A DNA stretch of 44,318 nt, from NCBI GenBank assembly GCA_945874125.1, contig CAMCFB010000006.1, positions 1 through 44,318 on the forward strand, read 5' to 3'. Origin of the DNA: Verrucomicrobia subdivision 6 bacterium. GTDB taxonomy: Bacteria; Verrucomicrobiota; Verrucomicrobiia; Methylacidiphilales; Verrucolacustridaceae. Numbering within the stretch: the first letter of the stretch is position 1; the number at the start of each line of letters is the position of its first letter. Shown one piece after another: positions 1 through 44,318 of the stretch. The notes beneath the pieces were generated by a model. That model searched no databases. It had not been told where the DNA came from and was given only the letters and a program-made list of their open reading frames with translations. The position numbers were made by a program, and so were the translations under genes.

Positions 1-906
1 GGAGGGGAGCTGGTGGCGTTGGGCGATGGCAAAATCGGCCGGGTCGTGAGCAGGGGTTACCTTGAGGACGCCCGTGCCGAAGGTCATGTCGACCTGCTCG
101 TCTCCGACGATGGGGATTCGACGTTGCTCTGGCGGAAGTTCGGGGGGAAGAGGACGGAGGGCAAATTGGCCAATGAGGGAGGAGTAGCGCGGGTCTTTGG
201 GATTTACGGCGATGGCGGTATCTCCCGGAATCGTTTCGGGTCGGGTGGTCGCGATGGTGAGGAATTGCTCCTTGGCTCCGGCTACGGGGACACGGAAGTG
301 GTAGAGCAGTCCCTTTTGCTCTTTCATGATGACCTCCTCATCGGAAAGAGCGGTCCGAGAAACTGGGCACCAGTTGACCATTCGACGACCCCGATAGATC
401 AGTTTCTTATGGAAGAGATCGACAAAGACCTTTTGGACACAAGCCGAGTATTCGGAGTCCATGGTAAAGCGTTCCCGGGACCAGTCGCAGGAAGCCCCCA
501 ATTTTTTCAGCTGCTGGATAATGATTCCGCCGTGTTTTTCTTTCCATTGCCAGATTTCCTCAAGAAAAGCCTCCCGCCCCAAATCGTCCCGATGTCTGAT
601 CTTTCCGTCTTTTTTCAAGGTTCGCTCGACCACGGTTTGCGTGGCGATGCCGGCATGGTCGGTGCCCGGCAACCAGAGAACCTCCATTCCGAGGAGGCGA
701 GCCCGTCGGGCGAGGATGTCCTGAATCGTGTTGTTGAGGACATGACCCAAAGTGAGGATTCCGGTCACATTGGGCGGCGGAATGACGATGGAGTACGCGG
801 GTTTGGGGGAAGCGGGATCGGCTCGATAATCGCCGCGATTGACCCACTGGGAGTAAAGCCGGTCTTCGACTTGGGCGGGATCGTAACCAGGGGCGAGTTC
901 AGGCAT
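1..906 (-). CDS. valS: Valine--tRNA ligase, N-terminal part (runs off the window)
   Basis: This is the first 302 codons of a class Ia aminoacyl-tRNA synthetase that charges tRNA-Val with valine in the cytoplasm. The reading frame is open to the window edge, so about two thirds of the protein is missing, including the KMSKS loop and anticodon-binding domain. The ATP-site signature PPPNVTG is followed by TLGH at about residues 46-49, where the family normally has H-[MLI]-G-H, so the first His of the HIGH motif is Thr. The next block (LNNTIQDILARRARL) and the LPGTDHAGIATQ motif are typical of ValRS. The editing domain begins at about residue 200 (TTRPETIPGDTA). The ATG at 906 is the only reasonable start, but it has no clear Shine-Dalgarno. 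The upstream protease gene ends 56 bases away on the same strand and may be cotranscribed. Family assignment is very safe. Confidence 0.95.
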   Translation of the reverse strand, partial: MPELAPGYDPAQVEDRLYSQWVNRGDYRADPASPKPAYSIVIPPPNVTGILTLGHVLNNTIQDILARRARLLGMEVLWLPGTDHAGIATQTVVERTLKKDGKIRHRDDLGREAFLEEIWQWKEKHGGIIIQQLKKLGASCDWSRERFTMDSEYSACVQKVFVDLFHKKLIYRGRRMVNWCPVSRTALSDEEVIMKEQKGLLYHFRVPVAGAKEQFLTIATTRPETIPGDTAIAVNPKDPRYSSLIGQFALRPLPPELPPEQRRIPIVGDEQVDMTFGTGVLKVTPAHDPADFAIAQRHQLPS

Positions 907-962
907 GGGAGGGAGAGGATGCCTTTTCCCTTGGCGGGTGAAAAGCTTGGAGGAGCGAAAGA

Positions 963-1649
963 TTAATCGGCTTGGCTATCCCCGCCACTGGCGGCGGGTG
1001 CGGCCGTGCCGGCGGGGACAAATTGCCACCAAGCCGTTTCGTTGATGGCATAGATCGGCTTGTAGTGCTGGATCTTGTCCGCTGTCCACACGCTTTTGAT
1101 CTGATTATCCAAAATATAGCATTGGCCGGCGGTGATGACACCAAGGATGCAGTGCCCGACCCCCAGATTAAGGTCTTTCACGACCAGCACGCGCAGTTCA
1201 TCTTGGGTGAAGCCAAGTTTTTGCAGGGCGTAATATTTGGCGATGGCGTGGTCTTCGCAATCCCCACTCACCCGCCCAGGAACAATGTAGTCGGATGGTT
1301 GGGTGAATTGAACGGGGGTATTCCAAAGATCGGGGACACCCCAGTTTTTCTGGTCGGGCACGTACCGCATGGAGTTAAAAGTTTCGTTAACCTTTTTGAT
1401 CATCTCCAACTTATCGGCCGATTGTGTTTTTTGCACAAATTCGGACCAACCACCCGCAAAGGGAGCGTTAATATCCGCTTTTTTGGCTAACTCCTCTTGC
1501 ACGCTACCCAAAATCCCCGTCCACTTGGGAAACTTGCCAATCGGCTGTTGCTGGACGACTTGGTAGTTGCCGTCCCAGGAATACAAGGCTGGCGCGCACA
1601 AGGTGCACAGCAAAACGAGGAGGCATCCGAGTGCAGTCACAAGAAACAC
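963..1649 (-). CDS. LapG-like transglutaminase-fold cysteine protease (BTLCP family), exported
   Basis: A 228-residue protein of the bacterial transglutaminase-like cysteine proteinase family (BTLCP, PF06035/DUF920), which includes periplasmic LapG. The triad is visible: Cys in SGDCEDHAIAKYY (about residue 130), His in GVGHCILGV (about 167) and Asp in YILDNQ (about 179). The N-terminus is a hydrophobic export signal or anchor. The GTG start at 1649 gives almost no positively charged n-region. In-frame sequence continues upstream to about 1700 and is Arg/Ser-rich, so translation may start further upstream at a rare codon such as ATT. The gene diverges, with about 80 bases between starts, from a membrane PAS/degenerate HD-GYP protein; in the Lap system LapG is held by the periplasmic part of an inactive c-di-GMP receptor. 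No large adhesin substrate is in the window. Family is confident; a Lap-like role is inference. Confidence 0.85.
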   Translation of the reverse strand: MFLVTALGCLLVLLCTLCAPALYSWDGNYQVVQQQPIGKFPKWTGILGSVQEELAKKADINAPFAGGWSEFVQKTQSADKLEMIKKVNETFNSMRYVPDQKNWGVPDLWNTPVQFTQPSDYIVPGRVSGDCEDHAIAKYYALQKLGFTQDELRVLVVKDLNLGVGHCILGVITAGQCYILDNQIKSVWTADKIQHYKPIYAINETAWWQFVPAGTAAPAASGGDSQAD

Positions 1650-1729
1650 ATTACACAGAATTGATGAGGCGGAAAACCTTGATCGCGCTGAAAAATAGTT
1701 AATTCTAAAAGGTAACTAGCGTTCCTCCT

Positions 1730-3928
1730 ATGGCTGACTCCACCCAACCTGCTCCGCAAGACCCGTCCAAGCTTAAGATCAATACTCCAGCCATCGATCA
1801 GGCTCCGGTGAAAAGACCTTGGAATACGACCACCATCGCAGCGGTTGCGTTTTTAGCGCTTTTCACGATCGGCGGGGTAGTGGGAATTCTGCAATTCGTG
1901 GATTCGGAAAAGAAGCGAGCGTTGCGGGATTGGCAAACGCAAATGGGGCTGGTGGCGGAGACGAGGGGGGCAGCGGTGGAAACTTGGCTCTCTTCCCAGT
2001 TTGACGTTTTACGCGCGATTGCCTCGAACGAGTCCCAAAAGATTTATATCGATACGCTGCTGAATGAGTCCGCGGAGGCCGATCAGAAAGAGGGAGCAGA
2101 AAATTTCTTAAGGAATTACTTAAAGAAGATGGCGGAAGCCAACGGCTTCTTCACGCCCCCGCCGGCTCTCGAAATCAATGCGAACGTCGTGCGGGAGGGT
2201 GTCGCGGGTATCGCGGTAGTCGCGCCCAGTGGGCAAGTTCTTGTCGCCAGTGAATTTCTCCCTGCTCTGAAAGAAGACGGCTTTATTGATGTGCTGAAGG
2301 AAAATGCCGCTCGCCAACGGGGTCTCTGGAACGTGCGGTTGGATGGGGAGGGGCAACCAAGCCTTGGTTTGATTGTTCCGATTTATCCGGTGGATGCGGC
2401 GGACAACGCCAAGCCGATTGCTTACGCGGTCGGGTTAAAACAGGTCGCCAAAGACATTTTTCCGCTGATGACCCAGCCGGGAGAAAATCTGAAAAGTGGA
2501 GAAAATTACTTGGTTCAGGAAAAGCCAGGCACCTCGGGTAACACGGTTCAGTTCCTCACTCCTCGTCGGGAGCCGCTTCCCAACGGAACCAAGCCGATGA
2601 CGAGTGATTGCCCGAATAACACGGAGACCTCAGCAGCGGCTTTTGCGCTGAAGCAGCCGGGGGCATTTGGGATTCGTCCCAGTTATGCGAATGTGCCGAG
2701 CTTAGTCCTCGGGCGTAAGATCGCCGGCACTCCGTGGGTCGTGGTGCGGACCGCTTCGGAAGAGGAGGCGCTGGGGCCGGCGAAAAAGCGGCAGACCATG
2801 ATGCTGATCGGGTTTACTTTGGTGCTGGGGTTGGCTTCGGTTTCGATGGGCGTGGCCTGGAAACACGGGGCGGAGATTCGGGCCTCGGCCGAAGCCCAGC
2901 GATTAAAAATTGCGGCCGAGCGCTTCACTGGATTTTCCAAGTTCTTGCGGGTGATCACGGATAATCAACCCACGGCGATTGCGGCGGTGGACGCTGGTGG
3001 AAAGTACAGCTTTGCGAATCGCACCTTGGCGGAGGCGGCGGGCATTACCACCGAGGAGGTGGCCGGCAAGACGATGCCGGCCGTCATCGGACCGGTCCGC
3101 GCGGCGGTGTATCAAAAAATCAACAAGCAGGTGATCGATGAGCTCTATCCGGGATGGCCGGCCGATAAAACAGAGGGGAAGTGGCAACCGCAGAAGGGGC
3201 GGCACGAGTTTGATGAGGGTGGAAAAAAGAAGTACACCAAAACAGACCATATTCCCCTGCGCGGGGACCGGGATCATCCTCCCGGGGTTCTTCTGATTGA
3301 GCAGGACATTACCGAGTTTATCGTGGAGCGAGAGAAGAGGGAACGGATGTTCCGTGGCTTGATTGAAGCCTTCGTTGCCGAGGTGGATAGCCGTCAGGCC
3401 AACCCCGCTCGAACCAACGCCAGGTTGATCGGGCGGATTGCCCGAGGAGGCGCGGAGGAGATGGGCCTTTCTCCCGTGGAGGCGGAGGCGGCGGAGTTGG
3501 CGGGTAAACTGATGAATCTGGGAACCGTTTCTCTTTCGCAAGATCTTTTAAGTAAGGGTGGAAATCGAAATGAGGAGGAGCGGACGAAGTATCGTGAAGC
3601 AATTCTACGAAGTGCCGATCTTGTGTCGGGACTGGAGTTTGAGGGCCCGGTGGCCGAGGTGATTCGGCAAGCGCAGGAGCGAGTTGATGGTTCCGGTTAT
3701 CCCAAGCGTTTGAGTGGTGATGCGATTCTTCCCGCGGCCAAGGTGGTGGCGGTGGCCAAGCGCCTGGTCGACTTGATTCAGGGGCAGGAAGGACCCGTGC
3801 AGTCGCTGGATCAGGCTTTACGAACCGTCATGAGCGAAGCGGGAGCCTCTTTGGATCGTGGGGCGGTGGCGGCGACGGTCGACTTCCTCGATAATCGCGG
3901 GGGAAGAGGAAAAGTCGGTTTAAGTTAA
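1730..3928 (+). CDS. Membrane PAS protein with a degenerate HD-GYP domain (putative non-catalytic c-di-GMP receptor)
   Basis: A 732-residue membrane sensor. Segments in order: a short cytoplasmic tail, TM1 at about 33-57, a periplasmic region at about 58-355 that looks like a Cache-type sensor, TM2 at about 357-378, a PAS domain at about 400-528 (NRTLAEAAGITTEEVAGKT), and an HD-GYP-like domain at about 535-725. The last domain keeps the GYP loop (ERVDGSGYPKRLSGD) but has lost the metal ligands: the LHDIGK position reads KLMNLGTV, the HHE motif reads AQE, and the ADVFDAL Asp position reads AKRLVDL. It should therefore not hydrolyse c-di-GMP by the known mechanism. The frame is intact over the whole length, so the losses look like a conserved loss of activity and not decay. 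It diverges from a LapG-like protease. Function as a signal receptor is inference. Confidence 0.82.
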   Translation: MADSTQPAPQDPSKLKINTPAIDQAPVKRPWNTTTIAAVAFLALFTIGGVVGILQFVDSEKKRALRDWQTQMGLVAETRGAAVETWLSSQFDVLRAIASNESQKIYIDTLLNESAEADQKEGAENFLRNYLKKMAEANGFFTPPPALEINANVVREGVAGIAVVAPSGQVLVASEFLPALKEDGFIDVLKENAARQRGLWNVRLDGEGQPSLGLIVPIYPVDAADNAKPIAYAVGLKQVAKDIFPLMTQPGENLKSGENYLVQEKPGTSGNTVQFLTPRREPLPNGTKPMTSDCPNNTETSAAAFALKQPGAFGIRPSYANVPSLVLGRKIAGTPWVVVRTASEEEALGPAKKRQTMMLIGFTLVLGLASVSMGVAWKHGAEIRASAEAQRLKIAAERFTGFSKFLRVITDNQPTAIAAVDAGGKYSFANRTLAEAAGITTEEVAGKTMPAVIGPVRAAVYQKINKQVIDELYPGWPADKTEGKWQPQKGRHEFDEGGKKKYTKTDHIPLRGDRDHPPGVLLIEQDITEFIVEREKRERMFRGLIEAFVAEVDSRQANPARTNARLIGRIARGGAEEMGLSPVEAEAAELAGKLMNLGTVSLSQDLLSKGGNRNEEERTKYREAILRSADLVSGLEFEGPVAEVIRQAQERVDGSGYPKRLSGDAILPAAKVVAVAKRLVDLIQGQEGPVQSLDQALRTVMSEAGASLDRGAVAATVDFLDNRGGRGKVGLS

Positions 3929-3935
3929 GATTCGC

Positions 3936-4436
3936 TTAGTCGGGGATCAGGCTCTGCTCAACCGTATCATCAAAACGTAGGTTCAGGAGTTTCCAGTCGG
4001 CCCCCACTGGGGTGTAAAAAACAAACTGCCAACGCAAAGGCTTACGGGGGTGGTAGCTCAGGTAGGTGAGGTAGAGGGTGCGCGTGCCCACCGAGCGTAG
4101 GTCGTACAGCTCATACCCTTGGAGAGGGCCAAATACCTCAATGCCTTTTTGGATGTTGCCGACGAACTCGGGGACGGAAGCGGGATCGGATAAGGTGGGG
4201 TTGCTGGCGACGAGAGTTTTGAAGGCCTCATCGATTTTGCCTCCTTGGACACCGAGAAAAAAAGCTTCCAGCTGTTTTTGCACGGGGGAGGGCGGCGGCT
4301 TGGTGTTGGGATTTCTTGGTAAAAGCTGGGGAATGAGAGTGGTGACCTTGGGCAAATTGGTGGGGGTAGCCTTATTGGTCGGGGCTGCCCAGAGGGAGGC
4401 GCTCATCAGGATGGTCAATAGAAGTATTTTTTTCAT
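3936..4436 (-). CDS. Small exported protein of unknown function
   Basis: A 166-residue protein that I do not recognise. It begins with a clean signal peptide (MKKILLLTILMSASLWA, cleavage probably near residue 18) and a Pro/Thr/Asn-rich linker to about residue 50. A compact domain follows: helical first half (QLEAFFLGVQGGKIDEAFKTL), then beta-rich (TRTLYLTYLSYH, RWQFVFYTP, WKLLNLRFDD). This pattern resembles small NTF2-like or DUF4019-like periplasmic proteins, but no diagnostic residue supports a firm call. The start ATG overlaps the TGA of the upstream MBL-like gene (ATGA), making it the last gene of a translationally coupled series gcvT-gcvH-MBL-like. It converges on the HD-GYP-like gene with seven bases between the two stops and no obvious hairpin. 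Confidence 0.75.
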   Translation of the reverse strand: MKKILLLTILMSASLWAAPTNKATPTNLPKVTTLIPQLLPRNPNTKPPPSPVQKQLEAFFLGVQGGKIDEAFKTLVASNPTLSDPASVPEFVGNIQKGIEVFGPLQGYELYDLRSVGTRTLYLTYLSYHPRKPLRWQFVFYTPVGADWKLLNLRFDDTVEQSLIPD

Positions 4437-4966
4437 GTCAGGAGGCTTCTCAGCTTGTCTGGCCCATCTTGAAGGATTGGCGCCCCATGTGCAAAAAAGA
4501 TTCTTTCGATCGAATAACCGAGGAGCTGCGACAAGCTGCTTTTGAGCTGGGTCGGGTTGGTGCAGTACTTCTCTGGGAGAAGCATAAGCGGTTGTGGGGA
4601 CAGATGGATAAGGGCATCCCCCACCACCAGGGTTCTGGTGGACGGGTGGAAAAAAGCGGTTTCGCCCTCTCCTGCTCCCGGGAGCGGGATGGGAGAGAAC
4701 TCTCTGGGTTGGGCGGTGATTTTTCCCTGGGTTTGTGAGGCTAGTACCTCACAGGCGCGATCATGGTTGGCATTCGTTCGAACAATTTGCACGGGGCCTT
4801 GGGGAAGGGGGGTGTCATGTGGCCAATCGATCGGATCGAATAAAACCGCCCCGTGGGCGTCCGCAAAGCAGGTGGACCAGAGCTCGGCTTTACAAGCGGG
4901 ATCGTAGGCGTGCCAAGTCGAGAAGCCGAGGTTGCTCTCGGTCAGGGGGGCTGGACGTAAACTCAA
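4433..4966 (-). CDS. Metallo-beta-lactamase-fold protein with altered metal site
   Basis: A 177-residue protein with the strand order of the MBL fold. The place of the T-H-x-H-x-D-H metal motif reads TNANHDRA, so the two first His are Asn and the last is Arg. The PGH position reads PGAGEGE. The later Asp (VVGDALIH, about residue 117) and a C-terminal His (FFAHGAPI, about 160) are kept. Related MBL-fold proteins with an N-x-x-H-x-R version of this motif exist, so this may be a real subfamily and not decay. Translation starts at TTG (4966), which overlaps the gcvH TGA as TTGA, and its own TGA overlaps the next ATG. The tight coupling to gcvT and gcvH suggests co-expression with glycine cleavage, but the substrate is unknown. 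Confidence 0.75.
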   Translation of the reverse strand: MSLRPAPLTESNLGFSTWHAYDPACKAELWSTCFADAHGAVLFDPIDWPHDTPLPQGPVQIVRTNANHDRACEVLASQTQGKITAQPREFSPIPLPGAGEGETAFFHPSTRTLVVGDALIHLSPQPLMLLPEKYCTNPTQLKSSLSQLLGYSIERIFFAHGAPILQDGPDKLRSLLT

Positions 4967-5340
4967 CTGGGCAAAGTTGCGCTGTACTCGGTGGCGGTCA
5001 GAAGCCCATTGGGTTTGGGTTGAGTCGGTTCAATTTTGAAAAGCCAACCTTGGCCATAGGGCTCGCGATTGATCAACCCTGGATCGGAGGTCAATGTCGC
5101 GTTCGATTCCACAATCGTTCCCTCAACGGGAGAGTAGATGTCGGAAGCAGCCTTAACACTTTCGACGGTGGCAACGACCTCGCCGGCTTTCACGGTGCGG
5201 CCCGCTTTGGGGAGCTCGACAAAAACAACATCGCTGAGGGCGGATTGGGCATGATCAGTGATTCCCACATAGCCTTTTCCTTGATCGAGACGAAGCCACT
5301 CGTGGCTTTTGGCGTAGAGGAGATCGTTCGGGGTGTTCAT
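4963..5340 (-). CDS. gcvH: Glycine cleavage system H protein
   Basis: A 125-residue lipoyl carrier protein. It shuttles the aminomethyl group from P protein (GcvP) to T protein (GcvT) and is then reoxidised by lipoamide dehydrogenase. The lipoylation site is Lys63 in VESVKAASDIYSPVEG. The N-terminal block (KSHEWLRLD, GYVGITDHAQSALSDVVFVE) is standard and the length is that of the family. The ATG overlaps the gcvT TGA as ATGA. gcvP and the lipoamide dehydrogenase gene are not adjacent and must lie elsewhere. The C-terminal tail after about residue 110 (PKPNGLLTATEYSATLPS) is slightly unusual, but the lipoyl domain is complete. Confidence 0.95.
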   Translation of the reverse strand: MNTPNDLLYAKSHEWLRLDQGKGYVGITDHAQSALSDVVFVELPKAGRTVKAGEVVATVESVKAASDIYSPVEGTIVESNATLTSDPGLINREPYGQGWLFKIEPTQPKPNGLLTATEYSATLPS

Positions 5341-6443
5341 CGTTTACCTAGGAATTTTCGATGGCAAACTTTGGCGGGAACTCGGCGACCGCGCACTTCA
5401 AATTCCAAATCTTGTCCACAAGGGGGGGCGGGGGCTGTGATTAAAGCTAGGGCGATACCGTGGCCCAAGGTGGGAGAGGGGACCCCGCTGGTGATCACCC
5501 CAATTCTTTGGTCCCCTCGAAAGACGGGGTAGTCGTGCCGCGGTGGGGGTTGACCCGTCACTCCCTTGATTCCGATACAAACTCTTGGAGCGCCGCTCTT
5601 CTTTTGTGTTTCCACCGCGGTGCGCCCGAGGAACGGGCGGGGTCGGGTGAGATCGACAAAGAAACCTAAACCCGCTTCCACCGGAGTGATTTCTGGGGAG
5701 AGATCCTGACCATTCAGGGGAAAGCCTGCCTCGAGACGAAGGCTGTCTCGGGCTCCTAAGCCACACGGCAAAAGGCCCTCTGATTTGCCAGTCGCCAAGA
5801 TATGGTCCCAGATTTTGGGACCCGCCTTTCGCTCCATAAAAAACTCATAGCCCTCTTCGCCCGTATAGCCGGTGGCTCCGACGAGAACGAGATGCCCCGC
5901 GATGGTGTATTGCCGAATATGATTTCGTGGGGGAAGGGAGGGGTTCGAGAGGTCGCCCTGAATGAGTTTGGAAAGAATGGCGGGGGCGCGCGGCCCCTGC
6001 AGGGCCATACCCGCGGTGCTTCCTGGTGAGCCCACGAAGGAAACATTGGATTTCTGTTTCGAAAGGAGTGCCAGATCCTCCACGTGACGCGAAGCATTGA
6101 CCACGAGCAGAAAGTCGCTCGGTCCAAGGCGGTAAAGAAACAGGTCATCTATGACCCCGCCTTGGTCGTTGAGAAGAAAGGTGTAGTGACCTTCTCCGTC
6201 CTTTAGTTTCGCAGGGTCATTGGCCAGGAGAACTTCAAGGGCAGCCAGTGCCCCTGGGCCGGTTGCCCGGATTTGCCCCATGTGAGAGATATCAAAAAGC
6301 CCAGCAGCTTGGCGGGTAGCTTTGTGTTCGGCCAGTAGGCCCGAGTACTCCACCGGAAGGTTCCAGCCGGCAAAAGGGATCATGCGGGCGCCTAGCGACT
6401 GATGGCAGGAATGGAGGGGGCTCTCGGAAACAGGAACAGACAT
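5337..6443 (-). CDS. gcvT: Aminomethyltransferase (glycine cleavage T protein)
   Basis: A 368-residue tetrahydrofolate-dependent aminomethyltransferase. It releases ammonia from aminomethylated H protein and forms 5,10-methylene-THF. Recognisable blocks are FAGWNLPVEYSG, AGLFDISHMGQI, the catalytic Asp region LLNDQGGVIDDLF, GYTGEEGYEFF, LGARDSLRLEAGFPLNGQD and the C-terminal beta-barrel domain with GVITSGVPSPTLG. The frame extends 12 codons upstream to a TTG, but the ATG at 6443 gives a family-like N-terminus (MSVPVSESPLHSCHQSLGAR) and is preferred. It is the first gene of a four-gene overlapping operon. The gap to the divergent aminotransferase is only 75 bases; I see no glycine riboswitch there. 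Confidence 0.95.
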   Translation of the reverse strand: MSVPVSESPLHSCHQSLGARMIPFAGWNLPVEYSGLLAEHKATRQAAGLFDISHMGQIRATGPGALAALEVLLANDPAKLKDGEGHYTFLLNDQGGVIDDLFLYRLGPSDFLLVVNASRHVEDLALLSKQKSNVSFVGSPGSTAGMALQGPRAPAILSKLIQGDLSNPSLPPRNHIRQYTIAGHLVLVGATGYTGEEGYEFFMERKAGPKIWDHILATGKSEGLLPCGLGARDSLRLEAGFPLNGQDLSPEITPVEAGLGFFVDLTRPRPFLGRTAVETQKKSGAPRVCIGIKGVTGQPPPRHDYPVFRGDQRIGVITSGVPSPTLGHGIALALITAPAPPCGQDLEFEVRGRRVPAKVCHRKFLGKR

Positions 6444-6518
6444 GAATGGCCAAAGTAGTGTGGGGATGGGGCGAGTCAACGTTCTGGCGAATCTTTTCCA
6501 CTCAGGGTAGAAGATGAG

Positions 6519-7682
6519 ATGCCCGTTGCCCCCATACGTCTTTTAGATCTCATGAGGCAGACGGAGGATCCCAAGGTGATCAATCTAGCGGCGGGAATTC
6601 CCTCGTCCGATTTTCTGCCTTTGGATGCCTTAAAATCGGCGGTGGAGGGGGAGTTAGCCTCTCGGGCGAGGGAAATGTTTAGTTATCACCGTCCGGAGGG
6701 AGCGGCCAAGTTGAGGGAGGCGATTCAAGGATATTTAGCGCCCCGGGGGGTGGCGGTGGCACCGAGTGAGGTTCTGGTCACGACGGGCTGCACGGGCGCT
6801 TTGGCGACGATGATGAGCACGATCCTAAAAAAAGGGGATATGGTGGTTTGTGAAGCTCCACTATATTATGGCCAGTTAGAGCTTTTACGGGCGATTGGGG
6901 TGAAGTTTCGCACGGTGAATACGGCGGTTGGGCAAGAACCGGACCCCACGAGGTGGGAAAAAGCATTGAAGGCGAAACCGAAGCCAAAATTGCTCTTGGT
7001 AACCTCTACGCTTTCGAATCCTAGTGGGGCCACATTGAAAGAAGAGTGGAGACCGAAGATGGTGGAAATGTGTCGCAAGATGGGTGTGCCGATTTTGGAG
7101 GACGATATTTATGGGGATTTGCTGGGTCGTGCCCGACCTAAGCCGCTCCGTGCCTTTGATGACGGGAGCACGGTTCTTTATGTCACTAGTTTTTCAAAAA
7201 CAGTCGCTCCTGGCCTGAGAATCGGCTTTGCCCTACCGGGAAAGTGGATGGATCAGGCAGCCGATTGGCAGTGTCGTCAAACCATCCATGGAGGGGTTCC
7301 TCCGGAATATGTCGCGGGGGCCTTTTTGCGATCGGGGCGAATGGAGTCGCACCTGGAGATGCTGCAGTCGGTCTACGCGAAGAGGCGGGAGTTGGCGCTG
7401 GGGATTTTATCGAGGGAACTACCGGAGGGATTTCGGGTGGAGGATCCGAAAGGTGGGTACATGTTGTGGGTTCGTGGGGGGGGAGCCAAGGTGATGGATC
7501 AAGTGACTAAGCAGTGTCTTGATCAGGGGGTAGCGGTAGTGGGGGGAGGAATCTTTTTTGCCAATCCACCCAAAGAAGCCTGCTTTCGCCTGAACTGCGC
7601 CCGGGCGACCCCGGAGGACTTGGCCCGTGGGGTAGGGATTTTTTGTGAAGTCCTAAAATCGGTTATGAGCCGAAAGAAATAG
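6519..7682 (+). CDS. PLP-dependent aminotransferase, class I/II (2-aminoadipate/aromatic type)
   Basis: A 387-residue fold-type I aminotransferase of the MocR/LysN-like branch, without a GntR DNA-binding domain. The PLP Lys is in TSFSKTVAPGLRIGF (about residue 229). Other markers are INLAAGIPSSDFLP near the N-terminus, YHRPEGAAKLREAI, the PLP-stacking region TTGCTGAL, the Asn of TLSNPSGAT, DDIYGDL and the C-terminal carboxylate-binding Arg in FRLNCARA. Length is normal. The ATG at 6519 is preceded by a purine-rich stretch (GGTAGAAGATGAG). It diverges from gcvT and converges on the ABC ATPase gene with 11 bases between them. Substrate cannot be read from sequence; 2-aminoadipate, aromatic or branched amino acids are all possible. 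Confidence 0.88.
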   Translation: MPVAPIRLLDLMRQTEDPKVINLAAGIPSSDFLPLDALKSAVEGELASRAREMFSYHRPEGAAKLREAIQGYLAPRGVAVAPSEVLVTTGCTGALATMMSTILKKGDMVVCEAPLYYGQLELLRAIGVKFRTVNTAVGQEPDPTRWEKALKAKPKPKLLLVTSTLSNPSGATLKEEWRPKMVEMCRKMGVPILEDDIYGDLLGRARPKPLRAFDDGSTVLYVTSFSKTVAPGLRIGFALPGKWMDQAADWQCRQTIHGGVPPEYVAGAFLRSGRMESHLEMLQSVYAKRRELALGILSRELPEGFRVEDPKGGYMLWVRGGGAKVMDQVTKQCLDQGVAVVGGGIFFANPPKEACFRLNCARATPEDLARGVGIFCEVLKSVMSRKK

Positions 7683-7693
7683 CCCGGCGATTC

Positions 7694-8836
7694 TCAGACA
7701 GGAATGGCCGCTTCGGTCTGCGGATCAAAGAAAACCGCGCGGGAAAGGTCGGGTCCCAGATTTAACTTTTTGCCCTCCAGATCCATAAATTCGATCTGGG
7801 TAGTCCGGCAAATACAGGTGTGGCCCCCAGTTCGGAGGTAAACAAAAGTTTCCGCACCCATTGGTTCCACCACTTCAACGGTGGCTTCGAGGGTGACTCC
7901 TGAGGTCAGCGAATTGGGCTGCAGATGCTCCGGCCGGAGTCCCAGGATCAACTCCCGATCCTGCCGCGAAGAAAGGCGTCGGGAAGTTTCCGCGGATAAG
8001 GCGCAACGGAAAGGGGTCTGACCTGCAGGAACCTTTTCAATAAACGCCAAGGTCCCTTGGCGGGAGGCACTCAGTGTACCCGTGAAAAAGTTCATCGGGG
8101 GACTACCGATGAATCCGGCAACAAAAAGATTCGCTGGTTGATGGTAGAGCTCCAGAGGAGCAGCGATCTGCTGCACCTTCCCATAGCGCATGACGACAAT
8201 GCGATCTGCCATGGTCATGGCCTCGGTCTGGTCATGCGTTACATAAATCATCGTGCTATTCAGTTTGCGATGAAGTTTGGATATTTCCGTCCTAGTTTCG
8301 ACCCGCATCTTGGCATCGAGATTGGAAAGGGGTTCATCAAAAAGAAAGGCCTTGGGATTACGAACAATCGCCCGGCCTAGGGCAACTCGTTGTCGCTGTC
8401 CCCCCGAAAGAGCTTTGGGCTTTCGTGCCAAGAGATTATCGGGCTCGAGTAACCCCAGAGTCTTGGCCGCAGAATCCACCCGATGACGGATTTCGTCTTT
8501 GGGGACGCCTCGTAATTCGAGCCCAAACGCCATATTCCGAAAGACAGACATATGGGGGTAGAGGGCATAGTTTTGAAAGACCATGGCAATATCGCGATCT
8601 TTCGGAGGAATCTCGTTGATTTTCTTGCCATCAATATAGATGGCTCCCCGTGTGATCTCCTCGAGCCCTGCAATCATGCGAAGAGTCGTTGTTTTTCCAC
8701 ATCCTGAGGGTCCGACAAGAACCATAAATTCCCTATCCTGAATCTCGAAATTGGCGTTATCGACTGCGACTTTTTCTGGCCGACCTTTCTCACCCGGATA
8801 AATCTTGTAGAGGTTTTCGATCAGAACTTTAGCCAT
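7694..8836 (-). CDS. Sugar ABC transporter ATPase (UgpC/MsmK/MalK type)
   Basis: A 380-residue ATP-binding subunit that powers import of a sugar or oligosaccharide. Walker A is GPSGCGKTT, the Q-loop is [13 protein letters not shown], the signature is [14 protein letters not shown], Walker B is [14 protein letters not shown] and the H-loop is [15 protein letters not shown]. From about residue 240 the C-terminal OB/TOBE-like regulatory domain follows ([20 protein letters not shown]), as in the CUT1 sugar importers. The frame extends 25 codons upstream, but the ATG at 8836 follows GGAGACCCT and starts with [13 protein letters not shown], as expected. It is the last gene of the transporter operon, 46 bases after the second permease. 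Confidence 0.95.
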
Positions 8837-8882
8837 AGGGTCTCCAGGTTTGGTTTGAACTGAGTGGGAAAAGCTCGTGAGT

Positions 8883-9710
8883 TCATTTGAGCCCCGTGGT
8901 GGCGATTCCACGAATGAAGGTTCTCTGGGTTAGAAAGAAAAGAACCAGCACAGGAAGTAAAACAAGGGTTGAGGCAGCCATAAGATGATGCCAAGGAGTT
9001 CCGCTGATGGTTCCTTGGAGGGCCTGGAGGCCTAGGGCGAGAGTGTACTGATTTTCCCGAGCTAAAAAGATGAGGGGTCCAAGAAAGTCATTCCACGTGG
9101 CCATAAATTGGAATAGGGCCACCGTGAGAAGGGCCGGTTTGGCCAGAGGAAGAATGATCTGCCAGAAGATTCTCAATTCACTACACCCATCGATTCGTGC
9201 GGCTTCGGAGAGGTCTCTTGGAATCGTGAGAAAGAATTGGCGAAGAAGAAAGACATTGAAAGCTCCAGCCAGAAAAGCGGGAACCCATAGGGGCTGGAAG
9301 GTCCCGATCCAGCCTAGCGCTCGGAATAGTCCATAAATGGGGACCATCACTACGGGGAATGGGATCATCATGGTCGCGAGAAGAACAAAGAAAACGCCAT
9401 CCCTTCCGCGCCAGTCGAGGCGTGAAAACCCGTAGGCTACCAGGGCGCTTGAAAAGACTGTCCCCACCACATTGAGAAAAGCGAGCACGAGACTATTTCT
9501 GGTATAGAGCCAGAAGGGCCCCATCGCTTTCATGGCATCCGGGTAGTTGTGCCACTGGGGGGAGGAGGGGAGCCACTGGGGAGGAAGTTTCATTGTCTCG
9601 TTCAGGGGCTTGAGGGAGGTGGAAACCATCCAAAAGAATGGCAAAAGGAAAAGAAACCCTAGTCCAAGAAGGGCGATGATGGACAAGGTGGAGTTGAAAT
9701 TCTTTTTCAT
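8883..9710 (-). CDS. Sugar ABC transporter permease, MalG type
   Basis: A 275-residue inner-membrane permease of the CUT1 family with about six membrane segments. The first is at about 10-30 ([19 protein letters not shown]). The EAA loop that docks on the ATPase is [15 protein letters not shown] (about 175-190), followed by LPLAKPAL. The preferred start is the ATG at 9710, 26 codons inside the longest frame, because it overlaps the TGA of the upstream permease (ATGA) and has the Lys-rich N-terminus MKKNFNSTL. It pairs with the MalF-type subunit. Confidence 0.93.
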
Positions 9711-10624
9711 TTTCCAGAGTAGTGAACTTTTCGTTCTCCATAACGGACGGTAATGAGACTGAGTCCGATAATGAGAAGAAACAGGCATAAGGCGAGGGCG
9801 GAGGCGTAGCCCATATTCCAGTAGTCAAACGCGTTCTGGTAAATGTAAGTAGCGAGAAAGAGCAGGGAACGCCCGGGGCCGTCACCGCCGTTGGTCAAGA
9901 TATAGGGAACAGCAAAGGTTTGTAGGGCTCCGATGATGCTCATCAAGACGTTAAAAAAAATCACGGGGGATAGCATTGGCAGGGTAATATGAATGAATCG
10001 TTGCCACGCACTGGTTCCGTCTAGCTCTGCCGCCTCGTACAACTCAGCCGGAACGTCTTGGAGGCCTGCCAGGTAGATGACGACGGCTTGGCCAGTTCCC
10101 CAAAGACCCGTCAGGATAAGGCCCCACAAAGCGAAATTGGGGTCATTTAACCAGTCGGGCGTCTTGAGCTGAGTGTGCAACCACAGGTTAAGGAAATCCA
10201 AAATAGGGCGAATCAGATTATTTACCAGTCCCATGGGGCCGTTAAGCATCCATTGCCATAGGATAGCGAGAGAGATTGCGGGCACGAGTGAGGGGAGAAA
10301 AAAGATGGTCCGATAGATACCCTGTCCGGCGATGGGTTGGTTCAGAAGAACAGCCAGCCCGATCGATAGAAAAGTGCTTAAGGGGATGGCGACGGCCGCG
10401 AAAACAACCGTGTTTTGCAGGGCTTTCCAGAAAACTGGGTCACGCCAAAGATCCACATAGTTCTGGGTTCCTAAAAAAACAGGCTGGGAAAGAACACTGT
10501 AGTCACAAAGCGAATACCAGACCGAGGCGAGGAGGGGATAAAGATTGAATGCCAAAAAACCTAGGATCCAAGGCGAGATGAAAGCTACCCCCATAAGTAA
10601 ACTTTTTCGCTCCCCCGCCGTCAT
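9707..10624 (-). CDS. Sugar ABC transporter permease, MalF type
   Basis: A 305-residue inner-membrane permease with about six membrane helices. The N-terminal helix is at about 10-30 (GVAFISPWILGFLAFNLYPLL) and the EAA loop is YEAAELDGTSAWQRF followed by LPMLSPVIF. A periplasmic stretch around 130-160 (ILDFLNLWLHTQLKTPDW) is typical of the family. The ATG at 10624 overlaps the stop of the binding-protein gene as ATGA and is preferred over a start seven codons upstream. The order binding protein-MalF-MalG-ATPase is that of many oligosaccharide importers. Confidence 0.93.
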   Translation of the reverse strand: MTAGERKSLLMGVAFISPWILGFLAFNLYPLLASVWYSLCDYSVLSQPVFLGTQNYVDLWRDPVFWKALQNTVVFAAVAIPLSTFLSIGLAVLLNQPIAGQGIYRTIFFLPSLVPAISLAILWQWMLNGPMGLVNNLIRPILDFLNLWLHTQLKTPDWLNDPNFALWGLILTGLWGTGQAVVIYLAGLQDVPAELYEAAELDGTSAWQRFIHITLPMLSPVIFFNVLMSIIGALQTFAVPYILTNGGDGPGRSLLFLATYIYQNAFDYWNMGYASALALCLFLLIIGLSLITVRYGERKVHYSGK

Positions 10625-12015
10625 GGGTGAATCTCCTTTTCCCAAAGGGCTACGCGAACGGGGGCCACCTTATTCCAGCGATCTACCTTTGCATCCAGGG
10701 CTTTCTGTTGGCGTGCCAACATCGTCACGCGTGCTTCATCCGCGCCCATTCGCCCCAGAAGAACAAGATTCACATAAGTGATCATATCGTTGGCATACTG
10801 CTTAAACGTGGGAAGGGAGAGGGTTGGTTGAGCTCGAGAACTGTTGGCCAGGCTTTGGAAAACTTTCAGGTAGGGGTGGGAGTGATGATTCATGAATTCA
10901 TCACTGACTTGGCGGAGCGGTGAAATCTTATGCTGACCTAGGCACAGCTTCTCCGTGTTTTTCTGTTGCGCGACAAAAGCGATAAACTGCATGGCCTCCT
11001 TGGGGTGGCGAGCGCCTGCAGGAATCACCAGAATATCGGTTTCTGCGATGGTTAATGGGGCTTCTGGATGCTCCGTCTCCTCTGGAAAGGCAGCGGCACC
11101 GTACTCAAAACCAGTGGGAGCATATTTTTTGATAAAGTTGTTCATCCAAACGCCCTGCATGATCATAGCGACTTTTCCATTAAAGAATGGATTGTCGGGT
11201 GAAGCGAAGTTTCCGAATCCACCTCGTAGTTCAAACATCGCGCCCCCCCCAAACCGCTTCGGATAGCTCTCCAGCCATGTAAAAAAGTGACGATTGGGTT
11301 GGGCATCTAAGAGGAGTTTGGTGGCCCCGTCCCAACTGGCACCTCCAAACCAGGAGGGAAAGTCGTGCATCCACCAACCCGGTTCTTGGGGCATATGGCC
11401 GATCTGGGCGAGAGATCCATCGGCGTTCTTTCGGGTGAGCTTTGCATTGAAGGTCTCCAGTTCCGCGATCGTCCGAGGCGGTTGTTCCGGATCGAGACCC
11501 GCTTCCCTAAACATCTTTTTGTTCCAATGTAGGGCTGTGACGGAGGGGGTGGAGGGCAGGGCCCAGAGAAAATTACGATAAGAGCAGAGCTTCCAGAAAA
11601 CGGGCAGATAGTCTTCTTGGCGAATGCCGGCATCCTTTGCCAAATAATCCAACGGCATGAGAGCGTTATTTTCCGCGTAGGAGGGGAGATTGATGGCCCA
11701 GAGTCCGACGATATCGGGAGGAACTCCACCCGCAGTTGCGAGCATCATCTTTTGGTCGATTCGGCTTACCGATAAAAAACGGACGAATATCTTGTCCTGT
11801 GAATTGTTAAAATCATCCACTACCCCAGCCATTGCTTCGCGCTCAAAACCCGTCCACTTTTCCCAGTATTCAAGAACCAATCGGCCCGAGATACGGGCAT
11901 CCTCTTTTGGGGTGCAGGAAGCCAGGGAAAGAAGTCCTAGCAATCCAAAAAAACGCAATAACGAGGCCAGCGTAAGCAGGAATTTCAAATGATGAGTTCT
12001 ACTTCGCTGAATCAA
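10621..12015 (-). CDS. Extracellular sugar-binding lipoprotein of an ABC importer (SBP family 1)
   Basis: A solute-binding protein of up to 464 residues. The N-terminus carries a lipoprotein signal with lipobox LASC at about residue 34, so the mature protein should be lipid-anchored outside the inner membrane. Family-1 features include LVLEYWEKWTGFE, the FNNSQDKI block, GGVPPDIVGLWA, WNKKMFREAGLDPEQPP, FFNGKVAMIMQGVWM and the C-terminal helical part. Many aromatic residues (WWMHDFPSWFGG) suit a carbohydrate ligand. The start is uncertain: a TTG at 12015 overlaps the end of the upstream TPR gene by 17 bases, and another TTG at 11988 would leave a shorter, still functional signal peptide. No ATG fits. 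Confidence 0.9.
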   Translation of the reverse strand: MIQRSRTHHLKFLLTLASLLRFFGLLGLLSLASCTPKEDARISGRLVLEYWEKWTGFEREAMAGVVDDFNNSQDKIFVRFLSVSRIDQKMMLATAGGVPPDIVGLWAINLPSYAENNALMPLDYLAKDAGIRQEDYLPVFWKLCSYRNFLWALPSTPSVTALHWNKKMFREAGLDPEQPPRTIAELETFNAKLTRKNADGSLAQIGHMPQEPGWWMHDFPSWFGGASWDGATKLLLDAQPNRHFFTWLESYPKRFGGGAMFELRGGFGNFASPDNPFFNGKVAMIMQGVWMNNFIKKYAPTGFEYGAAAFPEETEHPEAPLTIAETDILVIPAGARHPKEAMQFIAFVAQQKNTEKLCLGQHKISPLRQVSDEFMNHHSHPYLKVFQSLANSSRAQPTLSLPTFKQYANDMITYVNLVLLGRMGADEARVTMLARQQKALDAKVDRWNKVAPVRVALWEKEIHP

Positions 12016-12550
12016 AAGTCAGAGCAGTCAATCGCTCCTTGGCCGCCACTGCGGGTTGCCAGTACCAACCCTGCTTATCCCAGCATTGAGACATCGGATA
12101 CTCCTTAATGACTTTCTCATAGGCGGTGATGGCTTCGGCATTTTTTCCTTCTGCCTCGTAGACCTTTCCAAGAATAAATACGCAGGTTCCTACATCGTTG
12201 AGAGCCCAAAAATCTTTTGCAGTGTCAGGCCCAGGAACAACGGACAAGGTGGTCTGCATCTCGGATGCTTTTTCACCGAATAGACTTTGACAACGTTCGA
12301 TCTTTGCTTTTGCCGTGGTGAAATCCTTCGCCGCCAGTGCCTCCCATGCCTGCGAGGTTAGCGAGCTGGATGTGGGCGATTCCTCGGTTGTGGGAATCGG
12401 GGATTTCTGTTCCTCGTTCTCTGCCGATCCGACAAAAGCAATCAGGCACAAAAAGAGTATCGACTGAATAAGGGATTTGATTCCATGATGATGGATGGTT
12501 TCTCTATTTCGTGTCAAGCAGACGATTTCCATCATTCTTGTTATCAGCAT
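11999..12550 (-). CDS. Exported TPR-like protein heading the sugar ABC operon
   Basis: A protein of up to 183 residues. It has a hydrophobic export segment at about 27-43 (LIQSILFLCLIAFVGSA), a low-complexity Ser/Thr/Glu linker, and at least two TPR-like helical pairs (SQAWEALAAKDFTTAKAKIE and LGKVYEAEGKNAEAITAYEK). A C-terminal WYWQPAVAAKERL end follows. Its role is unknown; TPR proteins usually hold partner proteins, so a link to the binding protein or a secreted glycosidase is possible. Start choice is awkward: ATG at 12550 or 12535, or TTG near 12516, all lie inside or just beyond the start of the divergent glycosidase gene at 12495. Its stop overlaps the possible TTG start of the binding lipoprotein. 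Confidence 0.75.
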   Translation of the reverse strand: MLITRMMEIVCLTRNRETIHHHGIKSLIQSILFLCLIAFVGSAENEEQKSPIPTTEESPTSSSLTSQAWEALAAKDFTTAKAKIERCQSLFGEKASEMQTTLSVVPGPDTAKDFWALNDVGTCVFILGKVYEAEGKNAEAITAYEKVIKEYPMSQCWDKQGWYWQPAVAAKERLTALTFDSAK

Positions 12551-13802
12551 GTTAAATGAATCGACCAGGGCAGAACCAACCCAGGTTTCTTTGGTAAAGG
12601 ATTCACAAGGGATTTGGAGCTTACAGCGTGGTGGTAAACCTTTTTTAGTTCAAGGCGTAGGAGGAAGCGGGTCGATCAAACTTGCCAAAGAGGTGGGGGT
12701 GAACTCAGTCCGTACATGGGGAATCGAGCAGCTGGAATTTAAGGATTCCGAAGGGCGATCATTTATTGATCAGGCGGATCAGTTCGGCCTGACTGTATGT
12801 GTGGGAATATGGGTCAAGCATGAGCGGCACGGATTTAAGTATAGTGATCCGAAGTTTATTGCGAAGCAGCGGGAAGAAATCGTCAGCGCTGTCCGCAAAT
12901 ATAAAAATCATCCTGCCGTGCTCGTCTGGGGTTTAGGAAATGAGATGGAAAGTTATGTGGGGACGGAGGATGCGATTCGTGTTTGGAGGGAGCTTGAGGA
13001 GCTGGCCAAGCTAATTAAGCAGGAGGATCCAAACCATCCGGTGATGACCGTGATTGCGGGGGCTGACACCGGAAAAATCAAAGAGATCATGAAGTACTAT
13101 CCATCGATCGATATTTTGGGGATCAATGCCTATTTGGGGGCAGGGGGAGCCGGAGGGACTCTGAAAGGGATGGGGTGGACGAAGCCCTTCATCATGACCG
13201 AGTATGGTCCTGTAGGGCACTGGCAGACTCCCAAAACGGAATGGGGTGCAGCGATTGAGCCGACGGGTAACGAGAAGGCTGCCAACTACTACGCCACCCT
13301 TACGACCTTGATGGAAAACAAGGAAGGACTTTGCCTCGGAAGTTATGCCTTCCTTTGGGGGAACAAACAGGAGACCACATCCACTTGGTACGGGATGCTG
13401 CTTGCCACTGGTGAGAAATTGCCAGCCGTGGATGCACTTGTGCGGGGTTGGTCCGGGAAATGGCCCGCCAACCGTTGTCCGAAGGTGGAGTCGATCGAAT
13501 TCCCCGTCGCTCAAAAAAAGGGAAAGGCAGGAGAAAAAGTGAAAGCATCCGCCAAGGTGAAGGATCCGGATGGAGATTCCTTACAGTACGAATGGACTGT
13601 CATGGCCGAGAGCAAGGATTTGCGGGGCGGGGGGGATGCTGAATCGGTTCCAGCCTCCTATCCTCAAGCTGTTCAACGTGGGTCGGACAAGGATTGTTTC
13701 GTGACTCTCCCCATGGATAGGGGAGACTATCGCCTTTTTCTTGTTGTGCGGGACGGTAAAGGGGGAGCCACCACGGCAAATTCTCCTTTCGGCGTAGATT
13801 AG
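12495..13802 (+). CDS. Exported clan GH-A glycosidase with C-terminal Ig/PKD-like domain
   Basis: A 435-residue secreted glycosidase. A signal peptide covers about 1-26 (MVSLFRVKQTISIILVISML). A TIM barrel spans about 30-320, with acid/base Glu in WGLGNEME (about residue 149) and nucleophile Glu in MTEYGP (about 236), the strand-4 and strand-7 pattern of clan GH-A. SVRTWGIEQ and VKHERHGFKYSD resemble GH2-type TIM-barrel proteins lacking the GH2 sandwich domains. The barrel plus an Ig/PKD-like tail (DPDGDSLQYEWTV, about 350-435) also recalls GH158 endo-beta-1,3-glucanases. I cannot decide between these. The next gene, the phosphorylase, begins 21 bases after the stop, so the two are probably cotranscribed. 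The 5' end overlaps the divergent TPR gene. Confidence 0.82.
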   Translation: MVSLFRVKQTISIILVISMLNESTRAEPTQVSLVKDSQGIWSLQRGGKPFLVQGVGGSGSIKLAKEVGVNSVRTWGIEQLEFKDSEGRSFIDQADQFGLTVCVGIWVKHERHGFKYSDPKFIAKQREEIVSAVRKYKNHPAVLVWGLGNEMESYVGTEDAIRVWRELEELAKLIKQEDPNHPVMTVIAGADTGKIKEIMKYYPSIDILGINAYLGAGGAGGTLKGMGWTKPFIMTEYGPVGHWQTPKTEWGAAIEPTGNEKAANYYATLTTLMENKEGLCLGSYAFLWGNKQETTSTWYGMLLATGEKLPAVDALVRGWSGKWPANRCPKVESIEFPVAQKKGKAGEKVKASAKVKDPDGDSLQYEWTVMAESKDLRGGGDAESVPASYPQAVQRGSDKDCFVTLPMDRGDYRLFLVVRDGKGGATTANSPFGVD

Positions 13803-13823
13803 TTTTCAACATCGATTCATTCC

Positions 13824-16800
13824 ATGACTAAAAAACGGACACTGATCGGCGAAGTGGCCTGGCCAGAGGGCGAGGGCGAGATTACGGGCAAATTTGTTCG
13901 GCTGGAGGATGACGAGATATTTTACCAGATCAGCCATTACGACCAGATGCCACCATTCTTTATGAGTCTGGTGAGCGGTTCCGACCACTGGATATTTATA
14001 TCCAGCAACGGTGCCCTAACCGCAGGGCGGCGCGATCCCGAGCGGGCGATTTTCCCCTACTACACAGATGACAAGATTCACGACTCGCAAGATGTCACTG
14101 GAAGCAAAACGATCTTGCGCATCCGTCGCGGCATGGGCGAGTTTCTCTGGGAACCCTTCTCGCAGCGCTACGAGGGGGTCTATCCCGTCACGCGCCATCT
14201 GTATAAAAGCCTCTACGGCGACCGCCTCATCTTCGAAGAAACGAACCGCGCATTGAGGCTCCGCTTCCGTCACGGGTGGTCCTTCAGTGATAAGTATGGG
14301 TTGATTCGCGAAGCATCCTTGAAAAATATTTCACCCGAGAAGGTTACCGTGACCGTGCTGGATGGTTTACAGAACATTATGCCCTGCAGTGTAGATCAAT
14401 CCATGCAGGCTAACTTCAGTACGCTGGTCGATGCTTACCGCAAGAACGAACTGGAATCCGCCTGCGGTCTTGGGCTCTACAGCCTGAGCGCGGTCATCGT
14501 GGACAGGGCTGAACCGAGCGAGGCGCTCCAGTGTAACACGGTCTGGTCTCTCGGGCTTAAGGGTGCGGTGCGCTTAATTTCCTCACGGCAGGTGGATGCT
14601 TTTCGGCGTGGGAAGGCTCCGGTGGAAGAGACCGATGTCAGAGCGGAGCGCGGTGCCTATATCCTTGTGCAGACCATGACCCTGACCTCCAGCGAAACTG
14701 CTCGCTGGCGCTTTGCCGCAGCGGTCGAGCAGGATGCCTCCGCGGTGAGGAGCAGCATCGTCTCACTGGCCAACCCAGAAGCACTCGCCCGCGACCTTGA
14801 CGACGATCTGGCGGCGGGAAGGGACAAGCTGGAGCGCCTCGTTGCCTCGGCCGACGGATGGCAATTGACCGGAAATCCGCTGCAGGACAATCGCCATCTT
14901 TCCAACGTCCTCTTTAACATTATGCGGGGTGGGGTCTTCCTGCGAAACCACGATTTGTCGGTGGAGGATTTGCGCAAGCATGCGCGGAACATGAATCGCA
15001 ACTTGGCCACGAAGTACGAAAAGTTTTTTACTGCGTTGCCCGACACTGTGAATTATGCGGAGCTCCTTCAGGCAGCTGAGGCCGACGGCTCGGCTGACCT
15101 GCAGAGGATCTGCCTGGAATATCTGCCGCTCGGGTTCAGTCGTCGCCACGGTGACCCGAGTCGCCCATGGAACAAGTTTGCCATCATCCTGCGCAACGAC
15201 GACGGAACTGATGCCCTGTACTACGCAGGTAACTGGCGTGATATCTTCCAGAACTGGGAGGCGTTGGCCCGCAGTTTTCCGGCCTTCTTGCCTGGCATGA
15301 TCGCAAAGTTTGTCAACGCCTCGACGGTCGATGGATATAACCCTTATCGTATCACCCGCGACGGCATCGACTGGGAGACGATCGAGCCGCATGACCCGTG
15401 GTCCTACATCGGTTACTGGGGAGACCACCAGATTATCTACCTACTGAAGCTCCTTGAGGTACTAGAGGACTTTTTTCCAAGCAGACTGCAGACCATGCTC
15501 AGTCGCGATATCTTCACCTACGCGAACGTGCCTTACCGAATTCGCCCGCATAGCGAACTGCTGGCTAATCCTAAGAATACGGTGGTTTACGACAAGGCGC
15601 GGGAAGTGCTCATCGCCGAGCGTGTTGCGACAACCGGAGCAGACGGCAAGCTCGTCTGGGGTCGCGATGATCATGTCGTTACGGTAAATCTGATCGAGAA
15701 ACTCCTCGTCTCACTACTGGCGAAACTGGCCAACTATATTCCCGAAGCTGGACTGTGGCTCAACACCCAGCGCCCCGAGTGGAACGATGCCAACAACGCA
15801 TTGGTCGGTCACGGCGTTTCCGTTGTAACGCTGTGTCATCTGCGCCGATTCGTCGGCTTTCTGCACAAGCTTCTCCAGTGTCCGGGCTGTGCTGACTTCG
15901 CGATCTCGGAGGAAGTGGCTGAGTGGTTGTCCGCTACAGGTGGCGCTCTAGAAGAATCGCTACCACTCTTGGACGCTCCGTTTTCCGATCGCGATCGGAA
16001 GCGAGTCCTTGATGCACTAGGTGAGGCGGGCAGCCGCTATCGCAGTCTCGTCTATCCACAAGGTTTTTCGGGTAAAAAGAAATTGGTCATGCGCGGGAGC
16101 CTTCTCGACTTTTTCGAAAATGTCCTGCGGCATGTCGACCGGAGCATCGCCTCGAACGAGCGGGAGGATGGCCTCTACCACTCCTACAATCTCATGTCGG
16201 TAACCGCGGGTGGAGAGGGGATCGCCGTTCGACGGCTCGGTCTCATGCTGGAGGGGCAGGTGGCGATGTTAAACAGTGGTTGTCTCCCGCCCCCTGCATG
16301 CCTGCGCCTCCTCCAGGCTTTGCGCCAGAGCAAGCTCTACCGCGCCGACCAGCATGGCTACATTCTTTATCCAGACAAGGTCTTGCCGCGTTTTCTCGAG
16401 AAGAACAATATTCCGGCAAAGGCGGTCGCCTCATGCCAGCTTTTCCAGAAATTACTGGCCGATAGTAACAGACAACTCATAGGAACGGACGTCGAGGGGG
16501 GTTGCCATTTCCACGGCTCCATCCGCAATGCAGCGGACGTCCGCCGTATTCTCGCCGTCCTTGCGCAGGCTGGATATGCGGAGTTCGTCTCCCGAGATGA
16601 GGCGCGCGTGCTGGAAATCTTTGAAGAGATGTTCGACCACCAATCCTTCACGGGACGGTCTGGGACTTTTTTCGGCTACGAGGGCTTGGGCTCAATTTAC
16701 TGGCACATGGTCTCAAAGCTCCTGCTTGCCGCACAGGAAGCCTACCTGACGGCGAGGGAAGGTGGTGCTGCGCCAGAAGTGGTGGACCAACTCGCGGAGT

Positions 16801-17285
16801 GCTACGCCGACATTCGCAAAGGCATAGGTTTCAATAAGTCGCCGAAGGAATACGGTGCCTTTCCCGCCGATCCTTATTCGCACACCCCAGCTCATTCTGG
16901 TGCGCGTCAACCTGGCATGACCGGCCAGGTGAAGGAGGATATTATCTCGCGGTTTGGGGAGCTCGGAATCGAGGTTCGTGATGGTTGTCTGCATATCCGT
17001 CCCCGCCTACTACAGGATTCGGAATTCATTACCGCGCCTTCATCCTTTCGGTATATAGACACCCGCGGAGCAGTTAAGCACATGCCCGTGCCCGCCGGCG
17101 CTCTGGCCTTCACCTTCTGCCAGGTCCCTTTCTGTTATCTTCGAGGGACGGGCCAACAGGGTATTGAGATCACTCGTGCGGATGGCACCAAGAATAATAT
17201 CCAGGGCTATTTTCTGGACCAGACGCAGAGTGCGGAGATTTTCGGGCGCCAAGGCAAAATCTCTTCGGTGACTGTCGCTCTTTAA
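13824..17285 (+). CDS. Large GH94/GH149-like glycoside phosphorylase (putative beta-1,3-glucan phosphorylase)
   Basis: An 1153-residue protein without signal peptide, so cytoplasmic. The architecture fits the inverting disaccharide/oligoglucan phosphorylases related to GH94: an N-terminal beta-sandwich (about 1-310), a helical linker, a long alpha/alpha-barrel (about 350-1040) and a C-terminal beta-jelly-roll end. The segment at about 465-480 (YYAGNWRDIFQNWEAL) is the best candidate for the catalytic acid Asp, in the place of the DWND motif of GH94. It is followed by NASTVDGYNPYRITRDG and WSYIGYWGDHQIIYLLKLL. Near the C-terminus, PYSHTPAHSGARQPGMTGQ is also motif-like. Size and shape match GH149 (beta-1,3-glucan phosphorylases) better than classical GH94 of about 800 residues. 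To my eye its codon use is richer in C at third positions than its neighbours. Family-level call moderate; substrate inferred from the locus. Confidence 0.72.
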   Translation: MTKKRTLIGEVAWPEGEGEITGKFVRLEDDEIFYQISHYDQMPPFFMSLVSGSDHWIFISSNGALTAGRRDPERAIFPYYTDDKIHDSQDVTGSKTILRIRRGMGEFLWEPFSQRYEGVYPVTRHLYKSLYGDRLIFEETNRALRLRFRHGWSFSDKYGLIREASLKNISPEKVTVTVLDGLQNIMPCSVDQSMQANFSTLVDAYRKNELESACGLGLYSLSAVIVDRAEPSEALQCNTVWSLGLKGAVRLISSRQVDAFRRGKAPVEETDVRAERGAYILVQTMTLTSSETARWRFAAAVEQDASAVRSSIVSLANPEALARDLDDDLAAGRDKLERLVASADGWQLTGNPLQDNRHLSNVLFNIMRGGVFLRNHDLSVEDLRKHARNMNRNLATKYEKFFTALPDTVNYAELLQAAEADGSADLQRICLEYLPLGFSRRHGDPSRPWNKFAIILRNDDGTDALYYAGNWRDIFQNWEALARSFPAFLPGMIAKFVNASTVDGYNPYRITRDGIDWETIEPHDPWSYIGYWGDHQIIYLLKLLEVLEDFFPSRLQTMLSRDIFTYANVPYRIRPHSELLANPKNTVVYDKAREVLIAERVATTGADGKLVWGRDDHVVTVNLIEKLLVSLLAKLANYIPEAGLWLNTQRPEWNDANNALVGHGVSVVTLCHLRRFVGFLHKLLQCPGCADFAISEEVAEWLSATGGALEESLPLLDAPFSDRDRKRVLDALGEAGSRYRSLVYPQGFSGKKKLVMRGSLLDFFENVLRHVDRSIASNEREDGLYHSYNLMSVTAGGEGIAVRRLGLMLEGQVAMLNSGCLPPPACLRLLQALRQSKLYRADQHGYILYPDKVLPRFLEKNNIPAKAVASCQLFQKLLADSNRQLIGTDVEGGCHFHGSIRNAADVRRILAVLAQAGYAEFVSRDEARVLEIFEEMFDHQSFTGRSGTFFGYEGLGSIYWHMVSKLLLAAQEAYLTAREGGAAPEVVDQLAECYADIRKGIGFNKSPKEYGAFPADPYSHTPAHSGARQPGMTGQVKEDIISRFGELGIEVRDGCLHIRPRLLQDSEFITAPSSFRYIDTRGAVKHMPVPAGALAFTFCQVPFCYLRGTGQQGIEITRADGTKNNIQGYFLDQTQSAEIFGRQGKISSVTVAL

Positions 17286-17386
17286 GCCTTTTCATCGGAT
17301 GGGTCGAATCTCAGTGCCTGCTTAATTTGATCCTGTCATCAGGGGCGAAAGTATGTTTTCCGATTCTTCAGGATTAGGAATCGCTA

Positions 17387-17415
17387 TTTACCTCATAGGA
17401 CAGTGCATTTAAGAT
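17387..17415 (+). promoter_or_regulatory. Candidate sigma-70-type promoter of the GntR/LacI regulator gene
   Basis: TTTACC (17387-17392) and TAAGAT (17410-17415) are separated by exactly 17 bases, each matching four of six consensus positions. Only six bases lie between the -10 box and the ATG at 17422, so the transcript would begin at or next to the start codon and lack a leader. No Shine-Dalgarno is visible in front of this ATG, in agreement with that reading. Confidence 0.45.
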
Positions 17416-17421
17416 AGTTTC

Positions 17422-18579
17422 ATGCTCAATCCATCGAGTAAATCCCTTCATCGTGGCCGAGCTCGTTCGAAGTATCTTTATCGGCAAATCTCTGATCATC
17501 TTCGCCAGGATATCAAGGAACTCAAATACCCACCCCTTTCGCGCGTTCCTTCGATGGATGATTTGGCTATTCGCTATAAAGTTAATAAGATCACTGTTCG
17601 TAAAGCGCTGACTGAACTTCGGGCGGAAGGTCTGCTTTACAGTGTTCCGGCGCAGGGAACGTTTGTCTCTGATCCTACCGCCATTCCACCTCGTCGGGTA
17701 AAATCGCAACTCCTCAGCGTGGGACTGCTTGGGCACGTCTTGATGAAGACCGGTTTTGGTCCTTACCATTTGGAGATTATTTCGGGTATTCAGGCGGAGT
17801 TGAGCCGAAATAGCGCCTCCTTGGTGATCCTGCCTGCAGGCGATATTTATCAGCAGGGGGAGTACCTAGCTCTTGTTCGGCAGGCTCATTTGGATGCGGT
17901 GATCTATCTTGGGCAAATTCCTCACCAGATTTTGGGTCACTTGATTCGGCAGGGTCCTCCCGCAGTGATTGCGGATATGCCCTCACAGCTGATCAATGCG
18001 GACACAGTCTACTTTGATAATCGGGCAGGGGCGGAAGCGGCCGCGACCCATTTGGCTGAGCTGGGGCATCGGCATATTGCTATTTTGACAGGTCCGGCCG
18101 ACCAGGTGGTCAGTGTCGAGCGGGAAGAGGGTGCCTTAGCGGTTTGGGCAGCCCGAGGAATCCCTCCCACCGCGATACGAAAGTTACACGGAGATTTTAC
18201 CCGGGATTCGGGACGGAAAGCGGGCGAGCAGTTATTGAAAGCGGGGTCTATGCCCTCCGCCATCTTTGCCCTGAACGACGAGATGGCCATCGGGCTGATG
18301 GAGGCATTCCGGGCCGATGGCAGATACCGTGTGCCCCAAGATATTTCCATCCTCGGCTTCGACGACATTTTTTGGGCGAATAGCTGTGTGCCCGCATTAA
18401 CCTCTGTGCGATTGGACAAAGGGCTTTTGGGTAGGATGACCGTTCAAAGGATTTTAGATCGCATCCAGGAGCCCTCCTTGGCTTCGAGTTCAACTAAAGT
18501 TGAACCCCAGCTCGTTTTGAGGAACTCGACCGCACAAGGTCCGGCGGGCGCAGCAGGGCCTGATGTCATCACCTCGTAG
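17422..18579 (+). CDS. Chimeric transcription regulator: GntR-type winged helix plus LacI-type sugar-binding domain
   Basis: A 385-residue repressor-like protein. Residues about 17-90 form a GntR-type winged helix (YLYRQISDHLRQDI, VPSMDDLAIRYKVNKITVRKAL, the wing VPAQGTFV). Residues about 98-370 form a periplasmic-binding-protein-like effector domain of the LacI/GalR type (VGLLGHVL, VYFDNRAGAEAAATHLAELGHRHIAIL, AIFALNDEMAIGLMEAF, ISILGFDDIFWANSCVPALTSVR). The same domain combination is found in AraR-type regulators. It lies between the phosphorylase and GH1 genes and most likely senses a glucose or glucan-derived sugar for this locus. A well-spaced promoter lies directly upstream, so it can be transcribed apart from the phosphorylase gene. 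Confidence 0.9.
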   Translation: MLNPSSKSLHRGRARSKYLYRQISDHLRQDIKELKYPPLSRVPSMDDLAIRYKVNKITVRKALTELRAEGLLYSVPAQGTFVSDPTAIPPRRVKSQLLSVGLLGHVLMKTGFGPYHLEIISGIQAELSRNSASLVILPAGDIYQQGEYLALVRQAHLDAVIYLGQIPHQILGHLIRQGPPAVIADMPSQLINADTVYFDNRAGAEAAATHLAELGHRHIAILTGPADQVVSVEREEGALAVWAARGIPPTAIRKLHGDFTRDSGRKAGEQLLKAGSMPSAIFALNDEMAIGLMEAFRADGRYRVPQDISILGFDDIFWANSCVPALTSVRLDKGLLGRMTVQRILDRIQEPSLASSSTKVEPQLVLRNSTAQGPAGAAGPDVITS

Positions 18580-18629
18580 TTAGGGCTTGAACTGCTTTTC
18601 TGGCGGAGCCGAGAAGGCAGAGTGATTCT

Positions 18630-19985
18630 ATGAATAGCTTTCCAAAAGACTTTTTGTGGGGCACAGCGACCTCGGCTTATCAGATCGAGGGCGCGTATAA
18701 GAAAGACGGCCGTGGGGCTTCCGTATGGGATCGTTTCTGTGAAACGAAGGGGAAAGTCTGGGAAGGACATACTGGGAAGGTGGCCTGCGACCATTATCAC
18801 CGATTTCGCGAGGATATCGGCATCATGCGAGATCTGGGCCTTCAGGCGTACCGCTTTTCCATCTCCTGGACACGGATTCTTCCTAGTGGCCGTGGGAAAG
18901 TGAATGCCAAAGGATTGGAGTTTTACGATCGGCTGACCAACGAGCTTCTGCAGGCCGGAATCCGACCCTTCTGCACCTTGTTCCACTGGGATTATCCAAC
19001 CAAGCTGTACGACAAAGGGGGGTGGCTGAATGAGGAAAGCCCGAAATGGTTTTCCGATTTCACGCTGAAAGTGGCGGAACGGTTGGGTGATCGGATCGTC
19101 GACTGGATGACGCTGAACGAGCCTCAGGTGTTTGTTGGGCTGGGACACGGAACCGGTGAACATGCCCCCGGGGATAAGCTTCCCATCGCCAAGCAACTCA
19201 AGATAGTCCGGAACGTTCAGTTGGCGCACGGACTGGGAGTACAGGCCCTACGGGCTGGGTGCGCCAAGAGGGGCAGAATTGGATGGGCTCCGGTGGGAGT
19301 GGTGTTTTATCCGGCGACGGATTCTCCAGGAGATATCGAAGCGGCCAGAAAATGGACTTATGGGTGTGGCAACAATCATATGTTCAGTAACACCCTTTGG
19401 AGTGATCCTGTGGTGCTAGGTCGGGTAGCTCCGGAGGCCGAGAAGGCATTTGGTAAGGCTTTGCCGAAATATTCCGATGCGGATCTGCACACTATGGCCC
19501 AGCGAATGGATTTTTATGGGGTGAACATTTATCAGGGCACCCCTGTAACAGAGGGCCCGAAGGGGAAGGGGAAAGTTATTCGTTTCCCGGATGGGAATCC
19601 GCGAACTGCTTTTGTTTGGAATGTGACGCCGGAAAGCCTCTACTGGGGGCCGAAGTTTCTGCATGAGCGGTATAAACTGCCCCTTTACATCACCGAGAAC
19701 GGTCTGAGCAATATCGATTGGGTTTCGACTGATGGGAAGGTGCACGACCCTCAAAGGATCGACTTTTTGGGGAGATATTTGGGCGAATTGAAGCGGGTGG
19801 TAAACGATGGGGTGCCCGTGAAGGGCTATTTCCAGTGGTCGCTATTGGATAATTTCGAGTGGGCCGAGGGGTACAAGCAGAGATTTGGTCTGGTTCACGT
19901 GGATTACGGGACACAGAAGCGGACGCTGAAGGACTCGTGCGACTGGTACAGGAACGTTATTCGAACCCAAGGGGACATGATTTAG
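18630..19985 (+). CDS. GH1 family beta-glucosidase
   Basis: A 451-residue retaining beta-glucosidase of family GH1, cytoplasmic (no signal peptide). The N-terminal signature FLWGTATSAYQIEGA, the acid/base Glu in MTLNEPQVFV (about residue 167) and the nucleophile Glu in LYITENGL (about 354) are present. So are SFSISW-like FRFSISWTR and the aglycone-side end QWSLLDNFEWAEGY. Length is normal. It starts 50 bases after the regulator and is the last plus-strand gene of the sugar cluster. In context it would release glucose from imported short beta-glucosides. Confidence 0.95.
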   Translation: MNSFPKDFLWGTATSAYQIEGAYKKDGRGASVWDRFCETKGKVWEGHTGKVACDHYHRFREDIGIMRDLGLQAYRFSISWTRILPSGRGKVNAKGLEFYDRLTNELLQAGIRPFCTLFHWDYPTKLYDKGGWLNEESPKWFSDFTLKVAERLGDRIVDWMTLNEPQVFVGLGHGTGEHAPGDKLPIAKQLKIVRNVQLAHGLGVQALRAGCAKRGRIGWAPVGVVFYPATDSPGDIEAARKWTYGCGNNHMFSNTLWSDPVVLGRVAPEAEKAFGKALPKYSDADLHTMAQRMDFYGVNIYQGTPVTEGPKGKGKVIRFPDGNPRTAFVWNVTPESLYWGPKFLHERYKLPLYITENGLSNIDWVSTDGKVHDPQRIDFLGRYLGELKRVVNDGVPVKGYFQWSLLDNFEWAEGYKQRFGLVHVDYGTQKRTLKDSCDWYRNVIRTQGDMI

Positions 19986-19988
19986 GTA

Positions 19989-20053
19989 GGTAGGGACGAT
20001 TGTCTCAATCGTCCGTGATTGATCTTGGACGGGTAAGGGGACCCGTCCGTACC
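19989..20053. repeat. 65-bp palindromic element with 10-bp terminal inverted repeats
   Basis: The element begins GGTAGGGACG and ends CGTCCGTACC; the ends are inverted copies with one mismatch. Inside are two hairpins. The first (19994-20014) has a perfect 9-bp stem GGACGATTG/CAATCGTCC with a 3-base loop. The second (20027-20048) has an 8-bp stem GGACGGGT/ACCCGTCC with a 6-base loop. It starts four bases after the GH1 stop. The design resembles REP or MITE-type dispersed repeats; only one copy is in the window. It may also help end GH1 transcription, although no T-run follows on the plus strand. Confidence 0.6.
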
Positions 20054-20066
20054 AAATAATTGAGAC

Positions 20067-20101
20067 AAAAAAAGACCCGAGGGGGATTGCCCCTCGGGTC
20101 T
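20067..20101 (-). terminator. Rho-independent terminator of the PEP-CTERM gene
   Basis: A perfect 12-bp GC-rich stem, AGACCCGAGGGG (20073-20084) paired with CCCCTCGGGTCT (20090-20101), with a 5-base loop. On the minus strand the stem is followed by a run of seven T (20073 down to 20067). It lies about 30 bases beyond the stop of the PEP-CTERM gene. The plus-strand side has A residues after the stem, so it is a poorer terminator in that direction. Confidence 0.9.
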
Positions 20102-20131
20102 AAAAACAAACCGACGATTCGCTAAAGATTC

Positions 20132-20851
20132 TTAGCTACGGCGGCGAAGACGTGAAGCAAGCAGGCCAGCCAATCCTAGCCCTAGGAGTGAGGCTGAGGT
20201 CGGCTCTGGGACATTGCTGACGGTAACGTTGTCAATCAGAACACCCGCACCGCCGCCATAATCCACATCACTCACTACAATGCCCCACTGGAGATTTGCA
20301 CCGACTGCCCCTAAATCAGCAAAGGTCATTTTAGCAGAACCGTGCAACCAATCGCCACTAGCGGCCAAATTAAAAACGTTAGTAGCCCAAGTTTCCCAGG
20401 TTGGACTTAGGAGCTTCACGAACCCATAAGCTTGTGCATTTGATCCAACAGGATTATCGCGAAGATAATCGAAGTCGAATTGAATAACTCCTGGTGAAAT
20501 ATCTTGAGCCGTTAATCCTACTTTGGTGACGAGAAGACTAACTGCTACTTGGTTGCCAGGTTGCCAATCTGGTGCATAGCCATAGTCGGGATATACTTTT
20601 CCGCTAAACGCACTACCTCCAGCTCCACCTTCCACGATGGCATTAGGCCCGAAGGTGGTACCAGGATAGTAGCCATTAATGTATGTACCAGATGAGGTGA
20701 ACACCTCTTTGTTCATTTCCCAAGGCGAGCTAAGAGTTGTGGCACCTGAGGATCCGCGCGCTTCAAAGTTATCGGCAAAGAATGTTACCGAGTGGGACTG
20801 ATTTGCGAGAAGCGCAATACCAGCAAGCATCAAACTTAATACTTTTTTCAT
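20132..20851 (-). CDS. PEP-CTERM exported protein with beta-sandwich (CBM-like) body
   Basis: A 239-residue exported protein. The signal peptide is MKKVLSLMLAGIALLANQSHS. The body (FFADNFEARG, FDFDYLRDNPVGSNAQAYGFVKL, GVLIDNVTVSNV) looks like a jelly-roll or CBM-type fold of the kind seen in choice-of-anchor proteins. The C-terminus has the sorting tail VPEPTSASLLGLGLAG followed by RLRRRS, which is cut by exosortase/archaeosortase-type enzymes; none is encoded in the window. The ATG at 20851 follows AAAGGAA, so the 16 extra upstream codons of the frame are not used. Neighbouring beta-glucan enzymes suggest a carbohydrate-binding role, but this is not proved by any residue seen here. Confidence 0.87.
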   Translation of the reverse strand: MKKVLSLMLAGIALLANQSHSVTFFADNFEARGSSGATTLSSPWEMNKEVFTSSGTYINGYYPGTTFGPNAIVEGGAGGSAFSGKVYPDYGYAPDWQPGNQVAVSLLVTKVGLTAQDISPGVIQFDFDYLRDNPVGSNAQAYGFVKLLSPTWETWATNVFNLAASGDWLHGSAKMTFADLGAVGANLQWGIVVSDVDYGGGAGVLIDNVTVSNVPEPTSASLLGLGLAGLLASRLRRRS

Positions 20852-20904
20852 TTTATGATTCCTTTCGTGGTTTGTTTTCTTTTTGGTGACTATCGCCACC
20901 TAGT

Positions 20905-20935
20905 ACTATACTGATACAGTTTGCCTAAAAGTCAA
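20905..20935 (-). promoter_or_regulatory. Candidate promoter of the PEP-CTERM gene
   Basis: On the minus strand TTGACT (20935-20930) and TATAGT (20910-20905) are separated by 19 bases, slightly longer than ideal. The -10 region contains AGTATAGTACT, an inverted AGTA/TACT pair that also occurs, with a wider gap, over the -10 region of the GH16 gene. The leader to the ATG at 20851 is about 45 bases and holds a good AAAGGAA ribosome site. Confidence 0.4.
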
Positions 20936-20979
20936 ATAAAATATTTGCTTGTGATGGGATAATACAATAGGATCAACCT

Positions 20980-21693
20980 ATGTATAAAAATAACTCTAAA
21001 TCAACCTTTTCAATCGCATTTACTCTTGTGGAACTCCTTGTTGTTATAAGCATTATAGGTCTTTTAGCTGGGTTGGCAGTGCCAGCGATCAATGGAGGCC
21101 TCAAATCGGCTAAGGCTGGGGCTTGTCTGTCGAATCTGCACCAAATCGGTGTAGCCACTATGGCCTATGCGGCAGATAACTCGTTTAAACTACCGGATGC
21201 GGATGGGGAGGGGGGAACATGGCCGGTGAAGTTAGCCACCTTTATTTCAACGGGTACCCAGAGTAAAAAAAGTATCTTTGTTTGCCCGGGATGTACAAAA
21301 CCGGTGCAAGAGGGGTCCGCTACTACGGTAGCCGTCACCTACGGGGTCCATAATGGTTTGATGCCCAAAGGAGGAACGGCCAGTAATATTTCCTCGGTGG
21401 CTCGTCCCGAGGAGGTAATTCTGGCGGGGGATGTGTGCCAAGACCCCGGGAACAAAGGATGGTCCCCATACTGCATTGAGCAACCCGCTGTGTTTACCTC
21501 CCAGTCAGGAGGAAGAGGGGGTGCGGCTGCGATGGAGACATCCATCAGTGCGGCAACCGATGCGGATACAGGAAACAACCAGTGGTTAAGATATCGCCAC
21601 AGCGGAAAGGTCAACGTGGTCATGGTAGACGGTCACGCGGAGGCGATTGCGAAAGGGTCCGTTAAAAATAAGCACGTGATTTTTGGGCAGTAG
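20980..21693 (+). CDS. Type II secretion-like pseudopilin with H-X9-DG motif
   Basis: A 237-residue protein with a class III (prepilin) signal: a short basic leader, then AFTLVELLVVISIIGLLAGLAVPA at about 13-36. The residue before the Phe is Ala where prepilin peptidases usually need Gly. The C-terminal domain is beta-rich and ends with RHSGKVNVVMVDGHAEA, which fits the H-X9-DG motif of the prepilin-type families expanded in Verrucomicrobiota and Planctomycetota. Several Cys occur (VCPGCTKP, DVCQDPG, YCIEQP). The ATG at 20980 is preceded by AGGA at seven bases, and TACAAT at 20963-20968 may be its -10 box. It stands alone, without secretion or pilus genes. Its role beside glycan-active exported proteins is unknown. 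Confidence 0.85.
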   Translation: MYKNNSKSTFSIAFTLVELLVVISIIGLLAGLAVPAINGGLKSAKAGACLSNLHQIGVATMAYAADNSFKLPDADGEGGTWPVKLATFISTGTQSKKSIFVCPGCTKPVQEGSATTVAVTYGVHNGLMPKGGTASNISSVARPEEVILAGDVCQDPGNKGWSPYCIEQPAVFTSQSGGRGGAAAMETSISAATDADTGNNQWLRYRHSGKVNVVMVDGHAEAIAKGSVKNKHVIFGQ

Positions 21694-21710
21694 GGGGGGG
21701 GTGGGGAGGC

Positions 21711-21757
21711 TAGGGATTCAGGGATAAAGGAGCTAAGGGATTAAGGAGTTAAGGGGG
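21711..21757. repeat. Degenerate AGGGATTAAGGA-type low-complexity repeat
   Basis: A purine-rich stretch made of variants of TAGGGATTCAGGGATAAAGG and AAGGGATTAAGGAGTTAAGG. A similar stretch occurs at 28884-28930. It lies in the convergent gap between the pseudopilin and GH16 genes and has no open coding frame. Confidence 0.55.
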
Positions 21758-21764
21758 TTCGAAA

Positions 21765-21804
21765 GTGCGAAGGTGCGAAGGTGTGAAGGTGTGAAGGTGT
21801 GAAG
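21765..21804. repeat. Five tandem 8-bp units GTGYGAAG
   Basis: Units at 21765, 21773, 21781, 21789 and 21797 read GTGCGAAG twice and then GTGTGAAG three times. They are exactly 8 bp apart with no spacer, so this is a simple tandem array and not CRISPR. An isolated partial unit (TGTGAAGG) recurs near 21889. Confidence 0.85.
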
Positions 21805-21827
21805 GTAGTATTGAAACCCTCGTGCGA

Positions 21828-21859
21828 GCCTTAGCAGATCCCGCAGTTGCGGGATGAGG
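21828..21859. repeat. Hairpin repeat, copy 1 of 2
   Basis: A 32-bp unit GCCTTAGC-R-GATCCCGCA-K-TTGCGGGATGAGG. Its centre is a perfect 8-bp stem ATCCCGCA/TGCGGGAT (21838-21855) with a 2-base loop. It matches copy 2 at 30 of 32 positions; both differences are single bases, and one is in the loop. Confidence 0.8.
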
Positions 21860-21915
21860 GGATTTATCACGCCACGGTCGCCAAGGATGTGAAGGTTAAT
21901 AAAAAATGCGTGGCG

Positions 21916-21947
21916 GCCTTAGCGGATCCCGCATTTGCGGGATGAGG
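21916..21947. repeat. Hairpin repeat, copy 2 of 2
   Basis: Second copy of the 32-bp unit, 88 bp after the first, with its stem at 21926-21943. It lies three bases beyond the GH16 stop codon. On the minus strand a T-rich stretch (TTTTTTATT) follows about 18 bases after the stem. It could therefore weakly end GH16 transcription, but the distance is too long for a standard terminator. Confidence 0.75.
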
Positions 21948-21950
21948 TGA

Positions 21951-24900
21951 TTAATTCCCGGTGACTTGGAGTCGGATGAACGCTTTTGGTTCAGTTGTGG
22001 TGATGGTGACGATCTTGCGGGTGTAACCAGATGCCGCACCCGTTGTAGTTGTGATGACGGAGCCAGCTTGGGGAGTCCAGCTGGTGAGATTCGTGGACAG
22101 TTCAGTCACGATACTGATGGTGGCATCGTCTCGGATATCGAAGGTGTAGGTGAGGGTACTCCCTGACCGCGTGATCGTGGCAGGACTTGTGCCGAGGCGA
22201 GGGAGGGCACCGTTGAAGGCGTACTGGATCCCTTCTTTTATTCCGTCACCGTTGGCGTCGGCGTTAAATGCGGTAGAGGTGGAGTAACCCAGTCCAGAGA
22301 GGTACTGCTGATAGGAGGTGAGGGTGGCTTGGGTGCCGTTGGCAGAAGAGGCGCTGGTGCCGCCTGAATTTACCGCACGGACGCGGGCATAGTAGGTGGT
22401 TCCAGGGGAGAGGCCGGTAACCGCTTGGGAAGTACCGCTGATCGTTTGGTCTTGGGTCACGTAACTAGCAAAAGAGGAGGAAGCTGAAACATCAAGCTTG
22501 TAGCTGGTGGCTCCGCTGACAGCGCCCCAGTTCACCGTGAAACCGGTGGAGGTCACAGAGGCGAAGGCGGGTGCAGCGGGTGTGGCGGGTGCAGTAACGG
22601 TTGCCGAGGCGGCCTGGTAGACGCGAACGTAGTCAACCTCATAAGTCGCCGAATTAAGAGCGGAGTCGATACTGCCACCAACGTAAGCGCCGCCCATGGC
22701 TAGATTGAGGATGAGGAAAAACTCTTTTTGGAAGGCGGCGGCATCCGCGGTTGGCGGAGTCAGAGTTGCTTTATCCACCCCATCCACGCTGAAAACCAGG
22801 TTGTTGGCGGTCCAGACAACTGCGTAGGTGTGGAAAGCGCTGGAGGGATTGACGACGGCAGAGCGGGGAGCCTCAACTGGATTGCCGCCATGGCGGGTGG
22901 CCGAGTGTATGGCGTGACCGATGGTGTTGGCGTCGCTGGTTGCCACCCCATTGAAACCACCCCGCCACTCCATCACGTCGATTTCCCCACAAGCCGGCCA
23001 ACCTGCAGACGAAATATTGTTGCCCAAAAGCCAGGCGGCAGGCCACGGACCCACTCCTGTGGGAAGTTTGGCACGAAACTCGATCTTGCCGTACTGGAAT
23101 GAGCGCAATCCTTGGGATTTGATTCGAGCCGATGTCCAGCTTGGTCCCGATTTTACGGCCTGAATGATAAGGTTGCCGCTATCGACCCGAAGATTTGCAC
23201 TATCTGAGGTGTAAGTTTGCTGTTCATTGTTGCCCCAACCATCGTTATTTGGACCGCGACCCGTCTCTGCCACCCAGTTACCAGAATTCAGGGTTGTCCC
23301 GTCAAACTCGTCCGACCAGACCAGATTGTAGGTGTTGCTTCCGACCGTTGCGGTGGGGCTGATAGTTCCAAAACCGATGGAAAGATCATCCAGATAAACT
23401 GCACCATTGCCTGAGGAAGAGGTTTGCACGAATTCGCTGACAAGCTGAACTTTAGCTGTTCCTACGGGGACGGTTCCATTCACGGTTAGAGGAACCCAAT
23501 TATTGGCGCTAAAGTTAGCCGAGGTTAAGGTGGTGACTGACCGCCCGATTTCGATATTTCCCTGATCCATATACTTAAAGCCATAATTGAATGTGCTTCC
23601 GGAGGTGAGCGGATCGATGGAGAAAACTTTGGCCATTCCTCGGGCATGAATTGTGGCGCCCACGGTAAGAGAGGGGGTCGTGTTTACAGAAAACTCTTGG
23701 TAAACAGCGCCTGTTTGACTTGTGCCCTGCCAAACATCACCAATGTAGTAATTCTGACCGTAAACTTTCATCACCTTCGTTCCGGCAAATGCCGAACTGA
23801 CAGCCGTAACATCTTCTTCCTTGGTTGATTGATTGTAGATCTTTGTCCCATTCGAAATGATATTCTTACTCACTCCCTCTGCTGGAACCTGAATCCATGA
23901 AGTAGGTGCAGAGCCTGGGCCAACGTCAGTGGAGTCCGACTCAAAACTTCCGTTCGTCAGGGAGAAGGGAGTAGCCCCGAACGATAAGTTGATCGAGTCG
24001 ATTTGAATTACATTACTGTTATCTAGGTCAAATTCAAAATCGGTCGCTTGAATGACTAATCGGTAGTAGGGGGCTGATGTGTCAAAGTTGGAGCTTCTCA
24101 CTCCCGTGGAGCCAAGAGTTCCTCCGGCTTGCGTGAAAGAAGAGCCTCCCTCTGGGACAAGAATCACAACTCGATCATTAATGCCGTCCGGTTTGAAGTA
24201 ATCCTCAATTCCGCCAGTTGTGCCGGCTGTCGTTTCGTCCGTCCAATTTCCTAGCTGGATGCCTCCAGTTACGGATAGGGCGTTGTTAAGCGACTCCAGC
24301 CGAACTTGAACCTTGTTTTGGGTCAAGCCACCAAAGACGCCCGAAGCCTTGAGACCTACCAAAAGAGTGCTGGTGCCCAGATTCAGAGTTCCCGGGGAGG
24401 CAAAAGTTTTCGATAGGGAATAAGACCATGGATAAGTGTCTCCAGAGGAATCTATATTGACCTGCAGGGCACCAGCCGAAACGCTTGAGGTGCTTGAGCC
24501 CAGCAAACCCGCTGTTGATGCATCGGGAACCCATCCGAGTTGGCTTACTGTTTCCGAGCCATTGAAGGAATCAGATAGGTTTACGGGGGTGGTGGTAAGA
24601 TTTACAACGAAGGATTGATCGGAGTTTTCTTTGTCATTGTTGCTGATGGTGAGTGTTCCAGAGAGATCGGTGAGGGAGGACGGGGAAGTTGTGATGGAGA
24701 AACTGGCACTGGCTCCAGGTGCAATGGTCAAAGGTGTGGTGACGCCAGCTAGAGCAAAGGACGAGCCTGACATAGTCACGGAACTGATCGTGAGGTCCTG
24801 ACCGCCGTTATTTTCGACCTTCAGTTGGTAAACGTTAGGCTGACCCACGATGGGAGAAATTAGGGTTTTGGAGGCATTATTGCTCGGTTGGAGAATTTCG

Positions 24901-26507
24901 TTTATTTTGACCGCGATTTGGGGTCCGATGTCCGCCGAATTGGTTTGCGTCAAGGAAACCTGATCGACGAAAACACTTCCGAAGTTGGCCTGATAGGCCC
25001 GAAAAAGGGGTTGGAACTTGAGGGTGAGGCGTCCGGCACTAAGAATGGCGGGAGTGGCCTTGAAGGTGGCTTGGTAAGCTTTCCAAGTTCCGAGTTCCCC
25101 AGAGGTTTTTTGGTTGGTCGCGACCTCCCAGGTGATGTCCTTGGTGGCAATTTCAGCGCCGCTGCCATCCATAAATGCGATATTGATGGGGGAGGCGGAG
25201 AAGTTGCTTTCAAACCTAGCTTGGAAAGTGGCGGTGAAGAAATCGCCGTTGGCCGCATTGAAAGGGATATTTTCCTGCATAAAGCCGGCAAAAGGCGTGC
25301 CCTCCCAGCCGGGGAAAAACATGTAAGGGGTATTGGCCTGAGTACCGGGTATGTTGTTCCAGATGGTTGTCGCGTCGGGGGCAACGTTGCTGGTGGTGAT
25401 GATCCGGGCTCCCTCAAAGTAGGTCCAAAATTCTTGTCCCTGGCTGGCGTCGAAATTCGGATCCGCCAGCAGGTTGGCGGGTGTGGTAACAAAGAAATTG
25501 TAAGCACTGCTCGCCGTCGCATTCGATCCCACCACAGTGATCTTGCCGGTGGTGGCGCCGGCTGGCACCACGGCCGTGATACTGGTGCCGCCGCCGTTGA
25601 CGCTCACCGAGGTTGCTGGGGTTCCGTTGAAGCTAACGCTGGGGGAGGATCCAAAAGCAACCCCGGTGATTGTGACTGAGGAGCCCGTCACTCCTGATTT
25701 GGGTGAAACTGTGCCAATAGCGGTTGTTTGCGCCGCTGGATTCGAGACCGTAAGCAGAATATCGTCAAACTCCACTCGGATACCTGCATTGGGGGCAAAA
25801 CCAGGATTTTTCCGGCCAAAGTTGGAGGGGCCTGTCGGGCTGTTGTAAGCAACATAAGCTGGAGCCGTGCTTTGGTTGTTGCCGCTAATTTCGACCGTGA
25901 TTTCGTAACTTGTGGCTGAGCTGCTGAAATTGTAGCGCGACCCCTTGGCGGCTTGTAAGCTGGTGTCATCTAAGGTCCCGCCGATAGTCACCCAATCGCT
26001 GTCGTTTTGAAGAATCGGTTCGAAGGTGATTCGTTTATAGTCAGTAAATGATCCAGGAACGTCGCCACTCGCCATGATCCGGAGGATTGCGACTGCGCCG
26101 TTTGTGGGAAGCCCCTTGGCCCTAACTTTTGCGGTAAATGAAATTTTGCTTAAGTCTGTTTGGCCTAGTCCGTTGGGTGTCGTGATGTTGGTGAGGACCT
26201 GAGCCACATACCATCCGGCATTGGTGGCTTTACTGGAAGAGTTTGCAGTCAAAGCCAGGTAACCACTGGTAGGGAGTGTCGGAAAGCCATTATTATTGGA
26301 AAGACTTGTGACGATTGTTGAGCCGAAAGCTCCAGCCCCAAGATCCGAACCAAACCACCCAAGAGCCTTGCTGGTGTTAAAATTTTCGGAGTACAGAACA
26401 GTCGATTGGGCAAAGGTTTTGGTATGGCTAAATAACGAGAGCAAAAGAAGCAAAACTGTTTTTTGAAATACTTGAAGCGAGGCAAGGCTGGGAAAGCTTC
26501 TTAACAC
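21951..26507 (-). CDS. Multidomain exported GH16 beta-glucanase (laminarinase-like)
   Basis: A 1518-residue secreted enzyme. Order: signal peptide (about 1-34, ending TFAQ); a beta-sandwich module (35-260); an IPT/TIG domain (about 266-345, SPKSGVTGSSVTITG); a CBM-like module (346-535); an ASH/choice-of-anchor-D-like domain (545-640, TISNNDKENSDQSF); two more sandwich modules (641-1045); GH16 (about 1060-1300); FN3 (about 1305-1390); and a C-terminal module (about 1395-1518). The GH16 core has WSDEFDGTTLNSGNW, the catalytic GEIDVMEW (both Glu, about 1174 and 1179) and NLAMGG; this form suits endo-beta-1,3- or 1,3-1,4-glucanases. The tail, with NADANGDGIKEGIQYAFNG and an Ig-like end (FIRLQVTGN), resembles surface-anchoring tails common in Verrucomicrobiota exoproteins. 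The GTG at 26507 is the best start, with the promoter immediately upstream. Confidence 0.92.
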   Translation of the reverse strand: MLRSFPSLASLQVFQKTVLLLLLSLFSHTKTFAQSTVLYSENFNTSKALGWFGSDLGAGAFGSTIVTSLSNNNGFPTLPTSGYLALTANSSSKATNAGWYVAQVLTNITTPNGLGQTDLSKISFTAKVRAKGLPTNGAVAILRIMASGDVPGSFTDYKRITFEPILQNDSDWVTIGGTLDDTSLQAAKGSRYNFSSSATSYEITVEISGNNQSTAPAYVAYNSPTGPSNFGRKNPGFAPNAGIRVEFDDILLTVSNPAAQTTAIGTVSPKSGVTGSSVTITGVAFGSSPSVSFNGTPATSVSVNGGGTSITAVVPAGATTGKITVVGSNATASSAYNFFVTTPANLLADPNFDASQGQEFWTYFEGARIITTSNVAPDATTIWNNIPGTQANTPYMFFPGWEGTPFAGFMQENIPFNAANGDFFTATFQARFESNFSASPINIAFMDGSGAEIATKDITWEVATNQKTSGELGTWKAYQATFKATPAILSAGRLTLKFQPLFRAYQANFGSVFVDQVSLTQTNSADIGPQIAVKINEILQPSNNASKTLISPIVGQPNVYQLKVENNGGQDLTISSVTMSGSSFALAGVTTPLTIAPGASASFSITTSPSSLTDLSGTLTISNNDKENSDQSFVVNLTTTPVNLSDSFNGSETVSQLGWVPDASTAGLLGSSTSSVSAGALQVNIDSSGDTYPWSYSLSKTFASPGTLNLGTSTLLVGLKASGVFGGLTQNKVQVRLESLNNALSVTGGIQLGNWTDETTAGTTGGIEDYFKPDGINDRVVILVPEGGSSFTQAGGTLGSTGVRSSNFDTSAPYYRLVIQATDFEFDLDNSNVIQIDSINLSFGATPFSLTNGSFESDSTDVGPGSAPTSWIQVPAEGVSKNIISNGTKIYNQSTKEEDVTAVSSAFAGTKVMKVYGQNYYIGDVWQGTSQTGAVYQEFSVNTTPSLTVGATIHARGMAKVFSIDPLTSGSTFNYGFKYMDQGNIEIGRSVTTLTSANFSANNWVPLTVNGTVPVGTAKVQLVSEFVQTSSSGNGAVYLDDLSIGFGTISPTATVGSNTYNLVWSDEFDGTTLNSGNWVAETGRGPNNDGWGNNEQQTYTSDSANLRVDSGNLIIQAVKSGPSWTSARIKSQGLRSFQYGKIEFRAKLPTGVGPWPAAWLLGNNISSAGWPACGEIDVMEWRGGFNGVATSDANTIGHAIHSATRHGGNPVEAPRSAVVNPSSAFHTYAVVWTANNLVFSVDGVDKATLTPPTADAAAFQKEFFLILNLAMGGAYVGGSIDSALNSATYEVDYVRVYQAASATVTAPATPAAPAFASVTSTGFTVNWGAVSGATSYKLDVSASSSFASYVTQDQTISGTSQAVTGLSPGTTYYARVRAVNSGGTSASSANGTQATLTSYQQYLSGLGYSTSTAFNADANGDGIKEGIQYAFNGALPRLGTSPATITRSGSTLTYTFDIRDDATISIVTELSTNLTSWTPQAGSVITTTTGAASGYTRKIVTITTTEPKAFIRLQVTGN

Positions 26508-26515
26508 AGTACTAT

Positions 26516-26544
26516 CCTATACTACAACAAGACGAATTTGTCAA
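26516..26544 (-). promoter_or_regulatory. Strong candidate promoter of the GH16 gene
   Basis: On the minus strand a perfect TTGACA (26544-26539) and TATAGG (26521-26516) are separated by 17 bases. The -10 region sits inside AGTATAGGATAGTACT, an imperfect inverted repeat with AGTA/TACT ends that could be an operator. Only eight bases separate the -10 box from the GTG start, so the mRNA would have almost no leader. Confidence 0.6.
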
Positions 26545-26687
26545 TGTGGCGCCTTACATTAAAAATAATTAGCTTACAAATATTTACATCGAATTGAGAC
26601 CTTAGTGATTCCAAGGGGCAATAGATGGGTGCCAAGGGGGTGATGAAGTGGCATCAGAGCACCAAAACGAGTCGGTCGAAAATTAAA

Positions 26688-27884
26688 TCAGTTAAATTTG
26701 TGGATGTAGAAGCCTGACCGCAATTTTGGCTCAAACCAGGTGCTTTTTGGGGGCATGATCTGATCGGCATCGGCCACAGCCAGGATTTGGGATAAAGAAA
26801 CAGCGGGAAGACTGAAAGCGGCGGCGGCTTGGCCCGAATTGACCTTCTTCTCTAACCCTTTTGTGCCATGAATTCCGCCGACGAAATCGAGACGGGCATC
26901 TGTTCTTGGATCCTTCACCTGCAAGATTGGACCGAGCAGGCGATCCTGAAGCGCAGAGGCGTCCAACTTGGCAACTGGGTCCGAATTGGCGTCGGCCTTC
27001 CACGCGAGCTGATGCCATTTTCCTTCTAAAAAGAGTCCGATCTTTCCTGTTTCGTCTGGGGGAGCAGAGGGAGAAGGGGTTACTTGGAAAACTTTTTTCG
27101 CCTCTTCGAGGAATGTGGCGGTAGTGAAAGGATCCAGCTTCAGAACCAGTCGGTGGTAGGGAAGAACCCGAAGCTCAGAAGCAGGGAAATAGACGGTTAG
27201 GATGCCGAGCGGGCCTGGTTTCTCCTTCGCCAAACGAGCTGCCGCCGCCGCCCGATGATGTCCATCGGCGATATAGGAGCGGGAGACTTGGGTGAAGAGG
27301 CGGACGATTTCGGCAGCATCCGGGCAGCGCCAGACGGTGTGTTTGACCCCCCGTTCATCCGTTACCTCCGCTAGGGGTTTTACGGTCAGTTCAATTTCGT
27401 CCATCTGTGCGGTCAGTTCAGGTAGGTCGGGATAAGCGGCGAGTACGGGCCCGGTGAGTGCCCCTAGATGGCGGATCAGAGTGACGCGGTCATCCTCCTT
27501 GTCAGGTCGGGTGAACTCATGTTTCCGCAATTGGCCGGAGGCGTAGTCGCCGAAATCGGCCAGAGCGGCAAAGCCACGTTGACGGTGTTTTCCCTCGATC
27601 ATTCGCACAAGATAGATCGAAGGCTCTGTTTCCTTGAGCAAGGATCCGGTCTCGATCAGACGGGAAAAGTTCTGCGCTGCCTTTTGATAAACCTCAGGCG
27701 CGTTAAATTTCACGCTATCGGGAAACTCAAGGTCAGCCCGATCGACGCGCAGGAGGGTGTCGAGATGATTTTGGGCAAGGGCACGGGATTCGTCCCGTGA
27801 GACGATGTCGTAGGGAACGCAGGTGATCTCGGCCGCCCGAGATGGGTTTACGGTCAAGGCAGGGATGGGATGAATCTTTACCAT
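26688..27884 (-). CDS. DUF1015 family protein
   Basis: A 398-residue cytoplasmic protein of the DUF1015 family. Markers are the N-terminal VPYDIVSRDES, the NHLDTLLRVDR region, FTRPDKEDDR, the strongly conserved YIADGHHRAAAAARL (about residues 215-230), VLPYHRLVLKL near the middle, and a C-terminal half ending in a MPPKSTWFEPKLRSG block that closes with GFYIHKFN. The ADGHHR motif suggests a phosphate- or metal-binding active site related to ParB/sulfiredoxin-like folds, but I give no reaction. The ATG at 27884 has no clear Shine-Dalgarno. In many genomes this gene lies near serine or glycine metabolism genes; here the neighbours are GH16 and a small membrane protein, which say little. Confidence 0.88.
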   Translation of the reverse strand: MVKIHPIPALTVNPSRAAEITCVPYDIVSRDESRALAQNHLDTLLRVDRADLEFPDSVKFNAPEVYQKAAQNFSRLIETGSLLKETEPSIYLVRMIEGKHRQRGFAALADFGDYASGQLRKHEFTRPDKEDDRVTLIRHLGALTGPVLAAYPDLPELTAQMDEIELTVKPLAEVTDERGVKHTVWRCPDAAEIVRLFTQVSRSYIADGHHRAAAAARLAKEKPGPLGILTVYFPASELRVLPYHRLVLKLDPFTTATFLEEAKKVFQVTPSPSAPPDETGKIGLFLEGKWHQLAWKADANSDPVAKLDASALQDRLLGPILQVKDPRTDARLDFVGGIHGTKGLEKKVNSGQAAAAFSLPAVSLSQILAVADADQIMPPKSTWFEPKLRSGFYIHKFN

Positions 27885-27985
27885 GGAGTGTTACGAAGGT
27901 AGCGGGGGGTCAGCTTCTTTGTCTAATTCGATCCGAGCACCGTGGGGATTGTAATGGTTCGGCGAGAGTGGTTAATTCATTGTGT

Positions 27986-28609
27986 ATGGTTTCCTTTGCT
28001 TTGCATCAACTTGGCAAATTCTTCGCGATCCTGACCCTTGTCTCCTTTTTCCTGCCTTGGATGAGAATCCACCCATCCGCTCTTCGGAAGAATACGATGG
28101 AGATCGTTCGGGATGCCAAGTCGGGCGAGTCGGGTTTTTTCAACTCGCTGGTTGGGATGCGTAAGGGAGAGTGGTCGGAAATGTGGGCGGATCCGGCGGA
28201 TGGATTCTCTGGATTCCAGTTGGCCTTTGGCGCGGCCCCGAGAACGCAGCGGGCCAAGGTGCAAAGCGAGTTGGCCTCAGTCGCGCTCGAAAAAAGGGAG
28301 AACCGGCCCCTTTTGGGATGGCTTCTCTTGATTCCTCTTTTGACGGGGTTGGGGTGGGTGGCGTTGAGTCTGCCCAGCGCGCCCGCGATCATCATGGCGC
28401 TGACATCGGCTGGCCTACTGGGGCTGTACGGGATTTTGCGCTGGAAAATGGCGGAGGCTTATTCGGACCGATTGATCGCTCAACTCCAACTCGGGGTCGG
28501 TTGGTGGGGTACGCTTTATGGGATGTTGGGGTTGGCGCTGGTGGGCCTGATCTTTTTGGCCAAAGTCAGGGGGGGCTGGAGAGATTCGCAGGTTACGATG
28601 TTTTCGTAG
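27986..28609 (+). CDS. Membrane protein of unknown function
   Basis: A 207-residue protein with about four membrane segments: about 10-27 (GKFFAILTLVSFFLPWM), 110-128 (LLGWLLLIPLLTGLGWVAL), 132-150 (APAIIMALTSAGLLGLYGI) and 178-196 (WGTLYGMLGLALVGLIFLA). Between the first two is a soluble loop of about 80 residues, Ala- and Lys-rich (FGAAPRTQRAKVQSELASVA). I do not recognise a family. The frame is open 48 codons further upstream, but that part overlaps the DUF1015 start, so the ATG at 27986 is chosen. The last 17 bases overlap the convergent tatA gene. Confidence 0.7.
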   Translation: MVSFALHQLGKFFAILTLVSFFLPWMRIHPSALRKNTMEIVRDAKSGESGFFNSLVGMRKGEWSEMWADPADGFSGFQLAFGAAPRTQRAKVQSELASVALEKRENRPLLGWLLLIPLLTGLGWVALSLPSAPAIIMALTSAGLLGLYGILRWKMAEAYSDRLIAQLQLGVGWWGTLYGMLGLALVGLIFLAKVRGGWRDSQVTMFS

Positions 28610-28832
28610 AGTCTTTGGCGGACGAATCTTTTTTATCGCCGTCCTGCACGGCATTTTTTACCTCTTTTTCGAAATCATCTTTCGCTCGAGAAAACTCGCC
28701 CAGACTACGGCCAATGGAGCGAGCCAGTTCGGGAAGTTTTTTTGCTCCAAACAGGAGAATGATGACCAGAACGATCCAGAACCATTCGGAGCCTTGGGGT
28801 AGACCGAGAGCTAATGGGATGGGGATGAACAT
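28593..28832 (-). CDS. tatA: Sec-independent translocase subunit TatA/TatE
   Basis: A 79-residue protein with the TatA layout: a short hydrophobic helix (about 15-29, SEWFWIVLVIILLFG), the FG-x-KKLPEL hinge, an amphipathic helix (ARSIGRSLGEFSRAKDDFEKE) and a charged, disordered tail. It forms the protein-conducting part of the Tat export pathway for folded proteins in the inner membrane. tatC is not nearby. No clear Shine-Dalgarno precedes the ATG at 28832. Its 3' end overlaps the convergent membrane protein gene by 17 bases. Confidence 0.92.
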   Translation of the reverse strand: MFIPIPLALGLPQGSEWFWIVLVIILLFGAKKLPELARSIGRSLGEFSRAKDDFEKEVKNAVQDGDKKDSSAKDSTKTS

Positions 28833-28883
28833 GTGGTTATTGTAAGACGAAGAGGACGGGTGGCAAGGAAGGGGTTGAGGTGA

Positions 28884-28930
28884 GTAGGGATTAAGGATTG
28901 AAGGGGTTCAGGTGTTTTAAGGATTAGAGG
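28884..28930. repeat. Second copy of the degenerate AGGGATTAAGGA-type repeat
   Basis: The sequence TAGGGATTAAGGATTGAAGGGG and the following TTTTAAGGATTAGAGG resemble the repeat at 21711-21757. It sits between thrC and tatA and runs into the end of thrC. No coding frame explains it. Confidence 0.45.
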
Positions 28931-29967
28931 CCTAAGGCTTTGCGGGCGGCGTCCAAGGTAGGGGCAATGGGCGAGGGGGCATTGGGGAAGAGAGAGAGAA
29001 CGGTATCGGGATCTTTCAAGCCGTGACCCGTCAGCGTCATGCTGACCAGACTTCCTTTCGGAATCCAACCCGCGGCGATGGCCTTACGCAGGCCCGCCAC
29101 TGGAGCGGCGCAGGCCGGTTCGACAAAAATTCCCTCCGTCTGAGCCAGAAGCTGGTAGGCACTCAAAATTTCCTGGTCGGTGACCTTATCGATCCGGCCG
29201 TTTGAATCTTTGGCGGCGGTGAGCGCGCCCGAGCCGCTGGCGGGGTTACCGATGCGAATGGCGGTGGCGATCGTTTGCGGATCTTTCACCGGGTGACCGT
29301 CCACCAGGGGGGCCGCCCCAGCGGCTTGCCAACCAAACATCCGTGGGCGTCGCCCTTGGGGGATCGCCTCACAGAATCCCTTCCAGTAAGCGGTGATGTT
29401 GCCGGCATTTCCGACGGGTAAAAAATGGAAGTCGGGGGTCTGGCCCAACGTTTCCAGAATCTCAAAGGAAGCGGTCTTTTGTCCCTCGATTCTAACCGGG
29501 TTGATGGAGTTGACCACCTCGACCTCTTTCAGGTTCGACATTTGGCGGATCAGGTTGAGCGCATCGTCAAAATTACCGGATATCGGAAGAAGTTTGGCTC
29601 CATGAATCAGAGCTTGGGTTAATTTACCTAACGCAATTTTTCCGGCGGGAATAATGACGGCGGAGGATATTCCTGCCCGGGCGGCGTAGGCGGAGGCGGA
29701 GGTGTTACCCGTGCTGGCGCAGATGACCAGCTTGGCGCCTTTGGCCACCGCGTGGGTGACCGCCATGGTCATTCCCCGATCCTTGAAGGAAGCGGTGGGA
29801 TTCAAGCCCTCATACTTCAGACGCAAATCGAAGTCTCCCCCCATGGCTGCGACCAAACGTGGGGCGGGCAGAAGTGGGGTATTGCCCTCGCAAAGTGTGA
29901 TTACCTTGGCGTTCGCCGGAAGGGGAAGGCGATCGCGAAAGGCGTGAATGATGCCACCCCAACTCAT
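28924..29967 (-). CDS. thrC: Threonine synthase
   Basis: A 347-residue fold-type II PLP enzyme that converts O-phosphohomoserine to threonine, of the short type found in Bacillus. Markers are CEGNTPLLPAPRL, the PLP Lys in PTASFKDRGMTMA (about residue 62), CASTGNTSASAYAARAG, the glycine-rich phosphate loop PVGNAGNITAYWKG and the C-terminal LTGHGLKDPDTV. The ATG at 29967 overlaps the TGA of hom as ATGA, so the two are coupled. Homoserine kinase (thrB), which supplies the substrate, is not in the window. Confidence 0.95.
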   Translation of the reverse strand: MSWGGIIHAFRDRLPLPANAKVITLCEGNTPLLPAPRLVAAMGGDFDLRLKYEGLNPTASFKDRGMTMAVTHAVAKGAKLVICASTGNTSASAYAARAGISSAVIIPAGKIALGKLTQALIHGAKLLPISGNFDDALNLIRQMSNLKEVEVVNSINPVRIEGQKTASFEILETLGQTPDFHFLPVGNAGNITAYWKGFCEAIPQGRRPRMFGWQAAGAAPLVDGHPVKDPQTIATAIRIGNPASGSGALTAAKDSNGRIDKVTDQEILSAYQLLAQTEGIFVEPACAAPVAGLRKAIAAGWIPKGSLVSMTLTGHGLKDPDTVLSLFPNAPSPIAPTLDAARKALGL

Positions 29968-31253
29968 GTTAGATCCTCCACCCGAAGAATCGTGGCGGGT
30001 GCGCGGGTGTTGGGCAGTATGGAGATATGCTCCACCGCGCGGCGAAGGGAGGCGACCGAGGCGGGCTCGAGCAAAAAGACGAGAGGAACCGAACCTGCCC
30101 CGTGGCCTTCGGGTTGGAGGACGGAAGATATGCCGATCTTTTCCGTGCCGAAGATTCCTGCCACTTGGGCCAAAACTCCAGGACGATCCTCCACCTCGAT
30201 TCGAACATAGAACCTCCCGACGGATGCGTTCCGATCGATCAGCTTCATCTTGATGCTGGGTTTGGGAAGAGCGGGTCCAGGGGATTGGTCGCGCAGATTC
30301 TTGGCTGCTTCGGCCAAATCGGCCAGAAGGGCGCTGGAGGTGGCGTCGGGGCCAGCCCCACGGCCGGTGAATTGCACCGGACCAGACAGGTTACCGATCA
30401 ATCCGACGGCGTTGAACGCGCCATGCACCGACGCCATGGGGTGACGCGAGGGAAGAAGAGTTGGGGCGACGCGAACCTCGATCTGGTCGGTTCCGACGGG
30501 GCGAATCATAGCGAGAAGTTTGATGGCATAGCCGAGCTGATGCGCAAAGGAGACATCTTGGGATGAGATTTGGCGGATTCCCTCGATCGGGATCTCGGAA
30601 AACTTGGGCAAGAAACCATAGGCAAGGAAGCAGAGGATGGCGGCCTTGTGGGCGGCATCGATCCCATCCACATCGAGGCGATCGTCGGCTTCGGCATATC
30701 CTAAATCCTTAGCCTGTTGGAGAGCGGTCGCAAAATCGGAACCTGCCTCGGCCATTCGGCTTAAAATGTAGTTGGATGTTCCATTGATGATCCCGTGCAG
30801 GCCGAGTAGCTGGTTAGCGACGAGACCTTCCCGCAAGGCTTTTAAAACGGGAATCCCCCCCGCCACGCTGGCTTCAAAGTAGATGGGAGCGCCCGATTTT
30901 TGGGCTAAGGGAATCAGCTCTTGGCCCCGTTCGGCCAGCAGGGCTTTGTTGGCGGTGACGAGAGGTTTTTTGGCATGGAGAGTTGCTTGGGCGATCTGAA
31001 AGGCCTCGTCGAGGCCACCGACGAGCTCGACGACGATCTGAACGGCGGGATCGGCGATGAGCTTTTTCCAATCCTGAATCGGTTTCGTGGGTAAAGGGTC
31101 GCGGGATTTGGCCGGATTGCGGACGGCGATGCTTTTAATCTCAAGTTGAACGCCCAGGCGCTCGCCGATCAGGGCATCGGCTTTGGGGAGGTTGCGGATC
31201 AGTCCCGACCCGACTGTTCCACAACCGATTAGGCCAATACCGATCTTCTTCAT
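29964..31253 (-). CDS. hom: Homoserine dehydrogenase with ACT domain
   Basis: A 429-residue monofunctional enzyme that reduces aspartate semialdehyde to homoserine with NAD(P)H. The Rossmann loop is GLIGCGTVGSGL (residues 6-17), followed by VVELVGGLDEAF, the catalytic-domain Lys region KPLVTANKALLAERG, GIINGTSNYILSRM and the DDRLDVDGIDAAHKA block. Residues about 350-429 form a regulatory ACT domain (YVRIEVEDRPGVLAQVAGIFG), the usual site of threonine feedback. It is the first gene of the hom-thrC pair and diverges from ychF with about 130 bases between starts. Confidence 0.96.
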   Translation of the reverse strand: MKKIGIGLIGCGTVGSGLIRNLPKADALIGERLGVQLEIKSIAVRNPAKSRDPLPTKPIQDWKKLIADPAVQIVVELVGGLDEAFQIAQATLHAKKPLVTANKALLAERGQELIPLAQKSGAPIYFEASVAGGIPVLKALREGLVANQLLGLHGIINGTSNYILSRMAEAGSDFATALQQAKDLGYAEADDRLDVDGIDAAHKAAILCFLAYGFLPKFSEIPIEGIRQISSQDVSFAHQLGYAIKLLAMIRPVGTDQIEVRVAPTLLPSRHPMASVHGAFNAVGLIGNLSGPVQFTGRGAGPDATSSALLADLAEAAKNLRDQSPGPALPKPSIKMKLIDRNASVGRFYVRIEVEDRPGVLAQVAGIFGTEKIGISSVLQPEGHGAGSVPLVFLLEPASVASLRRAVEHISILPNTRAPATILRVEDLT

Positions 31254-31382
31254 TTACTGATTTGAGCCTGTTTAGGGGGGGGATCGCAAGACCAACCCCA
31301 CGATTGGGTGGAGGAAAAATGCTTTGGCGAAAGGGGCGAGGCCAAGATTGAGGGGGAGGGGGATGTGTGGGTAGAGTGCGCG

Positions 31383-32507
31383 ATGGTACGAGCTGGCATC
31401 GTGGGTCTTCCAAATGTGGGCAAGAGCACACTTTTCAATGCGGTCACTCGCACGAGGAAAGCGCAGGCGGCGAACTATCCGTTTTGTACGATCGAGCCGA
31501 ATGTGGGCATGGTGACGGTCCCCGATGCGCGTCTGGATTGGTTGGCCAAGATGTCTGGAAGCGAGAAAATCCTGCCCGCTTCGATCGAGTTAGTGGACAT
31601 TGCCGGGCTGGTGAAGGGGGCGAGTCAGGGAGAGGGCTTAGGAAATCAGTTTTTGACCCACATTCGGGAGGTGGATGCGATCATTCAGGTGGTGCGATGC
31701 TTTGAGGACGCTGATATTCACCACGTCGCCGGGACGGTGGACCCTTTGCGGGACATTGAGACGATCATCACCGAACTAGTCTTGGCGGATCTAGCCACCG
31801 TGACGAAGCGTCTGGATAAACCTGGGAAAGCGGCTAAGCAGGGGGATGCGCATGCGAAGGCGGAGTTGGCCCTTTTGACCAAGCTGAAGCCACACTTGGA
31901 CGCGGGAAAGCCCGCACTGACGATGGAGATGACGGATGATGAGAAAAAGTTGATGCGTGGATTTTTTCTACTGACGTCCAAGCCCACCCTTTTTGCCTGC
32001 AATGTGAAGGAGGAGGAGTTGGGTGCGCTGTCGCAAGGGGGTCGGGAGGGAAAAACAGGCGGGCAGGTTAAGCTGGTGGAGGATTACTGTCGGACCCATC
32101 TTTCGAGCAAAGCGGTCATCGTGAGTGCTCAGATTGAGTCGGAGCTGGTGGACTTGCCGGAGGCGGAGGGTAAGGAGTATTTAGTGGGGTTGGGGGTGAA
32201 GGAGTCGGGTGTGGGGGGATTAATTCGGGCGGCCTACGATTTGTTGGGCTTGCGGACTTACCTCACGACGGGACCGAAGGAGACGCGGGCGTGGACGATC
32301 CATGCAGGGGACAGAGCGCCGCAGGCTGCGGGGGTGATTCACACCGACTTTGAGAGAGGGTTTATCGCGGCAGAGACCGTGGCCTATGCGGATTTGCAGG
32401 GTGCGGGGACGATGGCGAAAGTGAAGGAGGCGGGAAAACTGCGGGTGGAGGGGAAAGAGTATGTGGTGCAAGATGGGGACGTGATGGATTTTCGATTTAA
32501 TGTGTAG
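31383..32507 (+). CDS. ychF: Ribosome-binding ATPase YchF (Obg-like)
   Basis: A 374-residue P-loop ATPase of the Obg/OLA1 family. The G1 loop is GLPNVGKST, the TIEPNVGMV switch is present and the G3 motif is [14 protein letters not shown]. The G4-like position reads NVKEE, the change that shifts specificity to ATP in this family. The C-terminal TGS domain runs from about 290 ([30 protein letters not shown]). The frame is open 25 codons upstream, but the ATG at 31383 gives the standard N-terminus [14 protein letters not shown]. The gene end overlaps upp by eight bases. Confidence 0.95.
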
Positions 32508-33153
32508 GGTCCTGCCCCTTTTGAAGAAAAACTTTCATCTCGTTCGTCACCCGCTGGTGCAGCACAAACTGACTTTGCTGCGAAAAAAGACGACCAGTGT
32601 GACCGAGTTTCGGGCGTTGGTCAGTGAGGTCGCAATGTTAATGGGGTACGAAGTTACCCGAGACTTGCCGATGACTACGGAAATGATTGTCACCCCGATG
32701 GAGCGGATGCGGGCTCCCGTCCTGAAAGGGGGAAAGATGGTCCTGGTTCCGATTTTGCGGGCGGGTATGGGTTTGCTGGATGGGATGCTACAAATCTTTC
32801 CTTCCGCCCGGGTGGCGCATATCGGTATTTACCGGGATCATAAGACGCTCGAACCGGTGGAGTACTACTTTAAAGCCTCCAAGACATTACGGGGGCGGGA
32901 TTTGATTTTATTGGATCCAATGCTGGCGACGGGGAATTCCGCCATTGCGGCCACGGATCGTTTGAAGGGGGCTCATCCCCGCTCGATTCGTTTTATGTGT
33001 CTCGTTTCAGCGCCCGAGGGGGTTCGCGCATTTCAGAAAGCACACCCCGATGTTCCGATTTACAGTGCGGCGGTTGACCGAAAATTGAATGATCATGGCT
33101 ATATTCTTCCGGGATTAGGGGATGCCGGGGACAGGATTTTTGGAACGCTTTAG
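32500..33153 (+). CDS. upp: Uracil phosphoribosyltransferase
   Basis: A 217-residue salvage enzyme that makes UMP from uracil and PRPP. The motifs [34 protein letters not shown], the PRPP loop [12 protein letters not shown] and the C-terminal uracil-binding [15 protein letters not shown] are all intact. The ATG at 32500 overlaps the last eight bases of ychF; a TTG at 32521 is an alternative that gives a more usual N-terminus ([20 protein letters not shown]). A small inverted repeat (GTTAG...CTAAC around the palindrome GAACCGGTTC, 33153-33176) follows the stop but lacks a T-run. Confidence 0.96.
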
Positions 33154-33213
33154 TTAGGGAACCGGTTCTTTCTAACTTCATCTGGTAAAGGTTTCAGACA
33201 AAAGTAAAGCGAT

Positions 33214-33241
33214 TTGACATCGATGTGGATCTGCTTACGTT
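33214..33241 (+). promoter_or_regulatory. Candidate promoter of vapBC
   Basis: A perfect TTGACA (33214-33219) is followed, after 16 bases, by TACGTT (33236-33241). Six bases then lead to the ATG of the antitoxin at 33248, so a transcript from this promoter would start at or within a base or two of the start codon. No Shine-Dalgarno is visible. Confidence 0.5.
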
Positions 33242-33247
33242 GATGAC

Positions 33248-33469
33248 ATGACCACGGTGACAGTTTCCTCCAAATATCAGATCGTCATCCCGAAGGATGC
33301 TCGAAAAAAATTGGGGATTGTTTCAGGCACGAGATTGCAGGCCGTTCCGGACGGAGCGGGATTGCGTCTGATGAAAGAGCCTACGCTCGGCGAAATCCCT
33401 GGACTGCTGAAGGGAATGGCGGTTGACGATGACGCGATTCGAGCTGAGAGGGATCGCCCAGTGCCGTGA
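33248..33469 (+). CDS. vapB: VapB-type antitoxin, AbrB/MazE swapped-hairpin fold
   Basis: A 73-residue DNA-binding antitoxin. The N-terminus is a typical SpoVT/AbrB hairpin (VTVSSKYQIVIPKDARKKLGI, then VSGTRLQAVPDGAGLRL). The C-terminal tail (TLGEIPGLLKGMAVDDDAIRAERDR) should wrap around the toxin. The toxin gene follows with a GTGA overlap, the usual arrangement for coupled synthesis. These antitoxins normally repress their own promoter as a complex with the toxin. Expect neutralisation of the neighbouring PIN ribonuclease. Confidence 0.9.
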   Translation: MTTVTVSSKYQIVIPKDARKKLGIVSGTRLQAVPDGAGLRLMKEPTLGEIPGLLKGMAVDDDAIRAERDRPVP

Positions 33470-33837
33470 TCGTTGTCCTGGATAGTTCGGGGTGGATCGA
33501 ACTGTTGAGCGGTTCAGCGAGAGCAAAGCTTTACCAACCCGCGCTTCGAGCGCAGAGGTTGGTGGTGCCAGCCATCGTCAGATATGAGGTCGGTCGATAT
33601 ACGCTAGCTCACGGTGGGGAGGATGCCCGCGGCCTTGCCTTGCGAGCCCTTTCCCGGTTTGAGGGTTGTCCGATCGATGAGACCCTGGCTGACTCGGCCG
33701 CTCTTTTGGCGGATCGGCACAAACTTTCCATGGCGGATGCACTGGTTTTGAGTGCGGCCCTGTCCTGCCAAGCGGAATTATGGACGCAGGATCAACATTT
33801 CGAGGGAATGCCGAGTGTTCGATTTTTTCGAAAATAA
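33466..33837 (+). CDS. vapC: VapC-type PIN-domain ribonuclease toxin
   Basis: A 123-residue PIN-domain endoribonuclease. The acidic cluster is visible: Asp6 in VVLDSSGWIELL, Glu in VRYEVGRYT (about 42), Asp in SMADALVLSAA (about 91), and the Asp of WTQDQHFEGM (about 109). All expected metal ligands are present, so it should be active. Translation starts at GTG, overlapping the antitoxin stop. The target RNA cannot be read from sequence. No mobile element flanks the pair. Confidence 0.92.
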   Translation: MIVVLDSSGWIELLSGSARAKLYQPALRAQRLVVPAIVRYEVGRYTLAHGGEDARGLALRALSRFEGCPIDETLADSAALLADRHKLSMADALVLSAALSCQAELWTQDQHFEGMPSVRFFRK

Positions 33838-33930
33838 ATTTCCCGTGGTGGCTGGGGATGCGGCGGGATGATGGACCGCGTTCGCCTATCTGGTTTACTC
33901 GCTATCCAAGGGTGATAGGTTTTGAGGCTT

Positions 33931-35451
33931 ATGGTTTCTCGATTCTTCCAAGTGGGGCTTCTCTTTTTGCTTCCGCTTCTGTCCGGTTGTGGGAGGGGAG
34001 ATTGGCAGCTGTCCGCCGCCCGAAAAAACGTGGTCATGATCGAGGTTACCTCTCAAACATGGGATTATCGGCTGCCGTGGAATCCGGGGACCGTCAGCTC
34101 CGCCCGTGGAGCGGGCTTCGTCATTGATCGCAAGCGGATTGTGACGAATGCCCATGTGATCAGCGGAGCACGAAATCTCACGGTGCAGCGGGAGGCGGAT
34201 CCCCGAAAATATCCGGCCAAGGTGATCTTTGTCGCCCACGATTGTGATCTGGCGATGATCGAGGTGGAGGATCCCGAATTTTACAAGGGGACGACTGATT
34301 TGCAGTTTGGCGAGATCCCAGATCTGGAATCGGTTGTCAGCGTGTACGGATTTCCCATCGGGGGAGATCGGTTGACCGTAACCCGGGGGGTGGTGAGCCG
34401 AATCGACTACAATTCCTATACGCACTCGGGCCGGGAGTCGCACTTAGCCATTCAAATCGATGCCCCAATCAACCCTGGAAATAGCGGGGGACCGGTGATG
34501 CAGGACAATCGGGTGGTGGGGGTGGCCTTTCAGGGCTTCCGAGGCGATGTGGCACAAAATGTGGGCTATATGATTCCGACTCCGGTGATTCGGCGATTTT
34601 TAAAAGATGTGGAGGATGGAAAGTATGATCACTATGTAGATATCGCGATCCGTTGGATGCCTCTCGAAAACCCAGCGATGCGAAACTACTACCAGCGTCC
34701 CAATGATGGCTTAGGGGTAGTGGTGACTGACGTTTATTCGGAAGGATCTTCGGACGGGGTGCTGGCAAAGGGAGATGTGCTCCTGGCCATCGATGGGCAT
34801 CCGATTGAGAGCGATGGATCGGTGCGGTTGGACGGACAACCGGTTCAGTTGGAAGAGATCGTGGAGCGGAAGTTTGCCGGTGACACAGTCGGGCTGGAGG
34901 TATGGCGAAATCAGAAGATGGAAAAGAAAACCATCACCCTTCGACCGGCGGAAATGTTTTCGATGTATGAAAGTTTATACGAGGAGCCCCCGCGTTATGT
35001 TTTGTATGGCGGGCTGGTTTTTCAGCCTTTGACGGCAAACTTAATGGCCGTGCTGGTCTCGAATGCGGATTTGCGCCTGCGTCAGACGTACACACTGTTT
35101 GGGCAAGATCAGCTGTACCGAGAGACACCTGAGCCGGTGATCTTGTCGTCCGTTCTTCCCGATCGGTCGAATGTGTATTTGACCGGTTTGGCGGGTCAGG
35201 TGGTCCGGGAAATTAATGGGAAACGAATTCGCACGCTGGCGGATGTTCTGCCTGCGTTAGAGTCGGGCGGGGAGAGGACGGTGATCCGCTTTGAGGGGGA
35301 TCAACGCCCGGCCGTCCTAAAGAAGAGCGAGGTGGATCAAGTGATGCCCAGGATCATGACGCAATATGGCATCTCTCAACCTCATCGCACGGAGTTGGGG
35401 GGACGTCGGTTAGCCAAGGGGTCGTGGAATCGTGACGGAGAGGCTAAGTGA
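33931..35451 (+). CDS. HtrA/Deg-like serine protease, lipoprotein, with PDZ-like domains
   Basis: A 506-residue trypsin-fold protease. The N-terminus is a lipoprotein signal with lipobox LLSGC. The triad is His in IVTNAHVIS (about residue 74), Asp in AHDCDLAMIEV (about 107) and Ser in NPGNSGGPV (about 186). A PDZ domain follows at about 245-335 (GDVLLAIDGHPIESDG) and a second PDZ-like part at about 390-460 (LAGQVVREINGKRIRTLADVL). The order recalls plant Deg9-like and bacterial HtrA-like proteins. The frame begins at a TTG at 33922, but the ATG at 33931 is more likely although its Shine-Dalgarno is close. The stop overlaps the GTG start of a paralogue that has lost the triad. Confidence 0.9.
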   Translation: MVSRFFQVGLLFLLPLLSGCGRGDWQLSAARKNVVMIEVTSQTWDYRLPWNPGTVSSARGAGFVIDRKRIVTNAHVISGARNLTVQREADPRKYPAKVIFVAHDCDLAMIEVEDPEFYKGTTDLQFGEIPDLESVVSVYGFPIGGDRLTVTRGVVSRIDYNSYTHSGRESHLAIQIDAPINPGNSGGPVMQDNRVVGVAFQGFRGDVAQNVGYMIPTPVIRRFLKDVEDGKYDHYVDIAIRWMPLENPAMRNYYQRPNDGLGVVVTDVYSEGSSDGVLAKGDVLLAIDGHPIESDGSVRLDGQPVQLEEIVERKFAGDTVGLEVWRNQKMEKKTITLRPAEMFSMYESLYEEPPRYVLYGGLVFQPLTANLMAVLVSNADLRLRQTYTLFGQDQLYRETPEPVILSSVLPDRSNVYLTGLAGQVVREINGKRIRTLADVLPALESGGERTVIRFEGDQRPAVLKKSEVDQVMPRIMTQYGISQPHRTELGGRRLAKGSWNRDGEAK

Positions 35452-36908
35452 AGCATTTTGGGATCATTTTTGTTTTTTGGGCGATGGCAGGGTTGCTTTG
35501 CGCGGAGGAGGATAGTTCGCGGGGCTCTCTCGTCCGGGTGAGGGCATCGATTCAGCCTTACGATCAGTTTCGGCCGTGGCAGAAGAAGTCCCCCTACGGA
35601 TTGAATGGGACGGGGGTCGTTCTGCCTGGTGGGAAAGTCTTGGCCACGGCTGCTCTGGTTGCGAATCGCACGGAGGTGGGGTTAGAGAAGCCAGGCTCAG
35701 CCGAAAAATGTGCGGCGGAGGTAGAGGCAATCGATTACGAAGCGAATCTGGCGCTTTTGCAGCCGGTCGATCGAAACTTTCTCAAAGGTTTTTCAGGGCT
35801 GGCTCTGGGACCCGCGTTGCGGGCGGGGGATAAAGGGGAGGTTTGGCAGTTGGAAAGGAATGGGGAGATGTTGCGAAATCAGGCGGAAATTCTGTCGACG
35901 GGGGTGGGGCGATATCCGTCGGATGAGGCGGGTTTTCTGGTCTATGGGGTGCGTGTTTCTCTGCCGAAAAGAGATGACAGTTACACTTTGCCGGTGCTGA
36001 AGGATGGTCAGTTAGTCGGGATGATGATGGGCTATGATCGGGACTCGCAAGAGGGGAGTGCGATCCCTGTGCCGATGATTGAGCACTTTCTCAAGGACGC
36101 AGCGGATGGAAAGTATGAGGGGTTTCCCACTTTAGGGGTGAGTTGGAGTCCTTTGCGGGATCCGAATTTGCGGGAGGAAGTGAAGGCTCCGAAATCGGGC
36201 GGGCTTTTGTTGACGCGCGTTAACCCGAGGGGGACGGCGGGCAGGGCGGGGCTGCGCGAGGGGGATGTGTTGATCAGCGTGGATGGATTCAAGCTGGATG
36301 AGGACGGGAATTATCGAGACCCCCTGTACGGGCCCACGGCAGTGGGGAATTTAATTCGAACTCGTCCCACGGTGGGTTCCCCGGCGAAGTTTCGAATTTC
36401 TCGTGGGGGCAAGGAGATGGAGTTGGCGGGAACTTACGATCGGCGAGCGCGGGATGAGGTGGCCATCCCGACCCTGCAGTTCGATCAAGCGCCGAAGTAT
36501 TTCGTGGTCGGCGGGCTGGTTTTTCAAGAGTTGACCGGAGCGTACCTCCAGGAGTGGGGGGACAAGTGGTCGGAGCGGGCGCCGCAACGGCTGGTAGAAT
36601 ATTTCACCTTTCAACAGGACAAAAGGCCTGACCCTGAGAAAAAGGTGATTTTTTTGAGTCAGGTTTTGCCTTCGCCGATCACGCTCGGGTATCAGCAGCT
36701 ATCCGGTTTGGTTCTGGTGAAGCTGAATGGGAAAGAGATTCATGATTTGGCGGAGCTGGCCAAGTGCATCGATGAGACCAAGACGGGGAATTTAGTGTTT
36801 GAGTTTCGGGATGAGCCCGGGAAGTTGGTTCTCCGGGCGGAGGATTTGCCCGCCGTCTCGGAAAAGATCGGACAAGCGTACGGGTTGCCTGCCTTGCGGC
36901 GTCTGTAG
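35448..36908 (+). CDS. HtrA-like pseudoprotease with PDZ-like domains, paralogue of the upstream protease
   Basis: A 486-residue exported protein that follows the upstream protease in layout over its whole length but has no catalytic triad. The NAHV position reads TAALV, the HDCDLAMI position reads DYEANLAL, and the GNSGGP position reads RDDSYTLP. The signal peptide is short (MKHFGIIFVFWAMAGLLC). A well-formed PDZ domain lies at about 240-320 (GTAGRAGLREGDVLISVDGF) and the second PDZ-like part at about 395-465 (LSGLVLVKLNGKEIHDLAELA). Shared blocks such as GGLVFQEL versus GGLVFQPL and FLKDAADGKYEG versus FLKDVEDGKYDH show common origin. The GTG start overlaps the upstream TGA (GTGA), which points to stoichiometric synthesis. 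Likely a regulatory or structural partner of the active protease. Confidence 0.87.
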   Translation: MKHFGIIFVFWAMAGLLCAEEDSSRGSLVRVRASIQPYDQFRPWQKKSPYGLNGTGVVLPGGKVLATAALVANRTEVGLEKPGSAEKCAAEVEAIDYEANLALLQPVDRNFLKGFSGLALGPALRAGDKGEVWQLERNGEMLRNQAEILSTGVGRYPSDEAGFLVYGVRVSLPKRDDSYTLPVLKDGQLVGMMMGYDRDSQEGSAIPVPMIEHFLKDAADGKYEGFPTLGVSWSPLRDPNLREEVKAPKSGGLLLTRVNPRGTAGRAGLREGDVLISVDGFKLDEDGNYRDPLYGPTAVGNLIRTRPTVGSPAKFRISRGGKEMELAGTYDRRARDEVAIPTLQFDQAPKYFVVGGLVFQELTGAYLQEWGDKWSERAPQRLVEYFTFQQDKRPDPEKKVIFLSQVLPSPITLGYQQLSGLVLVKLNGKEIHDLAELAKCIDETKTGNLVFEFRDEPGKLVLRAEDLPAVSEKIGQAYGLPALRRL

Positions 36909-36927
36909 GGCAGTTGGGGGCTCGGGG

Positions 36928-37623
36928 ATGAAGCGGTTGAGTGGCTGGGCTGTCTTTGATTTGGATGGCACTTTGGTCGACACCTTGGACGCAATCACCG
37001 CAGCTCTGAATCGGGTTCTCATCCGGCACAGGAGAAAAGTGTTAGGTCGGGAAGAGGTGCGAGACCTAGTTGGCCACGGACCTAACACCTTATTGGAGAG
37101 AGCATGGAGTAGGACAGGATTAGCGGCCAAACGAGGGGAAGCGACCGAGTTGGCGGATGAGTACTCGAAGGAGTACGAGAGGAATCCGGCGGGGATGAGT
37201 CGTCCTTACCCTGGGGTTGGAGCCGGATTGCAGAGGCTGCAACAGTTGGGCTGGAAGATGGGGGTGTGCACCAATAAGCATGGGGAAGCGGCGCGGGCGC
37301 TCATACGCGAGTTAGGTTGGGACAGTTGGATTCGTGTGATCGTCAGCGGCGATGAGACCTTTCGTAAGCCAGACCCTCGACCTTTATGGATGGTCTTGCG
37401 GCGGCTTGGGGCAGTTCGGGGAAGGCATCTATTCATCGGGGATAGCGAGGTGGACCTCCTGACGGCACAGAGAGCAGGGGTGGAGTCGGTTTTTTTAGGG
37501 CACGGATATGGGCAAGTGGGAGGATTTCAAGTTCGGAGCTTTCTTGATCCAGTCGATTTGTTTCGTTGGATGGCACAATCAGGCCCCCGTGTTGTGGCAC
37601 AGCGTGGATCAAAGCGGGCCTGA
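36928..37623 (+). CDS. gph: HAD-family phosphatase, phosphoglycolate phosphatase type
   Basis: A 231-residue HAD hydrolase. Motif I is VFDLDGTLVDTLD (nucleophile Asp at about 11), motif II is MGVCTNKHG, motif III is the Lys in FRKPDPRPLW and motif IV is FIGDSEVDLLTAQRAG. The helical cap (residues about 16-85) has the Gph-type VGHGPNTLLERA. The frame is open upstream into the previous gene, but the ATG at 36928, after a G-rich stretch, gives a normal N-terminus. Phosphoglycolate is the likely but not certain substrate. Its stop and that of gpmI are only one base apart. Confidence 0.88.
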   Translation: MKRLSGWAVFDLDGTLVDTLDAITAALNRVLIRHRRKVLGREEVRDLVGHGPNTLLERAWSRTGLAAKRGEATELADEYSKEYERNPAGMSRPYPGVGAGLQRLQQLGWKMGVCTNKHGEAARALIRELGWDSWIRVIVSGDETFRKPDPRPLWMVLRRLGAVRGRHLFIGDSEVDLLTAQRAGVESVFLGHGYGQVGGFQVRSFLDPVDLFRWMAQSGPRVVAQRGSKRA

Positions 37624-37624
37624 A

Positions 37625-39175
37625 TTATTTTTTGCTTCGGAGAAGCGAATTTCCGGTCATGGCAATGGGCTTAGGCAGGCCAAGCATTTCCAGAAGTGTC
37701 GGGGCGACGTCGGCCAGAATTCCGTCGGCCAAACTGTATTGGTGAGAGTCGGGGGCCACGTAAAGGCAGTGGACTAAGTTGGTCGTGTGGGCGGTGTGGG
37801 GTGTCCCGCTTTTTTCAAGCATCTGTTCGCAATTTCCGTGGTCGGCGGTGACGAGGGCTTTGCCGCCGACTTTGGCCAGAGCGCGGAGGACATCACCGAC
37901 ACAGCGGTCGATCGTTTCGACGGCGCGGATTCCGGCAGTGAGTACGCCAGTGTGCCCGACCATATCGGGGTTGGCAAAGTTGAGGATAATCATATCGTCC
38001 AACCCTTTTTCAATTCGTTCCACCACTCGCTCGGCTAGGAGGGGTGCGCTCATTTCAGGTTGAAGATCGTAGGTAGCCACTTTGGGGGATGGAACCATGA
38101 TACGCTCTTCGTGAGGGTTGGGTGTTTCCTGGCCGCCATTAAAGAAGTAGGTGACGTGGGGGTACTTTTCGGTTTCAGCGAGCCGACACTGGGTGCGATG
38201 GTGGGAAGAGACGACTTCGCCCAAGAGGTCGTTCATGGGGAGCGGGGTGAAGAGATGTTGAAAACCCATTTGGGTGAAATCGGCCTCGTAGGGAGTCATG
38301 GTGAATACCTGAACCTGGGGGCGATGGGGGGATGGGAAATCGGAAAAGTTAGGGTCGGCCAAAGCCCGAACGATCTGACGCATCCGATCTGCTCGGAAAT
38401 TAAAGAAGAAGAGAGTGTCACCGTCGCGAATCAGCGGTGAGGTCGAGCCCAACAAAGAGAGCGGGGGGATAAATTCATCGGTCTTACCGGCGGCATATAA
38501 TTCGGCGATGGCACTGGCAGCGGAGGTGATGTGGGTTCCCTTGCCATCGACAAAAAGGTCTCGGGCTAGCTGAACTCGGTCCCAGCGGCGGTCCCGATCC
38601 ATGGCGTAGTAGCGTCCGATGATCGTGGCCAGGCGGGCGCCGGGACAGGTGGCGAACTGTGCTTCCAGTTTCTGGATGAAGGCGTGGCCTGAGGTTGGGG
38701 AGCAGTCCCGCCCGTCCGTCATGGCGTGGACCATGATATCACGGTGGCCTGATTGGGAGGCGAGTTGGAGGAGGGCGTTGAGATGTTCCACGTTGGAGTG
38801 GACGCCGCCATCGGAAACCAGACCAAGAAAGTGGAGGCGTTTACCTTGGGTGACTTGAAAGCATTTCCGCAGGACAGGATTCTTTTCGAGGGAACGATCG
38901 GCCACGGCCAGATTGATTCGGGTGAGCTCTTGGTAAACGATTCGACCTGCTCCCAGATTCAGGTGTCCGACCTCGGAGTTGCCCATTTGGCCTTCGGGTA
39001 GTCCGACTTGGAGTCCGCTGGCTTGCAGACGGGACATCGGGTAATCGCGGTAGAGTTGATCGTGGACAGGGGTGGAGGCCAGGAGGGTGGCGTCTCCCTG
39101 TTTTTCAGCGCCCGAGCGTCCGGCGGGGTTGATGCCCCAACCGTCTCGGATGAGCAGAAGGACTGGCTTTTTCAT
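37625..39175 (-). CDS. gpmI: 2,3-bisphosphoglycerate-independent phosphoglycerate mutase
   Basis: A 516-residue Mn-dependent glycolytic enzyme that interconverts 3- and 2-phosphoglycerate through a phosphoserine. Key blocks are LLIRDGWGINP at the N-terminus, the catalytic Ser in GQMGNSEVGHLNLGAGR, TDGRDCSPTSG, GRYYAMDRDRRWDR, FFFNFRADRMRQI, LNFANPDMVGHTG and VTADHGNCEQM. The RDGWG variant of the usual MDGWG/LDGWG keeps the metal-binding Asp. The frame extends 90 codons further upstream, but the ATG at 39175 (MKKPVLLLIRDGWG) is the family start. The gene is convergent with gph and divergent from the CorA-like gene. Confidence 0.96.
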   Translation of the reverse strand: MKKPVLLLIRDGWGINPAGRSGAEKQGDATLLASTPVHDQLYRDYPMSRLQASGLQVGLPEGQMGNSEVGHLNLGAGRIVYQELTRINLAVADRSLEKNPVLRKCFQVTQGKRLHFLGLVSDGGVHSNVEHLNALLQLASQSGHRDIMVHAMTDGRDCSPTSGHAFIQKLEAQFATCPGARLATIIGRYYAMDRDRRWDRVQLARDLFVDGKGTHITSAASAIAELYAAGKTDEFIPPLSLLGSTSPLIRDGDTLFFFNFRADRMRQIVRALADPNFSDFPSPHRPQVQVFTMTPYEADFTQMGFQHLFTPLPMNDLLGEVVSSHHRTQCRLAETEKYPHVTYFFNGGQETPNPHEERIMVPSPKVATYDLQPEMSAPLLAERVVERIEKGLDDMIILNFANPDMVGHTGVLTAGIRAVETIDRCVGDVLRALAKVGGKALVTADHGNCEQMLEKSGTPHTAHTTNLVHCLYVAPDSHQYSLADGILADVAPTLLEMLGLPKPIAMTGNSLLRSKK

Positions 39176-39277
39176 GATGAGGCAAGATACCTGAAGGTGA
39201 TGAGGAATCGAGACGGGATGTTCTCGGGGGAAGGGAAAACTTTGGACGAATGCAGAAAATCGGGAGATACTGGATTC

Positions 39278-40249
39278 GTGATTGAGTCGTTCGTATTTAG
39301 TGAGGGTCGTCCGGTCAGCCATAATTTGGAGATGGAGGCACTGCGTCTGGCTCGGGCGGACAAGGGTCTGATTCTTTGGATTGATCTGACCCATCCGACA
39401 CCGGAGGAAACGAAATCGGTTTTGGAGCTGCTCTTTGAATTTCACCCGCTGGCGATCGAGGACTGCGTGACCTTGAGTGAGCTACCGAAGATTGAGGATT
39501 ATGAAGATTACCTTTTTATGATCATGCACAGTGTGGCGATCACCTCGGAAAAAACGTTAAAGATCTCGGAGTTGAATCTATTCCTCGGGAAGGAATTCCT
39601 GGTGACGTATCATCGGGAGCCGATTCCGGGGGTTACGACCCTGAAGGAGCGTCTGGTGAAGGGCACGGCCCAGCAAGCACGCGGGGCGGATCGGCTGGCG
39701 CATCAGATTTTAGATCAGGTGGCAGACTCCTATTTGCCGGTGGTTGAGGTTCTGACGGAGGACATGGAGGAGGTGGAAGAAAAAGCCCTCTCGGGGGTAC
39801 GTCGAGAAGATCTTTCGAAACGGATCTTACGAGCGCGCAGGAGGCTTTCCAGTTTGCGACAAGCCTTGCGACCGCAGCGGGAGGTGATTTCCCGTTTGGC
39901 GCGGGGCGAGTCGAAACTGATCCGGGCGCTGATGTTGCCTTATTTTCGAGATGTGCAGGACGCATTGGCGCGCGTGGATGATCGGTTGCAAGGGTGCAAT
40001 GATCGGATGATGGTGGCGTTTGATGTTTACACGAATCGCTCAGCCCATGAGGCGAATGAAGGGATCAAGGTTTTGACCGCACTGACGGCGGTGACGATTC
40101 CCCCCGTGGTGGTCGGCTCTTGGTACGGGATGAACTTTCGCCATATGCCGGAGTTGAGTCACCCCTCGGCCTATTATGGTTTGATGGGGCTGACGCTGGC
40201 CATGATGTTGGGGATGGGGCTTTGGTTGAAGTTTAAGCGTTGGTTCTGA
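39278..40249 (+). CDS. CorA-family magnesium/divalent cation transporter
   Basis: A 323-residue inner-membrane channel subunit of the CorA superfamily. The cytoplasmic part has DLTHPTPEETKSVLELLFEF, HPLAIEDCV and the long helix rich in Arg and Glu (LSKRILRARRRLSSLRQAL). Two C-terminal membrane segments flank the signature WYGMNF (about residue 283). The frame is open far upstream into gpmI on the other strand. The GTG at 39278 follows GGGAGA and gives an N-terminus (MIESFVFSEGRPVSH) and length typical of CorA, so it is preferred; ATGs at 39200 and 39218 are alternatives. Mg2+ is the usual ion, but Co2+ or Ni2+ transport is possible. The histidine kinase gene starts eight bases after the stop. 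Confidence 0.88.
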   Translation: MIESFVFSEGRPVSHNLEMEALRLARADKGLILWIDLTHPTPEETKSVLELLFEFHPLAIEDCVTLSELPKIEDYEDYLFMIMHSVAITSEKTLKISELNLFLGKEFLVTYHREPIPGVTTLKERLVKGTAQQARGADRLAHQILDQVADSYLPVVEVLTEDMEEVEEKALSGVRREDLSKRILRARRRLSSLRQALRPQREVISRLARGESKLIRALMLPYFRDVQDALARVDDRLQGCNDRMMVAFDVYTNRSAHEANEGIKVLTALTAVTIPPVVVGSWYGMNFRHMPELSHPSAYYGLMGLTLAMMLGMGLWLKFKRWF

Positions 40250-40256
40250 GGATAGT

Positions 40257-41444
40257 GTGGCGGGCATGAAGTCCTCCTTTTTAGAGCGACTGCTGGAGCG
40301 AGCGGATCGGCTGGGATCGGGCGAGATTCAGTCCCAAATTTCACGCTTGGCGGAGGATAAGGGGTTTCTCGAAACTCTTTTTAATACCCTGCAAGAGGGG
40401 GTGGTGGTCGTGGACGAGGAGGGGAAAATCAAATATCGAAATCAAGCGGCGGCGCGGCTCCTCGGGCTGCCCGAATCGGAAGAGTTCGGAGGTTGGACCT
40501 TGTCGAGGAGTCTTCGTGGAGTGGATTGGCGTAAACTTTTGCGCGGTCAACGAGCGACTTCGGGAACACTGGAGGTCGCTTATCCGGAAAGTCGGATTTT
40601 AAATTACTACTTGGTGCCGCTGGAGAGTTCGGGGCGAACGGAGGGTTTGTATGTGGCCATTTTTCATGATGTCACCCAAGAGCGTAGAGAAGTGCAAAAC
40701 GCAATGGAGGCGGGTCGGGTGGAGGCGTTGACCCTTTTAGCGGCGGGCGTTGCCCACGAGCTGGGCAATCCTCTGAACAGTCTGCATCTTCATCTGCAGA
40801 TTATGGCGAAAGAGATTGCGGGTTTGTCGGGCGATTCGGCGGAGAGAGTGAGCGATTCAATTCGGGTCTGCCAACAAGAGGTTCGCCGCTTGGATGGGCT
40901 GATCACGCAGTTCCTGCGGGCGATTCGACCGCAACCTCTGAGCAAAACGTTGGAGGACTCGGCGGCGGTACTGGAGGAGGCTCTTTTGCCTTTAGAGGTC
41001 GAGCTCAAGGATCGAGGGATCCTGCTGGAGAAAAAAGTGAATCCAGTGGTTCGGCAAGTTCCGATGGATCGGGAGCAGATGAAACAGGCGATCTACAATG
41101 TGGTTCGCAACGCCATGCAGGCGGCGGGGGAGCACGGTCTGATCGGGATTCAGATTCAGCAAGAGGGAGACTTTTGGGTTTTCGAATGCCGCGACAACGG
41201 GCCGGGCATCTCTCCGGAAAATCTGCCGCACCTGGGGACCCCGTTCTTTACGACGCGGTCTGGGGGAACGGGATTAGGGCTGATGATTGTACAGCGAATT
41301 GCGCGGGAACACGGCGGTTCGGTGCAGATCACCAGTCGGGAGGGGAAAGGTGCCGTGGTGCGGCTCCAGATTCCGATGCATGAGAAGAGGGTCCATCTTC
41401 TTGCCCAAACAGCCGAGGCAGCCAGCCGGGATCGTGAAGAATGA
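40257..41444 (+). CDS. NtrB-type sensor histidine kinase with PAS domain
   Basis: A 395-residue soluble kinase without membrane segments. After a coiled N-terminal part (LERLLERADRLGSGEIQSQI), a PAS domain covers about 38-140 (LFNTLQEGVVVVDEEGKIKYRNQ). The phospho-acceptor His is in AAGVAHELGNPLNSL (about residue 167). The HATPase part has IYNVVRNAMQAA (N box), CRDNGPGIS and GGTGLGLMIV (G boxes). The GTG at 40257 lies five bases after GAGG; the ATG at 40266 would also work. The TGA overlaps the ATG of its response regulator. With no sensor membrane domain, the signal is probably cytoplasmic or passed on by a partner. Confidence 0.93.
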   Translation: MAGMKSSFLERLLERADRLGSGEIQSQISRLAEDKGFLETLFNTLQEGVVVVDEEGKIKYRNQAAARLLGLPESEEFGGWTLSRSLRGVDWRKLLRGQRATSGTLEVAYPESRILNYYLVPLESSGRTEGLYVAIFHDVTQERREVQNAMEAGRVEALTLLAAGVAHELGNPLNSLHLHLQIMAKEIAGLSGDSAERVSDSIRVCQQEVRRLDGLITQFLRAIRPQPLSKTLEDSAAVLEEALLPLEVELKDRGILLEKKVNPVVRQVPMDREQMKQAIYNVVRNAMQAAGEHGLIGIQIQQEGDFWVFECRDNGPGISPENLPHLGTPFFTTRSGGTGLGLMIVQRIAREHGGSVQITSREGKGAVVRLQIPMHEKRVHLLAQTAEAASRDREE

Positions 41445-42802
41445 AGCCGAAACTGCTGGTGGTGGATGATGAAAAAAATACGCGGGAGGCTTTGCGCCGG
41501 GCTTTGGAGGGCTCTTTTGAGGTTTTCTTGACCTATAACGTGGAAAGCACGAAGAATATTTTAAAAATCGATCCGGTCGATGTGGTTTTAACGGATCTGC
41601 GATTAGGGAATGAAAGCGGATTGGATGTGTTGAAGTTGGTGCAAAGCCAAGTGCCCCCGCCGCCTTGTGTGGTCATGACGGCGTATGGTTCGGTGGAAAG
41701 CGCGGTCGAGGCGATGCGGCGCGGGGCGTACGATTATGTGACCAAGCCTTTGGATCTCGATCGGGCCGAGATTCTCCTCAAGAGAGCGGTACGAACGTTA
41801 CGGGTGGAGCAAGAGAACCAGAGTTTGCGAGCCCAGCTGGATCGATCGTTTGGATTGGAGCGGATTTTGGGTCACTCGGTGGCCATGGAGAAAGTATTGG
41901 ATCGTGTCCGACAGGTGGCGGACTCCAAGGCGAGCGTACTGTTGGAGGGGGAAAGCGGGACGGGAAAGGAGTTGGTGGCGCGGGCGATTCATGGTCTGAG
42001 TTCGCGTCGCGGTGGCCCTTTTGTGGCGGTGCACTGTGCCGCCCTTTCCCCGCAACTGCTCGAAAGCGAATTATTTGGTCATGAGAAGGGGAGTTTTACT
42101 GGGGCGACGGAGCGGAGGGTGGGTCGATTTGAACAGGCGAACGGGGGGACGATCTTTTTGGATGAAATCGGGGAGATTGATCCCGCGACCCAGGTGAAGC
42201 TGTTGCGGGTGCTGGGGGAACGAAGTTTGGAGAGAGTGGGGGGAAATCAGTTAATTGAGGTGGATGTTCGCTTACTGGTGGCGACCCATCGGAGTTTGGA
42301 GAAAATGGTTCGCGAGGGGAAGTTTCGAGAGGATCTCTATTTTCGCATTCGGGTTGTTCAGATTGATCTGCCTCCGTTGCGGGATCGGCCGGAGGACATT
42401 CCCGTCTTGGCGGAGGCGTTTCGGCGAGAGTATGGCCAAGAGAACGGCAAGGCGGGGGTCGCTTTTAGTCCGGCCAGTATGGATTGCTTGAGGGGGTATC
42501 GTTGGCCCGGGAATGTGAGGGAGTTGAGGACGGCGGTCGAACATGGGGTGGTGCTAGCGAGAGGAGCGGTCATTGAGCCAGAGGATCTTCCCTCGGCCGT
42601 CCGGGGCGACGGCGTTGGGCGGGCGACCATGGGAGGGGGGAGTATTTCGAATCTGGAAAAAGTGGAGCACAGCGCGATTCAAGAGGCATACAAAAAGTCA
42701 GGAAAGAATGTATCGGCGGCGGCGAGGGAGTTGGGGATTAGCCGTCGAACCTTGCAACGGAAGCTGGCGGTGCTGGGGAAGAAAGGTAAAGTTCGACCAT
42801 GA
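41441..42802 (+). CDS. NtrC-family response regulator, sigma-54-dependent activator
   Basis: A 453-residue regulator with three domains. The receiver (about 1-118) has the phospho-Asp in VVLTDLRLG. The AAA+ domain (about 140-370) has Walker A GESGTGKE, the sigma-54-contacting loop GSFTGA (consensus GAFTGA, Ser for Ala), Walker B GGTIFLDEIGEI and R-finger region FREDLYFRI. The Fis-type helix-turn-helix is at the C-terminus (NVSAAARELGISRRTLQRKL). It should activate sigma-54 promoters when phosphorylated by the coupled kinase. The start overlaps the kinase stop and the stop overlaps the next gene's start, both as ATGA. Its target genes are not evident in the window. Confidence 0.95.
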   Translation: MKPKLLVVDDEKNTREALRRALEGSFEVFLTYNVESTKNILKIDPVDVVLTDLRLGNESGLDVLKLVQSQVPPPPCVVMTAYGSVESAVEAMRRGAYDYVTKPLDLDRAEILLKRAVRTLRVEQENQSLRAQLDRSFGLERILGHSVAMEKVLDRVRQVADSKASVLLEGESGTGKELVARAIHGLSSRRGGPFVAVHCAALSPQLLESELFGHEKGSFTGATERRVGRFEQANGGTIFLDEIGEIDPATQVKLLRVLGERSLERVGGNQLIEVDVRLLVATHRSLEKMVREGKFREDLYFRIRVVQIDLPPLRDRPEDIPVLAEAFRREYGQENGKAGVAFSPASMDCLRGYRWPGNVRELRTAVEHGVVLARGAVIEPEDLPSAVRGDGVGRATMGGGSISNLEKVEHSAIQEAYKKSGKNVSAAARELGISRRTLQRKLAVLGKKGKVRP

Positions 42803-44318
42803 TTTCCTTGCAGGAGCTGGTCTATAATGTGGAAGAAGGTTTCTTGCGAGGACTTCTCACGAAAGTAGCGCTCGGATTGCTAACGATTGGGCTAGTGGCC
42901 TGGATTGGAATTAGTGAATTTAATGGTCTGAAGACGCCGGAAGCGATGGATTTGGCTCAACAGGCGCGGCAAATTGCGACTGGCCAGGGTCTGACCACGC
43001 TTTTGATTCGTCCCTTGGCCTTGTGGCAGGTGCGAGCGCAGTTTGGCAATGACGCTCCAGAAGTGAGTCGTTTTCCAGAGACCTTGAGTCCTCCGTTGTA
43101 TCCGCTGATCTTGGCGGGGGCTTTTCGGTTGGGGGAAGTTTCAGGGGTTGCGCGAATGTCGGTTTCGACGGATGCGATCAAAGGTATGCGGGTTTACCCA
43201 CCAGATTATATTGTGTTGGGGTTGAATTTAATATGCGTGGTCTTGACGATCTTGGCGGTTTATTTATGGGCCGCGGGCCAGTTCGATGCTGGATCGGGAA
43301 TCTTGGCGGCAGTTTTCTGCCTAGGAAGCACGGCCTTATGGAATCAGGCGGTGGCGGGTGGTTCGACCTGCCCCCTGATTATGCTTTATGCGTGGAGTGG
43401 GTATTTTTTCTTTCGGGGACTGGCCCAGGAGGATCAATCGGAGGAGGTTCCGTTCGGTGGGGGTCTGTGGTTCGGATTGGCGGGCTTTACCATCGGGCTG
43501 ACTCCCTTAATCCAGATGATTCATATTTGGCCTGCCTTGGCGGTGGTGAGTTGTGGTCTCGCCCTTTTCCAGCGGGGGAGAGTGGGCCTCATTTTGGGTT
43601 TCGCGATACCGTCCCTCCTTTTTTTGGGTTGGTTGGGCTGGCTCTGGTCGGTCACGCGGAATCCGGTGGGACTGAATTGGGCCTACCTGATTTCCGATTC
43701 GGCTCACTATCCGGGAAGTCTGGTCTGGCGAACTTTCTCTTTTGACATGGAAAAGACGGATGTGTGGCGACGTATTTTTGGGTCGGTCATCCGTGGAACG
43801 GCCTACATCATTGCCCAAGGACCTCTTTTATGCGGCGCTACGGTTGCGGGGGTCTTGGGTTTCTTTAGTGCGATGCATTCGTTTCGGCGACCTTCGGCCG
43901 CCACGGGAAAACTACTCTGGCTCGCTGGGGTGGGAGTCTTATTGCTGGCCACGGCTTTTATTGTGAGAGATGGGGCGGGCACCGGCACACCTATTCTTTT
44001 GGTTCTGCTCCCCTTGGCCTCGGTCTACGGAGCGGCGGGTCTTTTTGTTTTGGTGGAGCGTTGGAATTTGCAGGTCGATCTTCTTGGGAAAATATTTGTG
44101 GTGCTGGTGGCCTTGGTCGCCAGCGGCCCGGTACTGAATTTGGTGGCCCAACCAAATAACGCGCCTTTTGCTTATCCCCCAACGTACCCGCCGATTTTTT
44201 TGTTTATGCGCTCTTGGTTTGAGCCGAAGGAGTTTCAGGCTTCCGATCTTCCGGCCGCGGAAGCTTGGTATTCGAACCAACCGACCCTTTGGGTGCCTTC
44301 GACCCGAGATGATTTGAT
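42799..44318 (+). CDS. Large multi-pass membrane protein, GT-C glycosyltransferase-like (runs off the window)
   Basis: An open frame of 506 codons with no stop before the window edge, starting at an ATG that overlaps the response regulator stop (ATGA). I translated it by hand. It has a membrane segment at about 21-39 (VALGLLTIGLVAWIGIS), then a loop with EAMDLAQQARQIATGQGL and ETLSPPLYPLILAG. This loop recalls the first periplasmic loop of GT39/ArnT-like glycosyltransferases, where an acidic residue is catalytic. At least eight further hydrophobic segments follow, for example LNLICVVLTILAVYLWAAG, WFGLAGFTIGLTPLIQM and LLWLAGVGVLLLATAFI, with a periplasmic tail beyond them. Coding is supported by the overlap, the lack of stops and a sensible hydropathy pattern. 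The GT-C assignment is tentative. Confidence 0.75.
   Translation, partial: MISLQELVYNVEEGFLRGLLTKVALGLLTIGLVAWIGISEFNGLKTPEAMDLAQQARQIATGQGLTTLLIRPLALWQVRAQFGNDAPEVSRFPETLSPPLYPLILAGAFRLGEVSGVARMSVSTDAIKGMRVYPPDYIVLGLNLICVVLTILAVYLWAAGQFDAGSGILAAVFCLGSTALWNQAVAGGSTCPLIMLYAWSGYFFFRGLAQEDQSEEVPFGGGLWFGLAGFTIGLTPLIQMIHIWPALAVVSCGLALFQRGRVGLILGFAIPSLLFLGWLGWLWSVTRNPVGLNWAYLISDSAHYPGSLVWRTFSFDMEKTDVWRRIFGSVIRGTAYIIAQGPLLCGATVAGVLGFFSAMHSFRRPSAATGKLLWLAGVGVLLLATAFIVRDGAGTGTPILLVLLPLASVYGAAGLFVLVERWNLQVDLLGKIFVVLVALVASGPVLNLVAQPNNAPFAYPPTYPPIFLFMRSWFEPKEFQASDLPAAEAWYSNQPTLWVPSTRDDL

Follow-up and report, generated by a model that had tools for sequence, protein, structure and literature searches.

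Surface adhesins can be controlled by different dead c-di-GMP enzymes, as exemplified by LapD and DvhD. In Pseudomonas fluorescens, LapD combines a LapD/MoxY periplasmic domain with GGDEF-EAL and works with the protease LapG. The system closest to the one described here is the DvhD-DvhG pair of Desulfovibrio vulgaris Hildenborough (DVU1020/DVU1019; PDB 9rbz, 9rc0). DvhD is reported as a dCache-PAS-HD-GYP receptor with SQ in place of HD and MN in place of HH (Font et al. 2026, Nat Commun, PMC13090378). It has no metal ligands and binds c-di-GMP but does not hydrolyse it, and it is partnered by DvhG, a protease of the LapG type that cleaves two adhesins; the pair uses c-di-GMP to decide when cells release surfaces (PMC13090378). 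Verrucomicrobiota are not named in the main text of that paper (PMC13090378).

The window analysed here, a stretch of 44,318 nucleotides, corresponds to one entire contig (G000:C6) in an assembly of 1.38 Mb and 80% completeness from a freshwater/brackish planktonic bacterium. Most of its relatives in the collection searched are metagenome-assembled genomes that bear the label Verrucomicrobia subdivision 6 or simply Verrucomicrobia, and they include BACL9 from the Baltic Sea. The genomes were examined through family searches and chosen stretches of sequence. BACL9 belongs to the planktonic LD19 clade, sister of Methylacidiphilum; particle attachment by this uncultured clade is an open question (PMC4699468). 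Two adjacent divergent genes of the window, separated by 80 bp according to the sequence and ORF coordinates (1650–1729), encode a LapG/DvhG-like protease and a DvhD-like receptor.

The protease gene (963–1649, minus strand) encodes 228 amino acids. The product scored 59 bits against Peptidase_C93/BTLCP (cut-off 27) and 85 bits against the LapG model NF045674, far under the strict cut-off of that model (320). Its closest solved structures are LapG (E 2.6e-16 and 7.4e-15). The hydrophobic N-terminus fits an export signal peptide or an anchor. The initial annotation had described the Cys-His-Asp triad as intact, and this was borne out: C131, H166 and D181, together with the GDCED calcium motif in which Asp and Glu flank the Cys, were invariant in 12 relatives. 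The dN/dS of the protease core was about 0.02, indicating strong purifying selection, the ratio being approximate since dS is near saturation.

The receptor gene (1730–3928, plus strand) encodes 732 amino acids organised as TM1, Cache-like periplasmic region, TM2, PAS, stalk and degenerate HD-GYP. The two transmembrane segments (residues 32–59 and 355–377) enclose a periplasmic stretch (residues 59–355, positions 1904–2794) of about 300 residues, a length that the initial annotation had also given. The PAS domain (residues 404–530, positions 2939–3319) scored 30.9 bits with Pfam PAS_4, and the HD-GYP domain (residues 546–722, positions 3365–3895) scored 87 bits with HD_5. The best PDB match of the receptor was DvhD (9rc0, 9rbz) with a profile E-value of 1e-33, compared to 3e-12 for the next best, and the match is co-linear across PAS, stalk and HD-GYP. 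We identified the PDB record, entitled 'HD domain/sensory box protein', as DvhD because residue identities and numbering agree with the paper. Active HD-GYP phosphodiesterases (PmGH, 4mcw; V-cGAP3, 5z7c; PA4781, 4r8z) share the HD-GYP fold and gave weaker matches. Like LapD-LapG, the locus associates a LapG-like protease with a membrane receptor whose c-di-GMP-enzyme domain is dead. In contrast to LapD, neither LapD/MoxY nor GGDEF-EAL was found in the receptor by Pfam, although the same tools recognised a canonical LapD-LapG locus elsewhere in the phylum.

The periplasmic region is less easily assigned. It was matched by dCache_1 in all 12 receptor homologues, with a best E-value of 7.6e-6 and always below the curated cut-off, and, in a difference from DvhD, a profile of this region compared with solved chains retrieved no related chain. 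AlphaFold2 models had low mean pLDDT (45.5 for the full receptor, 38.8 for the periplasmic region alone) because the available relatives are all close. Foldseek with the low-confidence periplasmic model returned nothing significant (best E 0.047). Its top matches often were Cache ligand-binding domains, which weakly suggests that the region may be Cache-like.

All metal-ligand positions of the HD-GYP domain are substituted. HD is replaced by M595-N596, HH by A648-Q649 and the later Asp by K677, in agreement with the MN, AQ and Lys announced by the initial annotation, and a further metal His, aligned with DvhD H588, corresponds to A624. N596, A624, Q649 and K677 do not vary among the 12 homologues; M, I or L occurs at 595 and A or S at 648, so that each ligand (HD, His, HH, Asp) is replaced in every one of them. 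Unlike for the active phosphodiesterases, no metal-dependent catalysis would therefore be expected of this domain. The GYP loop, said to be kept, survives in just two sequences, those of the window and its closest relative, and the ten remaining homologues carry GFP or GWP. The pair as a whole, in which a BTLCP protease retaining the C-H-D triad and the calcium motif lies next to a PAS-HD-GYP receptor with two TM segments and no metal ligands, resembles DvhD-DvhG. The proposal of a LapD-LapG-like circuit, made from the sequence alone, is supported as far as the pairing of a dead HD-GYP receptor with a LapG-like protease is concerned, since this architecture was shown experimentally for DvhD-DvhG, and the accompanying statement that no example of the combination was described has to be withdrawn for the same reason (PMC13090378).

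To compare nucleotide binding, the c-di-GMP contacts of DvhD were mapped onto the 12 homologues, with the same pairing obtained by HMMER and hhalign. At the canonical site, only K582 (here Lys/Arg) of the eight DvhD contacts is retained in all homologues. L577, M646, R650 and E668 are replaced throughout, by Arg, Leu, Gln and Ala respectively. Y652 is Gly, or Ser in one homologue; Y523 is replaced in all by varying residues, and Y621 in ten, two retaining it. At the bridging site, K520 is Arg, P567 is Pro or Ser and R569 is mostly Asp. In the window protein, R613, Q686, G688 and A704 stand at contact positions. These changes do not all weigh equally: M646L is mild, and metal-bearing HD-GYPs of relatives likewise lack E668 and are variable at 650 and 652. 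In DvhD mutants R650 and Y652 mattered, Y652 having been tested solely together with R653 (PMC13090378). The losses of R650 and Y652, plus the L577 to Arg change, are the strongest point against binding in the DvhD mode, short of proof that binding is lost.

We then looked at genes for cyclic dinucleotides in the genus. GGDEF was found in 2 of the 19 genomes, where about 15 would be expected for a core gene, the genomes being incomplete; none was detected in the window genome or in 16 of its 18 congeners. The two exceptions (G005 and G006) have one GGDEF-EAL protein each, with an intact GGDEF motif. PilZ was detected in none of the 15 genus genomes examined, and in 15 genomes searched no HD_5 protein was found besides the receptor. 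The DAC domain (c-di-AMP synthase) was present in 13 of 15. DvhD-DvhG and the present pair therefore differ in that most c-di-GMP contacts are replaced here and that the genus has almost no GGDEF and no detected PilZ, and the earlier view of the dead HD-GYP as the nucleotide receptor is weakened by the same observations. G005 and G006 show the same pocket changes, so that pocket loss does not simply track GGDEF absence. The G005 receptor (L079, 8021–10180) is the most divergent copy (71% identity); 12 stalk-helix residues before the HD-GYP are missing and TM1 differs.

Purifying selection was observed on every domain of the receptor, with dN/dS of 0.02 for the PAS, the best-conserved part, 0.07 for the HD-GYP and 0.08 for the periplasmic region, all approximate because dS is near saturation. 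The HD-GYP would thus still have a role, even if other than nucleotide binding.

From these data we tentatively favour a DvhD-type receptor still paired with the protease and uncoupled from c-di-GMP, with the PAS and/or the Cache as input. The pair would be a LapD/LapG-type periplasmic proteolysis switch of Dvh design. The exported protease would cut a surface or periplasmic protein, possibly adhesin-like, and the receptor would act on it via its periplasmic Cache-like domain, as DvhD does on DvhG. The HD-GYP would be a pseudo-enzyme whose metal site is gone together with most DvhD-type contacts, and which is kept for dimerisation and transmission. The signal would most likely no longer be c-di-GMP, because the contacts are mostly lost and the cells mostly lack a detectable diguanylate cyclase; the strongly constrained PAS and/or the Cache would receive another input. 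Put in terms of evolution, an inside-out Lap/Dvh-type switch may have shed c-di-GMP, leaving a nucleotide-blind HD-GYP driven by PAS or Cache in a genus nearly without c-di-GMP signalling, an outcome that we regard as plausible and far from assured. The pair looks like a further step beyond LapD and DvhD, in which the protease logic is kept, the nucleotide site eroded and the nucleotide-making enzymes mostly gone. If this is true, rewiring of the receptor-protease module to a new input is feasible, and this natural variant shows which parts of DvhD (stalk, PAS, Cache) may suffice for signal transmission. The locus also puts a pair of the Dvh kind into Verrucomicrobiota, which are only distantly related to Desulfovibrio.

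A working DvhD-DvhG system, in which the degenerate HD-GYP binds c-di-GMP (or 3′3′-cGAMP) through an altered site and holds the protease back at high nucleotide, appears unlikely to us. Lys/Arg at K582, Arg at K520 and the GYP Tyr retained in the window make such an altered site possible; homology and architecture are shared with DvhD, a receptor that binds c-di-GMP although it has no metal ligands (PMC13090378), and a GGDEF-EAL protein exists in two congeners while the window genome is 80% complete. However, all 12 homologues carry an identical substitution at most canonical contacts, which holds also for the two that stem from, or are close to, GGDEF-bearing genomes, and GGDEF is absent in 17 of 19 genomes, with no PilZ.

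The protease and receptor may also be mere neighbours acting in separate pathways with no direct functional link, which we consider improbable to a similar degree. The pair was adjacent and divergent in all 16 genus genomes holding both genes, a juxtaposition that is not due to chance. Where contigs were long enough, the same block was found, leuS, protease, receptor, a gene for a 166-aa protein, a metallo-beta-lactamase-like gene, gcvH and gcvT. Since the whole block is syntenic, housekeeping genes included, adjacency alone is weak functional evidence, and the genes are divergent, as opposed to an operon. In addition, a lone BTLCP with no LapD-like gene occurs in another Verrucomicrobiota genome (G291). 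On the other side, BTLCP is rare in the phylum, with 3 of 388 genomes above the cut-off (the window genome, G291 and G424), and here it adjoins a receptor whose closest solved relative regulates a BTLCP. In addition, no HD_5 protein beyond that receptor turned up in the genus genomes. Among the genomes searched, close relatives of the two proteins were restricted to this genus, and the other relatives sampled did not yield the pair. The initial annotation had named a lack of conservation in relatives as a refutation; this check did not refute the proposal, but conservation was confined to one genus of those sampled.

The least probable explanation is that the pocket of the HD-GYP has been adapted to a different nucleotide or anion, e.g. 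c-di-AMP: basic residues were gained at fixed pocket positions (R613, K677), the domain is under purifying selection and DAC is widespread in the genus, but relatives lacking the receptor have DAC just as often, and we know of no c-di-AMP receptor of the HD-GYP type. DvhD is moreover reported to be a poor c-di-AMP binder (PMC13090378).

Elsewhere in the phylum, the control locus is located on contig C29 of G424 (L202, 1011–5191) and comprises a canonical LapD (LapD/MoxY, GGDEF, EAL), a LapG and a LapA-like Calx-beta protein; this genome is filed under Verrucomicrobiota, and the locus may come from contamination or transfer. A match in the same order (L019) proved to be a different transglutaminase-like protein with no such partner and was discarded as a counterpart. 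Plasmid searches retrieved only ordinary HD-GYP and LapG relatives.

We also searched for a substrate of the protease. In further differences from DvhD-DvhG, the two genes are divergent and the locus carries no linked adhesin or secretion genes: no large adhesin or type I secretion system was found there. Searches for an RTX protein or adhesin, and those with type I secretion parts, gave no candidate; no adhesin was recovered, although the initial annotation had proposed looking for LapA-like ones, and the [T/A/P]AAG motif is absent from the two large window proteins. One large protein of the window, of 1518 amino acids (21951–26507, minus strand), looks secreted and combines GH16, fibronectin type III and HYDIN-like Ig domains, with no LapG-type cleavage motif. 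Contig C2 of the window genome (L163, 14891–19786) harbours an ABC (LssB/LapB-like)-HlyD-OEP cluster resembling type I secretion, with no adjacent adhesin. Full or near-full length orthologues of its ABC component were present only in G005, G006 and G011 of 13 congeners searched, and owing to this patchy occurrence the LapBCE-like cluster is not co-conserved with the pair.

Next to the receptor, the gene for the 166-aa protein (3936–4436, minus strand) encodes a secreted-looking product that belongs to no Pfam family and shows 67–96% identity across the genus. The C-terminal tail of the protease (966–1022, minus strand) is rich in Ala, Pro and Gly. In most relatives this tail contains an AAAG or PAAG string resembling the LapG cleavage motif, which is absent from the window copy. 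The string is probably a compositional effect, and it is conceivable that the tail is autoinhibitory or self-cleaved.

Follow-up and report, generated by a model that had tools for sequence, protein, structure and literature searches.

The window (the whole stretch of DNA analysed, 44,318 nucleotides of contig CAMCFB010000006.1 from a Verrucomicrobia subdivision 6 bacterium) contains two adjacent genes for HtrA-like proteins, A and B, which look like descendants of a single Deg2/Deg9-type HtrA protease gene that was duplicated long ago. As read from the aligned sequences, the decay of the two copies is reciprocal: B is without the active site, and A is without a Gly-Tyr pair and further residues belonging to the consensus of its C-terminal PDZ domain. 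On balance, we favour a mixed HtrA machine: cutting would fall to A, and B would serve in non-catalytic substrate handling or assembly.

Gene A (33931..35451, forward strand; assigned by its open reading frame, Pfam and sequence matches to a structure database) encodes a predicted exported Deg2/Deg9-type HtrA serine protease of 506 aa, starting at ATG 33931 or possibly at TTG 33922, with the frame open to 35451. Numbered from the ATG, the catalytic residues located by sequence and alignment are His75 (34153..34155), Asp106 (34246..34248) and Ser185 (34483..34485, within GNSGG), all on the forward strand, and the N-terminus carries a lipobox, LLSGC, within LLPLLSGC; the complete triad and the lipobox attributed to the first gene in a preliminary description of this DNA are thus both present. 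A passes the Pfam cut-offs for Trypsin_2, PDZ_2 and PDZ_3, and shows the layout of the Deg2/Deg9 type (S1C), in which a trypsin-like domain with His-Asp-Ser is followed by a PDZ domain and then by PDZ_3 (PF17815), the latter lying C-terminally at 34972..35385 (forward strand; Pfam, alignment) and being devoid of the Gly-Tyr signature. By sequence, plant Deg2 and Deg9 are the nearest solved structures.

Gene B (35448..36908, forward strand; open reading frame, Pfam, sequence match, AlphaFold model) starts with GTG at 35448 and encodes a full-length HtrA pseudoprotease of 486 aa with an N-terminal signal sequence, 26% identical to A across nearly the whole length. Ala69 (35652..35654), Asn100 (35745..35747) and Tyr179 (35982..35984), all read on the forward strand from sequence and alignment, occupy the positions of the catalytic His, Asp and Ser, and Pfam gave no trypsin-family match in B; cut-offs were passed for PDZ_6, PDZ_2 and PDZ_3, the last (36465..36893, forward strand; Pfam, alignment) being C-terminal and containing the ancestral Gly414-Tyr415. 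The earlier claim that the second gene has lost all three catalytic residues while retaining both PDZ-like parts and an intact frame is borne out by these data. B matches Arabidopsis Deg2 (4fln) over its full length (residues 26-484, E 4.8e-39), and plant Deg2 and Deg9 are its nearest solved structures both by sequence and by fold. The AlphaFold model has a mean pLDDT of 75.8 and a pTM of 0.64, with most of the fold confident, and was built on an alignment of 15 B and 10 A sequences, so the predicted fold is partly informed by A. Compared with Deg9/Deg2 as a whole chain, the model gave a Foldseek E of 1.8e-35 and, with VIA-align, a Z of 29.8-29.9 over 437-445 residues at an rmsd of 8.6-8.9, a high value meaning that the placement of domains differs or is unsure. 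B, having no catalytic triad, stands outside the active members, and its full-length similarity in sequence and fold, PDZ_3 included, is that of an inactive homologue of the Deg2/Deg9 type.

The junction between the genes is the GTGA stop/start overlap at 35448..35451 (forward strand), as had been described, and overlaps of this kind recur in relatives: in 38 of 70 tandems, the start of B and the stop of A share 4 bases or 1 base, and in all 70 A is the upstream gene, with both genes on one strand. The genome of the window has these two copies only. Scans for promoters and terminators stayed at chance level. Of the flanking-gene clusters found in at least three genomes, the 14 listed first did not extend beyond the window's genus or family f11, bar one distant phosphoglycerate-mutase match; no conserved functional neighbour besides the pair itself was found among them, and gene context therefore gives no hint at a substrate. 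Between upp and gene A, the window has a gene for a MazE/AbrB-type antitoxin (33248-33469) and one for a PIN-domain protein (33466-33837), which share a GTGA overlap of their own. Linkage of the pair can be lost with both genes kept, as in one genome (G268) where A and B are retained on separate contigs, far from the contig ends. A looser and crude lipobox scan (the strict pattern missed the window's own A, with its Pro in the core) placed the motif on A for the genus of the window and, for some other families (e.g., in G021, G030 and G167), on B; by this crude pattern, to which we give no weight as evidence, the membrane anchor may have switched between the partners across families.

A survey within Verrucomicrobiota, in line with the earlier proposal to look for the tandem in other members of the phylum, returned 70 A-B tandems in 22 family codes, seven two-copy genomes of the f11 genus being left out of this count; a tandem found again and again, at 70 examined loci, is more than a chance arrangement. 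B was matched at E 0.001 or better in 45 of 60 relatives, weaker matches being general HtrA proteins. The second gene is not generally missing in close relatives, a possibility raised at the outset: 17 of 20 genomes of the same genus have B, and the other three, which are MAGs of 63-80% completeness, are without A too. Two loci filed under Candidatus Paceibacterota and Akkermansia muciniphila carry the window-genus pair at 85-88% identity, and are probably mislabelled MAGs. More broadly, PDZ_3 was found in 90 of 240 genomes sampled across the phylum and in 159 of 286 genomes of the class (144 with at least two copies, 15 with one); 127 of the 286 class genomes gave no PDZ_3 match, so the function must be dispensable or replaced in many lineages. 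In 12 of the 15 single-copy class genomes, the one copy is a third, active paralogue. The remaining three are G388, with B at a contig end, G441, with a distant relative that could not be placed, and G473 (93% complete), the sole case seen of A without B, where the gene downstream of an intact A is histidine-kinase-like and PDZ_3 has no second match. Judging by the gene content of G473, A may work without B. The third active PDZ_3 HtrA paralogue, recorded at 13 loci, forms its own clade in the class and is set apart by its motif around the catalytic Asp (e.g., APGIDLAVLK).

The two genes differ in the state of the triad. His-Asp-Ser is present in the first gene of 70/70 tandems, and in 72/72 A rows when unlinked and contig-cut copies are included. 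No B row has an intact triad (0/74, one of the rows being truncated ahead of the His and Asp columns); 67 have no catalytic residue and seven keep one. The Asp position of B is Asn in 61/74 rows and its Ser position is aromatic (Tyr, Phe or Trp) in 47/74, counts in which 18 of the rows belong to the window's genus and hence are not independent. An unrooted tree was built from 129 of 179 rows, after removal of near-duplicates (from the genus of the window and from family f11) and of some single-copy or partial rows. With each triad column and the three columns on either side of it masked, the 53 B rows make up one side of one branch with an SH-aLRT of 99. This grouping despite the masking is what suggests a single ancient duplication, and independent repeated losses of the triad are ruled out as the main story on the same grounds, though the branches of B are long and a contribution of long-branch attraction cannot be excluded fully. 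The A and B trees are mirrored (distance correlation of 0.889 in 52 genomes, a value that none of 1000 shuffles reached); shared species history, that is, vertical descent alone, would give the same mirroring. Single-type active relatives lie nearer to A than to B in the tree. One genome (G193) has a single-type copy alongside the tandem, and the single type may therefore be a third old lineage and not the unduplicated ancestor.

Reciprocity was assessed with profiles from 25 single-type active relatives outside the class, one of them the G193 row from a tandem-bearing genome, scored against 50 A and 50 B. The score of B exceeded that of A in 0/50 genomes for the protease domain, 3/50 for PDZ1 and 40/50 for PDZ_3, where the 50 genomes share ancestry and 40/50 is not a number of independent events. 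Consensus columns present in A and absent from B numbered 57 in the protease domain, five in PDZ1 and four in PDZ_3; those present in B and absent from A numbered one, none and 10, respectively. Gly414-Tyr415 (numbering of B) is found in 100% of the single-type relatives, in 94% and 96% of B and in 0% of A, and alignments place Gly-Tyr in the C-terminal PDZ domain of plant Deg2 and Deg9 as well, from which it follows that A has lost an old feature in its last domain and B in its first. The A of G473, which has no B beside it, reads NTYLMPF in the aligned PDZ_3 segment, also without Gly-Tyr, this being one case. Such a pattern could be carried further, to complementary degeneration into an obligate hetero-oligomer, with catalysis kept by A and the ancestral C-terminal PDZ signature by B, a version that we regard as conceivable and somewhat doubtful. 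If true, the two duties of an ancestral homo-oligomer were split so that neither subunit is fully functional alone, and many Verrucomicrobiota use the pair as their standard Deg2/9-type protease of the envelope. G473, with A alone, and the many genomes with no copy argue against a strict need for the pair.

Constraint is also distributed differently along the two proteins. Averaged across families (52 rows of each gene), conservation of the protease domain is 2.79 bits in A vs. 1.71 bits in B, that of PDZ1 is 2.08 vs. 1.88 bits and that of PDZ_3 is 1.88 vs. 1.82 bits; in B, constraint has moved from the protease domain to both PDZ domains. Conservation further delimits a B-specific PDZ1 motif at residues 284-295 (D284, G287, Y289, D291, Y/F294, G295; 36297..36332, forward strand), of which D284, Y289 and D291 are residues conserved specifically in B. 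A Pro-Trp segment near the N-terminus (P43-W44 of B) is kept in 51/52 B rows and 52/52 A rows. With constraint concentrated in its PDZ domains, a conserved PDZ1 motif of its own and an unlinked position in G268, B could be a stand-alone periplasmic PDZ adaptor or holdase, encoded in the same operon, which hands unfolded or C-terminally exposed proteins over from outside the oligomer of A; nonetheless, retention of the P43-W44 segment and of the full barrel fold goes beyond what an adaptor needs, and we judge this explanation unlikely.

The mixed machine that we prefer would operate as follows. A and B would be translated in sequence and then exported, coupled translation helping to fix the A:B ratio. 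A would be the catalytic subunit, and B, its triad lost early in a loss common to the families and its fold and both PDZ domains retained, would do a job that A alone no longer does well, such as substrate capture or assembly via the C-terminal PDZ domain; B might also activate A, as MamO does MamE. The working unit would be a mixed HtrA assembly, perhaps built from trimers that stack or mix by way of protease and PDZ contacts. The preliminary description had proposed a mixed oligomer in which the second copy senses or positions substrate. The part concerning substrate handling or assembly gains support from the shift of constraint to the PDZ domains and from the ancestral C-terminal PDZ residues kept by B; the physical association of A and B, their stoichiometry, substrates and activation are what we infer from sequence, and simple co-expression would also account for the conserved linkage and the mirrored trees. 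Dead subunits can poison the activity of mixed oligomers, and a ratio fixed by coupled translation would suit a B that acts as a negative regulator, entering A oligomers or competing for substrate so that A stays quiet until stress. We hold this to be improbable, as the residues that B retained and A lost are those of the ancestral C-terminal PDZ domain, which fit a needed contribution better than pure inhibition.

Smaller still is the chance that B took up a new ligand-binding function apart from the proteolysis by A, in the manner of MamO, whose metal binding serves magnetite and for which a di-histidine metal site is described (PMC4794232): that precedent and the polar or aromatic character of D284, Y289 and D291 lend it something, yet at 70 loci A and B are still neighbours despite changing flanks. 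Finally, the idea that B is a decaying pseudogene from a recent duplication, which could appeal to the missing triad and to one in-frame TAG in the B of G044 (a genome 87% complete, where the gene is broken or mis-sequenced), is contradicted by its single old origin across many families, by frames free of internal stops in the window's genus (0 in 17 A and 18 B) and by the purifying selection that had been proposed as a test of the second gene (median NG86 dN/dS of 0.067 for B and 0.060 for A in that genus, from 23 pairs per gene with a dS of 0.05-2). The dN of B is about 1.4 times that of A within the genus, B evolving about 1.4-1.5 times faster than A.

Among known systems, plant Deg2 and Deg9 are the nearest structures to A and B but are active eukaryotic enzymes, and we know of no dedicated dead partner encoded beside either. 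The value of the pair lies in its being old and spread over many families of one phylum, with single-type relatives that show the losses of each half, and for these reasons the question of why oligomeric proteases keep a dead subunit becomes directly testable; likewise, many proteins now recognised by their PDZ domains only would be probable partners of an adjoining protease. Plant Deg7, a fusion of an active and a degenerated protease with four PDZ domains, offers the same domain order as A followed by B, described for the Chlamydomonas protein as PD-PDZ-PDZ-PDia-PDZ-PDZ (PMC3473262), and is reported to trimerize via its degenerated protease domain (PMC4754418). The likeness is one of domain order: Deg7 joins both halves in one polypeptide, whereas A and B are two exported polypeptides, from two open reading frames in different frames with a 4-base overlap, each with its own PDZ_3 (PF17815). 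Plant Deg5 and Deg8 are two HtrA paralogues in one hetero-oligomer, described as a heterohexamer in which only recombinant Deg8 is active and both genes matter in vivo (PMC4754418); Deg5 retains its triad (PMC3640471) and is without a PDZ domain, the opposite of B, which is without the triad and has both PDZ domains.

The open-licence literature yielded no publication on this pair in Verrucomicrobiota (weak evidence of its being unpublished), and relative to that literature, an old multi-family pair with reciprocal loss is what we did not find in print. The principle of pairing an active with a dead copy is already known in bacteria from MamE and MamO, and the bacterial protease/pseudoprotease pairs that we found described have separate origins within magnetotactic groups. 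MamE/MamO is the closest functional bacterial precedent for A-B, being an active HtrA protease with a degenerate HtrA paralogue, in which MamE-dependent proteolysis is activated by MamO, whose L1 loop bears a bulky Trp (PMC4794232). Neither protein belongs with MamO by the NCBIfam model for it, which gave A 39.2 bits against a cut-off of 800 and listed no match to B. Unlike MamE/MamO, A and B are of the Deg2/Deg9 type with PDZ_3, share one ancient origin and show reciprocal loss in PDZ_3.
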